Shown here piece after piece: positions 1 through 52,416 of a DNA stretch of 52,416 nt. The DNA comes from Bacteroidota bacterium. Lineage in GTDB: Bacteria; Bacteroidota; Bacteroidia; Chitinophagales; Chitinophagaceae. Where the stretch lies: contig JAKQEA010000101.1 in assembly GCA_029558715.1 (NCBI GenBank), positions 1-52,416 on the forward strand, given 5' to 3'. The translations under genes and the position numbers were made by a program. Numbering within the stretch: position 1 is the stretch's first letter; each line of letters opens with the position of its first letter. Below the pieces are notes generated by a model. The model saw only the letters and a program-made list of their open reading frames with translations, was not told where the DNA came from and did no database searches.

Positions 1-757
1 TGTTAAAGAGCTAAGCTACACGATAATTTGAAAGCAAATCACAACTCAGCCGTTGTTCGTAACTCCTGCTCCTTGTTGTTAAAGAGCTAAGCTACACGAT
101 AATTTGAAAGCAAATCACAACTGCATTTCCAGGGTATCCAATACATCGTTTGTTGTTAAAGAGCTAAGCTACACGATAATTTGAAAGCAAATCACAACAT
201 AGCATGCTGTACTCTTTCCCTTTCCTTGGTTGTTAAAGAGCTAAGCTACACGATAATTTGAAAGCAAATCACAACATAAGTGACAGTGGTAATGAGCATG
301 ATTACGTTGTTAAAGAGCTAAGCTACACGATAATTTGAAAGCAAATCACAACTATGAGGAAATTGTTTTTCTCAATACTTTTGTTGTTAAAGAGCTAAGC
401 TACACGATAATTTGAAAGCAAATCACAACCTTCGCCTGGAAACAGATATAAAAAATTCTGTTGTTAAAGAGCTAAGCTACACGATAATTTGAAAGCAAAT
501 CACAACATACGGGCTTTCGTAATAGTTGGCAACGGGGTTGTTAAAGAGCTAAGCTACACGATAATTTGAAAGCAAATCACAACATCTGACAGCAGCGCAG
601 CAAAGAGATGTAGGTTGTTAAAGAGCTAAGCTACACGATAATTTGAAAGCAAATCACAACTCATACGAAATGCAGTTGCCTTCATAATCAGTTGTTAAAG
701 AGCTAAGCTACACGATAACCTGCCTGACGGCAGTCAGGTTTGAAAGCAAATCACAAC
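1..757. CRISPR. Type II-C-like CRISPR array, right-hand end (10 repeats, 9 spacers)
   Basis: Ten copies of a 47-nt repeat start at -1 (first two bases missing), 75, 152, 229, 306, 383, 460, 537, 614 and 691. The nine unique spacers are 29 nt (first) or 30 nt (the rest). Repeats 2-9 appear identical. The repeat begins GTTGTTAAAGAG and ends AAATCACAAC, so its ends form a GTTGT/ACAAC inverted repeat. Read on the minus strand it starts GTTGTGATTTGCTTTCAAAT, which I recall as typical of Bacteroides/Bacteroidota Cas9 (II-C) arrays. That suggests crRNA from the minus strand, but direction is not proven. The last repeat (691-757) is 67 nt long because of a 20-bp insertion. No cas gene or convincing tracrRNA is inside the window; they presumably lie left of base 1. 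Confidence 0.97.
719..738. repeat. 20-bp palindromic element interrupting the last CRISPR repeat
   Basis: Within repeat 10 the sequence CCTGCCTGACGGCAGTCAGG sits between repeat positions 28 and 29; the rest of the repeat is intact on both sides. It is an imperfect inverted repeat: 8-bp arms with one mismatch around ACGG. A near copy, with perfect 7-bp inner arms, lies at 2121-2140. Two copies at unrelated sites suggest a small dispersed palindromic family (REP/MITE-like) in this genome; that is inference from two copies. Confidence 0.85.
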
Positions 758-1118
758 ATGATGAATGAAACGGTGTTGCCGTTGGCAGATAGTAAAAAAA
801 GGCGTTACTAACATTTCTACATATCATTTTTGCTGAATACTGACTGGTACAAGTCAGGCCTGTTAGCGCAGATTTACCACTTTAATTTACCCAAATCCGG
901 CTTTTAAGTTTCAGGGATATTCAGCACGGTAAAGATTTACAGGCCGCTTACCAAATTAAACTGAATCTTCAACAAGTGATTTAAAGTTCTTCCAACATTC
1001 AGTCTCGATCAGTATCAATTTTTACTCCTCGTCCCGGTAATAAGTTAATTCTCCTCTTTACTATTTGTATCAGTCCTTTATCACAGGTATCGTATTATTT
1101 TATTTAAATTTTAGTTGT
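758..1118. other. Gene-free stretch between CRISPR array and RRM gene
   Basis: No open reading frame of convincing composition is present. There is a 6-bp-arm hairpin at 840-857 (CTGACT, 6-nt loop, AGTCAG). No further repeat unit follows the sequence after 757, although 758-787 has the length of a spacer. The AT-rich stretch just before 1119 probably holds the promoter and leader of the RRM gene. I found no clear anti-repeat that would mark a tracrRNA. Confidence 0.5.
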
Positions 1119-1388
1119 ATGAACATGTATGTTTCAAATCTGAGTTTTCACACTACAGATGCTGACCTGAAAAAATTATTTGAAGAATTCGGAGCTGTTT
1201 CTTCTGCAAAAGTTATAACCGACCGTGAAACGGGACGTAGCCGTGGTTTCGGATTTGTGGAAATGGATTCAAACGATGATGCCAATAAGGCGATCAAAGG
1301 ACTGAATGGCAAAGACCTGGAAGGAAGGTCAATGTCTGTAAGTGAGGCGAGAGAAAAAGCTCCCCGTTCTGATAACAGAAGATACTAA
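1119..1388 (+). CDS. RRM-domain RNA-binding protein (first of two paralogues)
   Basis: This 89-aa protein is a single RNA recognition motif. RNP2 is at residues 3-8 (MYVSNL) and RNP1 at 42-49 (RGFGFVEM), the aromatic residues that stack on RNA. A short basic tail follows from about residue 75. The frame is open upstream to 1065, but the ATG at 1119 is preferred because the family starts MN-[IM]-YVSNL, as does the paralogue at 20726. Known: many Bacteroidota lack Hfq and carry small RRM proteins (the Rbp proteins of Bacteroides) that act as global RNA binders. A strong terminator follows directly, so the gene looks monocistronic. Being next to the CRISPR array does not by itself imply a functional link. 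Confidence 0.93.
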   Translation: MNMYVSNLSFHTTDADLKKLFEEFGAVSSAKVITDRETGRSRGFGFVEMDSNDDANKAIKGLNGKDLEGRSMSVSEAREKAPRSDNRRY

Positions 1389-1406
1389 AAGCATTTACTG
1401 TAATTT

Positions 1407-1438
1407 AAAAGAGCTCTGCCGGTGGCAGAGCTCTTTTT
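1407..1438 (+). terminator. Rho-independent terminator of the RRM gene
   Basis: A perfect 14-bp stem (1407-1420 with 1424-1437), loop GGT, ends in a run of five T. It lies 18 nt after the RRM stop codon. The A-rich left arm could also let it work on the minus strand for the gene ending at 1495. Confidence 0.93.
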
Positions 1439-1494
1439 GTAAACAACCCCTTTATCCGGTTTATAATTATATGCTTACCTCGCTGGCTGCATCA

Positions 1495-1914
1495 CTAACT
1501 TTTTACAGTGGATACCGTATCCTCAGCTTCAGGCAGCGCATCGGGTTCACTTGTCGGTGGTGTAATATCTTTTATAGTTAGCTGAAAATCGGAACTAAGA
1601 CTTATTGCATACTGGTATTTGCGAAGCAAGGTCATTGCAATGCTATCCAGCGTTAATACTTCCAGCAGATCCTTTGCCGGCGCTATGGGATTAAAAGTTG
1701 TAAAGCGGCCCCGTGCAATTTCAACCGCAAAGCTGCATACCGGCTTACGAAGCTTGGTACTTTTTTCGAAGTCAGTACGGTTGAGGGTCAGCGACTGTTC
1801 GCCACTGGCCGATTTCTTAAGTAACAACCTGATAACAGGCAGGTATTTTTTCCAGGTATAAGTATACATTTCCAGAATTTGGTGAAGAATGAGTTCAAAG
1901 CCAGCACAATCCAA
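1495..1914 (-). CDS. Conserved-looking hypothetical protein
   Basis: I do not recognise this 139-aa protein. It has no signal peptide or membrane segment. The first 30 residues look like an amphipathic helix (FELILHQILEMY), the middle is mixed alpha/beta with basic patches, and the last 20 residues are acidic and Pro/Ser/Thr-rich, probably disordered. The start is doubtful: the longest frame uses TTG at 1914, with an in-frame TAG at 1945-1947 upstream, while an ATG lies at 1869. Helix-like sequence before the ATG favours the longer form. It is convergent with the RRM gene. It could be a small regulatory or structural cytosolic protein; no function can be given. Confidence 0.6.
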   Translation of the reverse strand: MDCAGFELILHQILEMYTYTWKKYLPVIRLLLKKSASGEQSLTLNRTDFEKSTKLRKPVCSFAVEIARGRFTTFNPIAPAKDLLEVLTLDSIAMTLLRKYQYAISLSSDFQLTIKDITPPTSEPDALPEAEDTVSTVKS

Positions 1915-2120
1915 CCGAAGGTGGACTTTTATTTTAACAACTGGCTAATTAATTTGAAACAGCCCTCATAAATAAACAGGCCATCCGGATAATAAGAGCT
2001 ACCTTTCGCTCTTTGCAGACCCGCCTGTTGCAATTATTTCCCTGTAAAGTAGTGAGTATGAAATGAACTATAAAACTTTCAGGCTACCATATCAACCAGC
2101 TTTGAAAAATTTATGTGCAT

Positions 2121-2140
2121 CTGCCTGACGGCAGGCAGGT
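2121..2140. repeat. Second copy of the palindromic element found in the CRISPR array
   Basis: CTGCCTGACGGCAGGCAGGT has perfect 7-bp arms (CTGCCTG / CAGGCAG) around ACGG. It matches the insert at 719-738 in all but two or three positions. It lies between the divergently transcribed genes at 1914 and 2175, 35 nt upstream of the latter, where it could also form a hairpin in a leader transcript. Confidence 0.8.
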
Positions 2141-2174
2141 AGCATGTGACAAATTACAATAACAAAAATTACAC

Positions 2175-2744
2175 ATGAAAAAGGATACCGTTATACAATT
2201 CGTTGGCTTTGCCACTAAACTTGATTTTGAAGAGTTTTTACCTCAATGGAAAGAATATGTGAGCCAGTTTATGAAATTATCAGGCACCAGGCTGGTACAA
2301 AGGCAAATGGAAACAAAAAACAGCTTTAAGTATATATCACAACATGAACTGCCCGATACCGGCTTCCGTTTCAACTTTATGAAGGGAAGGAATTCCGAGC
2401 ACTTTCCTGAGCAACGGGTGAAAGTAATTCAGGCCGGCGGTTATATTCCTTTGCAGATTGAATATAGCAAGCAACCTGTAAAAGGACAGGTTAAGCTTAT
2501 GGTACTTATCAGCCATAATGAATATGATATAGATTTTTACCGGCAGGCACCACTCATCACACACCTGAACATATACCAGGCTTACTACGAGAATTGTACC
2601 TATGGTTATATTCTTGAACTCTTTACCACAGAAGCCAATGCACCTCTTATATTGGAACAACTTCAATCAAGAACAGGTACCGAAGCCGCCCTTTATAAAG
2701 ATTGTGAATTACCAAAACAAAGATCACTGCAGCAGGCACATTAA
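2175..2744 (+). CDS. Hypothetical cytosolic protein, 189 aa
   Basis: I do not recognise the family. The protein starts at an ATG (MKKDTVIQFVGF) with no signal peptide. It is a mixed alpha/beta protein rich in aromatic residues; the segment FVGFATKLDFEEFLPQWKEYV near the start and the Tyr-rich stretch IYQAYYENCTYGYILELF near residue 145 stand out. It is flanked by short gaps containing inverted repeats (2121 and 2781), and nothing indicates an operon with the small genes downstream. Composition, length and the absence of a better overlapping frame make it a real gene; function unknown. Confidence 0.8.
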   Translation: MKKDTVIQFVGFATKLDFEEFLPQWKEYVSQFMKLSGTRLVQRQMETKNSFKYISQHELPDTGFRFNFMKGRNSEHFPEQRVKVIQAGGYIPLQIEYSKQPVKGQVKLMVLISHNEYDIDFYRQAPLITHLNIYQAYYENCTYGYILELFTTEANAPLILEQLQSRTGTEAALYKDCELPKQRSLQQAH

Positions 2745-2780
2745 GTTATTGGTTGAAGAGGTATGTTTTAAATAGATTAC

Positions 2781-2803
2781 CTTTAACCGAAATTCGGTTG
2801 AAG
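2781..2803. promoter_or_regulatory. Near-perfect 23-bp palindrome, possible operator
   Basis: CTTTAACCGAA and TTCGGTTGAAG form 11-bp arms (one G-T pair) around a single A. The very small centre favours a binding site for a dimeric protein over an RNA hairpin, and no T-run follows. It sits between the genes ending at 2744 and starting at 2884. The regulator is unknown. Confidence 0.4.
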
Positions 2804-2883
2804 GCTTTCAGAAAGTAATATTCTCCTCCCTCCATTTTACTTCTATTATTTTTCAACTGCATCCGGCCACAAAAAATTATACT

Positions 2884-3144
2884 ATGCCTTTCGTCAAAGA
2901 AGATCTTACTGGTAACCATTACACATGGACGAGTGGTTTTTCTTTTACCGGGTCGCCAAGCCGCCGCCTGTTTGACAAGACAAACGGTAACCAGGTGCTG
3001 TTTATCATCAACTTTCTCGCCTCCCTGTCAGGGAGAGTCAGCATCAGAGAAGGCCGGGAAATAGAAGAAATGATTCATAATCATTTACCCACTGATATAA
3101 GAAGTGAGATGTCAGTGTTCAACTGGCTGAGAGGACTTCATTAG
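2884..3144 (+). CDS. Small hypothetical protein, 86 aa
   Basis: I do not recognise this protein. It starts MPFVKEDLTGNHYTW and contains the hydrophobic patch QVLFIINFLASLSGR (about residues 37-51), then an acidic helix and a C-terminal FNWLRGLH. It has no signal peptide. A 22-bp gap separates it from the next small gene in the same direction, so the two are probably co-transcribed. The palindrome at 2781-2803 lies about 80 nt upstream and could control the pair. Confidence 0.7.
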   Translation: MPFVKEDLTGNHYTWTSGFSFTGSPSRRLFDKTNGNQVLFIINFLASLSGRVSIREGREIEEMIHNHLPTDIRSEMSVFNWLRGLH

Positions 3145-3166
3145 CATTATCCATAAAAGAATACAT

Positions 3167-3418
3167 ATGACAAACGATCAGATAGAAAAATTTGTACAGA
3201 AGAATGAGCCTGAAAAAACAACGGTACAAATCAATTTCAAAACCCGGCAGTCTATTACAGGGATATTTATCAAAACAGCAGATTATGATGAATTAAGATC
3301 CAAGAACCTCTGGCGCATTGTAAGCGGAGGCAGTATACCGGAGTACAAAAAATCAAAAGATATCAATCTTGCCCGGATATTTAACGGTGTTGAAATGACG
3401 AGACTGGAAGCAGTGTAA
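3167..3418 (+). CDS. Small conserved Bacteroidota protein, 83 aa
   Basis: The protein starts MTNDQIEKFVQKN and carries a compact beta-rich core (TVQINFKTRQSITGIF, about residues 19-34) ending in NLARIFNGVEM. I recall very similar short proteins in Chitinophagaceae genomes, often carrying an uninformative dehydrogenase label; at 83 aa it has no room for a Rossmann fold and no GxxxGxG motif, so that label would be wrong. It is probably co-transcribed with the 86-aa gene upstream. Its stop codon is only 9 bp from the stop of the convergent DUF5686 gene. Function unknown. Confidence 0.8.
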   Translation: MTNDQIEKFVQKNEPEKTTVQINFKTRQSITGIFIKTADYDELRSKNLWRIVSGGSIPEYKKSKDINLARIFNGVEMTRLEAV

Positions 3419-3427
3419 ATGCAATTC

Positions 3428-5878
3428 TTACCGCCACCTGTTCCTAAACCTGTCCCAGGTTGTCAACCCGATCTTAAATTGTACCGGGTTATTAAATTTA
3501 TTTGCTACAGAACCTACCACATAGACACCAAGCTTAACTCTTGCTAATGGATTGAAAGGCCATTTAAACACTCTTTCAATACCTGAAAAGAATTCAAAAT
3601 ATTTCAGGTTTCTGTCTTTCGTAATTAAAAATCCTCCCCCGGCTACTTCCTGCAGTTTTATCTTTTTAAGAAAAGGTATCTTATTAATCAAAGCCCCGTT
3701 AAATTCATGCACAATATTTCCCTGGTAAAAGCGGTCAAATACCGGGAAGGTGGAGTCCAGTGCCTGGAATGCCTTATGCGGATTCTGAAAAAACAATGGA
3801 TCGCCTTGTCGCATGAACTTATAGTCAATGATCCGCAGGTCTTTGGTGTTCGTAAAATCTCCCGACCTGATACTGTAAGAAGTATTCCCAACTACACCAA
3901 GGTTTACTTTTTGATCCATACCAAATTCCAGGTAATCAAAATCGATCTTGCTTTTAAACAGACCGGGAACTCCTTTCCTCCACATTATATAAAAAGTAGG
4001 CCACCGGGAACCAAGAAATATTTTTTCCTTCGGTTCCCTGATATACTTCAAGGCAGGAGTATAGTATAATTTTACCTCGTTGTATGTAGCATTGTAGGGA
4101 TCAAATTGCACCGGTGGTTCATTGGGAATACCAAAAATACTGTCAGCATTATTACCCACTTTATAATCACTGACCGAACGTCTCAAGGCTATTTCAAACT
4201 TATTCGACAGATGCAGGCCATTGAATAACTCCAACTGATGCTCTAATTCTATTGAATTGTTGAGGTAGATATTGCTACGCTTCAGCACATTTACCCATGC
4301 ATCACCAGCATAAATGAACTCAAAATTGCGACCTGCGGTTATTATAAAAACGCCCCGGTTAAATGGATTGTACATCCGCCGAAGGCTCACAGTTCCGTTT
4401 ATATCCTTATTCCGGAACCCAAAGCTGATATCTGCTTCCAGGGATAAATTACGCCGGGAGGAAAATGTTTTCCTGTATGCGCCGGCCAACTTAAGCCGGG
4501 CTCCGCCGAATGCCACTGGTTGTATAATAGATGTGACAGGTGGTACTATCCACATCCTTTCTTTTTTATGGTCATTAAATACCTGTCCGAAGATCAGCAT
4601 CTTGGGCCAGGTGATCTTATTCAGTACCCTGTCCATTGAATCCAGGTAAGCTTCACTGCGCATATACCGGTAAATACTATCCTGGTATCTGGCATACCTT
4701 GCCTGCTGCACAGATAAAGGTTCCCCTCTTACTTGTTTCCAAAAAACTGAATCCTTTTCATATGCTTCCTGCGAAGTAGAACTGACTTCATTTCCAAAAT
4801 GCCCTTTCCGGAATTTTTTTTGCAGTGCATAGTCTGAATATACCACCACTGTTTCACCATATCGCCGGCCCCCCTTTACTTTAGTGTAATAGTTAAATTG
4901 CTGACGGGTTATCATACGGGCACTGTCACCGACCTTTTCATACTGCTGCTTCACTTCCATATAATCAAACTCAGGCATATGAGCGGTTGGTATCCTGAAT
5001 TCAGTACTGAACACTTCCCAGGTACTGTCTTGTATAGTGATCTCTCCCTCAATAGTGGCATTGCTCAGTTGCCTTGGCCGTATAGCAATAGTATACACTT
5101 TAGGTTTTATAGTACGATCGATCTTTATGGTTTTGAAACGGTAGGCCAGCAATCCACTGTAACTGAGAGGTGATACAAATGGTATCTTAGATAAGGGCGG
5201 CGCCTGTATCATATTATTGAATATAAAAAAATCCCCCTCGGTAGTGGATAGGTAAAATAAACTCGCTGTACTTCCTCTTTTGTTTACTCCCACCCTTTCT
5301 TCCTTCACCTGCCCGCCTGCATTTTTATCAAGCCGCAGCGAAACTTCTGTCAGCGACATCCCGCTATAGTCTTCATTGGATAAGCTATCTGCTTCAACGA
5401 TCTTCTTCTTTTTAGTAACTCCTGAATCGAGTTGAAAAGCTTTTATATACACATTACAGGAGTAGGAACCGATTGCATCCAATATGATGCCTTTTCGCTT
5501 AATTACATTCCGGACCAGTTCCTCCGCCCTGTCTCTGGGTTTGGCCCTTATCACCACTTCTGATAAACTGGCAGACTCATCCATCTCCAAAACCACATTC
5601 TCTGTGATATCTTCATTATTAATGTAAAAAGTGACAACCCGGGTCTTAAACCCAACCATACTTACAACAAGGTCATATTTACCTCTTTCAAGGAAAAATT
5701 CGTAGCTGCCGTTATCCTTTGTAACAGACCCCTTTCTCAATTCTTTGATTTCCACACTGGCCAGTGGCAAGGGCTCTTTCCTGTTATCCATTACCACACC
5801 GGAAATCCTGAATAACTGGGCACTGGAGAATAAAGTGAGCAGGAGAAAAAGTGGTAAGAGAGCATATTTAAAGTTCAT
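3428..5878 (-). CDS. DUF5686 outer-membrane-associated protein with carboxypeptidase-like regulatory domain
   Basis: About 816 aa. An N-terminal signal peptide (MNFKYALLPLFLLLTLFSSAQ) is followed by a carboxypeptidase-regulatory-like beta-sandwich (about residues 24-100; GVVMDNRKEPLPLASVEI), then the conserved DUF5686 start (RAEELVRNVIKRK, about 115-130). The rest is a long beta-rich region compatible with an outer-membrane barrel. A second in-frame ATG at 5893 gives five more residues; 5878 gives the cleaner signal peptide. Known: this architecture is common in Bacteroidota and its biochemical role is not established. The gene stands alone and is convergent with the small genes ending at 3418. 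Confidence 0.9.
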   Translation of the reverse strand: MNFKYALLPLFLLLTLFSSAQLFRISGVVMDNRKEPLPLASVEIKELRKGSVTKDNGSYEFFLERGKYDLVVSMVGFKTRVVTFYINNEDITENVVLEMDESASLSEVVIRAKPRDRAEELVRNVIKRKGIILDAIGSYSCNVYIKAFQLDSGVTKKKKIVEADSLSNEDYSGMSLTEVSLRLDKNAGGQVKEERVGVNKRGSTASLFYLSTTEGDFFIFNNMIQAPPLSKIPFVSPLSYSGLLAYRFKTIKIDRTIKPKVYTIAIRPRQLSNATIEGEITIQDSTWEVFSTEFRIPTAHMPEFDYMEVKQQYEKVGDSARMITRQQFNYYTKVKGGRRYGETVVVYSDYALQKKFRKGHFGNEVSSTSQEAYEKDSVFWKQVRGEPLSVQQARYARYQDSIYRYMRSEAYLDSMDRVLNKITWPKMLIFGQVFNDHKKERMWIVPPVTSIIQPVAFGGARLKLAGAYRKTFSSRRNLSLEADISFGFRNKDINGTVSLRRMYNPFNRGVFIITAGRNFEFIYAGDAWVNVLKRSNIYLNNSIELEHQLELFNGLHLSNKFEIALRRSVSDYKVGNNADSIFGIPNEPPVQFDPYNATYNEVKLYYTPALKYIREPKEKIFLGSRWPTFYIMWRKGVPGLFKSKIDFDYLEFGMDQKVNLGVVGNTSYSIRSGDFTNTKDLRIIDYKFMRQGDPLFFQNPHKAFQALDSTFPVFDRFYQGNIVHEFNGALINKIPFLKKIKLQEVAGGGFLITKDRNLKYFEFFSGIERVFKWPFNPLARVKLGVYVVGSVANKFNNPVQFKIGLTTWDRFRNRWR

Positions 5879-6036
5879 CTTCAGGACCTGCATTAGTAGA
5901 CTGCAAAATTTGTAATTCTTTGGCAGTAATAAGAAGAAAACCTCATCTTTTCCAATTCTTTAACAAGAGCATAAATTGATAATCATTTTAATACCCCCAC
6001 AGCCATTTTTCTTACGTAAACACTAAAAGAGTGATA

Positions 6037-6534
6037 TTATTTTTTTATCCAGAATTCTTCATCCCAAACAGGACTTTTCGGATCATTACAAGTTAATGGA
6101 TGCTGTTCCAGTTCCTGGTATACCTTATTTAATTGCTCTGTAGTAAGTAATTCCTCAAGATAAACAAATAGCTCTCTTTCTTCAAAACGGATATGCTTAT
6201 TTACCAGGTCTGCAAGGATGACAAAATCTCTTTTATCTGCTTCTGCGTCGAGGCTAAGTACCAGTTCCCGGATATGCTCATGCTCTTCCTTCAGTTGCTT
6301 TGCCATCGGATGATCAGCAGGCATATATGGCATCAATATTTTTTCCTCCTGGCAAAAGTGAGGTTTGATATGCTGCTGCCAGTACCATAACGAATACCGG
6401 CGAAGCTTTTCTAACGGTGTTTTATTTTCCAATCCCTGTTTTATCTTCCATGCAAACAACAATCCATCATGGTGCTCACGGCTGAGCGGAGCCAGTTGCT
6501 TACTTCTTTTAATTGGTTGTATTTCTTGTGCCAT
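6037..6534 (-). CDS. Hemerythrin-like (HHE domain) protein
   Basis: A 165-aa all-helical protein. The motifs fit a hemerythrin/HHE di-iron site: SREHHDGL near residue 20, WQQHIKPHFCQEEK near 52-65, EEHEHIREL near 83-91 and NKHIRFEERELF near 112-123, each giving His or Glu ligands on a four-helix bundle. The start at 6534 (MAQEIQP) is preferred over the ATG at 6552, which adds six residues. Known roles of the family are oxygen, NO or iron sensing and storage. There is no partner gene; the neighbours are a DUF5686 gene and a long intergenic region before phoH. Confidence 0.88.
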   Translation of the reverse strand: MAQEIQPIKRSKQLAPLSREHHDGLLFAWKIKQGLENKTPLEKLRRYSLWYWQQHIKPHFCQEEKILMPYMPADHPMAKQLKEEHEHIRELVLSLDAEADKRDFVILADLVNKHIRFEERELFVYLEELLTTEQLNKVYQELEQHPLTCNDPKSPVWDEEFWIKK

Positions 6535-7035
6535 GCAACGAAGATATTTCATATTTGTTGCCCCCGGACTGACTCAGAACAATCTTGTAACTGATTTAGG
6601 ACAGTACCCTTGTTTTGTAAATCAATTGATTAAATTATCTAAAGAAGGCCAATAGCTTCCGCCAACAGGACCTCCTTCAGTTTATTATTATACAACTATT
6701 AAGAACAGGAATGATATCCACACAACCCTGTTCACTATTTTTAAAATACTTTCCGGATAGTGCAATAACAAAACATTATTGACGGGAAAGCAAATCTTAA
6801 TCACCTATCTCGTATGATTACTATAGGCAAATCGTTGCTTTACAAAAAAAATCATTAACTAAATTTTCTTACTCAAAAACTCTATTCACAACCTGTGAAT
6901 AAGTAACTTTAGGAAGTCACAATATTGCTAAGTAATATTGATGCAGAAGGGTAAGGCTTCTGTAATCGGGCAGAAGACGCTAAATTAATCCGGTACTACT
7001 CTTCGCCGGCTTTGTGAAACATAAACCGAAGTGCA
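6535..7035. other. 500-bp intergenic region upstream of phoH
   Basis: No convincing gene. AT-rich, with several small structures: DnaA-box-like 9-mers near 6712 (ATATCCACA) and at the inverted repeat 6883-6901 (TATTCACA, 3 nt, TGTGAATA), and an inverted repeat at 6920-6940 (CAATATT, 7 nt, AATATTG). The string GAAAGCAAATC near 6785 matches 11 nt of the CRISPR repeat but is within chance expectation. It must also contain the phoH promoter. Confidence 0.4.
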
Positions 7036-8052
7036 TTGACAGACACTATCATCAACCTTGAAACCGTAAACCCTATTGAATTTTTTGGTGTAAACAACGG
7101 TAAGCTCGACATCCTGAAAAAGAAATTCCCCCTGCTGAAGATCCTCTCCCGTGGCACGCAGTTAAAGCTGAGTGGTGCCCCTGAGCAAATTGAAAATGCA
7201 AGGGAAAAAATTTCACTCATTGTATCCTACCTGGAGCGGAATGGCCATATGAGCCAGAACTACTTTGAACAGGTACTGGGGGGTGATGACGCAGAAACAA
7301 TCGATCACTTTAAGGAGAAGAACCCCAACGAAGTATTGGTGTTTGGGCCCAACGGAAAATCGGTGAGGGCAAGAACCGCCAACCAGAAAAAATTGGTGCA
7401 GGAATCCGAAAAGAATGATATTGTTTTTGCTATCGGTCCTGCAGGTACCGGTAAAACGTATACCGCTGTTGCACTGGCAGTACGGGCATTAAAAAATAAA
7501 CAGGTAAAGAAAATCATACTTACAAGACCTGCGGTAGAAGCTGGTGAAAGCCTCGGTTTTCTTCCCGGCGATTTGAAAGAAAAGATCGACCCTTACCTGC
7601 GGCCGCTGTATGATGCGCTGGATGATATGATACCAGCTGATAAGCTGGGTTATTATATGACCACCCGTACCATTGAGATAGCACCGCTTGCTTATATGCG
7701 TGGCCGTACATTGGATAATGCATATATCATACTTGATGAGGCCCAGAATGCCACCGAACTTCAATTGAAAATGTTCTTAACCAGGATTGGCGCCAATGCA
7801 AAAGCTATCATTACCGGAGATATGACCCAGGTTGACCTGCCAAGAAACCAGCGTAGTGGCTTGCAAATGGCTACCCGTATACTCAGGCATATCGATGGAA
7901 TTGCACATATTGAACTGGATGAAGAAGATGTAGTACGCCACCGGTTAGTGAAAGCTATCATCAAAGCATATAATAAGGAACATGAAAAAGAGGCCGAAGA
8001 ATATGCAAACCGGCAAACACCGCCAATCATTAAAAAGGAGAAACCGGAATAG
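7036..8052 (+). CDS. phoH: PhoH-like ATPase
   Basis: A 338-aa protein with an N-terminal KH-like RNA-binding region (about residues 30-70) and a C-terminal P-loop ATPase. Walker A is GPAGTGKT at about 134-141, and the Walker B motif (IILDEAQN) is near 230-237. Further family motifs are LTRPAVEAGESLGFLPGD and TGDMTQVDLPRNQRSG. The start is a TTG (MTDTIINLE), matching the usual N-terminus of the family; no in-frame ATG offers a better choice. Known: PhoH-type ATPases are linked to RNA metabolism and often sit near ybeY; here no ybeY is adjacent. A lipoprotein gene follows 28 bp later. Confidence 0.95.
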   Translation: MTDTIINLETVNPIEFFGVNNGKLDILKKKFPLLKILSRGTQLKLSGAPEQIENAREKISLIVSYLERNGHMSQNYFEQVLGGDDAETIDHFKEKNPNEVLVFGPNGKSVRARTANQKKLVQESEKNDIVFAIGPAGTGKTYTAVALAVRALKNKQVKKIILTRPAVEAGESLGFLPGDLKEKIDPYLRPLYDALDDMIPADKLGYYMTTRTIEIAPLAYMRGRTLDNAYIILDEAQNATELQLKMFLTRIGANAKAIITGDMTQVDLPRNQRSGLQMATRILRHIDGIAHIELDEEDVVRHRLVKAIIKAYNKEHEKEAEEYANRQTPPIIKKEKPE

Positions 8053-8080
8053 CATCAAAACTTATAATTATTTTGCAGGA

Positions 8081-8719
8081 ATGAAAAGAAGTGTGATTGT
8101 CTTTTTATTCCTGCTTTTTTTATGTTTCTCTTGTAATGTAAAGAAGGAGAAATCTATTGACCAGGTAACACTGGCAGTTAATTTCCAACTGATCAATAAT
8201 GTGAAACCGCTGATTAAAAGCGGTGATATTATTTTCCGTAACGGAATCGATGAAGTAAGCCAGGCAGCCAGAAGGATGAACCGGAAAGACACTTCCTACT
8301 CCCATTGTGGTGTACTTTTCATAGAGAACGATAGTGTGGTCGTATACCATGCCCTGGGTGGCAGTTATAATCCCGGCCAAAAACTGCTGCGGGAACCAAT
8401 TGACAGCTTTTGCAATCCCAAAGACAATAATGCGTTCGGCATTTACCGTTATTCCCTTTCAGGCGATCAGCTTCATTTAATGCAGCAAACAGTACTCAAT
8501 TACTACAAACAAGGACTAAAATTTGATATGTACTTCAATTATTTCAGCGATGATAAAATGTATTGCTCTGAATTTGTTTTTAAATCCCTGAACAAGTCTT
8601 ATGGAGGGGCCTTATCCGGGTATATCAGGCTTGATACGATCCCATTTGGAGTTACCACAGACGATATTTTTCTGCACCCCCGGTGCAAAATGATAAAGAA
8701 GGAAAGTTTTAAACTTTGA
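8081..8719 (+). CDS. YiiX-like permuted papain-fold lipoprotein (NlpC/P60 clan)
   Basis: A 212-aa lipoprotein: signal MKRSVIVFLFLLFLCFSC with the lipid-anchored Cys at 18. The body has the features of the circularly permuted NlpC/P60 (YiiX/YebB) group: an early GDIIFRNG segment, SYSHCGVLF with the candidate catalytic His, and MYCSEFVF with the candidate Cys near the C-terminus. The open frame extends upstream to 7982 inside phoH, but the ATG at 8081 gives the signal peptide. Known members include amidases or peptidases of uncertain substrate. It may be expressed together with phoH, which ends 28 bp before. Confidence 0.85.
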   Translation: MKRSVIVFLFLLFLCFSCNVKKEKSIDQVTLAVNFQLINNVKPLIKSGDIIFRNGIDEVSQAARRMNRKDTSYSHCGVLFIENDSVVVYHALGGSYNPGQKLLREPIDSFCNPKDNNAFGIYRYSLSGDQLHLMQQTVLNYYKQGLKFDMYFNYFSDDKMYCSEFVFKSLNKSYGGALSGYIRLDTIPFGVTTDDIFLHPRCKMIKKESFKL

Positions 8720-8741
8720 TCTCTTATTTATTCTTAATTGC

Positions 8742-8749
8742 TACTTTTG
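8742..8749 (+). promoter_or_regulatory. Bacteroidota-type -7 box
   Basis: TACTTTTG fits TAnnTTTG and lies 20 nt before the ATG at 8770. No well-spaced TTG -33 element is obvious (nearest at 8716-8718, 23 nt away). Confidence 0.55.
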
Positions 8750-8769
8750 GCCCTTAAACCATTTAACAC

Positions 8770-9381
8770 ATGAAAAAAGTAATGAACTCAATTCTTGCCG
8801 TTGCGGTAATAGCCCTCGCAATAGCAGGATGTAAAGGCAAGGACGGTGTGGCCGATAACCCTAAAGCCGTTCTGATCGCCTTCTTTGAAAGAATGTCCAA
8901 AAAAGATCTGGAAGGCGCTGCAAAACTGGCAACCAAAGACAGTAAAGGCACCATGGATATGATGAAAAAAGCGATGGATATGGCCGAGAAAATGAAGGGT
9001 ACACAAAAAGAAGACGATGATCCCGCTGAAGATTTCAAGAATATGGAAGTTGGCGATGCAAAGATCGATGGTGATAATGCTACCGTATCCGTTACCAATA
9101 AAAAGAAAAATGAAACCGTTGATTTCCCATTAAAAAAAGAAGGTGGTAGCTGGAAAGTTGACTTCAGCATGGGTACCTTAATGAAAATGGGTATGGACAA
9201 AGCCAAGCAAGATGGTAAAGAAATAAATCAGGAGGATATTGATAAAATGAAAAACTTCAATATGGACTCCCTTCAAAATCAAATAAATTCTGCACTTGAT
9301 ACTGTTAAAAAAGCTCTTAGTCCTGAAAATATGGACAAAATGAAAGATGCCATGAAAGAGCTGGAAAAAATGAACCAGTAA
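8770..9381 (+). CDS. DUF4878-like lipoprotein, Lys/Met-rich
   Basis: A 203-aa lipoprotein with signal MKKVMNSILAVAVIALAIAGC (lipid Cys21). A cystatin/NTF2-like DUF4878-type domain follows (about residues 28-135: AVLIAFFERMSKKDLEGAAKLATKDSK, then a strand pair ending GGSWKVDFSMG). The C-terminal 65 residues are strongly helical and rich in Met, Lys and Asp (repeated DKMK motifs), likely a coiled coil. It has its own -7 box upstream and a strong terminator downstream, so it is a single-gene unit. The next gene is a shorter relative with the same layout. Role in the periplasm unknown. Confidence 0.85.
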   Translation: MKKVMNSILAVAVIALAIAGCKGKDGVADNPKAVLIAFFERMSKKDLEGAAKLATKDSKGTMDMMKKAMDMAEKMKGTQKEDDDPAEDFKNMEVGDAKIDGDNATVSVTNKKKNETVDFPLKKEGGSWKVDFSMGTLMKMGMDKAKQDGKEINQEDIDKMKNFNMDSLQNQINSALDTVKKALSPENMDKMKDAMKELEKMNQ

Positions 9382-9403
9382 GAGCAGCCTTATGATATTT
9401 TTA

Positions 9404-9435
9404 CAAACACCCCTTTCCAAAGGGGTGTTTGTATT
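9404..9435 (+). terminator. Rho-independent terminator
   Basis: A 13-bp inverted repeat (9404-9416 with 9419-9431, arms CAAACACCCCTTT / AAAGGGGTGTTTG) lies 22 nt after the lipoprotein stop. The near-zero loop opens to about 4-6 nt in RNA. The T-run is part of the right arm. Confidence 0.85.
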
Positions 9436-9466
9436 TACAACCGTTAAACTTTAGTATTTTGCAACT

Positions 9467-9919
9467 ATGAATATCCGAGTCATTCTTACCTGCTTTGGCT
9501 TCTTGTGTATTATTATTTCCTGTAAAAACGAAGAGAAATCCTCACTTTCAGAAAATAATCTTGATGCGGCCAGAAATTTTATCCGTTCAGCACTGGATGG
9601 CAAATTCAATGAAGCCAGGAAATATATGTTGCAGGATTCGCTTAACAATAATTACCTGGATGTGGCAGAACGATCTTATAAAAACTCTGACCAGGCAGTA
9701 AAGGATAACTACAGGGCTTCAACAATAATAATCCACAACCTGAGCGATATTAATGATTCTGTCTCTGTGCTGATCTATTCCAATTCATTTAAGAATGATC
9801 ATGACACACTCAGGGTTATAAGAGCAAACGATAAGTGGCTGGTTGATCTTAAATACCTGTACCAGCATGATGTTGATACCAATTATATTAAAGTAACAAC
9901 CAACGACACTTTGCAATGA
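9467..9919 (+). CDS. DUF4878-like lipoprotein
   Basis: A 150-aa lipoprotein: signal MNIRVILTCFGFLCIIISC with lipid Cys19. The body (NNLDAARNFIRSALDGKFNEARKYMLQDS, then strands ending NDKWLVDLKYLY) resembles the NTF2-like domain of the preceding lipoprotein but lacks its Lys/Met-rich tail. Its stop codon overlaps the crcB start (ATGA), so it is translated together with the fluoride channel and pyrophosphatase genes. Whether it contributes to fluoride tolerance is unknown. Confidence 0.82.
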   Translation: MNIRVILTCFGFLCIIISCKNEEKSSLSENNLDAARNFIRSALDGKFNEARKYMLQDSLNNNYLDVAERSYKNSDQAVKDNYRASTIIIHNLSDINDSVSVLIYSNSFKNDHDTLRVIRANDKWLVDLKYLYQHDVDTNYIKVTTNDTLQ

Positions 9920-10287
9920 TCAAAAACATCCTTTTGGTGGGATTGGGGGGCGGGCTCGGCAGTATTGCCCGGTATTTATGCCAGCGTTGGTTTGCAGAAG
10001 TATATTCTCATTCATTTCCCTGGGGAACATTTGCAGTGAACATTACCGGTTGTTTTTTAATTGGTGTTTTCTGGGGCTTAAGTTTTCGGTCTTTTGACAG
10101 CAACGAACACTGGAAATTGTTTTTAATGACGGGTATTTGCGGAGGCTTTACTACCTTTTCTGCTTTTACCCTGGAAGGTATCGGGCTCATTAAAGAAGAA
10201 AAACTGGCATTGTTCTTCTCCTATATCGCCGCCAGTGTATTGCTTGGTTTAGCAGCCACCTATACAGGAATGAAATTAACGAGATAA
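9916..10287 (+). CDS. crcB: Fluoride ion channel CrcB/Fluc
   Basis: 123 aa with four predicted membrane helices, the usual size for a Fluc subunit. Diagnostic motifs are GGGLGSIARY at the start, WGTFAVNITGCFLIG (the conserved Asn on helix 2) and GGFTTFSAFTLEG (the conserved TTFS segment with pore Phe residues). Known: Fluc proteins form antiparallel dimers that export fluoride. The gene overlaps the upstream lipoprotein by 4 bp and is followed 10 bp later by inorganic pyrophosphatase, an enzyme that fluoride inhibits. No room exists upstream for a separate fluoride riboswitch. Confidence 0.97.
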   Translation: MIKNILLVGLGGGLGSIARYLCQRWFAEVYSHSFPWGTFAVNITGCFLIGVFWGLSFRSFDSNEHWKLFLMTGICGGFTTFSAFTLEGIGLIKEEKLALFFSYIAASVLLGLAATYTGMKLTR

Positions 10288-10297
10288 AAATACAAGT

Positions 10298-10840
10298 ATG
10301 TTACATGTATTACACCCCTGGCATGGCGCCACTTATGGAGAAAAAGCTCCGGCTACTGTAAACGCAATGATAGAGATACCCCAGGGTTCCCGTTCTAAAT
10401 ATGAAGTGGATAAGACCACCGGGTTATTAAAACTGGACAGGGTTATTTATTCCTCCTTTCAGTACCCGATCAACTATGGTTTCATTCCTCAAACCCTTGG
10501 ATTAGATAATGATCCCCTTGATATATTGGTTATCTGCTCTCAATCGATCCATTCTCTTTGCCTGGTAGAGGCTAATGTGATTGGTAATATGCAAATGATC
10601 GACAGCGGCCAGGAGGATGATAAAATAATCGCCGTCGCTGCAAAAGATCCTTCTGTCAATCATATCACAAGGATGGAAGAGCTGCCACAACATTTTCTCC
10701 TGGAACTAAGAAATTTTTTCGAACAGTATAAAGTGTTGGAAAATAAAAAAGTGGAGATCGATACTTTCCAGGACCAGTTAATAGCTTATAGGATCATCAA
10801 AGATTCTATTAACCTGTACAACGAAACATTCAAAAAATAA
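10298..10840 (+). CDS. ppa: Family I inorganic pyrophosphatase
   Basis: 180 aa, normal for the family. It hydrolyses pyrophosphate to phosphate in the cytosol. The metal-binding signature DNDPLDILV (about residues 69-77) is intact, with the conserved EIPQGSRSKYEVD segment near 27-39 and YPINYGFIP near 54. The start chosen is the ATG at 10298. It lies 10 bp after crcB in the same direction and 3 bp before the TSUP gene. The linkage to crcB suggests joint expression under fluoride stress; this is inference. Confidence 0.95.
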   Translation: MLHVLHPWHGATYGEKAPATVNAMIEIPQGSRSKYEVDKTTGLLKLDRVIYSSFQYPINYGFIPQTLGLDNDPLDILVICSQSIHSLCLVEANVIGNMQMIDSGQEDDKIIAVAAKDPSVNHITRMEELPQHFLLELRNFFEQYKVLENKKVEIDTFQDQLIAYRIIKDSINLYNETFKK

Positions 10841-10843
10841 GCG

Positions 10844-11284
10844 GTGGATACCAACCAAAAAAATACTATGGCTACACAAATAATAATAACAGCCCTGCTG
10901 ATCGGGTTGTCGGCCGGCATACTTAGCGGGCTTGTGGGTGTGGGAGGAGGTATAATAATGGTGCCAGCTCTTGTTTTCTTTATGCATTATACCCAGCACC
11001 AGGCACAAGGAACATCACTGGCAGTGCTTACTTTACCCGTAGTCATCCTCGCCTCTGTATATTATTATCATCAGTGCCAAAAACTGGGAACGCCAATCGA
11101 TCTTAAAGTTGTTGGCTTGCTTGCTATCGGGTTTATTATTGGGGGTTTTTTTGGCGGTAAGATAGCTTTGACCATTAACCAGGATATGCTGAAAAAGATA
11201 TTTGCGATCATTCTTTTTTATACAGCCCTCAAAATGCTGAGCTGGGATGCAATGATCATAAAATGGGTGAAAGGATTACTTTAA
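10844..11284 (+). CDS. Half-size TSUP (TauE/SafE) family permease
   Basis: 146 aa from GTG at 10844, or 138 aa from the ATG at 10868. Four predicted membrane helices. The family motif GLVGVGGGIIMVPAL (about residues 28-44) and the GTSLAVL segment are clear. Full-length TSUP proteins have two such halves (about 250 aa); this one carries only one and would need to dimerise. Known substrates are sulfite, sulfonates or other small anions. It sits 3 bp after ppa in the crcB run, so an anion role would fit; the substrate is not shown. Confidence 0.88.
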   Translation: MDTNQKNTMATQIIITALLIGLSAGILSGLVGVGGGIIMVPALVFFMHYTQHQAQGTSLAVLTLPVVILASVYYYHQCQKLGTPIDLKVVGLLAIGFIIGGFFGGKIALTINQDMLKKIFAIILFYTALKMLSWDAMIIKWVKGLL

Positions 11285-11287
11285 ACT

Positions 11288-12055
11288 CTACCACAGCCGT
11301 CTTATTGCTTCCAGCTTATATGTTCGCTTGCCGGTTTCCGAATTAACGATACCCTTCTTATCAATCGAATCAATTCTCACTTTACCTGAGGCATGGATGA
11401 TCTGCTGTTCGCTAAGCAAAATACCTGTGTGTATTATAGTTTCCCTGTCATTGAAAAATGCCAGGTCGCCTGCCTGTGCCTCACTTAACTTTTTAACCAC
11501 TTTTCCTTCCTGCGCCTGCTGCCATGCATCACGGGGCAGGTCAATTCCCATTAATTTAAATACTACCTGGATTAATCCGCTGCAGTCGATACCCAAAGGG
11601 GTGCGGCCTCCCCACATATAAGGCACATGTAGCCATGCCAGCGCCAATTGTCTTACCTTTTCTGCACCTGGCTTCTGGGTAGCCAGATCAACAATATTTC
11701 CGTCAAAGCCATAGTCAAGTTTACCCAATTTCCCCTTGCCGTCATCAAACAATGGGAGTGATGAACCAGCCGGAACAAATACTCTTTTTTCACCAACAGA
11801 AACGGCACTCATCATATCTGCTGTTATATAGTTACTTTTTTGCCCGGCACTTTTTTCATCAATTTCTTCCAGCATTGTATGGGTCATCCAGCCTTCATAC
11901 CCATCATGAAGGCTGCGGATCTTCACCCACAGATCACCTTTTGTTTTTAGAATCTGTACGGATTCTCCAAAGAGTAATTGGTTCACCATCTCTTTATTAT
12001 GACGGGGTTTTCTTCTTACAGGCGCCGCTGATACCGAAACAACAGCATAGTTCAT
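11288..12055 (-). CDS. SH3-domain plus NlpC/P60 cell-wall peptidase
   Basis: 255 aa from the ATG at 12055 (MNYAVVSVSAAPVR); an upstream ATG at 12094 adds 13 residues. A bacterial SH3 domain (about 10-65) and a linker region precede an NlpC/P60 domain (about 135-255). The catalytic Cys158 lies in GIDCSGL; His in HTGILL and a polar residue in HASGKVRID complete the triad. Known: such proteins cut D-Glu-diaminopimelate bonds in peptidoglycan fragments. No signal peptide is visible, as in cytosolic dipeptidyl-peptidase VI-like muropeptide recyclers. Convergent with the TSUP gene (3 bp between stops). Confidence 0.9.
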   Translation of the reverse strand: MNYAVVSVSAAPVRRKPRHNKEMVNQLLFGESVQILKTKGDLWVKIRSLHDGYEGWMTHTMLEEIDEKSAGQKSNYITADMMSAVSVGEKRVFVPAGSSLPLFDDGKGKLGKLDYGFDGNIVDLATQKPGAEKVRQLALAWLHVPYMWGGRTPLGIDCSGLIQVVFKLMGIDLPRDAWQQAQEGKVVKKLSEAQAGDLAFFNDRETIIHTGILLSEQQIIHASGKVRIDSIDKKGIVNSETGKRTYKLEAIRRLW

Positions 12056-12154
12056 AACTGAATTTTTGGCCGAAAATATGAAATGTATCAGCATAAAATT
12101 TTGTTGAAATTGTCAAATCCTGCATCTTACATTAACAAATAGTAACTCCCGCTT

Positions 12155-12736
12155 GTGAAGGCTGATAAACACCCGCATATAACCGACCAGGAACTGCTTG
12201 AACAGTTTTATGCCGACCATAATAATGAGTGGCTGGGTATATTATTACAGCGTTATACTCTCCTGTTACTGGGTGTTTCCATGAAGTATTTAAAAAATGA
12301 GGAAGAAGCAAAAGACAGCGTACAACAGATCTTTTTAAAAGTAATACAGGAACTGCAAAAATATAAGGTGGAATATTTCAAATCCTGGCTGTATATGGTA
12401 GCCAAGAACCATTGCCTGATGAAGCTGAGGGAAAAACAAGGTAAACTAACAGCAGAAATCAACGACAAACTTGCTGCTAAGCCGGAAGAAGAAACAGACC
12501 GGAACGCTATGCTGCAAAATGATCACACTTTAGAACTAATGGAATTATCACTCAAAGAACTGAACCCGGAGCAACAGCAATGTGTAACTTTGTTTTACCT
12601 GCATAAGAAAAGCTACCAGGAAGTTAGTGATGAAACAGGATACAATATGCTGCAGGTGAAAAGCTATATACAGAATGGCAAACGAAACCTGAAACTATTG
12701 ATCGAAAAAAAACTACAAGACAAAGCGAAGCGATAA
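12155..12736 (+). CDS. ECF-type RNA polymerase sigma factor
   Basis: 193 aa from a GTG at 12155. Region 2 covers roughly residues 15-95 (LLLGVSMKYLKNEEEAKDSVQQIFLKVIQELQKY) and region 4 about 125-185, with the helix-turn-helix KKSYQEVSDETGYNMLQVKSYIQNGKRNLK. The region between them is acidic and short, as in ECF factors. The next gene, 3 bp downstream, encodes a small single-pass membrane protein that could be its anti-sigma factor. The gene is divergent from the NlpC/P60 gene. Confidence 0.92.
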   Translation: MKADKHPHITDQELLEQFYADHNNEWLGILLQRYTLLLLGVSMKYLKNEEEAKDSVQQIFLKVIQELQKYKVEYFKSWLYMVAKNHCLMKLREKQGKLTAEINDKLAAKPEEETDRNAMLQNDHTLELMELSLKELNPEQQQCVTLFYLHKKSYQEVSDETGYNMLQVKSYIQNGKRNLKLLIEKKLQDKAKR

Positions 12737-12739
12737 AAA

Positions 12740-13102
12740 ATGCCGGACAACTATAAAGACATATTATCTAATCTTTCCAAAGATGTTGACCAGGAAACAT
12801 TGCTGTTGTACCTGCAGGGAAAACTATCTGAAGAAAAGAAACATGAAGTAGAAAAACAGTTATTACAAAGCGATTTTGAAGATGATGCAGTGGAAGGCCT
12901 GCAGGAATTCAGGGATAAGGAGCAATTGCAGTACATGGTGGAAATGCTGAACCGTGACCTGAAGAAAAGAACAGAAAAGAAAAAGAAACGCAGAGAGAAA
13001 ATGAGGATACCAGATCAACCCTGGATCTACATTTCAATACTTATCCTTTTATTGCTGATTGTATTGTCATATGTTGTAGTAACAAGACTGTTAAAAAATT
13101 GA
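12740..13102 (+). CDS. Small single-pass membrane protein, candidate anti-sigma partner
   Basis: 120 aa. An acidic N-terminal helical domain (about 1-60; DQETLLLYLQGKLSEEKKHEVEKQLLQSD) resembles the short anti-sigma-like domains found after Bacteroidota ECF genes. A very basic stretch (KKRTEKKKKRREKMR, about 75-90) and one membrane helix near the C-terminus follow, so the N-terminus should face the cytosol. No HxxxCxxC zinc motif is present. Partnership with the sigma factor rests on the 3-bp spacing and topology. Its stop joins the convergent guaD stop as TGATCA. Confidence 0.8.
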   Translation: MPDNYKDILSNLSKDVDQETLLLYLQGKLSEEKKHEVEKQLLQSDFEDDAVEGLQEFRDKEQLQYMVEMLNRDLKKRTEKKKKRREKMRIPDQPWIYISILILLLLIVLSYVVVTRLLKN

Positions 13103-13582
13103 TCAGTATCTGACCTTCCCTTCCCAGTTCTTCCATGCCACAAATACTTCTTTAGCTACCGGATGAGGATGATGTATAAAAGGGATCTTTCGGTCTTTCA
13201 TCGTAGCATTGATCTCGCCATAAATAAAGTCATCATCAAATTCAATAGCAGCCGCTTCTTCCCGGGTATTAGCATAGATCACTCTTCGGGGTCTTGCCCA
13301 GTAGATGGCGCCTAAACACATGGGGCAAGGTTCACAACTGGTGTAAATATCACAGCCGGTCAATTGATAAGTGCCCAGTTTGCCACAGGCCTGGCGAATG
13401 GCCACCACCTCTGCATGGGCTGTAGGGTCATTGGAAGAGGTTACCTGGTTACATCCCTCACCTATTATTTCCCCATTCAATACAATCACACACCCAAATG
13501 GCCCGCCTTTTCCGCCACTCATTCCCTGCTTCGATAATTCTATGGCTCTTTCCAGGAATTTACTATCAATTTCGCTGTACAT
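13103..13582 (-). CDS. guaD: Guanine deaminase, cytidine-deaminase fold
   Basis: 159 aa, very similar in motif order to Bacillus GuaD. Zinc ligands are His56 (TAHAEV) and Cys86/Cys89 (SCEPCPMCLGAIYWARP); Glu58 is the proton shuttle. The typical family features GGPFGCVIV (about 26-34), TSSNDPTAHAE and DDDFIYGEI are present. It converts guanine to xanthine in purine salvage, in the cytosol. Other nucleoside deaminases share the fold, so adenine or cytosine specificity cannot be fully excluded, but the GuaD-like motifs are strong. Confidence 0.93.
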   Translation of the reverse strand: MYSEIDSKFLERAIELSKQGMSGGKGGPFGCVIVLNGEIIGEGCNQVTSSNDPTAHAEVVAIRQACGKLGTYQLTGCDIYTSCEPCPMCLGAIYWARPRRVIYANTREEAAAIEFDDDFIYGEINATMKDRKIPFIHHPHPVAKEVFVAWKNWEGKVRY

Positions 13583-13773
13583 ACTTGATTTTTAGGTGAT
13601 AAAACCCAGCCCAGTTGCTTCAATACCACCACAAAACTGTGAATTAATTACGGATTTTCCACAGTTTATTCACTGAATCATCCCGAATATGAAGTTAATA
13701 TTAATTTTAAGTTAACTGCCTCTTTCCCTCAAGAAAGCTGTCTACCTTACCCGATACAATAAAATCATTTGCT

Positions 13774-14265
13774 ATGAGATGGGAAACAGTTGCTTCCAGT
13801 TCCGATAATGAAGTTTATCATTTATACAAGAATGATAAAAAAATACTGACACTTACTTTACACTCCTTCTCAAATTCTGCAAGGATAGAAAGCGAAACTG
13901 AAAAAAGGGTTTTCCTTATTCGAAAAGAAGGCTTTCTACGAAATAAAACAGTGCTGCGTAATGAATATGGTATCAGGATAGGTGAAATCGGTCATGAGAA
14001 TACAGAGCACTTTATTGATTTGAATAATGAAAGGTTCTTTTACGCTATTCATAATAATCCACTGGCAGAACTTGTCATTTATAAAGAATCAAAGGAGCAG
14101 CCCTTTGTGGTTTGCGGACTTAATACAGAAAATGGAAGTACTGATGTACATTTCAAAAAGAATAAAGAGATTTCAACTACTTCGTATCCCAGCCTGTTAA
14201 TGGCATTGTGCTGGTATATGTTCCTTCCTGTTGCAAAAGAAAACGTTCCGGAGTTTGCTGCCTGA
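13774..14265 (+). CDS. Hypothetical protein, 163 aa
   Basis: I do not recognise the family. The protein is beta-rich, with alternating strands (KNDKKILTLTLHSFSNSARIES, FLIRKEGFLRNKTVLRNEYGIRIGEIG) reminiscent of LURP-one/tubby-like or scramblase-like folds, but that is only an impression. One hydrophobic segment near the C-terminus (YPSLLMALCWYMFLPVA, about 138-154) could be a membrane anchor or a core helix. The stop lies 1 bp from the stop of the convergent Mur ligase gene. Confidence 0.75.
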   Translation: MRWETVASSSDNEVYHLYKNDKKILTLTLHSFSNSARIESETEKRVFLIRKEGFLRNKTVLRNEYGIRIGEIGHENTEHFIDLNNERFFYAIHNNPLAELVIYKESKEQPFVVCGLNTENGSTDVHFKKNKEISTTSYPSLLMALCWYMFLPVAKENVPEFAA

Positions 14266-14266
14266 A

Positions 14267-15643
14267 TCACAGGGCCTGCCATGTTTGTTTGGCAAACTGC
14301 TCTAATGAAGGGTCTCTTGCTGCCATAAGCAGCAGCACGCAATCATTAGTAAGATGTGAACGGACAGCAGAAAGGAAATCATTCCTGTTCTCTACAAAAA
14401 AAGCAGACTTACCGAGTACTTTCAGATCATTGATCAGATCATTGGCTGAAATATCTTTTACTGCTGTGCCACCGGCATAGTATATTTCACTCATCCATAT
14501 CTCATCATCCGGCCTTAACGTATGAGCTATCTCATTTACAAAATCTTCCCGCAAAAATTTTGTTGGCTTATATCCGTGTGGCTGAAACCAGGCAATTACT
14601 TTAGGTGCTACCGGTTGACATGCCGCAATAGCCGCAGCACATTTCACCGGGTTATGAGCATAGTCATCGATCAGCCATACACCCTTCTTGTTACCTAATA
14701 CCTGGTGGCGGCGATAAATACCCTCGTAATTATGTAACGCTTCTGCACATATTTTCAGGTCAACACCCACCTGGTTGGCTACCGCAGCAGCCGCCACAGC
14801 ATTTTCCATATTATGCTTTCCAACGAGGTTCAGGCTAAAAGCTGCATCATTAATTTTAAATGATATTACTAATCCCTTTTGATTGAAGTCCGAAGCCATA
14901 TACCCGGCAGGCAATTGTCTATCTGCAGAAAAATCCTGTTGAATATGTTGCGATAATTTTCTTGATAGCAAATGTGACTGATTAACAACGAATTTTTTAC
15001 TGTTATTCTTAAATACAGTAAACAAGTTCATGAGTTCGTTAATCTCCTGGTGATCTTTATCTACATTCAGCAGTAGTCCGATTTCCGGTTTATATTGTAC
15101 AATAGAACCATCGCTTTCATCTGCTTCTATTACCAGCCAATCACCTGACCCCACTTTGGCGTTCCCTATCTTTCCCTCTTTTATAATGCTTATCAGCCCG
15201 GCGCCGCTTATAATGCTAGGTTGCAAACCGGCTTCCTGCAAAATATCAAACAACATGGCACTGGTGGTGCTTTTACCACTGGTGCCGCCAACAGCAATGG
15301 TTTTTTTACTGGCTGCGATCAAGGACAACAATTCGGACCTCCTGATGATAGGTATTTTCAGCTGCTTTGCTTTCTGCACTTCCACCACTGTATCTTCTAT
15401 AGCAGTTGACACTACAATTAAATCCGTTTCTGCTGTAATACCTTCACCATTTTGTACGAAACAACGTATTCCTTCAGCTTCCAGTTTTTCCTGCACTTCA
15501 TTATACGCACCGGTTGCAAAGAAGCGGTCACTGCCGGATACATTCTTACCAATACCTTTTAAGTATTGAGCCAGGGCACTCATTCCTGTACCTGCCACAC
15601 CTACAAAAAAAGGGTTGCGGAATTCGTTGATGGAGGATATCAT
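14267..15643 (-). CDS. MurC/Mpl-like Mur ligase with altered P-loop
   Basis: 458 aa with the three-domain Mur ligase layout: an N-terminal Rossmann motif GVAGTGMSALA (15-25), an ATP-binding domain with P-loop GGTSGKSTT (about 119-127), EADESDGS and DKDHQEI in the centre, and YAHNPVKC for the C-terminal domain. MurC and Mpl normally read GTHGKT; here His is Ser and the final Thr is Ser. The family joins amino acids or tripeptides to UDP-MurNAc. The gene stands outside any dcw cluster, which favours an Mpl-like recycling role or a divergent paralogue over the main MurC. Confidence 0.85.
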   Translation of the reverse strand: MISSINEFRNPFFVGVAGTGMSALAQYLKGIGKNVSGSDRFFATGAYNEVQEKLEAEGIRCFVQNGEGITAETDLIVVSTAIEDTVVEVQKAKQLKIPIIRRSELLSLIAASKKTIAVGGTSGKSTTSAMLFDILQEAGLQPSIISGAGLISIIKEGKIGNAKVGSGDWLVIEADESDGSIVQYKPEIGLLLNVDKDHQEINELMNLFTVFKNNSKKFVVNQSHLLSRKLSQHIQQDFSADRQLPAGYMASDFNQKGLVISFKINDAAFSLNLVGKHNMENAVAAAAVANQVGVDLKICAEALHNYEGIYRRHQVLGNKKGVWLIDDYAHNPVKCAAAIAACQPVAPKVIAWFQPHGYKPTKFLREDFVNEIAHTLRPDDEIWMSEIYYAGGTAVKDISANDLINDLKVLGKSAFFVENRNDFLSAVRSHLTNDCVLLLMAARDPSLEQFAKQTWQAL

Positions 15644-15778
15644 ACTGCAAATAAAAGAAATAAATCAGGGCAACAAGTACTGGAAATACATCCAGATAAC
15701 TTGCTGTAAGAAAAAATTCGTAGTATCTTAAACTTTAATTTGGAACCCGGGTCTCAAAGCACCACCAAAAAGCCACTC

Positions 15779-16951
15779 ATGTTTACCAACCGACCAAAGA
15801 TGCTTTTCATAACAGGCTTATCAGCCCTGTTTATTTTTATTGCCTGCAAAAAAGACAATTCTGAAGTTAATGATTCTACACCGGTTGATCCTGTTGCTGC
15901 GGCACTTAATCTGCCCGCTACCCCTTTTAATTATGCCAATATTGTGCAACCTGCTTACCTGACCGGTCCGAATATCATTGGACAGATCAATACTCCTGCC
16001 AATAATCCCATTACTGATAATGGAGCCACACTCGGCAGGGTACTGTTTTATGATAAAAACCTTTCTATCAATAATACCATTTCCTGTGCTTCATGCCATA
16101 AACAGGCCAACGGATTCTCTGATCCGGTAACCAAAAGTGCCGGCTTCAACGGAGGACTCACCGGCAGAAACTCTATGTCCCTGATCAATGCTAAATATTA
16201 TCCAAACGGAACATTCTTCTGGGACCAGCGGGCAGCTACATTGGAAGAACAGGTACTAATACCGGTACAGGATATGGTGGAAATGGGCATGACATTATCA
16301 CAACTGGAGACCAAACTCCGTAACCTGGCATATTATCCCCCATTATTTACAAAAGCATTTGGTGACAACAGCATCAGCAGCACCCGTATTGCTGCTGCAC
16401 TTTCACAGTTTGTTCGCTCCATTGTTTCTTTTCAATCAAAATATGATGCAGGCCGCTCAACCTTTCCTGCTGCCCCAGCACCTCCGCCTAATGCCATGTT
16501 TCCCAACTTTACAGCCCAGGAAAATCGTGGCAAGGAATTATTCTTGTTGCCACAAAATGCCTGTGCTGCCTGTCATGGCTCTGAAACCTTTACAGCTCCA
16601 CAGGAAAAAAATAATGGCCTGGATATGGCAACTATTGACCGGGGATTTGGTGCAGTAGCAAATAATACAGCATTGGATGCTACATTTAAAATAACCAGCC
16701 TTAGAAATGTAGAACTCACTGCACCCTATATGCATGATGGGCGTTTTGCCACACTGGAACAAGTGGTAGAACATTATAATTCTGGTGTGAGAAACCACCC
16801 TAATCTATCACCACAATTAAGATTGCCCAATGGTCAGCCAAGACTATTGAACCTTACCGCACAAGACAAAGCAGCCCTGGTGGCTTTCCTGAAAACACTG
16901 ACTGATACAAATGTGATCACTGATGTGAAGTATTCTGATCCATTTAAATAA
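15779..16951 (+). CDS. Di-haem cytochrome c peroxidase/MauG-family lipoprotein
   Basis: 390 aa from the ATG at 15779 (a TTG at 15740 extends the frame but gives no better signal). Lipoprotein signal with Cys23 (LFIFIAC). Two haem c sites, C103-A-S-C-H and C262-A-A-C-H, plus the family motif TSLRNVELTAPYMHDGRFATLEQVVEHY near the C-terminus. Known members reduce hydrogen peroxide or oxidise protein substrates in the periplasm. The gene is single; its TAA and the TAA of the convergent DUF1905 gene abut as TAATTA. Confidence 0.94.
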   Translation: MFTNRPKMLFITGLSALFIFIACKKDNSEVNDSTPVDPVAAALNLPATPFNYANIVQPAYLTGPNIIGQINTPANNPITDNGATLGRVLFYDKNLSINNTISCASCHKQANGFSDPVTKSAGFNGGLTGRNSMSLINAKYYPNGTFFWDQRAATLEEQVLIPVQDMVEMGMTLSQLETKLRNLAYYPPLFTKAFGDNSISSTRIAAALSQFVRSIVSFQSKYDAGRSTFPAAPAPPPNAMFPNFTAQENRGKELFLLPQNACAACHGSETFTAPQEKNNGLDMATIDRGFGAVANNTALDATFKITSLRNVELTAPYMHDGRFATLEQVVEHYNSGVRNHPNLSPQLRLPNGQPRLLNLTAQDKAALVAFLKTLTDTNVITDVKYSDPFK

Positions 16952-17458
16952 TTACAACTTTCCCTGCGAAGCCCTGATCATTTCCGGGTAGCCCCATTTC
17001 CTGGCCAATGCATTTATGGCCATAGCGATCCTTTTGGTTTTAGTAGGCTCTGTTTTGGCACTGTCAATCCATTTGCTGAAGTTACGCTGATGTGATCCGG
17101 AAAGGGTTTGGAAAAAAATCTTCGCTGCAGGATCATCATCAAGGCAATCCATAAAGTCACTGTTAAATACAAAATCACTTTTATCTTCTGTCAATTGCAC
17201 TTTTAACATGGCTCCATGCTTTTTGCCCAGCGATTTTCGCATAGCAGCATTTAGTGGCATAATGAATGTACCTCCGCCAATGGGCAGCACCGATACCCGT
17301 TTTATCGAAAGGTTGTCCAGTTTACCCTTTACCTTAAACTCTTTCTTATTTCCCGGTTTCAACTCCTGTATAATACTGGCAGGTAATTCAAAATAAGTCC
17401 AGCCGGTCTTCTCCCCTTTTGCTTCATACTTGTGAATGGTAGCAGTAAATTGAACCAT
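16952..17458 (-). CDS. DUF1905 plus YdeI/OmpD-associated domain protein
   Basis: 168 aa. DUF1905 beta-barrel domain at about residues 1-95 (TGWTYFELPASIIQELKPG, GGGTFIMPLNAAMRKSLGKKHGAMLKVQL) and a YdeI/OmpD-associated helical domain at about 105-160 (FQTLSGSHQRNFSKWIDSAKTEPTKTKRIAMAINALARK). No signal peptide. This two-domain form is common in Bacteroidota; molecular function unknown. The start ATG at 17458 fits the family. Confidence 0.9.
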   Translation of the reverse strand: MVQFTATIHKYEAKGEKTGWTYFELPASIIQELKPGNKKEFKVKGKLDNLSIKRVSVLPIGGGTFIMPLNAAMRKSLGKKHGAMLKVQLTEDKSDFVFNSDFMDCLDDDPAAKIFFQTLSGSHQRNFSKWIDSAKTEPTKTKRIAMAINALARKWGYPEMIRASQGKL

Positions 17459-17530
17459 AGATGAAAATTAATAGCTAAATTTCGGTGGGTATATGGTACT
17501 AAAATAATTCATTCCTCAAAAATCAGTTGT

Positions 17531-17980
17531 ATGAAAACAAATGCCCTCCCCTTTTTTGAAAGATTTGCATCAAAAGTCACCAAAGCAACAGGTAAACCTT
17601 TTGCATTTATACTGGCCTGTTTCATTATACTTGGCTGGATTATTACTGGCCCTGTTTTTCATTTTTCCGATACCTGGCAATTAGTGATTAATACCGGTAC
17701 CACTATCATCACATTTTTGATGGTATTTGTAATCCAGCATGCGCAAAATAAAGATAGTGTGGCACTGCAATTAAAATTGAACGAATTGATTGCAGCCACT
17801 TCAACTGCCAGTAACAGGCTAGTAGACGTGGAAGATCTTTCGGCGGAAGAGCTGGAAACATTGAAAAAATTTTATATAAAACTATCTGCTCTTGCAAAAG
17901 AGGAAAAAGATATTCATACTACTCACTCCATCGATGAGGCAGCATCAAAGCACCAAAGCAAAAACTTTGACACTAAATGA
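17531..17980 (+). CDS. Low-affinity iron permease family protein
   Basis: 149 aa with two membrane helices (about 24-44 and 52-70; LACFIILGWIITGPVFHF and INTGTTIITFLMVFVIQHAQNKD). The segment FERFASKVTKATGKPFAF and the QHAQNKDSVALQLKLNELI motif are typical of Pfam Iron_permease (fungal Fet4-related, also widespread in bacteria). The C-terminal half is cytosolic and helical. Metal transport by bacterial members is not well proven. It stands between a DUF1905 gene (divergent) and a TonB-type barrel. Confidence 0.88.
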   Translation: MKTNALPFFERFASKVTKATGKPFAFILACFIILGWIITGPVFHFSDTWQLVINTGTTIITFLMVFVIQHAQNKDSVALQLKLNELIAATSTASNRLVDVEDLSAEELETLKKFYIKLSALAKEEKDIHTTHSIDEAASKHQSKNFDTK

Positions 17981-18065
17981 TATACCGGTCATGCTGGTAA
18001 AGGTTAAAAGAAATCAAAAAAATGTGTTTAATGCTTATAACGTTTTCAGCTGATATTTATTTGGC

Positions 18066-18073
18066 TATTTTTG
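18066..18073 (+). promoter_or_regulatory. Bacteroidota-type -7 box
   Basis: TATTTTTG fits TAnnTTTG and lies 25 nt before the ATG of the outer-membrane barrel gene at 18099. A clear -33 TTG is not seen. Confidence 0.55.
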
Positions 18074-18098
18074 TTTCTTCGCATTAACCACGATAGCC

Positions 18099-20525
18099 AT
18101 GACCAAATTTTTATCCTTTATTCATAGGAGTCCGGTTTTGTTATTTTCATTTCTTATCTTTTCTGCTTCAGTAGCCGCACAAGATATACCTGTTACATTC
18201 AAAATCATCAATCAGAAAAAAGAACCCGTAACATTTGCCACTATTACTATTATCAACCGTGCGGATAGTAACGAGGTTATTAAAAAATCATCGGACAGCA
18301 GTGGTCTAGCAAAATTCAATCTTATTAAAGGCAGCCAGTATACAGTCCTCGTTACTTCTATCAGCTATCAGGCAGTTGAAAAGAAAATAACACTTACCGG
18401 CAATCAAACTACCTTCACTTTCTACCTGGAGCCAGTTGGCAAAACTCTTGATGCAGTTGTTATCACTTCACAAAGACCATTAATGAAACAGGAAGACGAT
18501 AAAACAATTGTAGACCCTGAGAATTTAGTCGCTTCTTCGACCAGTGGATATGAAGTGATCGAGAAGACCCCTGGTTTATTTGTGGACCAGGATGGAAATA
18601 TTTATATAAGCAGCCTTAGCCCGGCCGCAGTGCAAATCAACGGCCGTGATATGAAAATGAGTGCTTCCGATATTGCCACCATGCTAAAAAGCCTGCCTCC
18701 AAATTCTATATCTAAAATTGAGATCGTCAGAACACCTTCTGCCAAATACGATGCATCCAGCAGTGGTGGTGTGGTAAATGTAGTATTAAAAAAAGGAGTA
18801 AAGATTGGTATGACAGGCAGCGTTAATGCCGGTTTGCAACAGGGAAGATATGGTAACCAGTTCATCGGTTTCAACCTGAGTAACAATGATGGCAAAAAAA
18901 GTTCTTACCTGAATGTAAACTACAGCCGCCGCAACAGCTACGAACAAATAATAACGGACAGGCTATTTGCATCTGATTCAGTACTGAGCCAGGATGCATT
19001 TACGAAGTACCCGGGTAATAACTATTATGCTGCTTACGGACTCACATATGAATTGACCAAAAAATGGGATATCACTTATGATGCCAGCTTAAGCTACAAC
19101 CAGTTTAAAAATCGTTCTGAAAATAATAACATTATCAGGAAGATCAGCAGTTCACAGGTCCTTTCTTCGAGCCTGAATGGGGTTACCAATGATGGCAGTT
19201 CACTTACACTTGGTACCGGTGTTGAAACAAAATTTAAAATTGATTCATTAGGATCTGAATGGACGAATGATACCTGGTATAGTCACAGTATTAATAAATC
19301 TGATCAGTACTTTTTTACAAGGTATACCACCCCTGTAGCTATTTTATCAGGCGGAGATGGCAAGGCTGATAATACCAGGGATTACATCAATCTAAAATCA
19401 GACCTGAAACTGAAGATGGCGAAAAAATTTACGTTAGAAACAGGTTTACAGGTTTCTATTAATAATTATCGGAATGAAACAAATTATTTCCGTGAATCGA
19501 ATGGTGTCAGGAAAACAGACAGCAGCCGCACCAATACATTCCGCTATAATGAGAATATTAATGCACTGTACTTGCAGGGTTCAAAAACGATCGGTAGAGA
19601 TTTCGTAGTGAAATTTGGCTCAAGGCTGGAAAATACCAATATGAAAGGAAGACAAATCGTACCTGGTGACACATCTTTCTCTATTCAGCGCACTGATCTT
19701 TTTCCATACATCTATCTTAGCAAAGGCGTAATGAAGATTGCCGGGTATGACCTGAGGGCCTATCTTGTTTATCGACGTACCATCCGCCGGCCCTATTACG
19801 ACCAGCTAAATCCTTTTTCAAGGTATGTTGATGAATATCTAAGTGAAACAGGTAACCCATCCTTACGGCCACAATTCACCCAAAACTTTGAGGCTAATAT
19901 CAGTGTGGATGAAAGGCCAATCCTTGCCATCGGTGTAAATGATACAAAAGACATTTTTACCAATGTTGTTTATCAGTCTGATACAAGCCAGAGCCAGGCT
20001 TACAGAACCTATGATAACCTGGGCAAAAACAAAGAATGGTATTTCAGGGGATTGGGTGCATTACCTCCCGGTGGCAGGTATTTCTTTGTGCTGGGAGCAC
20101 AGTATAATCATAATTTTTACAATGGCTTGTATGAAAACAAACCACTTTCTTTCAAAAGAGGTTCCTGGACTTTTTTCACTTACCAGACTTTCAGGATTGA
20201 TAAACGTTCAGTTATCACCCTGAATGGTTTTATAAGACTAAAAGGACAACAACAGTTCTATGAGCTCAGCACTTTTGGGGCACTAAATACAAGTGTAAAC
20301 AGGAAATTCTTCAAAGACAAGCTTATTGTAACTGCAAGCATGAATGATATATTTTTCAGCAATAAAAACAACTTCAGTATAAAACAAGGTTCTGTAGATG
20401 CAAGTGGTTTCCGCCAGGCAGATACCAGGCGATTCGGAATTAATGTCCGCTATAATTTCGGTATACGTAAGAAAGAAGATAATAATGGCCTATTTAATGT
20501 TGAATCACCGGAAAGAACTAATTAA
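18099..20525 (+). CDS. TonB-dependent-receptor-like outer-membrane beta-barrel protein
   Basis: 808 aa. Signal peptide (MTKFLSFIHRSPVLLFSFLIFSASVAAQ), carboxypeptidase-regulatory-like domain (about 28-112), a plug-like segment (about 120-230; GYEVIEKTPGLFVDQDGNIYISS, INGRDMKMSASDIATMLKSLPPNSISKIEIVRTPSAKYDASSSGGVVNVVLKK) and a long barrel ending in NVRYNFGIRKKEDNN. This is the outer_membrane_beta-barrel (OMP_b-brl_3) group related to TonB receptors. There is no SusD partner and no sigma/anti-sigma pair adjacent, so the substrate is not suggested by context. Confidence 0.92.
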   Translation: MTKFLSFIHRSPVLLFSFLIFSASVAAQDIPVTFKIINQKKEPVTFATITIINRADSNEVIKKSSDSSGLAKFNLIKGSQYTVLVTSISYQAVEKKITLTGNQTTFTFYLEPVGKTLDAVVITSQRPLMKQEDDKTIVDPENLVASSTSGYEVIEKTPGLFVDQDGNIYISSLSPAAVQINGRDMKMSASDIATMLKSLPPNSISKIEIVRTPSAKYDASSSGGVVNVVLKKGVKIGMTGSVNAGLQQGRYGNQFIGFNLSNNDGKKSSYLNVNYSRRNSYEQIITDRLFASDSVLSQDAFTKYPGNNYYAAYGLTYELTKKWDITYDASLSYNQFKNRSENNNIIRKISSSQVLSSSLNGVTNDGSSLTLGTGVETKFKIDSLGSEWTNDTWYSHSINKSDQYFFTRYTTPVAILSGGDGKADNTRDYINLKSDLKLKMAKKFTLETGLQVSINNYRNETNYFRESNGVRKTDSSRTNTFRYNENINALYLQGSKTIGRDFVVKFGSRLENTNMKGRQIVPGDTSFSIQRTDLFPYIYLSKGVMKIAGYDLRAYLVYRRTIRRPYYDQLNPFSRYVDEYLSETGNPSLRPQFTQNFEANISVDERPILAIGVNDTKDIFTNVVYQSDTSQSQAYRTYDNLGKNKEWYFRGLGALPPGGRYFFVLGAQYNHNFYNGLYENKPLSFKRGSWTFFTYQTFRIDKRSVITLNGFIRLKGQQQFYELSTFGALNTSVNRKFFKDKLIVTASMNDIFFSNKNNFSIKQGSVDASGFRQADTRRFGINVRYNFGIRKKEDNNGLFNVESPERTN

Positions 20526-20639
20526 TAATTGCTTCACAAAATAAATACTGCAGTCTGGCCATTTAAGCTTATCTTTACACCGTTAATTTGAGTGAGACGA
20601 CAGTTTGTAAGTGAACGATTTTTTCTGCTACGCCCTAAT

Positions 20640-20656
20640 CCTGAGTTTATCGAAGG
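20640..20656. repeat. Degenerate copy of a CCTGAG...TCGAAGG interspersed motif
   Basis: CCTGAGTTTATCGAAGG differs at two positions from CCTGAGCTTGTCGAAGG, a short motif I recall as scattered in intergenic regions of many bacterial genomes. It lies in the leader of the second RRM gene. Only one copy was noticed in this window. Confidence 0.35.
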
Positions 20657-20725
20657 ATCTGCTAATAGTTAGTCTTCTTTACCCTTGCGTTATTCTCAAG
20701 TATTTTTAAAAGTTAATTTTTTTTC

Positions 20726-21019
20726 ATGAACATTTATGTTTCAAATTTAAGCTTCGCCGTTGTGGATGAAGACTTAAGAAGTTATTTTGCTGAGTACGGA
20801 GAAGTTACTTCTGCAAAAGTTATTATGGACAAGTACACAAACCGCAGCAAAGGCTTTGGTTTTGTGGAAATGAGTGATGATGCTGCTGCCCAGAAAGCAA
20901 TTGCTGAACTGGACGGTGCTACTGTTGATGGTCGTTCTATCAAAGTAAGTGTGGCTAAGCCAAGGGAAGAAAGACCTGCCAGGTCTTCTAAACCTGCATA
21001 CTCCAACAATCGTTGGTAA
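20726..21019 (+). CDS. RRM-domain RNA-binding protein (second paralogue)
   Basis: 97 aa; one RRM with RNP2 at 3-8 (IYVSNL) and RNP1 at 42-49 (KGFGFVEM), in the same register as the protein at 1119. The C-terminal tail (about 75-97, KPREERPARSSKPAYSNNRW) is longer, basic and low-complexity, which could add non-specific RNA affinity. The leader is about 200 bp and the gene ends with a strong terminator, so it is a single-gene unit with room for leader-based control. Known: Bacteroidota often carry several such proteins, some of them cold-regulated. Confidence 0.94.
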   Translation: MNIYVSNLSFAVVDEDLRSYFAEYGEVTSAKVIMDKYTNRSKGFGFVEMSDDAAAQKAIAELDGATVDGRSIKVSVAKPREERPARSSKPAYSNNRW

Positions 21020-21036
21020 TAACAACACAAAATTGT

Positions 21037-21067
21037 AAAGCCTTCCGGATTTTCCGGAAGGCTTTTT
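21037..21067 (+). terminator. Rho-independent terminator of the second RRM gene
   Basis: A perfect 13-bp stem (21037-21049 with 21053-21065), loop TTT, T-run immediately after. It lies 17 nt after the stop codon. Confidence 0.93.
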
Positions 21068-21144
21068 TATTTACAGGCAGTTACAACAAAAAGTCCCGTT
21101 TTTCAGTAGTGCAAATCGGGACTTTAAACTATTATTAATAAGTA

Positions 21145-21735
21145 TTATGCTCTTTGTTTTTGCTTAACAGCTGCTTTTTTCACTGGTGTTTTGCTTTTGC
21201 TCTTTTTAAGGGCTGAATCAATAGCTGCACTCAGGTTCGCAAAAGTTGGCTTACCGGCAAAGGGAACATCATTAATAAAAAAAGCAGGCAATTCTTTTAC
21301 TCCCCTGTTAATACCTTCCTTCAGGTCATCCTGCACCTGCCAGCCATAAACTCCATTCACCAGGTCATCCAGAAATTTTTTATTCTTAATACCAGCTTCT
21401 TTGCTATGCAGCTTTAAACTGGTGGTACCAAGATTTCTTCTGTTGCTGAATAACACATTGTGCATCTCCCAGAACTTGCCTTCCTGGGCAGCTGCTACAG
21501 CCGATTCACTGGCCTTCAAACTACGCTGGTGAATAAGTGTAAGCGGGAAATGACGAAACTGAAATCTTATCTTTCCCTCATACTCTTCAAGTAACTGCTT
21601 AACGACCTCATTTACTTTAGCACACTCTTCACTTTCATATTCTCCAAACTCCATTAAAGTTACCGGGGCATCTTTTTTACCTACAAAAATTTCCCGTGGT
21701 TCAATAATTATTACATCATCTTTTTTAAATGCCAT
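21145..21735 (-). CDS. DsbA/thioredoxin-4-like protein lacking the CXXC motif
   Basis: 196 aa without signal peptide. The fold markers are those of the DsbA-like thioredoxins found alone or fused to NhaA: GKKDAPVTLMEFGEYES (19-35), FRHFPL, EGKFWEMHNVLF and the cis-Pro loop KELPAFFINDVPFAG. Where the CPYC active site should be, the sequence is S35-E-E-C38, so only one Cys remains and disulfide oxidation is not possible by the usual route. The last 20 residues are Lys/Ala-rich. It may act in glutathione-type or chaperone chemistry; no direct partner gene is adjacent. Confidence 0.88.
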   Translation of the reverse strand: MAFKKDDVIIIEPREIFVGKKDAPVTLMEFGEYESEECAKVNEVVKQLLEEYEGKIRFQFRHFPLTLIHQRSLKASESAVAAAQEGKFWEMHNVLFSNRRNLGTTSLKLHSKEAGIKNKKFLDDLVNGVYGWQVQDDLKEGINRGVKELPAFFINDVPFAGKPTFANLSAAIDSALKKSKSKTPVKKAAVKQKQRA

Positions 21736-22324
21736 TATTATCTCCTTTTTCTTAATCAGGTTTTATTGACCTGAACTATATTAACAAATTTCCCGCCATT
21801 TGGTTGAAAGAAAGGCACTTACGCCAATCAGTCATTATGCTGAATCGGTTGAAGATAATATTTTTTTGTACCCTGCCAAATCCACCTAACATTAATTTGC
21901 TAACAGTTGTATAGAGTATTGATAAACAATTAATTACAACAAAAAATATGCTTATCAAATTAATCATTGCTGGAAATTGGCGAGTGCTATTTTGTCAAAT
22001 TTGGTGTACCAGCTTAAAGCCATATCCTAAAAAGTCCTTGGGTATCTTTTAAAAACTGAAAACTAAGCCGCTGATTATAAAATGATTATGCCATAGCATA
22101 TTATCTTGGCTATGCGCAAATTAACAGGAACTTGGTTTGCAGGCTTAGAAACACCCCTATACTTTTACATCATCAAAGCAATATCATATTGCTGACAGAT
22201 AAAGAATCCGGATATACTAACTTCTACTTGCCCTATCGTTTGCCCCTGACTTACTGCTTGCTAAACAGATTGCGACCCATCAAGTTTGTATTTAACAACG
22301 TTTATTAACCTAAAAATTATAATT
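21736..22324. other. 590-bp intergenic region, no convincing gene
   Basis: AT-rich. A 63-codon frame on the minus strand (21776-21967) is hydrophobic and without a good start context; I do not accept it. The region must contain the promoters of the DsbA-like gene (leftward) and of the secreted-protein gene at 22325 (rightward). No tRNA-like or riboswitch-like structure was recognised. Confidence 0.4.
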
Positions 22325-22729
22325 ATGAAAAAGATCTTCATGAACAACCGACTTATCGCTATTGCATTTATGACTGTATTTTCAACAGCTATGGCACCTG
22401 CAATGGCAAATGAAAAAAATCCAGTATTACCAATTGAGATCAAGTATGTGGGGAAAGTGCAGAACAACCCCGTGTTCCAGCTTTTTGTAGCTGGCAATGG
22501 TACGCAGGATGACTTTACCATCAACATTAAAGATGAATTTGGTAATTCACTGCACATGGAAAACATCAAAGCCGAAAGTTTCACAAAAAGATTCATGCTG
22601 GCTATAGAGGAATTGGGCGATTACAGTATCCAGTTCCAGGTTACCAGCAGGAAAACTAAAAAATCAGTCGTGTATGCTATCAATAGCAGCACCCGTAATG
22701 TTGAAGAAGTAAAAGTGAATCAGTTATAA
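22325..22729 (+). CDS. Small secreted protein, 134 aa
   Basis: Signal peptide MKKIFMNNRLIAIAFMTVFSTAMAPAMA, then a roughly 105-residue beta-sandwich-like domain (PIEIKYVGKVQNNPVFQLFVAGN, DDFTINIKDEFGNSLHMENIKAESFTKRFML, GDYSIQFQVTSRKTKKSVVYAIN). The pattern resembles the short periplasmic proteins with a C-terminal-secretion-like Ig fold found in Chitinophagaceae, but no family name is certain. The frame is open upstream to 22286; the ATG at 22325 gives the signal peptide. A perfect terminator follows, so it is a single-gene unit. Confidence 0.85.
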   Translation: MKKIFMNNRLIAIAFMTVFSTAMAPAMANEKNPVLPIEIKYVGKVQNNPVFQLFVAGNGTQDDFTINIKDEFGNSLHMENIKAESFTKRFMLAIEELGDYSIQFQVTSRKTKKSVVYAINSSTRNVEEVKVNQL

Positions 22730-22752
22730 TCACAATTTCCATTTACAACACT

Positions 22753-22787
22753 AAAAGATGCGGTTCAGCTGAACCGCATCTTTTTTT
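22753..22787 (+). terminator. Rho-independent terminator
   Basis: A perfect 14-bp stem (22753-22766 with 22771-22784), loop AGCT, followed by T residues (seven T in all from 22781). It begins 23 nt after the stop of the secreted-protein gene. Confidence 0.95.
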
Positions 22788-22908
22788 AATATACATTCCC
22801 ATTGATACTCAATCATCGTATTTTTTCTCTTCTACTGACGAATTTTCAGTTTTAACAAAATTCTTTACTGACTCTCACCTGTTTATCTCTGTCAGTGGAT
22901 AACTACAG

Positions 22909-22949
22909 CCTGAAATGCCCGATACTGCTGTATTTCAGGGTTACCTTTG
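22909..22949 (+). promoter_or_regulatory. -7 box with adjoining inverted repeat upstream of the transglycosylase gene
   Basis: TACCTTTG at 22942-22949 fits TAnnTTTG. Directly upstream, CCTGAAAT (22909-22916) and ATTTCAGG (22932-22939) form an 8-bp inverted repeat with a 15-nt spacer, covering the -33 region. The layout fits an operator overlapping a promoter. Transcription from here would give a leader of roughly 145 nt before the ATG at 23103. Confidence 0.4.
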
Positions 22950-23102
22950 CGCAGCTTTCGAATTAATACAGCAACCGGTTCTGTATACATGAAAAACAGG
23001 TAATACCTAAATACAGAACATTATCACATGCGGATTCAATGAAACAATTGAATTCTTTCTGAAAATCCAATACCTGCATATTTGCTCATTAAAACATGTA
23101 TC

Positions 23103-23984
23103 ATGTTAAAAACAAAATTACATAAGGCAGGATTTATTATTACCAGCTTCATGCTGATGGCAGCTGCTTCCGGCAATAAATACATTGCTGTGTCAGGTGA
23201 TACTGCAATAATATGCAAACAAGCTATTCAGGACTCTGTATTTTCAGGTAAACATATTTTTGATGAAAAGGGCCTTTGTATCTGTCTTGATGAACTGGAT
23301 GAAAAAGATTTGACCAGTGCACCCAGGATACAATTGAATGAACAAGCCTCTGATTTTGTAACCAGCCACCTGAAAGAAAATGGTTTTTATTATGATAAAA
23401 TAAAAACCAAAAGTGCATCATCATTTGAGCTGATAGAAAATATTTTCCAGCAATACGAAATACCTGTTGAATTAAAATACCTGGCTGTTGTAGAATCAAA
23501 ACTGGATAACCGGATTGTATCTTCAGCAGGTGCTGCCGGACTATGGCAATTGATGCCGGTAGCAGCAAAAAGTTTTGGGCTGAAAGTATCCGGGAAGAAT
23601 GATGAACGAAAAAATAATTATAAAAGCACGGTGGCTGCTGCAAAATGTCTTATTTACCTGCATGGCATATTTGATGACTGGTTATTAACGCTGGCCGCTT
23701 ACAATAGTGGCCCGGCCAGGGTACTTTCTGCAATTAAAAAATCGAGGAGCCGTGATTTCTGGGTATTACAACAATACCTTCCTGCCGAAACGAGGAAACA
23801 TGTTAAGAAATTCATCAGTGTTCATTACCATTTTGAGGGGCATGGTAGTCTTGTTACGATGACAAAAGCTGAAACAAAAGCTCATATCAATGCTGTATCA
23901 GCGTACCTGGCAAAATACAAAGAACCTTTAAACGCAGACTCTTCCGGGACAGCAGTTCCCGAAACCGTAAATGCTTCCCGGTAA
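23103..23984 (+). CDS. MltD-like lytic transglycosylase (SLT domain)
   Basis: 293 aa from the ATG at 23103 (a TTG at 23082 adds seven residues). Signal peptide about 1-28. SLT domain at about 115-260: catalytic Glu131 in AVVESKLDN, then SSAGAAGLWQLMPVAAKSFGL, and LAAYNSGPARV near 200. It cleaves the MurNAc-GlcNAc bond in peptidoglycan and leaves 1,6-anhydroMurNAc, the substrate of AnmK, which is also encoded in this window (44652). No LysM repeats are present, unlike the longest MltD forms. Convergent with the carbonic anhydrase gene. Confidence 0.92.
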   Translation: MLKTKLHKAGFIITSFMLMAAASGNKYIAVSGDTAIICKQAIQDSVFSGKHIFDEKGLCICLDELDEKDLTSAPRIQLNEQASDFVTSHLKENGFYYDKIKTKSASSFELIENIFQQYEIPVELKYLAVVESKLDNRIVSSAGAAGLWQLMPVAAKSFGLKVSGKNDERKNNYKSTVAAAKCLIYLHGIFDDWLLTLAAYNSGPARVLSAIKKSRSRDFWVLQQYLPAETRKHVKKFISVHYHFEGHGSLVTMTKAETKAHINAVSAYLAKYKEPLNADSSGTAVPETVNASR

Positions 23985-23998
23985 GATAGTAGCAAGAA

Positions 23999-24685
23999 TC
24001 ATTCTTTTACAATACTTACGATACCTTTTTCGAGATCGTAATAGCAGGCCTTTATCTGCAGCTGTTTACTGTCAAGCTTTTCTTTAATAATAGAAGACTG
24101 TTCTTTAAGTTGATGTATGCCGTGCAATATATTTGCCCTGATACAATCATCAAGGCGATCTTTATCACTTATTGAAACATTACTGATCTCTTTTTCGTTT
24201 TTCAGGCTATCAATAATGTCTTTGATATGTCCATGCACTTCCCCTCCTCCCACAAAAGCTTTTACAGCCCCGCATTGCTGGTGACCAAGCACAACAATCA
24301 GATCAACACCGAGGTGTTCAACCGCATATTCCACACTGCCTATTTCCAGTCCGCCAATCAGGTTTCCAGCAGTGCGAATAACAAAAAGATCGCCAAGTCC
24401 CTGGTCAAAGATCAATTCTGGAGACACCCTTGAATCAGAACAGGCAATCACTACTGCAAAGGGATGCTGTGCTGTTGATATCTCTATCACCCGTTGCCTG
24501 CTTTCATCCGGATGTATTGGTTGCCAATGAGCAAACCTGCTGTTTCCATCCATCAGCTTTTGCAAAGATGCTGGCGCAGGAGTAACAGGGCTAATGAGAC
24601 TGCTGGCAGAATGATTCTTACATCCTGCTATGATAATTGTGATGAATAAGAATACCGGTAATATAATGTGGCATGTACTTTTCAT
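23999..24685 (-). CDS. Beta-class carbonic anhydrase, lipoprotein
   Basis: 228 aa from the ATG at 24685 (24694 adds three residues). It interconverts CO2 and bicarbonate. Zinc ligands are Cys82 (CSDSR, with Asp84/Arg86), His135 and Cys138 (GHQQCGAV). The N-terminus is a lipoprotein signal ending IIIAGC (lipid Cys22), so the enzyme should sit in the envelope, which is less usual than the cytosolic form of beta-class enzymes. There is no bicarbonate transporter next to it. Confidence 0.93.
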   Translation of the reverse strand: MKSTCHIILPVFLFITIIIAGCKNHSASSLISPVTPAPASLQKLMDGNSRFAHWQPIHPDESRQRVIEISTAQHPFAVVIACSDSRVSPELIFDQGLGDLFVIRTAGNLIGGLEIGSVEYAVEHLGVDLIVVLGHQQCGAVKAFVGGGEVHGHIKDIIDSLKNEKEISNVSISDKDRLDDCIRANILHGIHQLKEQSSIIKEKLDSKQLQIKACYYDLEKGIVSIVKE

Positions 24686-24778
24686 AGAAGACAAAAGAAA
24701 GTCCTGTAAAACTATCCTTGCCCTTTATGTGATCTGCTGAGCCTTATCAACAAAATAAGTGAGTTTTATCAGGATATA

Positions 24779-25033
24779 TCAGTCCTTCACAAGGCTGTTA
24801 TGCTCTTTTACCTTCTCAAGTCCGGCTGTGGTAATGCGTATAACCAGTGTCTCCTGTTGTTCAGTCACTACCAATTGTTCCAGCTCCAGTAATTGTAGTT
24901 GCTGCTGAATGTCTGACCATTCCTGCATCCTTCTGAGTATGAGCTCACGGGGCCTGCAGGAGTAGCGTTCAGGCTGCGGATCATTTTTTACGATTTCGTA
25001 GATGGTATGGAGTAGGCTGTAATGGTCTTGCAT
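24779..25033 (-). CDS. Small hypothetical protein, possibly winged-helix
   Basis: 84 aa, starting MQDHYSLLHTIYEIV. The pattern of helix, helix, then ELEQLVVTEQQETLVIRITTAGLEKV resembles a small winged-helix DNA-binding domain (helix pair plus beta wing), but no HTH family could be assigned. No signal peptide. It lies upstream of, and in the same direction as, the carbonic anhydrase gene, about 93 bp away. Confidence 0.65.
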   Translation of the reverse strand: MQDHYSLLHTIYEIVKNDPQPERYSCRPRELILRRMQEWSDIQQQLQLLELEQLVVTEQQETLVIRITTAGLEKVKEHNSLVKD

Positions 25034-25233
25034 ATTTTAAAATTATCGGAAAATAGATTGCTGCAAAGATGAACTTATTAACAATTATTTGAATGGAGCA
25101 GGAATAATTGTGGGAAAATTTTTTTCTGAAAGCTCATACAGTTAATAACTGGCTGTTTCGGATAAAACACCCTCCCTGTCCTATCAAGCCTCAAAGGTTT
25201 ATAACTTTATCAGGCAGAAATAAATGTAGGCGC

Positions 25234-25911
25234 ATGAAAATACTTATTACCGGCGCCACCGGCCTTATAGGAGCCGAAGTGGTAAGACAGGCCCTCATTG
25301 ATAATGAAATTGATCAACTGATCCTGTTGATACGTAATCAGCCGGAGATAGCGCATCCTAAAATTACCACGGTAATACATAAAGATTTCCTGGATTATGC
25401 TTCCGCAGGCAGGTATTTTGCCAAAGCTGATGCCGTTATCTGGTGTCTTGGTATTTCACAAACCCAGGTAAGTAAAAAACAATACGAGGAGATAACCTGC
25501 GGATACCTGGAAGCCTGTGCCCGGTATTGTGCCCAAATTAAGCCGGGAGTTAAATTTATTTTTGTAAGCGGTGATGGCAGTGACCGCACTGAAAAAAGCC
25601 GCACTCTCTTCAAACGCATCAAAGGGAAAGCCGAGAATTTATTGTTACAATCCGGGCTGCAGCACATCTTCATTGCCCGCCCGGATGCTGTAAGACCCAG
25701 GCAAAAAAATAAAAGAGCCCCTTTGGCCTATAAGCTGGCTTACCCTTTTTTTCCGTTGGTACAATTACTGGCTCCTGATAAGATCATCTGGTCTGATGTA
25801 TTGGCAAGAGCATTGCTGCTGATAGCCAAAAAAGGAGCTGAAAAAAATACGTTAGAAAATATCGAACTGAAAGCATTGGAATCAAATAAAAATCAGGGAA
25901 ATTTTGTATAG
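25234..25911 (+). CDS. NAD(P)-binding atypical SDR protein
   Basis: 225 aa from the ATG at 25234 (MKILITGATGLIG); the open frame extends to 25108 without a good start. The Rossmann motif GATGLIG is at 7-13. Middle motifs KADAVIWCLGISQTQVSKKQYEEI, FVSGDGSD and the C-terminal HIFIARPDAVRP resemble the HTATIP2/oxidoreductase-like atypical SDRs. The YxxxK of classical SDRs is not evident. Substrate unknown. The gene is followed 66 bp later by a GH29 fucosidase gene in the same direction. Confidence 0.85.
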   Translation: MKILITGATGLIGAEVVRQALIDNEIDQLILLIRNQPEIAHPKITTVIHKDFLDYASAGRYFAKADAVIWCLGISQTQVSKKQYEEITCGYLEACARYCAQIKPGVKFIFVSGDGSDRTEKSRTLFKRIKGKAENLLLQSGLQHIFIARPDAVRPRQKNKRAPLAYKLAYPFFPLVQLLAPDKIIWSDVLARALLLIAKKGAEKNTLENIELKALESNKNQGNFV

Positions 25912-25977
25912 CAAAACCAGCCTGTTTGACAAAATTAAAAAACTATACAGCAACACTTTTCAGTTTAAACAACGAAT

Positions 25978-27306
25978 ATGAAAAAGACACTACCAGCTCT
26001 CCTGTTATTCTTCCATTTGTTTGCACCGGCACAGGAATCCTATAAACCCAGTACAGAAAATTTAGCAGCCCGTAAAACATTCCAGGATGATAAATATGGG
26101 CTGTTTATCCACTGGGGACTGAGCAGTGTACTGGGCAACGGAGAATGGGTAATGAATAACCGGCGGATCAAAGTGGAAGATTACCGTCGTTATAACAGGG
26201 TCTTTAATCCTGTTGATTTCGATGCAGAAAAATGGGTGCTCACAGCAAAGAAAGCCGGCATGAAATATATCGTCTTCATTACCCGGCACCATGATGGCTT
26301 TTCCAACTGGGATACTAAATACTCAGACTGGAAGATCACAAACACTCCATATGGCAAAGATGCACTGAAGCAACTGGCTGAAGCCTGCAGGAAACATAAT
26401 ATCAAACTGGGCCTCTACTACTCTACCCTTGACTGGTATCGCAATGATTATCCTTTCGAAACCGGCCGTACCGGTCAGTACAGTGGAAGAACAGGGAAAA
26501 GCAACTATGCAAGTTACCTGCAGTTCATGAAAAATCAATTAACTGAATTGCTTACTAACTATGGCCCTGTCATGAGTATCTGGTTCGATGGTCACTGGGA
26601 CCAAACCAATCCCGAGGGGCATGCCGACAGGACTTCCCGAATTGACTGGAAATATGAAGAACTCTATAGTCTCATTCACCAGTTGCAACCAGCTTGTATG
26701 ATCGGCAACAACCATCATCTTGACCCCGTTGCAGGAGAAGATTTCCAGATGTTTGAAAAAGATCTGCCGGGAGAAAATAAATCGGGGCTGAGTTTTCAGC
26801 AACCCTCCGATGCACTGCCATTAGAAACCTGCGAGACCATGAATGATTCCTGGGGCTATAATGTGACCGACAGAAATTATAAAACAGTGAAGCAGGTGAT
26901 CCATTTACTGGTAAACACTGCTGGTCGCAATGCCAATTTACTATTGAATGTGGGGCCGATGCCTAATGGGGAAATACAAAAAGAATTTACCGACACATTA
27001 CAGGCGGCAGGTGTATGGTTGCAACAATATGGTACTGCTATTTACAATACCCGTGGCAAACTGATGCCGCCCCAACCATGGGGGATAGCCACCAGAAACG
27101 ATAAACAGGTATTTCTCCATTTGCTGCACCCTCCGGCTAACAATTTTATTCTGCTCCCGGGATTCAATGAAACTATTTCGTCCGTTGAAATAATGGGGAG
27201 CAATAAAAAGCTAAAATGGACTAAGGTCACAGAAGGGGTTTTTATATATCATGAGTACCCCGCACAGGAAACGATTGATCATGTGATACAAGTGACAGTA
27301 AAGTAA
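25978..27306 (+). CDS. Alpha-L-fucosidase, GH29
   Basis: 442 aa with a signal peptide (MKKTLPALLLFFHLFAPAQ). GH29 barrel motifs are present: YGLFIHWGLSS, ITRHHDGFSNWDT, LGLYYSTLDWYR, and the nucleophile Asp204 in SIWFDGHWD. LLLNVGPMPNGEI near 325 is also typical. It hydrolyses terminal alpha-L-fucose from glycans in the periplasm or outside. The C-terminal 90 residues form a short beta domain. It is not inside a PUL: no SusC/SusD genes flank it. Confidence 0.94.
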   Translation: MKKTLPALLLFFHLFAPAQESYKPSTENLAARKTFQDDKYGLFIHWGLSSVLGNGEWVMNNRRIKVEDYRRYNRVFNPVDFDAEKWVLTAKKAGMKYIVFITRHHDGFSNWDTKYSDWKITNTPYGKDALKQLAEACRKHNIKLGLYYSTLDWYRNDYPFETGRTGQYSGRTGKSNYASYLQFMKNQLTELLTNYGPVMSIWFDGHWDQTNPEGHADRTSRIDWKYEELYSLIHQLQPACMIGNNHHLDPVAGEDFQMFEKDLPGENKSGLSFQQPSDALPLETCETMNDSWGYNVTDRNYKTVKQVIHLLVNTAGRNANLLLNVGPMPNGEIQKEFTDTLQAAGVWLQQYGTAIYNTRGKLMPPQPWGIATRNDKQVFLHLLHPPANNFILLPGFNETISSVEIMGSNKKLKWTKVTEGVFIYHEYPAQETIDHVIQVTVK

Positions 27307-27359
27307 ATGGCCGGAACAGGTTTCTAAAGCAAGTCAGATAAATTTTACAGCCTTGCTAT

Positions 27360-27551
27360 TTATAAGCCCGCTGGTATTTTTATTTTCAATTTCCTCATTT
27401 GTTCTTTCAGTTTCTCTGGCAACCCAGGATGGCAACCGCAATTCTTCTGATGGGCCAGGTGCCAGTCAATACGTTGTTGCAATGTGGGATTCTTCGGCAT
27501 AGGATGCTGCTGATGCCATTCGGCATTAAGCCCCTTTGGTTTCTTTTGCAT
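27360..27551 (-). CDS. Small Cys/His-containing protein, 63 aa
   Basis: This 63-aa protein starts MQKKPKGLNAEWH and carries the core MPKNPTLQQRIDWHLAHQKNCGCHPGLPEKL (about 18-48, quoted in part), with a CGCH cluster and further His residues (WHQQH, WHLAH) that could bind a metal. I recall similar short proteins in Bacteroidota. The C-terminus is basic (KLKEQMRKLKIKI). No signal peptide. Convergent with the fucosidase gene. Function unknown. Confidence 0.6.
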   Translation of the reverse strand: MQKKPKGLNAEWHQQHPMPKNPTLQQRIDWHLAHQKNCGCHPGLPEKLKEQMRKLKIKIPAGL

Positions 27552-27861
27552 AAAACTTGTATAGCATAAATATATAACAGCTAATCAACCTGTTTCTATG
27601 ACTGTTGTCAATAACTGAAATGAGAATAAAAACCGCAAGCCTGGTGTGCATGATACCATCTCAACTGCTTTGGGAAGCAGGATAAGTTTCTGCATGAATG
27701 CCGGTTGAACAGCTATGACCAATAAGAACGCAGAAAGTTAAAAAAGCTGCTTACGGCAGAAAACATCACTGACAAAGTGAGGGTCTAGCTACGTTTATTT
27801 TCTCTTTACTCCGGTAGTTGTTGAATAGGACAAGGTCTTTATACGAATCTTGCCAATTATG
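27552..27861. other. 310-bp gap, nothing recognised
   Basis: No coding frame of more than a few tens of codons with plausible composition, no terminator with a T-run and no repeat were recognised. It contains the upstream region of the small protein (leftward). Confidence 0.35.
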
Positions 27862-29478
27862 CTATTCCGGAAGAAATTTTACAAGCATTAGAGTGTCTGG
27901 ATAAAAATTGTTGAAGCTCATGAACTTCTCAATTTTTTTCCCTTGAGCCTGGTGTTTATCGATGATGTAAAAGGCATCAAAACGGATTGAGTCTGCAAAT
28001 TTCAGTATCTCCTTTCTGCCTATCATAATCTGGAAACTTTTGCCATCAAAATTTCCTGTCTCTGCATTTCGTAGAATGAAAAGATCGTGGCCCTTCGTTT
28101 TCGATACAATTTGCTCCGTAACGGACTTAGATTCGGTATATCTCTTTCCCCTTGATTCTATGACAAACCAGTTAAACCCAAATCGGAAAAAAATTATAGC
28201 CAGGATAAAAAAATAATACCTGTATTGCTTCATCCTGAACATAGCCCAAACAACCAATGCAAACAATAAAACCAGTACCAGTGATTTGAGAACCGGCTGG
28301 CTTGTTTCTATATTTAATTTTAAAAAAGGAAGAATAAGAAAAGTAAGGAGCAAGGCAAAACAAGCAACAAATAATATTACACTTACTACTTTATGCTGCC
28401 ACGAATGGTTATCTAAAGTGTCAAAGAAAAGATAAAAACAAATCAAATAGAAAAGTGGCAGAAACATGAAAAGATACCGGGGATGAATCTTTGGTGAAAT
28501 CCAGTAGATTATGATGTTTACCACTAAAACAACGAAAGAATAATAAACGAAATCATTCTGCTTTAGTTTCTGCCACAAACCTTTTTGAAAAAAAGCAACA
28601 ACAAATAATGTCCAGGGAGCAAAATGGTATAAAAAAGTAAGGGGAAATGTAAATAGATGAAAAATAGCTATCCTTGTTTTATGTTCCATGAATGTCCTCT
28701 TGGAACTTTCCTGCATCAGGTTTCCAAATACATCCAGCAAGGCAATATCATTTACCGATAAATAGGCAAGGTAATATGAGCCTGTTATCACTACCAATAA
28801 TAAAATTCCAGCAAAATGTGCCGGGTGAAACAACACATTGAATTTTCTTTTCCATATAAAGTAAGCAAGCAGGCTTAGTGCCTGAAAAACCAGGGCAGGA
28901 AATCCCTTCATCAGGAAACCTGCTGCAGCTATCAGGTAGGTAAGCAGAAATAAATGATAATATTTTTTCTTCTCTCCATAATGGTAGATCAAAAAGAAAC
29001 TTATGTAAACAATCCAGGAAAAAGTGGTGTCGATCAATCCTACAATTGAATCATAAATCATGATCCTCCCGTTAGTCATAAAAGCAAAAGCTGTAAAAAA
29101 AGCCACAGAAGCAGATAAATACTTTTTAGTAAAATGATATACAGTGATACCCATACCAATAGTGGCCACGATAACAGGCAACCGGAATGCAAACATGGAA
29201 TAATTCCCAAAGAGCTTAAAATAGACTATTATTAACCAGTTATAGAGTGGTGGTTTATTAAGATAAATTTCCCCATTTAATGTAGGCGTAAGATAGTCAC
29301 CTGAAAATATCATTTCGCCGGCAACAAGGGCACGCCTTGCTTCATCATGATCAGCATTTAACGGCACAAAATCAAGATGCGACAAATAGGCGAGGATAAG
29401 CAACAACAGGCAGGTTATTCCAAAAAACAAATGAAACCTCTCTTCTGATAGCTTATTTTTCAATATCACTTGCTGCAT
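27862..29478 (-). CDS. ArnT/PMT-like GT39 glycosyltransferase
   Basis: 538 aa, about 11-12 predicted membrane helices, no cleaved signal. After the first helix comes FVPLNADHDEARRALVAGEM, with the Asp-Glu pair typical of the first external loop in dolichol/undecaprenyl-phosphate-dependent GT-C enzymes. YLNKPPLYNWLIIVYFKLFG near 70 is the usual follow-on motif. The C-terminal 100 residues are a soluble periplasmic domain. Known: family members move a sugar from a polyprenyl carrier to lipid A, protein or another acceptor; the acceptor here is unknown. The gene is single. Confidence 0.9.
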   Translation of the reverse strand: MQQVILKNKLSEERFHLFFGITCLLLLILAYLSHLDFVPLNADHDEARRALVAGEMIFSGDYLTPTLNGEIYLNKPPLYNWLIIVYFKLFGNYSMFAFRLPVIVATIGMGITVYHFTKKYLSASVAFFTAFAFMTNGRIMIYDSIVGLIDTTFSWIVYISFFLIYHYGEKKKYYHLFLLTYLIAAAGFLMKGFPALVFQALSLLAYFIWKRKFNVLFHPAHFAGILLLVVITGSYYLAYLSVNDIALLDVFGNLMQESSKRTFMEHKTRIAIFHLFTFPLTFLYHFAPWTLFVVAFFQKGLWQKLKQNDFVYYSFVVLVVNIIIYWISPKIHPRYLFMFLPLFYLICFYLFFDTLDNHSWQHKVVSVILFVACFALLLTFLILPFLKLNIETSQPVLKSLVLVLLFALVVWAMFRMKQYRYYFFILAIIFFRFGFNWFVIESRGKRYTESKSVTEQIVSKTKGHDLFILRNAETGNFDGKSFQIMIGRKEILKFADSIRFDAFYIIDKHQAQGKKIEKFMSFNNFYPDTLMLVKFLPE

Positions 29479-29721
29479 ACTGAATTAAGATTGAACGACA
29501 AAACCGGTTGATTAAATAATCTATTTTTGAATTTACTCTATCCTTTGCACAACGATTAAATATAGTAATAAAGAATTAAATTTCTTTTTTGTAAAAGCAA
29601 TAAAGAGTACTTACCTGTGCGAATCGTTGAGTAGCCCGCTGGTAATAATCAACTCCAACTTTTTGGGCTTACTATTTATGCAAAAAAACTGCCCTTACAG
29701 ATTCAGCAGGTAAGAAAAATT

Positions 29722-30270
29722 TCATTTAACCGGTTGCGGAGCATCTTTAAATCGTTTATGGGCGCCGGATATTTTATCAATAAAATACTGCAGCGGTATA
29801 ATGACTTTCTTTACAAACCCGGGTATGCCGCCCACATCAAATTCAGATTTATAGCGGGTCATTAAAAAAGCTGCGGCTGTTTGTTCAGGCCGGTGATTTT
29901 TACCCGCATCTATCGCCTTGTAAATTTCCGTCAGATAATATTCTATATTATCTGCTGGTTTTATCCAGCCTTTACAATTCAATACCTCATTGCCAGCATT
30001 CCAGAACCGGTGCCAGGTGCCCCGGTAAAAAGTAATAGTCTCTCCCGGACCGTAATACTTTGGCTCTTCACCAGGAATTTGCGTACCAATTTTTCCGGTT
30101 ATCACAGTAAGACTTTCATCCTGCTTCCAATGCACATGCATAAGCGGGCCGGCACCAGGCTGCACCCAGTTCTCCACTTCCAGTTTGTCAACACCGTCTT
30201 CTTTTATCAACCGGATGAAACAAAGTTTTTCTCCAATTTTATTTTCGATGGTATGCGGGTGGATGTACAT
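29722..30270 (-). CDS. Cupin-domain protein
   Basis: 182 aa from the ATG at 30270 (MYIHPHTIENKIG); the ATG at 30285 adds five residues. The cupin barrel covers about residues 15-110, with motif 1 around PLMHVHWKQDESLTVITGKIG and motif 2 around GETITFYRGTWHRFWNAG, giving His and Glu metal ligands. The C-terminal part is helical (LTEIYKAIDAGKN, AAFLMTRYKSEFDV). No signal peptide. Enzymatic or sensing role unknown. Confidence 0.85.
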   Translation of the reverse strand: MYIHPHTIENKIGEKLCFIRLIKEDGVDKLEVENWVQPGAGPLMHVHWKQDESLTVITGKIGTQIPGEEPKYYGPGETITFYRGTWHRFWNAGNEVLNCKGWIKPADNIEYYLTEIYKAIDAGKNHRPEQTAAAFLMTRYKSEFDVGGIPGFVKKVIIPLQYFIDKISGAHKRFKDAPQPVK

Positions 30271-30658
30271 AGCGCAATTTTGCATTAAGGTAACGAATAT
30301 GGAAAAATCAGAAGCATTGTATCTGCAAAAAGATATGATCGGTGGTTAATTCCTTATTTCCATATTGCCCCGGGAGCTGCTCTCAATTGTAATTTCTTGT
30401 GGGTTCCTGTTAAGGATGTTGATCAAACGGGCATAGTATGTACCTTCTATATAATTACCCCCTTGCTTGTTATACTGACCTCAGGATATATATTGAATTT
30501 TCATGGACCGTGCCCTGCGAAGACCCGGCATGGAAAAACTGCTGACAGAGCCAAAACAGTACTTTTCACCAACCATAATCCAACTTTCCCCATTCATATA
30601 TAATTGTGTGGCGGTTGCAGGAAATGAATCTAACTTACTGTATGCACAAACTACAGTC
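30271..30658. other. 390-bp gap with no accepted gene
   Basis: A frame around 30340-30600 gives a sequence starting IPYFHIAPGAALNCN that recalls hexapeptide acyltransferases, but it has no start codon of quality and quickly loses the pattern. I do not call it. The region contains the upstream signals of the cupin gene (leftward) and dioxygenase gene (rightward). Confidence 0.35.
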
Positions 30659-31339
30659 ATGAAAAGAATTTTACTTCCCCTGCTATTGATGGGCAGCTGG
30701 TCATACCTGCCCGCACAATCAACCGATAATGCTTCGCTTATCAAAGAAGCAGCTGATAAACTAAAAAACAAAACAGCTACAGTATCTTCTGTACTGACCG
30801 ACAAACGCTACCTGCCGGTTCATCCTGAAACGGATTTCAGGGAATTAATAAAAAATAATTGCAGCACCGGTGTATTGCAGATAACTACTGCCGATGAACC
30901 CGGCAGGAAAATAAAAGTGCTGGGAACAGTCTCTGACAAAGAAGGGCAGCCTGTAGCAGGTGCGCTGATCTATCTGTACCAGACCGACGCCAAAGGCTGG
31001 TATGCTGCCGGCAATCCTCATGTGGGAGGCAATGAAGGCGATATGCGGCATGCAAGACTGTTTGGTTATGTGAGAACGGATGTAAACGGAAAATTTGAAC
31101 TGCATACTATAAAACCATCGGGATATCCACGAAGCGACCTGCCCGCACATATCCATGTGCATGTATGGGCAGATGGCTACCTTGATTTTGTCAATGAGTT
31201 TTTATTTGATGATGATGAGCGGCTCAGGGGAACAATACGGGAACAATCCATCCGGAACCGTTTTCTTATACAAAAACCGGAGAAAGCCACAGTTCCATTT
31301 GACCAGCAGTTTTCATACCAGATACAACTGAGCAGGTAG
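30659..31339 (+). CDS. Secreted intradiol-ring-cleavage dioxygenase-like protein
   Basis: 226 aa from the ATG at 30659 (signal MKRILLPLLLMGSWSYLPAQ); the frame is open to 30503 but upstream sequence looks non-coding. The core is the intradiol dioxygenase fold: VLGTVSDKEGQPVAGALIYLYQTDAKGWYA, RLFGYVRTDVNGKFELHTIKP, GYPRSDLPAHIHVHVWADGY. Candidate iron ligands (Tyr in GWYA, Tyr in GYP, the two His of HIHVH) are all present. Cytosolic catechol dioxygenases are longer; exported short forms of unknown substrate are common in Bacteroidota. Confidence 0.85.
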   Translation: MKRILLPLLLMGSWSYLPAQSTDNASLIKEAADKLKNKTATVSSVLTDKRYLPVHPETDFRELIKNNCSTGVLQITTADEPGRKIKVLGTVSDKEGQPVAGALIYLYQTDAKGWYAAGNPHVGGNEGDMRHARLFGYVRTDVNGKFELHTIKPSGYPRSDLPAHIHVHVWADGYLDFVNEFLFDDDERLRGTIREQSIRNRFLIQKPEKATVPFDQQFSYQIQLSR

Positions 31340-31453
31340 AAGCTGATAACTTACTCCGGGTCCTTGTGGAGCCCCGGCTTCGAAGAAAGCTGGTACAATA
31401 AACCAGAAGCCTATTTCGTTAGAATCATCTCCCCCCATTTTAAACCACTTGTT

Positions 31454-31936
31454 ATGAGAAAGCTATTATTTTTTGCTCTCACCGTTTCAATAACCACTCA
31501 ATTAACAGCTCAACAATCATTTAAAAAAACTACGCTATATGGCGAAATAGGTGGTAATGGGCTTGGTATATTGTCTGTTAATTATGAACGACAAATAGGT
31601 GCAAAGCCCGGACTTGGTTTATTTGTTGGTATAAGCCCTCTTTCAGGTAATAAGCCTTCCATAGTATCTGGTGTTAAATACTTAATTGACTTTGGTAATC
31701 ATAAATCTTTCTTTGAAGCTGGCTTCGGTATTACACTTTCTGACAGAGAATATATGGGTGCAAAAAGAAATAATCTAACTAATGAAAATCCTTATACACC
31801 AGCTTATATTCCTTCTGTTGGATACCGGCACCATACAAAATATGGCCTAATGTGGAGGGTGAATTACACACCTTTTATCTCTAAATACAACAATGCAGCT
31901 TTCTATCCCGGCATTTCAGTGGGCTGGAGATTTTAA
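31454..31936 (+). CDS. Small outer-membrane barrel-like protein
   Basis: 160 aa from the ATG at 31454 (MRKLLFFALTVSITTQLTAQQ, signal peptide). The rest is amphipathic beta-strands (GEIGGNGLGILSVNYERQIG, GLGLFVGISPLSGNKPSIVSGVKYLIDFGNHKSFFEAGFGITL, VGYRHHTKYGLMWRVNYTPF) ending in SVGWRF; a terminal aromatic is the usual last-strand signal of outer-membrane barrels. Likely an 8-strand barrel. Role unknown. Confidence 0.85.
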   Translation: MRKLLFFALTVSITTQLTAQQSFKKTTLYGEIGGNGLGILSVNYERQIGAKPGLGLFVGISPLSGNKPSIVSGVKYLIDFGNHKSFFEAGFGITLSDREYMGAKRNNLTNENPYTPAYIPSVGYRHHTKYGLMWRVNYTPFISKYNNAAFYPGISVGWRF

Positions 31937-32040
31937 GCCGGCTAAACTGTACAGCCTTCTTTTATATCTTCTTTCTTTTCTGAAGTTGTTGTATATCATC
32001 AAGACCCTTGTACAGGACGAAAATTTATTACGACCGGAAA

Positions 32041-33207
32041 TCAGCCTGCACAGCTTTTAAATGCGCTGATGATATAAGCAGCGTCTTTATATAGTATCGT
32101 TTCATTTACTGTGAGTGTAATCCTGCTTTTATTGCCCGGCGGTATGATGCGGATGTTAAACTCTTTATTCAGTCGCTGCTGCAGTTTATTACCATCTATT
32201 GTTTTACCCATCTCCAGTGCATAAATGTTTGTGCCGCCATCGAGTGCTGAAACCTGTAAACCCGGAATCTTATTAAGCCCGGAAAAAATTTCTTCTGATT
32301 GTTTTATGGCCTGCTTCAGCCTGTTTTCAATCCCTTCCAGCCTGCTGAGTACCATGGCTGCAGTGAACCAGTTACTGAAAACAGTACCTCCATGTATCTT
32401 GATCAGATGCGGTATTTTATCCATTACCGATTTGCTGCCGCAGAGCACAGCGCCATTGGCACCGCCCAGGTATTTGTAGAGAGAGATATACACTGTGTCG
32501 AAATAAGAAGCATACTCCTTTACACTGACACCGGACCAGGCAGCGGCCATATAGATCCTTGCGCCATCAAGGTGAAGGGGAATATTATTGCTGCGGCAAT
32601 ACTCACTGATCTTCCTGATCTCTTCAATGGGAACCATTCTTCCTTCTGTTCTGCGTACCGGGTTTTCAATTGACACAGCGCCGATGCCGCTGGAAAATAC
32701 TTCCTGCTCTTTCAATCCTGCTATGGCATTCTTTAATTCTTCTGCAGTGAAGTAAGTTTTTCCCATCGCCAGTGGCATCAATCGTTTTTTATGCACAGAT
32801 TGTGCTGCATCTGCTTCATCCCGGTACACATGACTGTTATCCTGTACAAATACTTTGGTGTTATTCCCGCTGAGTACCGCAATAGCCAGCTGGTTGGCCA
32901 TGGTGCCGGTGGGCAGGCAGGCGGCTTTTTCCTTTCCGGTTATTTCTTCAAATTTCTTTTCCATAGCTGCCACTGCCCCACCCTCCAGGTAGAAATCTCT
33001 TTTGATGGCTTCTTTGCTGTTGATCTTTTGCAGTTCAGCGATGTACTGCGCAGGATTGAAATCTTCGCCATCATAAAAGAACTTGATGATGGGTTCATCT
33101 GCATACTCTTCTTTCTTTCCTGTTGCGATAGCTGCTTGTGGAAGAAAAGCAGGTAATACGGCAATGCCGGATACTTTAAGAAAATTTCTGCGGTTGAAGG
33201 CTGACAT
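32041..33207 (-). CDS. Tat-exported threonine-aldolase-like PLP enzyme
   Basis: 388 aa from the ATG at 33207. The N-terminus (NRRNFLKVSGIAVLPAFLPQAAIA) is a twin-arginine signal, rare for this family, whose usual members are cytosolic. The body is the beta-eliminating-lyase/threonine-aldolase fold: LPTGTMANQLAIAVLSG, VSIENPVRRTEGRMVP, PLHLDGARIYMAA (Asp for the PLP ring nitrogen) and ISLYKYLGGANGAVLCG with the PLP Lys. The Arg for the carboxylate is plausible near KSRITLTVN. Substrate unknown. A PLP enzyme folded in the cytosol would need Tat export, which fits. Confidence 0.85.
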   Translation of the reverse strand: MSAFNRRNFLKVSGIAVLPAFLPQAAIATGKKEEYADEPIIKFFYDGEDFNPAQYIAELQKINSKEAIKRDFYLEGGAVAAMEKKFEEITGKEKAACLPTGTMANQLAIAVLSGNNTKVFVQDNSHVYRDEADAAQSVHKKRLMPLAMGKTYFTAEELKNAIAGLKEQEVFSSGIGAVSIENPVRRTEGRMVPIEEIRKISEYCRSNNIPLHLDGARIYMAAAWSGVSVKEYASYFDTVYISLYKYLGGANGAVLCGSKSVMDKIPHLIKIHGGTVFSNWFTAAMVLSRLEGIENRLKQAIKQSEEIFSGLNKIPGLQVSALDGGTNIYALEMGKTIDGNKLQQRLNKEFNIRIIPPGNKSRITLTVNETILYKDAAYIISAFKSCAG

Positions 33208-33344
33208 ATCGGTTGGCTTTTGGTATAACAATGTAAGGAGAAATTTGATAATGGGATCGAGATGAATAGTGATTAGTACAGCAAGGTTACCTGAAACTTG
33301 TGTGGCGATAAATTTTTATTAACTTCATACATAAAGCATTTATT

Positions 33345-34085
33345 ATGGATAATAGGCGGATAAAATATTTTTTAGCTATCTCAATGAGTTATTTTTTTTG
33401 TGCATTGATCAGTTGCTCTAAAAATGATAACTCCGCCCCCAATCTACCTTTATCATCGGAAAAGAAACTAAATGGGGTCGAATTCAAAGCTGCGGACAAT
33501 CCTGGTTTAAATGAAAATATTTCAGGTTCTATTAGTGGAAATTCATTAACCGTTAAGTTCCCTTCCAATATTTCAATGAACGGCCTGGTTCCTACTATTA
33601 ATTTTTCCGGCAAATCCATTTCACCTGCCAATAAGACCCCACAGAATTTTTCAGCGCCAGTGACGTATAAAATAACTGCGGAAGATGGTTCATTCACAGA
33701 ATTTGTTTTCACCTGTTCATACAGGACATTTTCTGATACAACAAGTATGATTAAAACAAGATGGGGTGTGATCAAGGATTCCGTAACCAACAATAATTTT
33801 AATTACCCTAATGGACTTTACCCCAACCCTGGTGTTTATATTGGTGTTCCTGCTGATTATTATGATTTCAGGGATGATGGCAGGGTATATATGTATGAAA
33901 ATAACAATTCTGATAATGCTCCTTACCAGATTTTACCAAATGGAAGAATTTCATTAATAAGTTTCGGAAATTATAATTACGAGTGTTCCATTTTATATTT
34001 GTCCACAACCAAAATGACCCTTTTCTGGGATTTAACCAGTGCCAACGGTGGACGATATACCAGAACTCTTTATTTATACAGGTGA
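33345..34085 (+). CDS. Lipoprotein with DUF5018-like N-terminal domain
   Basis: 246 aa lipoprotein (lipid Cys24 after SMSYFFCALIS). Residues about 40-130 look like the DUF5018/Ig-like domain of Bacteroidota surface proteins (NGVEFKAADNPGLNENISGSISGNSLTVKFPSNISMNGLVPTINFSGKSI, quoted in pieces). A second, Tyr/Asn-rich beta domain follows (about 140-246). Base composition is AT-rich compared with clpB nearby, as for the next two genes. Function unknown. Confidence 0.75.
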   Translation: MDNRRIKYFLAISMSYFFCALISCSKNDNSAPNLPLSSEKKLNGVEFKAADNPGLNENISGSISGNSLTVKFPSNISMNGLVPTINFSGKSISPANKTPQNFSAPVTYKITAEDGSFTEFVFTCSYRTFSDTTSMIKTRWGVIKDSVTNNNFNYPNGLYPNPGVYIGVPADYYDFRDDGRVYMYENNNSDNAPYQILPNGRISLISFGNYNYECSILYLSTTKMTLFWDLTSANGGRYTRTLYLYR

Positions 34086-34142
34086 GCCTGATAAAGTACA
34101 TATGATTGATGCGGAAACTTAAAACTACTATTAGGTTAACAG

Positions 34143-34298
34143 ATGAAAACCAACAACGGCTTAAACACCGTTGACACTTATAAACGAAGTGGTAAAATAA
34201 CCATTAGGGAATCAACCAATGCAACTCGGATAAAATCACAAATGCCTGCAAGTGCAAACCCTGATGCCAAGTTTTTATCAATTAAAAAGCAAATTTAA
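34143..34298 (+). CDS. Small ORF (51 aa) directly coupled to the next gene
   Basis: An ATG at 34143 opens a frame of 51 codons ending TAA at 34296-34298, and the next gene starts with ATG at 34299 (TAAATG). The product (starts MKTNNGLNTVDTYKRSGK) is basic, without signal or membrane segment. I do not recognise it. The junction fits translational coupling, which is the main reason to accept it. It could also be a leader peptide or a chance frame. Confidence 0.45.
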   Translation: MKTNNGLNTVDTYKRSGKITIRESTNATRIKSQMPASANPDAKFLSIKKQI

Positions 34299-34841
34299 AT
34301 GGGAAAAGAGGCCTTTTTTTATGCAAGCCAGAAGGATATATACAATTTTACTAGTTCATTGGAAAAAGAAAATAGATATAAATATAACTTGGCTGGATTA
34401 AGGACCTTAGATGAAACTAAGCCCTACAACTCATTAGCAGATTTTCCCAATTTGGGTATAGCAGATGCTGATAATGATATTGAGTGTAAAAGGATTTTGG
34501 TTTATAATGCTGATAAAGAAATTATTGTCAGAGAAATTCCTCAATCTAAGGGAGGTATAAAGTATGGAATTGATCAATTAAAGAATAAGGATACAATTAT
34601 TTTTTCCCCGGGAGGAGAATTGGCTGGTAAAGATGCAATTATCCAAGGATCTATCAGCACTATTTCTGATAGTGGAACTGGTGTTGAAATATTCAATGTC
34701 TTTTTAAACTGCCTTAAAAAGGATTTTAAAAAAAAGCAAGGAGCATATATTGGTAAAAATGCCAAAGAAAAACTAGATGCCGGCTGGAGATTAACTCGGG
34801 GATTTAGGAGCCCCCCCGAGTATGATATTGAAAAATATTAA
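34299..34841 (+). CDS. Hypothetical accessory protein, 180 aa
   Basis: I do not recognise this protein. It starts MGKEAFFYASQKDIYNF, has no signal peptide, and carries a beta-rich middle (ECKRILVYNADKEIIVREIPQSKGGIKYG, KDTIIFSPGGELAGKDAIIQGSISTIS) followed by a helical basic stretch (NCLKKDFKKKQGAYIGKNAKEKL) and an Arg-containing tail. The codon use and low GC differ from clpB and other housekeeping genes nearby, suggesting acquisition. It is directly coupled to the 51-aa ORF upstream. A toxin or effector role is possible but nothing proves it. Confidence 0.7.
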   Translation: MGKEAFFYASQKDIYNFTSSLEKENRYKYNLAGLRTLDETKPYNSLADFPNLGIADADNDIECKRILVYNADKEIIVREIPQSKGGIKYGIDQLKNKDTIIFSPGGELAGKDAIIQGSISTISDSGTGVEIFNVFLNCLKKDFKKKQGAYIGKNAKEKLDAGWRLTRGFRSPPEYDIEKY

Positions 34842-34886
34842 ATCAATCAATATTTTAGATTATAAATTGCGACCTGACGGGGCTGC

Positions 34887-37496
34887 TTATTTTACTTTCT
34901 CCGGTGTTTCGTTCCTAAATACCACCACTCCATCAAAAACATCCACCAGTACCGGTTTTGTTTTATCAATATCACCGGCCAGTATTCTTTTCGATAACTG
35001 GTTTACAATTTCCTTTTGTATCAGCCGCTTCAGTGGCCTTGCACCAAACTGCGGGTCAAAGCCCTGCTCGGCGAGAAACTCCAGCGCATAATCACTGAAC
35101 TGTAATTGTATGCCGCTGTCGGCTACCAGCTTTTTCAGGTTGTTCAGCTGTATTTTGACAATACCCGCTATTTCTTTTTTCAGCAATGGCTGGAACATGA
35201 TGATCTCATCCACCCGGTTGAGAAACTCCGGCCGTATGGTCTGGCGCAGCAGGTTCATTACTTCCAGCTTTGCTTTTTCGGTAGCCTCAGCAATATTCTT
35301 CTCTGTTACTTTCTCAAACGCATCCATGATGAGGTGGCTGCCGATATTGCTGGTCATGATGATGATGGTGTTTTTGAAATTCACCACCCGGCCCTTGTTA
35401 TCGGTCAGGCGGCCATCATCCAGTACCTGCAGGAGTACATTCCAAACATCCGGGTGTGCTTTTTCTATTTCATCCAGCAATACCACACTGTATGGTTTAC
35501 GCCGAACGGCTTCTGTTAACTGACCGCCTTCATCATAGCCCACATAACCGGGAGGTGCACCTACTAATCTTGATACGGTATGTTTTTCCTGGTACTCACT
35601 CATGTCGATGCGGGTCATCATACTTTCATCATCAAACAAATATTCGGCAAGGGCCTTGGCCAGTTCTGTTTTACCCACACCTGTTGTGCCGAGGAAGATG
35701 AAAGAACCAATAGGTTTTTTCGGATCCTGCAAACCGGCACGGCTTCTGCGTATCGCATCGGCCACGGCGGTGATGGCTTCTTCCTGTCCCACCACCCTTT
35801 CATGCAAATGCTCTTCGAGGTGCAGGAGTTTTTCCCTGTCGCTTTGCAGCATTTTTTGCACAGGAATACCGGTAGCCTTGGCAATGCTTTCGGCAATGTC
35901 TTCGGCGTCGACTTCTTCTTTCAGTAATCGTTTTTCTGTTGAGTTAATTAGTTGACTGGTTAATTGGTTAATTAGTGTTTCCTGTTCTTTTATTTTTCCG
36001 TACCGTATTTCGGCTACTTTGCCGTAATCGCCTTCCCGTTCTGACCTTTCAGCCTGTTGTTTTAAATTTTCTATCTCCGCTTTTCCGTTCTGAATTTTCT
36101 CCACCACTTCTTTTTCTTCTTTCCATTTTGCTTTCAGTGTATCTCTTGTCACCGCCAGGTTGGCGATCTCGGTATTGAGTTCTTTCAGTTTCACTTCATC
36201 GTTCTCTCTCTTGATCGCTTCTCTTTCTATTTCCAGTTGACGAATCTGTCTTTCCAGCGTATCCAGTTCTTCGGGCATGGAGTTCATTTCCAGGCGAAGC
36301 TTAGCAGCACTTTCATCAATTAAGTCAATCGCTTTATCCGGTAAAAAACGATCGGTAATGTAACGGCTGGATAATTCCACCGCTGCAATAATAGCTTCGT
36401 CTTTGATGCGGACATGGTGGTGTGTTTCGTAGCGGTCTTTCAATCCCCGCAAAATAGAAATGGCATCTTCCACCGAAGGTTCATCAATCATCACTTTCTG
36501 GAAACGGCGTTCCAGTGCTTTATCCTTCTCAAAAAATTTCTGGTATTCGTTCAGTGTAGTGGCACCCACAGCACGGAGATCACCCTTGGCCAGTGCAGGT
36601 TTCAGAATATTGGCCGCATCCATGGCGCCTTCACCGCCACCTGCACCAACCAGTGTGTGTATCTCATCAATGAATAAGATTATTTCGCCGTCGCTGGTGC
36701 TTACTTCTTTCACCACGGCTTTCAAACGTTCTTCAAACTCCCCTTTATATTTTGCGCCGGCAATGAGCAATCCCATGTCGAGTGCATAGATGATCTTGCT
36801 TTTTAAATTTTCGGGTACATCGCCATTTACAATACGGTGTGCAATGCCTTCGGCAATGGCTGTTTTACCCACACCCGGTTCACCCACCAATATCGGGTTG
36901 TTCTTTGTACGGCGGGAAAGGATATGCAGTGTTCTTCTGATCTCTTCATCACGGCCGATAACGGGATCTAGTTTGCCCTGTCTTGCCAGTTCGTTTAAAT
37001 TCTTGGCATATTTATTCAGCGCATTGAATTCCTGTGATTGTGTTTGTGAAGTGATCTTTTCGCCTTTGCGTAATTCTTTGATGGCGGTAACAAGACCATT
37101 CTCAGAAAGCCCTGCATTCTTCAGCAATTTGGCTGCTGCATCATTGCCCTGCACAATCGCCAACAGGATATGCTCCGGTGTAACGAATTCATCACCGAAC
37201 TGTTTAAGTGCAGCTCCGGCCCGCAGTACCACAGTATTGGCATCACGGCTGATCTGTTGAGCCGCATCACCGGAAGCTTTGGGCAGCTTGCTGATAAGTT
37301 CATCAAGTTTGCTTTCCACCAGGTTTACGGTCACATTGTTTTTCTTCAATAAATAATCCACCGGCGAATCGGGCTGATCGAGCAACGCTTTTAAGATATG
37401 CTCGGTCTCAATATTCGGGCTTTGTGCGTTGAAAGCAATTTGCTGAGCTTGCTGAAAGGCCTCGGCTGCTTTTATGGTAAAATTTCCTAAGTTCAT
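34887..37496 (-). CDS. clpB: ClpB disaggregase
   Basis: 869 aa from the ATG at 37496 ([18 protein letters not shown]); the frame is open to 37544 but family members start here. It has the Clp N-domain (about 1-150), a first AAA+ module with Walker A at 205-212 (GEPGVGKT), the coiled-coil middle domain (about 400-530) and a second AAA+ module with Walker A at 603-610 (GTTGVGKT). With DnaK it rescues aggregated protein in the cytosol. Unusual: an 8-bp tandem repeat (35943-35976) lies in frame between the middle domain and the second AAA+ module. The gene is divergent from a beta-lactamase-family gene. Confidence 0.97.
35943..35976. repeat. Octanucleotide tandem repeat inside clpB
   Basis: Read on the plus strand: GTTAATTA, GTTGACTG, GTTAATTG, GTTAATTA, GT, that is four 8-bp units of consensus GTTAATTR. 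On the coding strand it specifies about 11 residues ([11 protein letters not shown] region) of ClpB near position 508-518. Eight is not a multiple of three, so a change in unit number would shift the frame. Confidence 0.75.
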
Positions 37497-37652
37497 ATTG
37501 ATTAATTTTAAAGCCGACAGACCACAGATGATAGTCCACAGCAATACAAGTGAACAACAGTGGTCGGTGGACCGTTGACAGTGGACAGTAACAAATACTT
37601 ATCCAACCCCGTAAATACCGTTACAATGTCATATAAAGTTAATTCTATCTGC
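37497..37652. other. Divergent promoter region with short degenerate repeats
   Basis: Between clpB (leftward) and the beta-lactamase-family gene (rightward). From about 37550 the sequence has degenerate 7-8-bp steps (GGTGGAC, CGTTGACA, GTGGACA), similar to the unit GTTGACTG in the clpB repeat. About 40 bp to the left, the reverse-complement motifs (CCGAC, ACCAC, TCCAC) also occur. Both genes' promoters must lie here, or the right gene starts further upstream at 37626. Confidence 0.4.
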
Positions 37653-38675
37653 ATGAAAGTCATATCCGTAGCGGTTTTCCTGCTATTCTTTCAGCCTGTC
37701 TTTTCACAATACGACTGGTCGCCACTGGATAAAGAACTGGAGGCCAAACAAAAACTGCTGGGCCAGGACATGGTGGCGATGATCTGGAAAGGAGATTCAC
37801 TGGTGTACAAAAAAGAAATGGGACAATTCAACAGCAAGACACAGGCACCGATTGCCAGTTGCAGCAAATGGCTGACCGCAGCACTGGTGATGCAGTTCGT
37901 GGATGAAGGAAAACTATCACTGGATGATAAGGTGGCGAAATATATTCCTGAGTTTGATAAATATTTTAAAGGTTATATCACCATACGGCATTGCCTCAGC
38001 CACATGACGGGAATTGAAGATGATGGCAAACTGGTAAAGCGATTACTGGAACGCAGAAAGTTTGCTTCGCTGGAAGAAGAAGTGAACGGATTTGCTGCCC
38101 GTGAAATCAGGGCTAATACCGGAACCGATTTCTGGTATGGCAATATCGGGTTGAATATTGCCGGCCGGGTGCTGGAGGTAGTGAGCAAAAGAAAATTCGA
38201 TGTGCTTATCCGCACCAAATTGTTATACCCGCTGGGTATGCGGAAGACCACTTTTACCAATTTGGATGGCGGCCCGGTCAATCCCTCCGGCGGTGCCAAA
38301 TCAACAGCAGAAGATTACATGAAATTCCTGGTGATGCTATTGAATAAAGGAAAATATAACGGGGTACAGATACTCAGTGAAAACTCGGTGAATGAAATGA
38401 TGAAAGTGCAGAACAAACCGGAACAAATAAAATATGCTCCCAAATCCGCTGCCGGTTTCAATTATACATCCGGAAGCTGGGCCATCGAAGAAAAGAATGG
38501 CGTTGCTACTGTGCTGGCCAGCCCGGGATTATTTGGTACCTGGCCGATGATCGATTATTGCCGGGGCTATGCTTACCTTGTATTTGTTAAGAACCTGCTG
38601 GGCGAAGAAAGGGCGGATGCACACCTGCAGATCAAAAAAGTGATCGACGAACAGATCACTTCCTCCTGTAAATAA
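37653..38675 (+). CDS. Serine hydrolase of the beta-lactamase (class C/EstB) family, exported
   Basis: 340 aa from the ATG at 37653 (signal MKVISVAVFLLFFQPVFSQ); an in-frame ATG at 37626 adds nine residues. The SxxK motif with catalytic Ser and Lys lies in ASCSKWLTAALV, the YxN motif in WYGNIGLNIAG and a later SPGLFGTW region takes the place of KTG. The fold group includes AmpC, D-aminopeptidases and esterases. The lack of a clear KTG favours an esterase or peptidase over a true beta-lactamase. Convergent with the DUF3857 pair (2 bp between stops). Confidence 0.88.
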   Translation: MKVISVAVFLLFFQPVFSQYDWSPLDKELEAKQKLLGQDMVAMIWKGDSLVYKKEMGQFNSKTQAPIASCSKWLTAALVMQFVDEGKLSLDDKVAKYIPEFDKYFKGYITIRHCLSHMTGIEDDGKLVKRLLERRKFASLEEEVNGFAAREIRANTGTDFWYGNIGLNIAGRVLEVVSKRKFDVLIRTKLLYPLGMRKTTFTNLDGGPVNPSGGAKSTAEDYMKFLVMLLNKGKYNGVQILSENSVNEMMKVQNKPEQIKYAPKSAAGFNYTSGSWAIEEKNGVATVLASPGLFGTWPMIDYCRGYAYLVFVKNLLGEERADAHLQIKKVIDEQITSSCK

Positions 38676-38677
38676 AA

Positions 38678-40603
38678 TCAAAAGCCTTTTGTCTGTTCAT
38701 TTTTAACCAGCACCACTTTGTTACGGTCTGCTTTATACATGGCATCGTAAAACTTCACCAGTGCTGCATAATCTTTTGCTGGATAAGTGCCGCCATAGTG
38801 CTCAATGCTCCGGTAATACCTCAGTTTGTTACCATCCAGTTTCACTGAACAATTATATTTTCCAAACTGGCTGGTAAGCGACACATCCTGCGGTATTGAT
38901 TCAGCGGTATAGCCGGCCGGCAGGGTAATCTCTACTGTATCAACATCTTTGTATTCGAAACTCAGTTCCAGGTCATACTTCCTGTTCTCATCCGGTGTCA
39001 GCCGGCGATAGGTTCTTGTCATCGTGTTAGGAACGATAAAAAGACGTTTACCGGTAATGGTGGCATAATTGCTTACTGTAATATCCAGCTTTTCTTCCAC
39101 GGCGGGCATGGTTGATTTTGTTTCTTTATAATCAAAACTGTTTACATCGTAAGTAGCAAAATCAAGTTGTTCATGCAGGTACTCTTTCACTTTGTCCTTT
39201 GAAAGACCATTGATGAGGCCATGATACTGGTCCTGCTGCAATCCGCCATAAGTTGTTTCTGAGGTAAGCTGCAAAGTGGCGTCTTCATCCAATACTGCTT
39301 TTACATGCCGCACCTGCAGGTTCTCGTTCATACCGTATTTAGGTGTCCGAACAAGTTTACCACCATTCTCATCCACCAGCAATACATACCTGTCGCAGGT
39401 AAAATCACCAAGGTAACCGGCAGGCATTGTCTGACTGGTACATTCCAGCCACACGGTATCTTTTTGTAATGGCACACAAAGTATAACATGGTTAAACTGG
39501 CTGGAAGGAAAATCTGCCATTATCTTCTTTGCATTTCGTCCCGCCCTTACCAGTGTATAATACGAGTTGATCCCCGCTTCCTTTAAGAGGCTGTACATGT
39601 AGTTGGTCAGCGCTTTGCAATCACCATAAGCTTTGGTGGCCACATAAGTGGCATCAAAAGGTTGCCAGCCCCCGATTCCTAACTGGATACTGATATAGCG
39701 GGTATTCTGCTGCATGTATTCATACAACTTTGCGATCTTTCCCTTAGGGTCAGCAATATTATCTGCCAGCTGGTGAACGGTCTGTTTGATATTAGCAGGC
39801 AAATTATCTTTTCCCTGGCGCAGGGCATGTACAAACTTGCCAAAGTCCTGCCAGGTTTGCATATTGCCTTTATACTTCTCGATTTCAAATTCTGTAGGAC
39901 CAAAAAAGATAGCTGTATTAATATCAAACCAGTTGGGAGAGGCATATTCATCCTTAATAGCAGGAAGGTCTTTTATCTCCCAGGTAAGGATCTTATCATT
40001 TTTGTCGGTGGTAACAACAGGATCCCCGGAATAATTATTTACCCGGTAGCGGACGGTGTAAGAAGCATCGCTGATGATACTGATACTGCTCTGCTGCACT
40101 GAATACTCTTCATCTTCTCTTGGCAGCCATACAGGGAAAAACAATGTGCCATTATACTTTATTTCCACTTCATACTGTACAGTATAGGGATAGGTCTTAT
40201 GAAAAAAATGATGAAATTTCCGGCGGTTATCGTCAATCAGGTTATTATCATCCGAGCCGGTAGCATCAATGATCTGCTTATTCTTAAGTTTTTTTAATTC
40301 TTTACCTTCTGCACTGTACAATATACCCTCGATATTTTTTATCTCATGCAGTTTGTCATAGTACTCTACAAACCCCGCCTGCCTGTCGCCATTCTCATTC
40401 AGTATAGTGATGGCATATTTTTTACGCAGGATAGCTTCCCCTGTATTCACAATCTCAAAGCTTATTTTCTCCATCCGCTTTACGGCATTGGCATCTTTCA
40501 GTAAGGCAGCTGGTATCTTCGAAACCGCATACTCTCCATCACCTGCAGCAACCGCTAATGTCGCTACAACAAAACAACAACCAGCAATGATCTTTTTTAT
40601 CAT
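38678..40603 (-). CDS. DUF3857 plus transglutaminase-like protein with intact catalytic Cys/His
   Basis: 641 aa with a signal peptide (MIKKIIAGCCFVVATLAVAAG). DUF3857 covers about 45-220; the transglutaminase core follows, with Cys in AYGDCKALTNYMYSLLKEAG, His in SQFNHVILCVPL and the acidic position in VWLECTSQTMPAGYLGDF. The last domain is beta-rich (DUF2569/barrel-like end). Known: this architecture is common in Bacteroidota, exported, of unproven substrate. The next gene upstream (40607) is a full-length paralogue, 3 bp away, so they form an operon. Confidence 0.9.
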   Translation of the reverse strand: MIKKIIAGCCFVVATLAVAAGDGEYAVSKIPAALLKDANAVKRMEKISFEIVNTGEAILRKKYAITILNENGDRQAGFVEYYDKLHEIKNIEGILYSAEGKELKKLKNKQIIDATGSDDNNLIDDNRRKFHHFFHKTYPYTVQYEVEIKYNGTLFFPVWLPREDEEYSVQQSSISIISDASYTVRYRVNNYSGDPVVTTDKNDKILTWEIKDLPAIKDEYASPNWFDINTAIFFGPTEFEIEKYKGNMQTWQDFGKFVHALRQGKDNLPANIKQTVHQLADNIADPKGKIAKLYEYMQQNTRYISIQLGIGGWQPFDATYVATKAYGDCKALTNYMYSLLKEAGINSYYTLVRAGRNAKKIMADFPSSQFNHVILCVPLQKDTVWLECTSQTMPAGYLGDFTCDRYVLLVDENGGKLVRTPKYGMNENLQVRHVKAVLDEDATLQLTSETTYGGLQQDQYHGLINGLSKDKVKEYLHEQLDFATYDVNSFDYKETKSTMPAVEEKLDITVSNYATITGKRLFIVPNTMTRTYRRLTPDENRKYDLELSFEYKDVDTVEITLPAGYTAESIPQDVSLTSQFGKYNCSVKLDGNKLRYYRSIEHYGGTYPAKDYAALVKFYDAMYKADRNKVVLVKNEQTKGF

Positions 40604-40606
40604 GAA

Positions 40607-42619
40607 CTATTTTTTCTTTTTAAATACGATCTGTTCGGCCTGCTTTTTCACCACGAGATTAAAAAACTCCCGGAGCATTTCATATTCCTCCGGCAGAAAA
40701 TAGGCACGGCTGATACGGATGCGGGAACGGAAAGATATGCCGCTGCCGGATTGTGAAACCCGGTATTCAAACATGCCTTCATTTTCTTCATTCAGTTTCA
40801 CCACCATTGACTGGGGCAATTCATCCACCACATACCCGGTCGGGATATCCATTTGCAGGGTATAGGTCTCATCAAATCCATACGGCATTTCCACGGGATA
40901 GGACCGCTCAGCAGATTTAAATGGATTTTCCTTATGCCCCTCCCCAAACATCGGGTTCAGGTAAATGATATCTTCTTTTTCTTCGGTAAAATCAAAATCA
41001 TATTTTATTCCCAGCACTTCTTCATACTTGTCCAGTGAATCAACAACGAAGTTGCTTACGATCATCTCGTGGCCAAATGCTTTTTTAATATCAGTCACCA
41101 GTTGATCCTTACCCTTTTCTTTGATACGGTCCCTCAAACTGAGTGATTCATAATAGCCGGGTGTTTGGATCATACTGCCCACTATATTCCCCTTGTCGTC
41201 ATTGATAACAAAAACAGTGGTAGTTTTCCGTTCCATTAAAGAGTCGCTTAACAATTCAATTGGTTCTGCTGCTTTATTAATTATCCTGGCATGGCCGTTA
41301 TAACAACGTACCGGCAGATGGCCAAACCCCAGCCGGGGTTCGCTGGCATCGAGGTAAATGGCTTTCCCATCGACCACGGCCCTTGCTATTACATAATTGT
41401 ACTGCGTGATGAGAGGATACATTGCATATGTCATCCCATTAGAACGGGTACTCAAAATAACAGGGTCTGCATCTATGTCAGCATACTTGAGCATAGCAGT
41501 GAGAAGCAGGTTTATTTCAGAAACTGTTCCACTTTTCGATTTGAGCAGATTCTTAAGTGTCTGGTCAACAAAAAGGTCGCTATGATCTGTACAGGTAAAG
41601 TTATCCCTGACGTAATTATATATCTTTTGCGCTTTGCTTTTGTTTCCGGTCACACCTTCTGTAAGTGGCTTTACAACATCTTTCAGCCAGCCATTGTCTT
41701 TTGTCACCGGTTTTCCAAAAAATTCAGCTTCCATGAGGTCATTGGCCAGTTTGGGCCATGACCCCATGATGTTCCGGTAAGTTAGTGGTTGCCTGTACTC
41801 TGACAATTGAAATTCGATCTTGGCTATATGATTATCAATGGTAGAAGTAAAACTTTCTTCTTTAAGTGCCGGCACATTCTTAATTACCCAACGGTTGTCT
41901 GCGACATTTGCATTAAACCGGTATCTTTCTGATGCACCAACATCCCGGCTGTCGATGATGGTGAAACCTTCCATATGAGACTTTTTGTCGTTGATATCAT
42001 ATCTCTTATATCCCTGGGTCAGAAAAACATATCCTAAAAACTCAGGTAATGAAAGGTTGTACTCACTCCACAAGCGGGGATAAGCACCCTGGAACTCCCA
42101 TGGCTGAAGATTTTGCAAAAAATCAGATGTAATGGTATACTCATACTCAATAATGGAGCCTTCTTTTACATTGGGGAAAGTGAATTTCTTAACTACCCTG
42201 TTCTTGCTGATCTTATCCTTAAACACAGATGATTTTACATCCAGTTTTGTTTCTACCACTTTTCCATTCTCCAGGTTATAGGTCACCGCTTTTAGTTTAT
42301 TCAGTTCCTCTTCCGCATTGCCATCTGCATACAATGAAATAGAGATGTTGGCAACATCATAGCCGTTCTTATTTAGTATATGCACCCGTTTGTAGTGTTT
42401 ATACACCAGGGAAAACCAGCCTTTGGTATTTCCTTCAATGGTGCTATGCCCTATATCAGCAATCACTACTGCATTGGCATTACTGTCAATCGGGTATACT
42501 TTTGTTGCAAAATCCTTTTCAGTAACATTCCCAAATTTTACTGTAGACTTCTCCTGTGCAGTAAGGGTTAAGCAGGCAAGGAATAGCCCGGAGATAAGCA
42601 GGGGCAATTTTGAACTCAT
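40607..42619 (-). CDS. DUF3857 plus transglutaminase-like paralogue lacking catalytic Cys and His
   Basis: 670 aa, signal peptide MSSKLPLLISGLFLACLTLTAQ. The architecture matches the downstream neighbour: DUF3857 (about 50-230), transglutaminase fold and beta-rich end domain. In the transglutaminase part, the motif reads LKSKSGTVSEINLLLTAMLKYADI, with no Cys, and the His position reads TQYNYVIARAV; the Asp motif YLDASEPRLGFGHLP remains. It is therefore probably inactive as a transglutaminase. It is the first gene of the pair and may act as a binding partner for the 641-aa protein. Confidence 0.88.
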   Translation of the reverse strand: MSSKLPLLISGLFLACLTLTAQEKSTVKFGNVTEKDFATKVYPIDSNANAVVIADIGHSTIEGNTKGWFSLVYKHYKRVHILNKNGYDVANISISLYADGNAEEELNKLKAVTYNLENGKVVETKLDVKSSVFKDKISKNRVVKKFTFPNVKEGSIIEYEYTITSDFLQNLQPWEFQGAYPRLWSEYNLSLPEFLGYVFLTQGYKRYDINDKKSHMEGFTIIDSRDVGASERYRFNANVADNRWVIKNVPALKEESFTSTIDNHIAKIEFQLSEYRQPLTYRNIMGSWPKLANDLMEAEFFGKPVTKDNGWLKDVVKPLTEGVTGNKSKAQKIYNYVRDNFTCTDHSDLFVDQTLKNLLKSKSGTVSEINLLLTAMLKYADIDADPVILSTRSNGMTYAMYPLITQYNYVIARAVVDGKAIYLDASEPRLGFGHLPVRCYNGHARIINKAAEPIELLSDSLMERKTTTVFVINDDKGNIVGSMIQTPGYYESLSLRDRIKEKGKDQLVTDIKKAFGHEMIVSNFVVDSLDKYEEVLGIKYDFDFTEEKEDIIYLNPMFGEGHKENPFKSAERSYPVEMPYGFDETYTLQMDIPTGYVVDELPQSMVVKLNEENEGMFEYRVSQSGSGISFRSRIRISRAYFLPEEYEMLREFFNLVVKKQAEQIVFKKKK

Positions 42620-42748
42620 AGTGATGGTTAAATGTGGTTAAATTCGTTCAACAAAGCTCAATTTTACGCAAAAAATCCAAACTTGTCAATGATACAAGCG
42701 ACAATAGAATCAATTCGGTTAAAAAGACATTAATTACCCCTGAACCTG

Positions 42749-43672
42749 TTGCATAAACATACCCATTTTGTCAAAAAAACAGCTGCCAGGCTGGGCTTTG
42801 GCTTTTGCGGTATCGCCAGGGCCCATAAACTGGATGAAGATGCGGCCCGGCTGGAAAAATGGCTGCAGAAAGGAATGCATGGGAGCATGCAGTACATGGA
42901 AAATCATTTTGACCTGCGTATCGATCCTGCCAAACTGGTTCCGGGTGCCCGGTCAGTCATTACTTTATTATTAAATTATTATCCTTCGCAGGGTCAGCAG
43001 CCGGAGGCCCCCGGTATATCAAAGTATGCTTACGGGCAGGATTATCATGAAGTAATAAGAGTGAAATTGAACCAATTAATAGCACTGATGCAGGAAGAGA
43101 TCGGAGAAATACATGGAAGGGGCTTTGTTGATTCTGCCCCTGTGCTGGAAAGAACATGGGCGCAGAAAAGCGGCCTGGGCTGGATAGGCAAGAATGGAAA
43201 CCTGATCACTAAACAAAGCGGATCCTTCTATTTTATCGCTACCCTTATTACCGATAAAGAATTTGTTTATGATGATCCATGGGCCAGGGATTATTGCGGT
43301 ACCTGTACCAAATGTATTGATGCTTGTCCAACCGAAGCGATATTGCCCGATAAAGTAATTGATGGCAGTAAGTGTATTTCGTATTTCACTATTGAGTTGA
43401 AGGATATGCTGATACCTGATGAAATGAAAGGAAAATTTGATGGCTGGATGTTTGGTTGTGATACCTGCCAGGATGTTTGTCCATGGAACCGCTTCAGCAA
43501 ACCACATAGTGAAACTTCATTCTCCCCCATCCCTGAAATACTAAACCTGGCAACAAAAGAATGGGAAATGATGACAGAAGAAAGTTTTAAAACAATATTC
43601 AGGCACTCCCCGCTGAGGCGGACAAAATGGAAGGGCATTCAGCGAAACCTCAAATTCATTTCCGGTAACTGA
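42749..43672 (+). CDS. queG: Epoxyqueuosine reductase
   Basis: 307 aa from a TTG at 42749 ([23 protein letters not shown]); no in-frame ATG precedes residue 43. Motifs: [18 protein letters not shown] (cobalamin-domain side), [25 protein letters not shown], and two 4Fe-4S clusters from [12 protein letters not shown] and [11 protein letters not shown]. It reduces epoxyqueuosine to queuosine in tRNA, the last step of the pathway, using cobalamin in the cytosol. The stop TGA abuts the convergent gene's TGA as TGATCA. Confidence 0.96.
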
Positions 43673-44533
43673 TCAGAAGTCGTTATCACTCCTTATCTGT
43701 TGCAGTTGTTTGGCAAAAGCGGTCCAAATCTTTTTAGCGTCAGGATGCTTATAATATTTATTGAATAATCGTTGAGTTTCAACAAGGTTTTTACCATAAG
43801 AATAATAATATACCGCCAGGTTGAGAACAATTTCTTTCCGCAGGCCATCATCATGAGCCAGGTCATCATCCAGCTTTTCATAGGGCTGCTCTCCCAGTTT
43901 ACCCAGGTTATCATTAATTATGCTTTTCAGCTCCTGGTCACCCGGAACGACTGTGATCTTTCCTTTGTTATACCTGAGTAAAATACTGCTTATTTCAACC
44001 GGCGCTCCATCTGTGGTATCTGTATAACCACAGGCAAAACAGGTAAAGAAATACCCCAGCTGTTCATGAAAATCATAAATAAATTCATTTTCCTTTGTAA
44101 TAATGGTATTACCGGCAAAGAGTTTGGCGACATGCTGGTATTTATTCGTACCAATATTTTTAAAAATGTAGATCTCATCACAGCAATGAGCACCACCGGT
44201 GAAATTGGAAATCAGCAATTCTTTCTTTCCATCCTTATCCAGGTCGGCAAAAGCATGATCGGAATACAACGGAGAATCAGTTTCATCGGCTACCAGGGTT
44301 TTAAAAAAATTAGCCAGTGTTATTGTTTTTCTTTCTTTGGTTATAAGTACTATGTTTTTGGGAGTTTTTGTTTTTTCCCCTTGTTGAAAAAAAATAGTGG
44401 TGGGATCCGGCTCCAGTTCAATCACACTATCCCTGGCATAAAACACTGTATCGCCAACCCGTACCTGTGCATCAGCTATTATTACCCCAAAAAGCAGTGA
44501 CACAAAAACTATTACTCCTTTTATCCTTACCAT
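43673..44533 (-). CDS. Exported hypothetical protein with EF-hand-like DxDxDG segment
   Basis: 286 aa from the ATG at 44533 (MVRIKGVIVFVSLLFGVIIADAQ, signal peptide); the frame is open to 44626 and another ATG lies at 44542. In the middle, AFADLDKDGKKELLISNFTGGAHCCDEIYIF resembles an FG-GAP/integrin-like repeat with a calcium-binding loop. Three Cys follow (HCCDE, FTCFACGY), so disulfides are likely. The C-terminal third is helical. No function can be given. Divergent from anmK. Confidence 0.8.
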   Translation of the reverse strand: MVRIKGVIVFVSLLFGVIIADAQVRVGDTVFYARDSVIELEPDPTTIFFQQGEKTKTPKNIVLITKERKTITLANFFKTLVADETDSPLYSDHAFADLDKDGKKELLISNFTGGAHCCDEIYIFKNIGTNKYQHVAKLFAGNTIITKENEFIYDFHEQLGYFFTCFACGYTDTTDGAPVEISSILLRYNKGKITVVPGDQELKSIINDNLGKLGEQPYEKLDDDLAHDDGLRKEIVLNLAVYYYSYGKNLVETQRLFNKYYKHPDAKKIWTAFAKQLQQIRSDNDF

Positions 44534-44651
44534 GTTCAACATAATTTCTTTAAAGTTACTGATTGACGCAACGGTAAACAAAAGGGATGCAGTTAAAATC
44601 GGGCCTAATAAAAATTTTTCAGGCACAAACCGTCAAACTAACTTCACATAC

Positions 44652-45854
44652 ATGAACAAGAACATTGAGAAACTGTATACCATCGCCGGAAAAAAAGAAA
44701 GACTGATCATTGGCCTGATGAGCGGAACATCTTTCGACGGACTGGATATAGCACTTTGCCGAGTCAATGGTAGTGGCAGGAACACGGCTGTTACAATTGA
44801 AAAATTTACCAGTGTTCCTTATAACAATATATTCAAAGAAGAATTGAAATCTATTTTTTCAAGACATGATGCTGACCTTGAAAAGGTATGTATACTTAAT
44901 GAGTGGGTTGGCCTGCAGCATGCTGCCATCATCAATGACTGTCTTCAAAATTGGGGCATAAAAAAGGAAAGTATTGACCTGGTTGCAAGTCATGGCCAGA
45001 CGATCTATCATGCTCCCCGCTTTTTACATGGCTTTGAAGAATACCCTAATGCAACCCTGCAGATCGGTGACGGAGATCATATTGCTGTAGCCACCGGCAT
45101 CATTACTATCTGCGATTTCCGGCAAAAACATATAGCAGCAGGCGGAGAAGGTGCTCCCCTGGCAGTATATGGAGACTATCTTATTTTTTCCAATCCAGGG
45201 GAAAACAGGATCATGCTTAACATAGGAGGTATTGCCAATTTTACTTTCTTACCGGGTGATATGGATGCTGCCAAAGTTTTCAGTACTGATGTGGGGCCGG
45301 GTAATACTATTATGGATTCATTTATACAACACAGGTATCCGGGTAAATATTTTGATGAAAACTCTTCATTGGCAATGCAGGGAACCATCAATGAAAAATT
45401 ACTAGCCGCTTTAAAACAACATTCATTTTTTAGTAAAAGCTTTCCTAAAACGATCGGGCCGGAGTTATTCAATATGATTTACCTGCGAAATGCCCAGCAG
45501 GTATCTGCAACAGAATCATTGAGTGATGCCGATATTATGGCTACCCTTAACAGATTCTCTGCTGATATGATCACGGATGCTATTACCAGGACAACAGATC
45601 CGGCATTAAAGTATTCGATTTATGTAAGCGGAGGAGGGATGCACAACCCCTTACTCATGAAAAATATAAAAATCCTGTTACCTGCTTTTCCTGTTTTTAC
45701 CACCAATGACCTGGATATGAATCCAGATGCCAAAGAAGCAGTACTGTTTGCTTTATTGGCCAACGAATGTGTGGCCGGAGGAAATGATCAAATGGGAGAA
45801 AACAGAGAGGGTATCCCGAATGTCAGTATGGGAAAAATTTGTTTCCCCTCTTAA
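44652..45854 (+). CDS. anmK: Anhydro-N-acetylmuramic acid kinase
   Basis: 400 aa from the ATG at 44652; the frame is open to 44532 but the family starts just before GLMSGTSFDGLDIAL (residues 21-35 here). Other motifs: LVASHGQTIYHAP, ATGIITICDFRQKHIAAGGEGAPL, LNIGGIANFTFLP, DVGPGNTIMDSF, YVSGGGMHNPLLM. It phosphorylates and opens 1,6-anhydroMurNAc from peptidoglycan turnover, giving MurNAc-6-phosphate. No MurQ etherase gene lies next to it. Links to the transglycosylase and NlpC/P60 genes elsewhere in the window. Confidence 0.96.
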   Translation: MNKNIEKLYTIAGKKERLIIGLMSGTSFDGLDIALCRVNGSGRNTAVTIEKFTSVPYNNIFKEELKSIFSRHDADLEKVCILNEWVGLQHAAIINDCLQNWGIKKESIDLVASHGQTIYHAPRFLHGFEEYPNATLQIGDGDHIAVATGIITICDFRQKHIAAGGEGAPLAVYGDYLIFSNPGENRIMLNIGGIANFTFLPGDMDAAKVFSTDVGPGNTIMDSFIQHRYPGKYFDENSSLAMQGTINEKLLAALKQHSFFSKSFPKTIGPELFNMIYLRNAQQVSATESLSDADIMATLNRFSADMITDAITRTTDPALKYSIYVSGGGMHNPLLMKNIKILLPAFPVFTTNDLDMNPDAKEAVLFALLANECVAGGNDQMGENREGIPNVSMGKICFPS

Positions 45855-45896
45855 TTAGGCATACCCTGCATGAACTGTTTATCAAAAAATTGGTAC

Positions 45897-46394
45897 CTAA
45901 TAACTGAGTGAAATACTCACTTGTGTAGTATCCCATTCAATGATCAATGCCCCATCACTGGCAAAGCGAATAGTGAGTTGCTCCACCACATTACTGAGCT
46001 TGTTTACAGGCACCTTAAATTTGGCCACATCTTTGTCTTTGTTCTTTTCGTATCCGTATGCACCCCATTGCCCCGGTTGAGAATTAAGAATAATGGTCCA
46101 TTCTTTGGCTTCAGGAATAGCAAATAATGTATACGTACCGGCTTTGATCCCTTCACCACCAAATTTTACATCTTTTGAAAAACTGATGGTAGTTGCTTCA
46201 TCGGCACCTACCCGCCATACCTTACCAAATTTTTCGAGGCCACCAAATATCTCCCGGTTGTTTTTATAAGGCCTGCCATATGTAACGGTTGTTACACCAG
46301 AGCTTACCGTATCATGAGGACTTTTCCGGGATTTTTCCTGAGAGTAGCTATTGAACACAGCAAATACCGCTACGAGTAATAATATTTTTTTCAT
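45897..46394 (-). CDS. DUF2911 exported protein
   Basis: 165 aa with signal peptide MKKILLLVAVFAVFNSYSQ. The DUF2911 core is clear: VTTVTYGRPYKNNREIFGGLEKFGKVWRVGADEATTISFSKDVKFGGEGIKAGTYTLFAIPEAKEWTIILN (quoted here only as landmarks GRPYKNNREIFG, WRVGADEATTISF, AGTYTLFAIP). Widespread in Bacteroidota; function unknown. It lies downstream of, and may be expressed with, the SRPBCC gene, 50 bp away. Confidence 0.92.
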   Translation of the reverse strand: MKKILLLVAVFAVFNSYSQEKSRKSPHDTVSSGVTTVTYGRPYKNNREIFGGLEKFGKVWRVGADEATTISFSKDVKFGGEGIKAGTYTLFAIPEAKEWTIILNSQPGQWGAYGYEKNKDKDVAKFKVPVNKLSNVVEQLTIRFASDGALIIEWDTTQVSISLSY

Positions 46395-46444
46395 ACACTT
46401 AATTTTTTGAAAATTGAAGTTAGTGAGATTCTATGAACGCCGGG

Positions 46445-46942
46445 TTACCTTTCAAGGAACTTCTTCAGCTTATCCAACCCCTGTTCCATAACCACACCAT
46501 ACCGCTTCTCCAGTAACAGGCTTGAGAATTTCTCCCAGGGATACCAGCGAAAATGAAAGTCCATATACCATTGTACTGTAACTGGACCTTTGCTGCCAGA
46601 CCGGATAATGTTCCAGCCCATCTCCCCTCTGCCGGACCGTTGGCCAGCATTACCTGCTGTAACTGTACTATCATTGGCTGAAGTAATTATTATTCCCTGT
46701 AACTCACCTGTAATAATTCCTTTCACTACTCCTTCAATCTGCAATAGCTCCAGTGTATCTGCACCGGGGTACCAGTTCTTCCAGTTAGCCGCATTATTTA
46801 TCTGCAACAGCACTGAATCCTTACTGGCATTTATATCTGTTGCTTTTGAAATACGTACATGAGACGGAATTAAGAGAGAAATACCTGTAATAAGCAGGAA
46901 AAAAAAGATGAAACTTATGATGGCAAGTTTTACTACCCGCAT
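46445..46942 (-). CDS. Membrane-anchored SRPBCC (START-like) protein
   Basis: 165 aa. An N-terminal membrane helix (about 7-27, LAIISFIFFFLLITGISLLIP) is followed by an SRPBCC-like domain: SKDSVLLQINNAANWKNWYPGADTLEL near 42-66 and GEMGWNIIRSGSKGPVTVQWYMDFHFRWYPWEKFSSLLLEKRYG. Such domains bind hydrophobic ligands. The gene lies 21 bp downstream of the ABC-2 permease gene, so co-expression is likely. Confidence 0.85.
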   Translation of the reverse strand: MRVVKLAIISFIFFFLLITGISLLIPSHVRISKATDINASKDSVLLQINNAANWKNWYPGADTLELLQIEGVVKGIITGELQGIIITSANDSTVTAGNAGQRSGRGEMGWNIIRSGSKGPVTVQWYMDFHFRWYPWEKFSSLLLEKRYGVVMEQGLDKLKKFLER

Positions 46943-46963
46943 ACATTCAATTAATTGTTGTTC

Positions 46964-48073
46964 TTATTCCCATTTCAGTACTCTTGCAGCAATGACATAG
47001 ATGATTATCATCCAGACACCTAATATGCCTATCTCTTTCCAGCAGTTAAAGATACTGAGTCCTTCAAAGGATATTTTCCTGACGGCATCATTGTATTGTG
47101 TCAGCGGCAGGATACGGCATATTTCCTGTAACCACTTTGGAAATACTTCAATCGGGAAAAAAGTACCGGATAACATCATCTGGGGAAACCCAAAAAGATT
47201 GATCAGTAAAGGAATAGAAGTATCTGTCTTGGCAATACTGCTGAATATCAGGCCCACACCCATTAAAAGAAAAAGCATAATGATGGTCATCAGTATGATC
47301 TCAAAAAAGGTTGAAATGCCGTTTTGTAAAGTAAAGTCCATAACAAAATGACCAAATAAGATCAGGACTACCACACTCAGCAGCTGAAAGAATAAGCGGC
47401 TCATACCTATACCGAGCAGGATACTTAACTTATTCACCGGCGAAGCATAAAATCTTTTTAATACCAGCTGCTCCCGCAAGCCGAAAAAGGTAAATGCTAC
47501 ACCAAACAGCGTGGAAAACAAAATAGAAAATCCCAGCTGACCGGGAAGAATAAAATCTATCTGGCGGTATTTCCTCACTTCCCTGATCTCAGGTTCTTCC
47601 ACAGCAATATCTTCCTGCTCAATACCGGCATTGGCTACTTCTATTTTCAGCTTTATATAATCCAGCACCGGTAGAAAAGAGCCGATCGTATTGGCACTGG
47701 CTGTGGTGGACCTTACCCTGACTACTGTTCCCGGTTTTTTAGTGGAGTCGCCGGTACTTATTATCGTAAGTATGGCTGTTAATTTTCCCCGCTGAAGATC
47801 TTTATTCAATAAAGCTGAGTCATTGTAATGAATGATCCTGATAACGCCTGCCTGCTTTAATCCATAATAAAATTCTGAACTGGTATCACTGTCCGGCGTT
47901 ATGGCAATACGGTAACTTACCCCGCCCCCGCTTCCAAAAGCTCCGAAGATCATTACAAAAATGATGGGGAAAAGTATACTGAATATGATTGCGCTGGGGT
48001 TGGCAAATATGGCTTTGAAACTGGCCCTTGTGATTGCCCATAATGCCCTGGCCTGACTATATGATTGTGCCAT
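46964..48073 (-). CDS. ABC-2 type transporter permease (DrrB-like), without adjacent ATPase
   Basis: 369 aa. One membrane helix near the N-terminus (IIFSILFPIIFVMIFGAFG), a long external region (about 45-175), then five more helices including LPGQLGFSILFSTLFGVAFTFFGLREQLVLKRFYASPVNK and MGVGLIFSSIAKTDTSIPLLINLFGFPQMMLSGTFFPIEVFPKWLQEI. This is the ABC2_membrane_3 layout. No ATPase gene flanks it in this window: the upstream neighbour is divergent folK. Substrate unknown (drugs, lipids or polysaccharides in known relatives). Confidence 0.9.
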   Translation of the reverse strand: MAQSYSQARALWAITRASFKAIFANPSAIIFSILFPIIFVMIFGAFGSGGGVSYRIAITPDSDTSSEFYYGLKQAGVIRIIHYNDSALLNKDLQRGKLTAILTIISTGDSTKKPGTVVRVRSTTASANTIGSFLPVLDYIKLKIEVANAGIEQEDIAVEEPEIREVRKYRQIDFILPGQLGFSILFSTLFGVAFTFFGLREQLVLKRFYASPVNKLSILLGIGMSRLFFQLLSVVVLILFGHFVMDFTLQNGISTFFEIILMTIIMLFLLMGVGLIFSSIAKTDTSIPLLINLFGFPQMMLSGTFFPIEVFPKWLQEICRILPLTQYNDAVRKISFEGLSIFNCWKEIGILGVWMIIIYVIAARVLKWE

Positions 48074-48146
48074 TTAGCTTTTAATTGGTGGGCAAATGTA
48101 TTTAATTACCGTGTCAATGCTGAAAATAAAGATATTTGAACCGCTT

Positions 48147-48629
48147 ATGAACACAGCTTATTTACTTACGGGTGGCAACCTCGGCAACAGGAAAGAAAAC
48201 CTGGCCACTGCAAGAGATTTTATTACGGCCCAGTGTGGTACTATCATTGCGGCTTCCTCATTATATGAAACCGCTGCCTGGGGTAACACCGATCAGCCTG
48301 CTTTTCTGAACCAGGCACTGATTATTGAAACAATGCTGAATGCCAGACAGCTGATACGCAGAATACTTAAAATAGAAAAACTGATGGGAAGGATAAGAGA
48401 AGAAAAATATGGCCCCAGGCTGATTGATATTGATATTTTGCTCTTCAACAATGAAAAACACAACTACCAGTTTTTGAAACTGCCGCATCCTGAAATGCAG
48501 AACAGGCGGTTTGCTTTGTTGCCACTTGCTGAAATAGCTCCGGGTATCATTCACCCGGTATTATATAAAACAATAGCTGAATTGCTGGATGAATGTAAAG
48601 ATGAGCTGGAAGTAAGAAAGTATTCCTGA
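48147..48629 (+). CDS. folK: 2-amino-4-hydroxy-6-hydroxymethyldihydropteridine pyrophosphokinase
   Basis: 160 aa from the ATG at 48147 (MNTAYLLTGGNLGNRKENL); earlier ATGs at 48117 and 48096 are unlikely. HPPK signatures: GGNLGNR at 9-15, SSLYETAAWGNTDQPAFLNQAL and KYGPRLIDIDILLFN, then KLPHPEMQNRRFALLPLAEIAP. It attaches pyrophosphate from ATP to the pterin in folate synthesis. A deoxynucleoside kinase gene follows 94 bp later in the same direction. Confidence 0.96.
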   Translation: MNTAYLLTGGNLGNRKENLATARDFITAQCGTIIAASSLYETAAWGNTDQPAFLNQALIIETMLNARQLIRRILKIEKLMGRIREEKYGPRLIDIDILLFNNEKHNYQFLKLPHPEMQNRRFALLPLAEIAPGIIHPVLYKTIAELLDECKDELEVRKYS

Positions 48630-48653
48630 TTTTTTCCACAATCTTTTGTCGCA

Positions 48654-48661
48654 TACTTTTG
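48654..48661 (+). promoter_or_regulatory. Bacteroidota-type -7 box
   Basis: TACTTTTG fits TAnnTTTG and lies 62 nt before the ATG of the deoxynucleoside kinase gene. It suggests this gene and the MFS gene can be expressed apart from folK. Confidence 0.5.
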
Positions 48662-48723
48662 CGCCATTGCATTTGGATTATTTTGCAACCTGCAATTGCT
48701 CGTTGACTTTTACTCTTGACTAC

Positions 48724-49356
48724 ATGAACTATCATTTCATTACTATAGAAGGGAATATTGGTGCCGGGAAAACCACGCTGGCTCATTTGCTCAGCAAGCA
48801 TTATAATGCCCGGCTGATACTGGAAGAATTTGCCGACAACCCTTTTTTGCCCAAATTCTATGAGAATCCCAAACAGTATGCCTTCCCGGTAGAGCTGTTT
48901 TTTATGGCAGAACGATATAAACAGTTGAAAGAACTGATACAACAAAAAGATCTCTTCCAGAGTGTGACCATCTCCGATTATCTTTTTACCAAATGCCTGT
49001 TGTTCTCAAAAGTTACCCTGCCGGATGATGAGTTCAGGCTTTACCAGCGGCTGTTTGAGATCATCCATCAGCAACTGGTACAACCAGATATCCTGATCTA
49101 TCTGCATGCACCTGTTTCCAAGCTACAGTCAAACATCAAGAAGCGTAACCGTTCATACGAACAAAATATACCCGATGATTATTTATTTAATCTCCAGGAA
49201 ACATATACCCACTATATCAAACAACACAATGTAAAAACATTATTCGTTGACACCAGCAACGCCGATTTTTTAGGCAATGAAAAACATCTGCAAACTATTT
49301 ATGATGCATTGGAAAAAGAGTATGAGGATGGCCAGCATTTTATTTCACTCCCATGA
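48724..49356 (+). CDS. Deoxynucleoside kinase
   Basis: 210 aa from the ATG at 48724 (MNYHFITIEGNIGAGKTTLAH); the frame is open to 48646. The P-loop GNIGAGKT is at 10-17. PVELFFMAERYKQLKEL near 55-70 and TISDYLFTKCLLFSKVTL hold the conserved substrate-side motifs (ERY, D-Y), and the LID segment is IKKRNRSYEQNIPDDYL. It phosphorylates deoxynucleosides for salvage. Substrate (dA, dG, dC or dT) cannot be told from sequence alone. The stop overlaps the MFS start by 4 bp. Confidence 0.93.
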   Translation: MNYHFITIEGNIGAGKTTLAHLLSKHYNARLILEEFADNPFLPKFYENPKQYAFPVELFFMAERYKQLKELIQQKDLFQSVTISDYLFTKCLLFSKVTLPDDEFRLYQRLFEIIHQQLVQPDILIYLHAPVSKLQSNIKKRNRSYEQNIPDDYLFNLQETYTHYIKQHNVKTLFVDTSNADFLGNEKHLQTIYDALEKEYEDGQHFISLP

Positions 49357-50582
49357 CGAAACTCATTCCCATACCGGTCATCAATAAAGAATTTACCTGG
49401 TTCATCATTGCACGGATTTTATTTATAGCCGGACTTAGAATGACACCGGTATTATTAGGCTGGAGATTATATGAAATAACAGGCAGTAAACTGGCCCTTG
49501 GTTTTTTAGGATTATCCGAAGTGATCCCCGCCATCCTCCTGGCTTTACCTGCCGGGGTAAAAGTGGACAGAAGCAATAAACATAAACTCATCAGCATTTG
49601 CATTGCGGTGTATTTTTTCATCATGCTGGGCTTACTGATCGTTACGTCTCAATGGATGCAGGATAACTATTCAAGACCATTAATTGAATGGAGCATTTAT
49701 ACATTGGTATTCTGCACTGGTGCTGTTCGGGCTTTCGCAGGCTCTGCATTCAACGCTTTTTTAGCACAACTAATCCCGCAGGAATCATTGGTAAAAGCCG
49801 TTTCTATCAATAGTATGGTATGGCTCATTGCTGCTGTAGCAGGCCCTGCTGTTGCAGGATTATTAATGGGTTATACCAATATTACTATCGCTTTTACCCC
49901 GGTTTGTGTACTGATCGCCATTTCATTTTTCCTGTTTCAAAAGATAAAACCAAAACCCGTCAGCTGGCAGGGCAGCAGTAAAACATGGGATGGCGTGAAA
50001 GAAGGGTTGCGTTTTGTCTTTCATCAGAAAGCATTGTTAGGTGCCATGAGCCTTGATATGTTTGCTGTATTGTTTGGTGGCGCCATTGCATTGTTGCCTG
50101 TATTTGCCAGTGATATTCTGCATGTGGGTCCGCAGGGTCTGGGCTGGCTGGTAGCGGCTACCTATTTAGGCAATTTTGTCGCCATAGCCTGGCTCACCAC
50201 TCACCCGTTGAAAAAGAAACAGGGAAGAACATTACTATATGTGGTGGCAGGTTTTGGGCTTTGCATACTTGTCTTCGCTATATCACAAAATTTCTGGTTA
50301 AGTTTTATAGCCTTATTTGCCGGTGGTTTGTTCGATGGAGTTAGTGTTATCATCCGCGGCACCGTAGTACAGTTGTTTGTGCCGGATGAAATGCGGGGCC
50401 GTGTTTCTTCCGTGAATTCCATCTTCATCAATTCATCCAATGAACTGGGCCAGTTTGAAAGCGGCGTAGCTGCCACAATTATGGGCACAGTACCTTCAGT
50501 AGTATTTGGAGGCTTCATGACCTTACTGGTCGTTATCATTACCTGGTTTAAAGCGCCGGGATTGCGGAAGTTCGAATATTAA
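49353..50582 (+). CDS. MFS transporter (DHA/enterobactin-exporter-like)
   Basis: 409 aa with about 11-12 membrane helices and the MFS_3 layout. LGFLGLSEVIPAILLALPAGVKVDRSNKHKL near 50-80 is the loop-2/3 motif (G-x-x-x-D-R). The later helices include GPQGLGWLVAATYLGNFVAIAWL and a GRVSSVNSIFINSSNELGQFESG loop. The family usually exports small molecules or siderophores. It overlaps the deoxynucleoside kinase gene (ATGA), which is an unexpected operon partner. Confidence 0.92.
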   Translation: MTKLIPIPVINKEFTWFIIARILFIAGLRMTPVLLGWRLYEITGSKLALGFLGLSEVIPAILLALPAGVKVDRSNKHKLISICIAVYFFIMLGLLIVTSQWMQDNYSRPLIEWSIYTLVFCTGAVRAFAGSAFNAFLAQLIPQESLVKAVSINSMVWLIAAVAGPAVAGLLMGYTNITIAFTPVCVLIAISFFLFQKIKPKPVSWQGSSKTWDGVKEGLRFVFHQKALLGAMSLDMFAVLFGGAIALLPVFASDILHVGPQGLGWLVAATYLGNFVAIAWLTTHPLKKKQGRTLLYVVAGFGLCILVFAISQNFWLSFIALFAGGLFDGVSVIIRGTVVQLFVPDEMRGRVSSVNSIFINSSNELGQFESGVAATIMGTVPSVVFGGFMTLLVVIITWFKAPGLRKFEY

Positions 50583-50709
50583 GTCCCTGCTACGGGCGGA
50601 AAGCTAATTATTACAACCACTTTATTACTTACATTCACTAAAACAATTTGAGTTTCGCCATGTTATTCAGATTTGAACAATTTTAAACTTTTAAACTATA
50701 AACTGTCGT

Positions 50710-51606
50710 ATGCATCGCCGTTCATTTATCCAAAATACAGCTCTTACACTGGGCGCATTAACATTTACCCGGCAAAATCTTTTGGCTGCTCTCTTTGAAG
50801 ATCCCTGGAAGATCACCATGCTGCGCAATGATATTGGCATCTTTGAAGAAAGAGGAGGAACGATTGCCTTCCTGCTTTCCAAAAAAGGAATAGTGGTGGT
50901 TGACTCACAGTTTCCTGACCAGAGTAAACACCTGATCGATGAACTGAAAAAGAAAAGTGAAAAGCCATTCAAACTGCTGATCAATACACACCACCATGGC
51001 GATCATAGCGGCGGCAATATTGCCTTTAAGGGAATAGTGGAACATGTGCTGGCGCATGAAAACTCAAAGATCAACCAGGAAAGATCAGCCAAACAGAATA
51101 AAAGCGAAGACAAACAACTCTATCCCGACCAAACCTATACGAATACCTGGTGCCAGAAAGTGGGAAAGGAAAAAATATGCCTGTATCATTTTGGTGCCGG
51201 CCATACTAATGGAGACAGTTTTATTCATTTTGAACATGCTAATATTGTGCATTGCGGCGACCTGTTATTTAACCGCCGTCATCCTTATGTAGACCGCGGC
51301 GCCGGTGCCAACATAAAAAGCTGGATAGAAGTATTAAACAAAGCACTGAATAAGTTTGATAAGCAAACCATATATGTATTTGGCCATGCAGCGGCAGGTT
51401 ATAAAGCAACCGGAACAACCGATGACCTGAATAAGTTCCGTGACTACCTGGGCAATGTGCTACAATTTACCGAAGCAGAAATAAAGGCCGGTAAGACCAA
51501 AGAAGAGTTTTTAAAAGCTACGGCCATACCCGGCAGTGATGAATGGAAAGGCGATGGTATACAGCGGCCGCTTGGGGCCGCATGGGATGAACTGATGGTA
51601 AAATAA
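50710..51606 (+). CDS. Exported metallo-beta-lactamase-fold hydrolase
   Basis: 298 aa. The N-terminus HRRSFIQNTALTLGALTF looks like a Tat signal. The zinc motif HxHxDH is T-H94-H-H96-G-D98-H99, followed by H in GAGHTNGDSF and HCGDLLFNRRHPYVDRG, then FGHAAAG for the final His. Both zinc sites therefore look complete. The C-terminal 50 residues are helical (LGNVLQFTEAEIKAGKTKEEFLKA). Relatives (cyclase-like or lactonase-like) have varied substrates; none can be assigned. Confidence 0.9.
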   Translation: MHRRSFIQNTALTLGALTFTRQNLLAALFEDPWKITMLRNDIGIFEERGGTIAFLLSKKGIVVVDSQFPDQSKHLIDELKKKSEKPFKLLINTHHHGDHSGGNIAFKGIVEHVLAHENSKINQERSAKQNKSEDKQLYPDQTYTNTWCQKVGKEKICLYHFGAGHTNGDSFIHFEHANIVHCGDLLFNRRHPYVDRGAGANIKSWIEVLNKALNKFDKQTIYVFGHAAAGYKATGTTDDLNKFRDYLGNVLQFTEAEIKAGKTKEEFLKATAIPGSDEWKGDGIQRPLGAAWDELMVK

Positions 51607-51712
51607 TTTTATTTTTCTTGTTCATAGTTGTGCTGGTTATGAAGCTTTACAAAAAACCGCAACAGCAGCAAAAGAAAAAATGACATAAAAAGCAAATATC
51701 AATTCAACAACT

Positions 51713-52072
51713 ATGCTTACAGATATTCATCCTAAATTACCAATGCGGGATAAAGCTGCAACAAAGGATTTTTACATAAACAGGTTAGGCTTTCAGGAAT
51801 TGGGCATTGCTGACTTTGATGGTTACCTGATGCTGCAAAAAGACAATATCCAGGTTCATTTTTTTGAGTTCAAAGCACTTGACCCAAAAGAAAACTATGG
51901 ACAAGTTTACATCAGAACTAATGACATTGATAAGTTTTATCAATCACTGCTGGACAAGGGAACAAGCATACATCCCAACGGGCAATTAGCAATAAAGCCC
52001 TGGAGACAAAAGGAATTTTCTTTACTTGACCCGGACAATAATTTGCTGACTTTTGGACAAAGTTTAGAATGA
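51713..52072 (+). CDS. VOC-family (glyoxalase/bleomycin-resistance-like) protein
   Basis: 119 aa, single VOC domain: PKLPMRDKAATKDFYINRLGFQELG at the start, DGYLMLQKDNIQVHFFEF in the middle and KEFSLLDPDNNLLTFGQ at the end, with metal or substrate residues typical of the bleomycin-binding subgroup (HFFEF, LLDPDNNL). It acts as a dimer in known cases, binding or isomerising small molecules. No partner gene is adjacent apart from a possible small convergent ORF 2 bp away. Confidence 0.9.
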   Translation: MLTDIHPKLPMRDKAATKDFYINRLGFQELGIADFDGYLMLQKDNIQVHFFEFKALDPKENYGQVYIRTNDIDKFYQSLLDKGTSIHPNGQLAIKPWRQKEFSLLDPDNNLLTFGQSLE

Positions 52073-52074
52073 AA

Positions 52075-52236
52075 TCAGAACACCCCCTCTTCCCAGGCGA
52101 GTCTCACAGCATCCCCTGAAAGTTGAGTTAGCTCCTCGTAAATAAACATTACTCCTTTCTTCACAGCAATCAATTTCTCAATCACATAATAAGTTATCGG
52201 GCAGAGGTGGCATTCTTTAAAACCAATGGCTAGCAT
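52075..52236 (-). CDS. Possible small protein, 53 aa
   Basis: The minus strand from ATG at 52236 to TGA at 52075-52077 encodes 53 aa starting MLAIGFKECHLCPITYY. The context AACGGAGGAGG directly before the ATG is a strong Shine-Dalgarno-like sequence, unusual for this phylum but supportive. The product has a CHLC motif and a mixed helix pattern (YVIEKLIAVKKG, YEELTQLSGDAVRLAWEEG). I do not recognise it. Its stop is 2 bp from the VOC stop. It may also be the remnant of a longer gene. Confidence 0.45.
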   Translation of the reverse strand: MLAIGFKECHLCPITYYVIEKLIAVKKGVMFIYEELTQLSGDAVRLAWEEGVF

Positions 52237-52342
52237 CCTCCTCCGTTAAAAAAAGAATCGGCTCCGGTATACGACATTGAGCCTAACAATAGCCCTATAA
52301 GATTTTACCCATTCTCGAAAATCTTCGCCCGAAAATCCGGCG

Positions 52343-52350
52343 TATCTTTG
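52343..52350 (+). promoter_or_regulatory. Bacteroidota-type -7 box
   Basis: TATCTTTG fits TAnnTTTG and lies 52 nt before the ATG at 52403. Transcription would start about 7 nt downstream. Confidence 0.6.
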
Positions 52351-52402
52351 CAGCTTGCAATTTTTTTAAACTATTAATACTCCCTTTCGGGAATGAGGCA
52401 AT

Positions 52403-52416
52403 ATGAGTAAAAAAGG
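52403..52416 (+). CDS. Start of a gene cut by the window edge
   Basis: ATG at 52403 opens a frame reading MSKK and is cut at 52416. A good -7 box at 52343-52350 supports it. Nothing can be said about the product. Confidence 0.45.

What the first reader, a model, noticed from the sequence alone, without database searches (positions are those of the whole stretch)
691..757. Palindromic element inserted in the terminal CRISPR repeat
Seen: repeat 10 is 67 nt instead of 47 because CCTGCCTGACGGCAGTCAGG lies between its positions 28 and 29; a near copy is at 2121-2140. Inference: a small dispersed palindrome, moved in trans by an unknown enzyme or spread by recombination, has entered a CRISPR repeat. 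It can change the repeat's ability to be copied at integration or to pair with tracrRNA. If this is the leader-proximal repeat, later spacer gain would copy the insert; since no other repeat has it, either this is the old (trailer) end or no spacer was added after the insertion.
Basis: partly seen in the sequence, partly recalled or inferred. Interest (0 to 1): 0.72.

Follow-up and report, generated by a model that had tools for sequence, protein, structure and literature searches.

The report
Hairpin insert in last CRISPR repeat
A 20-base palindrome, one of a family scattered through this bacterium and its relatives, has slipped cleanly into the oldest, functionally spare repeat of a Cas9-type CRISPR array; the case helps show how such tiny repeats insert, but it probably does not change immunity.

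Summary
The last repeat (691-757) carries exactly 20 extra bases (719-738); the other nine in view lack them. The insert belongs to a dispersed palindrome family, P: 14 places in this genome at two mismatches or fewer, and 25 of 42 genomes of the genus at one or fewer. Insertion is precise. Of 138 site entries, 14 (13 distinct) have an uninterrupted counterpart in the same stretch, always at net +20, none with 1-10 bases duplicated or lost. From repeat orientation, relatives' cas9-cas1-cas2-array loci and a tracrRNA-like gene, the array is type II-C and repeat 10 its leader-distal end, upstream of every spacer on the crRNA strand. No crRNA should contain P, and acquisition should not copy it. 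Interrupted trailer repeats recur: 7 of 19 arrays with a visible trailer end, none found in interior stretches (582 full-length repeats, 24 genomes). Only 2 of the 7 inserts are clear hairpins, and only this one is P. The enzyme is unknown. A dedicated RAYT (REP transposase) is not supported, though PF01797 misses some RAYT-like genes. P recurs in broken tRNA-Leu fragments beside small GIY-YIG nuclease genes: a lead, not proof.

The parts
1..690 (-). Type II-C CRISPR array: repeats 1-9 with 29-30 nt spacers; crRNA sense is the minus strand; the array runs off the contig start
   Evidence: Repeat and spacing table, exact repeat search, tracrRNA-like anti-repeat in a relative
661..690 (-). Leader-distal (oldest) spacer, followed on the crRNA strand by an intact repeat (614-660)
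   Evidence: Sequence and orientation argument
691..757 (-). Terminal, leader-distal repeat, interrupted: repeat positions 1-28 and 29-47 (window strand) separated by 20 nt, no base lost or duplicated
719..738 (.). Inserted palindrome P, CCTGCCTGACGGCAGTCAGG
   Evidence: identical 20-mer also in G020 (L079, L092) and G021 (L093)
2120..2139 (.). Second P copy in the window, 35 nt before the ATG of an unnamed 189-aa ORF (2175-2744)

Best explanation
P is a 20-nt, REP-like, non-autonomous palindrome spread through this Chitinophagales genus. It inserted as one exact unit, without target duplication or loss, into an AA^TTT site of the leader-distal repeat of a type II-C array. (Shown: dispersal, precision, flank preference. 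Shown by comparison with relatives: trailer position. Inferred: the insertion chemistry.) The most likely route is single-strand insertion in trans by a Y1/HUH-type (IS200/IS605-like) activity with no dedicated partner; I put that enzyme assignment at about 0.4. The insertion survived because this repeat is expendable. On the crRNA strand it lies upstream of all spacers, so it supplies no crRNA handle, and it is never the template for spacer acquisition. It splits the repeat between the tracrRNA-pairing part (crRNA-sense positions 1-19) and the part next to spacer 9. At most it could weaken repeat-encoded transcription of that oldest spacer.
For: Dispersal: 14 places in the own genome, 0 in the reversed control; 25 of 42 genus genomes at 1 mismatch or fewer, control 0 in all 42. 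Precision: 138 site entries (some places held twice) tested for an uninterrupted counterpart in the same stretch, allowing 10 bases lost to 10 duplicated; 14 entries (13 distinct sites) fit, all at offset 0; in 75 non-redundant sites direct repeats of 2 nt are not in excess (3 observed, 3.07 shuffled) and there are none of 5 nt or more. Flanks: outward base +1 is T 73, C 45, G 27, A 5 of 150, and +2 and +3 are T-rich; the CRISPR site AA^TTT fits. Trailer end: relative G018 has cas9-cas1-cas2-array with repeats in the window's orientation and a last repeat, far from cas2, with three substitutions; G048 and G052 have cas1 and cas2 beside arrays of the same relative orientation. [quoted passage not shown] Flavobacterium II-C repeats have GTTGT leader-distal and are transcribed toward the leader (PMC8092290, passages). 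crRNA strand: tracrRNA-like anti-repeat with a terminator-like end upstream of G018 cas9. Recurrence: 7 of 19 visible trailer ends hold an interrupted last or second-last repeat, and no interior interruption was seen in stretches holding 582 full-length repeats of 24 genomes.
Against: No mobilising enzyme was identified. The own Y1 transposase (L015) is flanked by other palindromes. Of 30 PF01797 loci only L052 (a match below the cut-off, P 117 nt away) and L057 (P 1.3 kb away) contain P, and 9 of 25 P-bearing genomes have no PF01797 match; but PF01797 can miss RAYT-like genes (G048), so that absence is soft. GTAG follows P in only 4 of 150 flanks and CGTC in none. 124 of 138 site entries had no counterpart to test. 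A one-base identity across P is in excess and unexplained (23 against 10.6). Five of the seven trailer inserts do not fold better than shuffles, so recurrence concerns inserts in general, not palindromes. The rest of the array and the cas genes are missing from this bin, so polarity rests on relatives. The anti-repeat alignment scored no better than shuffled repeats; it is accepted for its position before cas9 and what follows it.
Confidence: 0.78

Rival explanations
1. P is moved by, or travels with, small GIY-YIG nucleases that sit at tRNA genes: the nuclease cuts a site and P marks the repaired or immune site.
For: P interrupts the D-loop of tRNA-Leu fragments in 11 named stretches (that is what the scan asked for), and a GIY-YIG relative lies within about 300 nt of P in 10 of the 11 (one of them, L179, a weak match). 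P number tracks the number of GIY-YIG matches after allowing for genome size (partial rank r 0.58, n 42; PF01797 0.38). L180, L182 and L184 each hold two P-bearing fragments about 300 nt apart.
Against: Few P copies are known to have a GIY-YIG neighbour; 3 of the 30 GIY-YIG loci examined hold P (7 of the 30 are long, UvrC-like proteins, and the P-tRNA cases L121, L122, L140 and L158 are not among the 30). Other tRNA fragments beside GIY-YIG genes carry unrelated palindromes. G013, G039 and G056 have P but only long GIY-YIG proteins. The own genome's one small GIY-YIG lies by tRNA-Met with another palindrome. The correlation counts long GIY-YIG proteins too.
Confidence: 0.15
2. P is mobilised by a dedicated RAYT/TnpA-REP transposase, as in classical REP systems.
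For: Small hairpin, no target duplication, many copies; 16 of 25 P-bearing genomes have a PF01797 match (one of them, G050, below the cut-off). Bacteroidetes-rich TnpA-REP subclasses with atypical palindromes are described (PMC6006769, passages). A RAYT-like gene that PF01797 finds only weakly (16.8 bits, cut-off 23) sits in the cas operon of G048, so more such genes may be hidden; I raised this rival from 0.20 to 0.25 for that reason.
Against: P does not flank the PF01797 genes seen; 9 P-bearing genomes lack PF01797 and 2 genomes, G048 among them, have PF01797 without P; GTAG in 4 of 150 flanks, CGTC in none.
Confidence: 0.25
3. The insert is an old local sequence change of the repeat that merely resembles the dispersed palindrome.
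For: The trailer repeat decays in many of the arrays.
Against: Exact 20-nt identity with copies in G020 and G021, zero mismatches in both repeat halves, 14 places in the genome.
Confidence: 0.03
4. The insert is selected: it insulates the array's far end, for instance as a hairpin that stops read-through or blocks recombination of the last repeat.
For: Inserts at trailer repeats recur, 7 of 19. P lies between the tracrRNA-pairing part and the spacer-proximal part of the repeat. P and the 86-nt insert of G048 fold better than shuffles (z -2.65 and -7.70).
Against: Inserts differ in length (20 to 86 nt) and five of seven do not fold better than shuffles; the whole 67-nt repeat folds no better than shuffles (z -1.06). 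12 of 19 arrays do without. Relaxed constraint explains the pattern more simply.
Confidence: 0.12

Closest known systems
REP elements with RAYT / TnpA-REP (GTAG and CGTC super-families; PMC3733652 and PMC6006769, passages seen)
   Same: Short dispersed palindromes, no target duplication, non-autonomous
   Different: P has no constant GTAG/CGTC tag, is 20 nt with almost no loop, and does not flank the PF01797 genes examined in the genus
CGTC REPs (PMC3733652, passages seen)
   Same: Orphan palindromes without a dedicated transposase
   Different: No CGTC tag next to P; other sequence
Rickettsial palindromic elements and mitochondrial double-hairpin elements (recalled; mitochondrial hairpin papers seen only as a listing)
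   Same: Hairpin units entering structured or coding sequence
   Different: Longer, other lineages, no CRISPR link that I know of
Degenerate terminal repeats of CRISPR arrays (mentioned for II-C in PMC8092290, passages seen)
   Same: The leader-distal repeat decays
   Different: Here decay is by clean insertion of a dispersed repeat, and inserts recur in 7 of 19 arrays

Membership tests
REP element (RAYT-linked) | Short palindrome, dispersed, multi-copy | tested here: met
   14 places in own genome, control 0; 25 of 42 genus genomes
REP element (RAYT-linked) | Constant unpaired GTAG or CGTC tag at one end | tested here: not met
   75 sites, 150 flanks: GTAG (last base of P plus TAG) in 4, CGTC next to P in 0
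REP element (RAYT-linked) | Copies flank a Y1 transposase gene | tested here: not met
   30 PF01797 loci: P in 2, one 1.3 kb off, the other a match below cut-off; RAYT-like genes missed by PF01797 were not searched genus-wide
MITE of a DDE transposon | Target-site duplication | tested here: not met
   No excess of 2-nt direct repeats, none of 5 nt or more, in 75 sites; filled/empty pairs only at offset 0. 3-nt repeats 3 against 0.74 shuffled, 1-nt identity 23 against 10.6
Type II-C CRISPR array | Regular repeats with 30-nt spacers and a repeat of II-C kind | tested here: met
   the 19-nt end TTTGAAAGCAAATCACAAC is shared with the cas9-cas1-cas2-linked array of G018
Type II-C CRISPR array | cas9, cas1, cas2 and tracrRNA at the locus | tested here: inconclusive
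   No Cas9 in the bin (the model finds G018 Cas9); the repeat is not on another contig, so the rest of the locus seems missing from the assembly

The most novel reading that the evidence does not exclude
P and the small GIY-YIG nucleases form an undescribed two-part mobile system of Bacteroidota. The nuclease opens structured target sites (tRNA loops, CRISPR repeats) and a 20-nt hairpin is placed there with single-base precision. Dead tRNA copies and trailer repeats are then its natural record of insertions.
Probability: 0.12. Interest if true: 0.85.

Novelty: new variant of a known kind. Interest (0 to 1): 0.5.

Why it matters
A CRISPR array holds many identical copies of the empty site beside the filled one, so it gives an internal control for how a minute palindrome inserts. 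Together with the tRNA-Leu cases it shows precise 20-nt insertion without target duplication, which narrows the possible chemistry. It also shows that leader-distal II-C repeats in this order often carry inserts, so tools that define array ends by intact repeats may miss the last repeat.

Tried and rejected
Hairpin-tip targeting: rejected; stems around the junction are no commoner than at random places (75 sites against 4059 background places). RAYT as dedicated enzyme: not supported, with the caveat. P in other II-C repeats: scan of genome contigs, none (pattern control). Anti-repeat by ungapped scan in G018: nothing; a 13-nt exact stretch came up by local alignment, score 26 against 26-33 for shuffled repeats, so the alignment alone proves nothing.

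Papers: exact string CCTGCCTGCCGGCAGGCAGG, 0 papers; LPAGRQAG, 0. Broader searches showed listings only. Passages, not whole texts, were seen of PMC3733652, PMC12638026, PMC8092290, PMC6008519 and PMC6006769. The listings showed nothing that fits.

Limits of counts: the 75 and 138 sites come from fetched loci, not a random sample. The correlations use counts typed. Of the 29 genomes with a match, 22 hold arrays; the 7 with one match each were not counted (G280 looks like a two-repeat remnant). G018 and G048 were added from the genus searches, giving 24. Left out of the 19 with a visible end: G341 and G392 (runs of N there), G398, G284 and G052 (contig end). G313 was counted as visible and uninterrupted, though a lone repeat lies 1.1 kb on. 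G048 and G357 were called interrupted by reading the printed sequence, the other five by script. Long arrays were only partly held, so interior interruptions outside the held stretches would be missed; one interior repeat of G341 is broken by N.

Full report
What is there. The window is one whole contig of a 4.0 Mb, 235-contig genome. The window opens inside a CRISPR array with 47-nt repeats and 29-30 nt spacers. The tenth repeat, 691-757, is split by 20 bases at 719-738. Both halves match the consensus without a mismatch.

The inserted sequence is a dispersed family. Pattern CCTGCCTGNCGGCAGKCAGG with up to 2 mismatches gives 14 places in the own genome, and 25 of 42 genus genomes have it at up to 1 mismatch; the reversed pattern gives none. 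The window's exact 20-mer also occurs in G020 and G021, so it is a form shared between species and not a decayed private copy.

How it inserts. For 138 P site entries in the fetched stretches I asked whether the two flanks, joined, occur elsewhere in the same stretch. Allowing between 10 bases lost and 10 duplicated, 14 entries matched (13 distinct sites, since L090 and L152 are the same place), all at exact +20 and none at any other offset. A search for exact +20 alone with other flank lengths adds more tRNA-Leu cases and weaker ones, L067 and L088. The sites include the CRISPR repeat, tRNA-Leu D-loop and T-loop sequence, and two non-tRNA sites (L083, L090). In L205 one tRNA-Leu fragment carries two P insertions, both exact against the intact tRNA-Leu nearby. 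Direct repeats of 2 nt at the flanks are not in excess; a one-base identity is (23 against 10.6 shuffled; C 10, G 9, A 3, T 1), which I cannot explain. Outward of P the first base is T 73, C 45, G 27, A 5 of 150, and the next two are T-rich. The CRISPR site AA^TTT fits.

Why this repeat. In the relative G018 the order is cas9, cas1, cas2, array, with repeats in the window's orientation and a last repeat, far from cas2, that has three substitutions. In G048 and G052, cas1 and cas2 (NCBIfam) lie beside arrays of the same relative orientation. Published II-C work in Bacteroidota puts acquisition next to cas2 (PMC6008519) and transcription from within the repeats toward the leader (PMC8092290); type II-C is singled out as unusual in this way in PMC12638026 (passages). 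A tracrRNA-like anti-repeat before G018 cas9 makes the window's minus strand the crRNA strand. So repeat 10 is the oldest repeat, every spacer in view is followed on the crRNA strand by a repeat without P, and P should enter no crRNA. The putative -33 TTG motif of PMC8092290 would be moved 20 nt away from spacer 9; that is an inference. All this rests on relatives, because this bin lacks the rest of the locus.

Recurrence. Among 396 genomes of the order, 29 contain the repeat end TTTGAAAGCAAATCACAAC, 22 of them in arrays. With G018 and G048 added, I examined 24 genomes (582 full-length repeats) and could see the trailer end in 19. Seven hold an interrupted last or second-last repeat: G000 (20 nt, P), G048 (86), G108 (53), G388 (30), G357 (53) and G249 (58; its next repeat outward is also split), which share one genus group and similar inserts, and G068 (57). 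No interior interruption was seen in the held stretches; odd spacings were a run of N, a one-base insertion, a degenerate repeat, an unsampled gap and a lone distant repeat. Only the P and G048 inserts fold better than shuffles (z -2.65 and -7.70); the other five do not (z -1.35 to 0.90). Relaxed constraint on the last repeat explains this; selection for the insert is not excluded.

The enzyme. PF01797 is in 18 of 42 genus genomes, but 9 of 25 P-bearing genomes lack it, 2 have it without P, and P does not flank the 30 loci examined beyond one sub-cut-off match. The own copy is flanked by other palindromes. One caution came late: an ORF between cas9 and cas1 of G048 matches the REP-associated tyrosine transposase model NF047646 (61.8 bits, cut-off 80) but PF01797 only at 16.8 bits, so PF01797 undercounts. 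P often breaks tRNA-Leu fragments beside small GIY-YIG genes, and intact tRNA-Leu copies nearby lack P. Other palindromes sit in fragments of tRNA-Met, -Asp, -Ala and -Pro beside such genes. That association is striking, but few P copies are known to lie near such genes. I therefore leave the enzyme open, with a Y1/HUH-like single-strand route as the leading guess.

Verdict. This is a real, clean insertion of a dispersed hairpin, at a repeat where it should do little. The precise filled/empty pairs, the recurrence of inserts at trailer repeats and the GIY-YIG/tRNA link are the parts that go beyond an ordinary case.

Noticed in passing
L121, L122/L177, L140/L183, L158/L187, L178-L182, L184-L186, L188, L197, L205: tRNA-Leu fragments interrupted by P; a small GIY-YIG gene lies near in most, and an intact tRNA-Leu copy without P in most. 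L180, L182 and L184 hold two P-bearing fragments each.
   Followed up: partly
L174, L193, L207 (tRNA-Met), L199 (tRNA-Asp), L196 (tRNA-Ala), L189 (tRNA-Pro), L194 (tRNA-Glu): Fragments of tRNA genes beside small GIY-YIG genes in which part of the tRNA is replaced or interrupted by GC-rich palindromes, such as TCCGCC..GGCGGA.
   Followed up: partly
L219 8141-8914 (G048): RAYT-like ORF (NF047646, below cut-off) between cas9 and cas1 of a II-C locus, with internal palindromic repeats including GTAGGGACAACGCATGCGTTGTCCCTAC, like the TnpA-REP subclass 2.4 that carries REPs inside its gene (PMC6006769 passages). Its repeats differ from the trailer insert of the same array.
   Followed up: partly
L252 (G249) and L233 (G357): Two successive trailer repeats interrupted at the same position by similar inserts of over 50 nt ending near a CTTCGCT-type motif; either two insertions or an interrupted repeat that was once copied.
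   Followed up: no
L015 (G000:C168): The only PF01797 match of the own genome, flanked by two other palindrome types, CCCTCGGCTAAAGCCGAGGG and CAGGCCTTCAGGCCTG.
   Followed up: no
L090 about 8420-8492, minus strand: Likely tracrRNA of the G018 II-C system, diverging from cas9, with a terminator-like end.
   Followed up: partly
75 P sites: Excess of an identical base on both sides of P (23 against 10.6 by shuffling; C 10, G 9, A 3, T 1); no explanation.
   Followed up: partly
L009 (G000:C36:11705) and L145 (G042:C15): P at matching places in what looks like the same region in two species.
   Followed up: no
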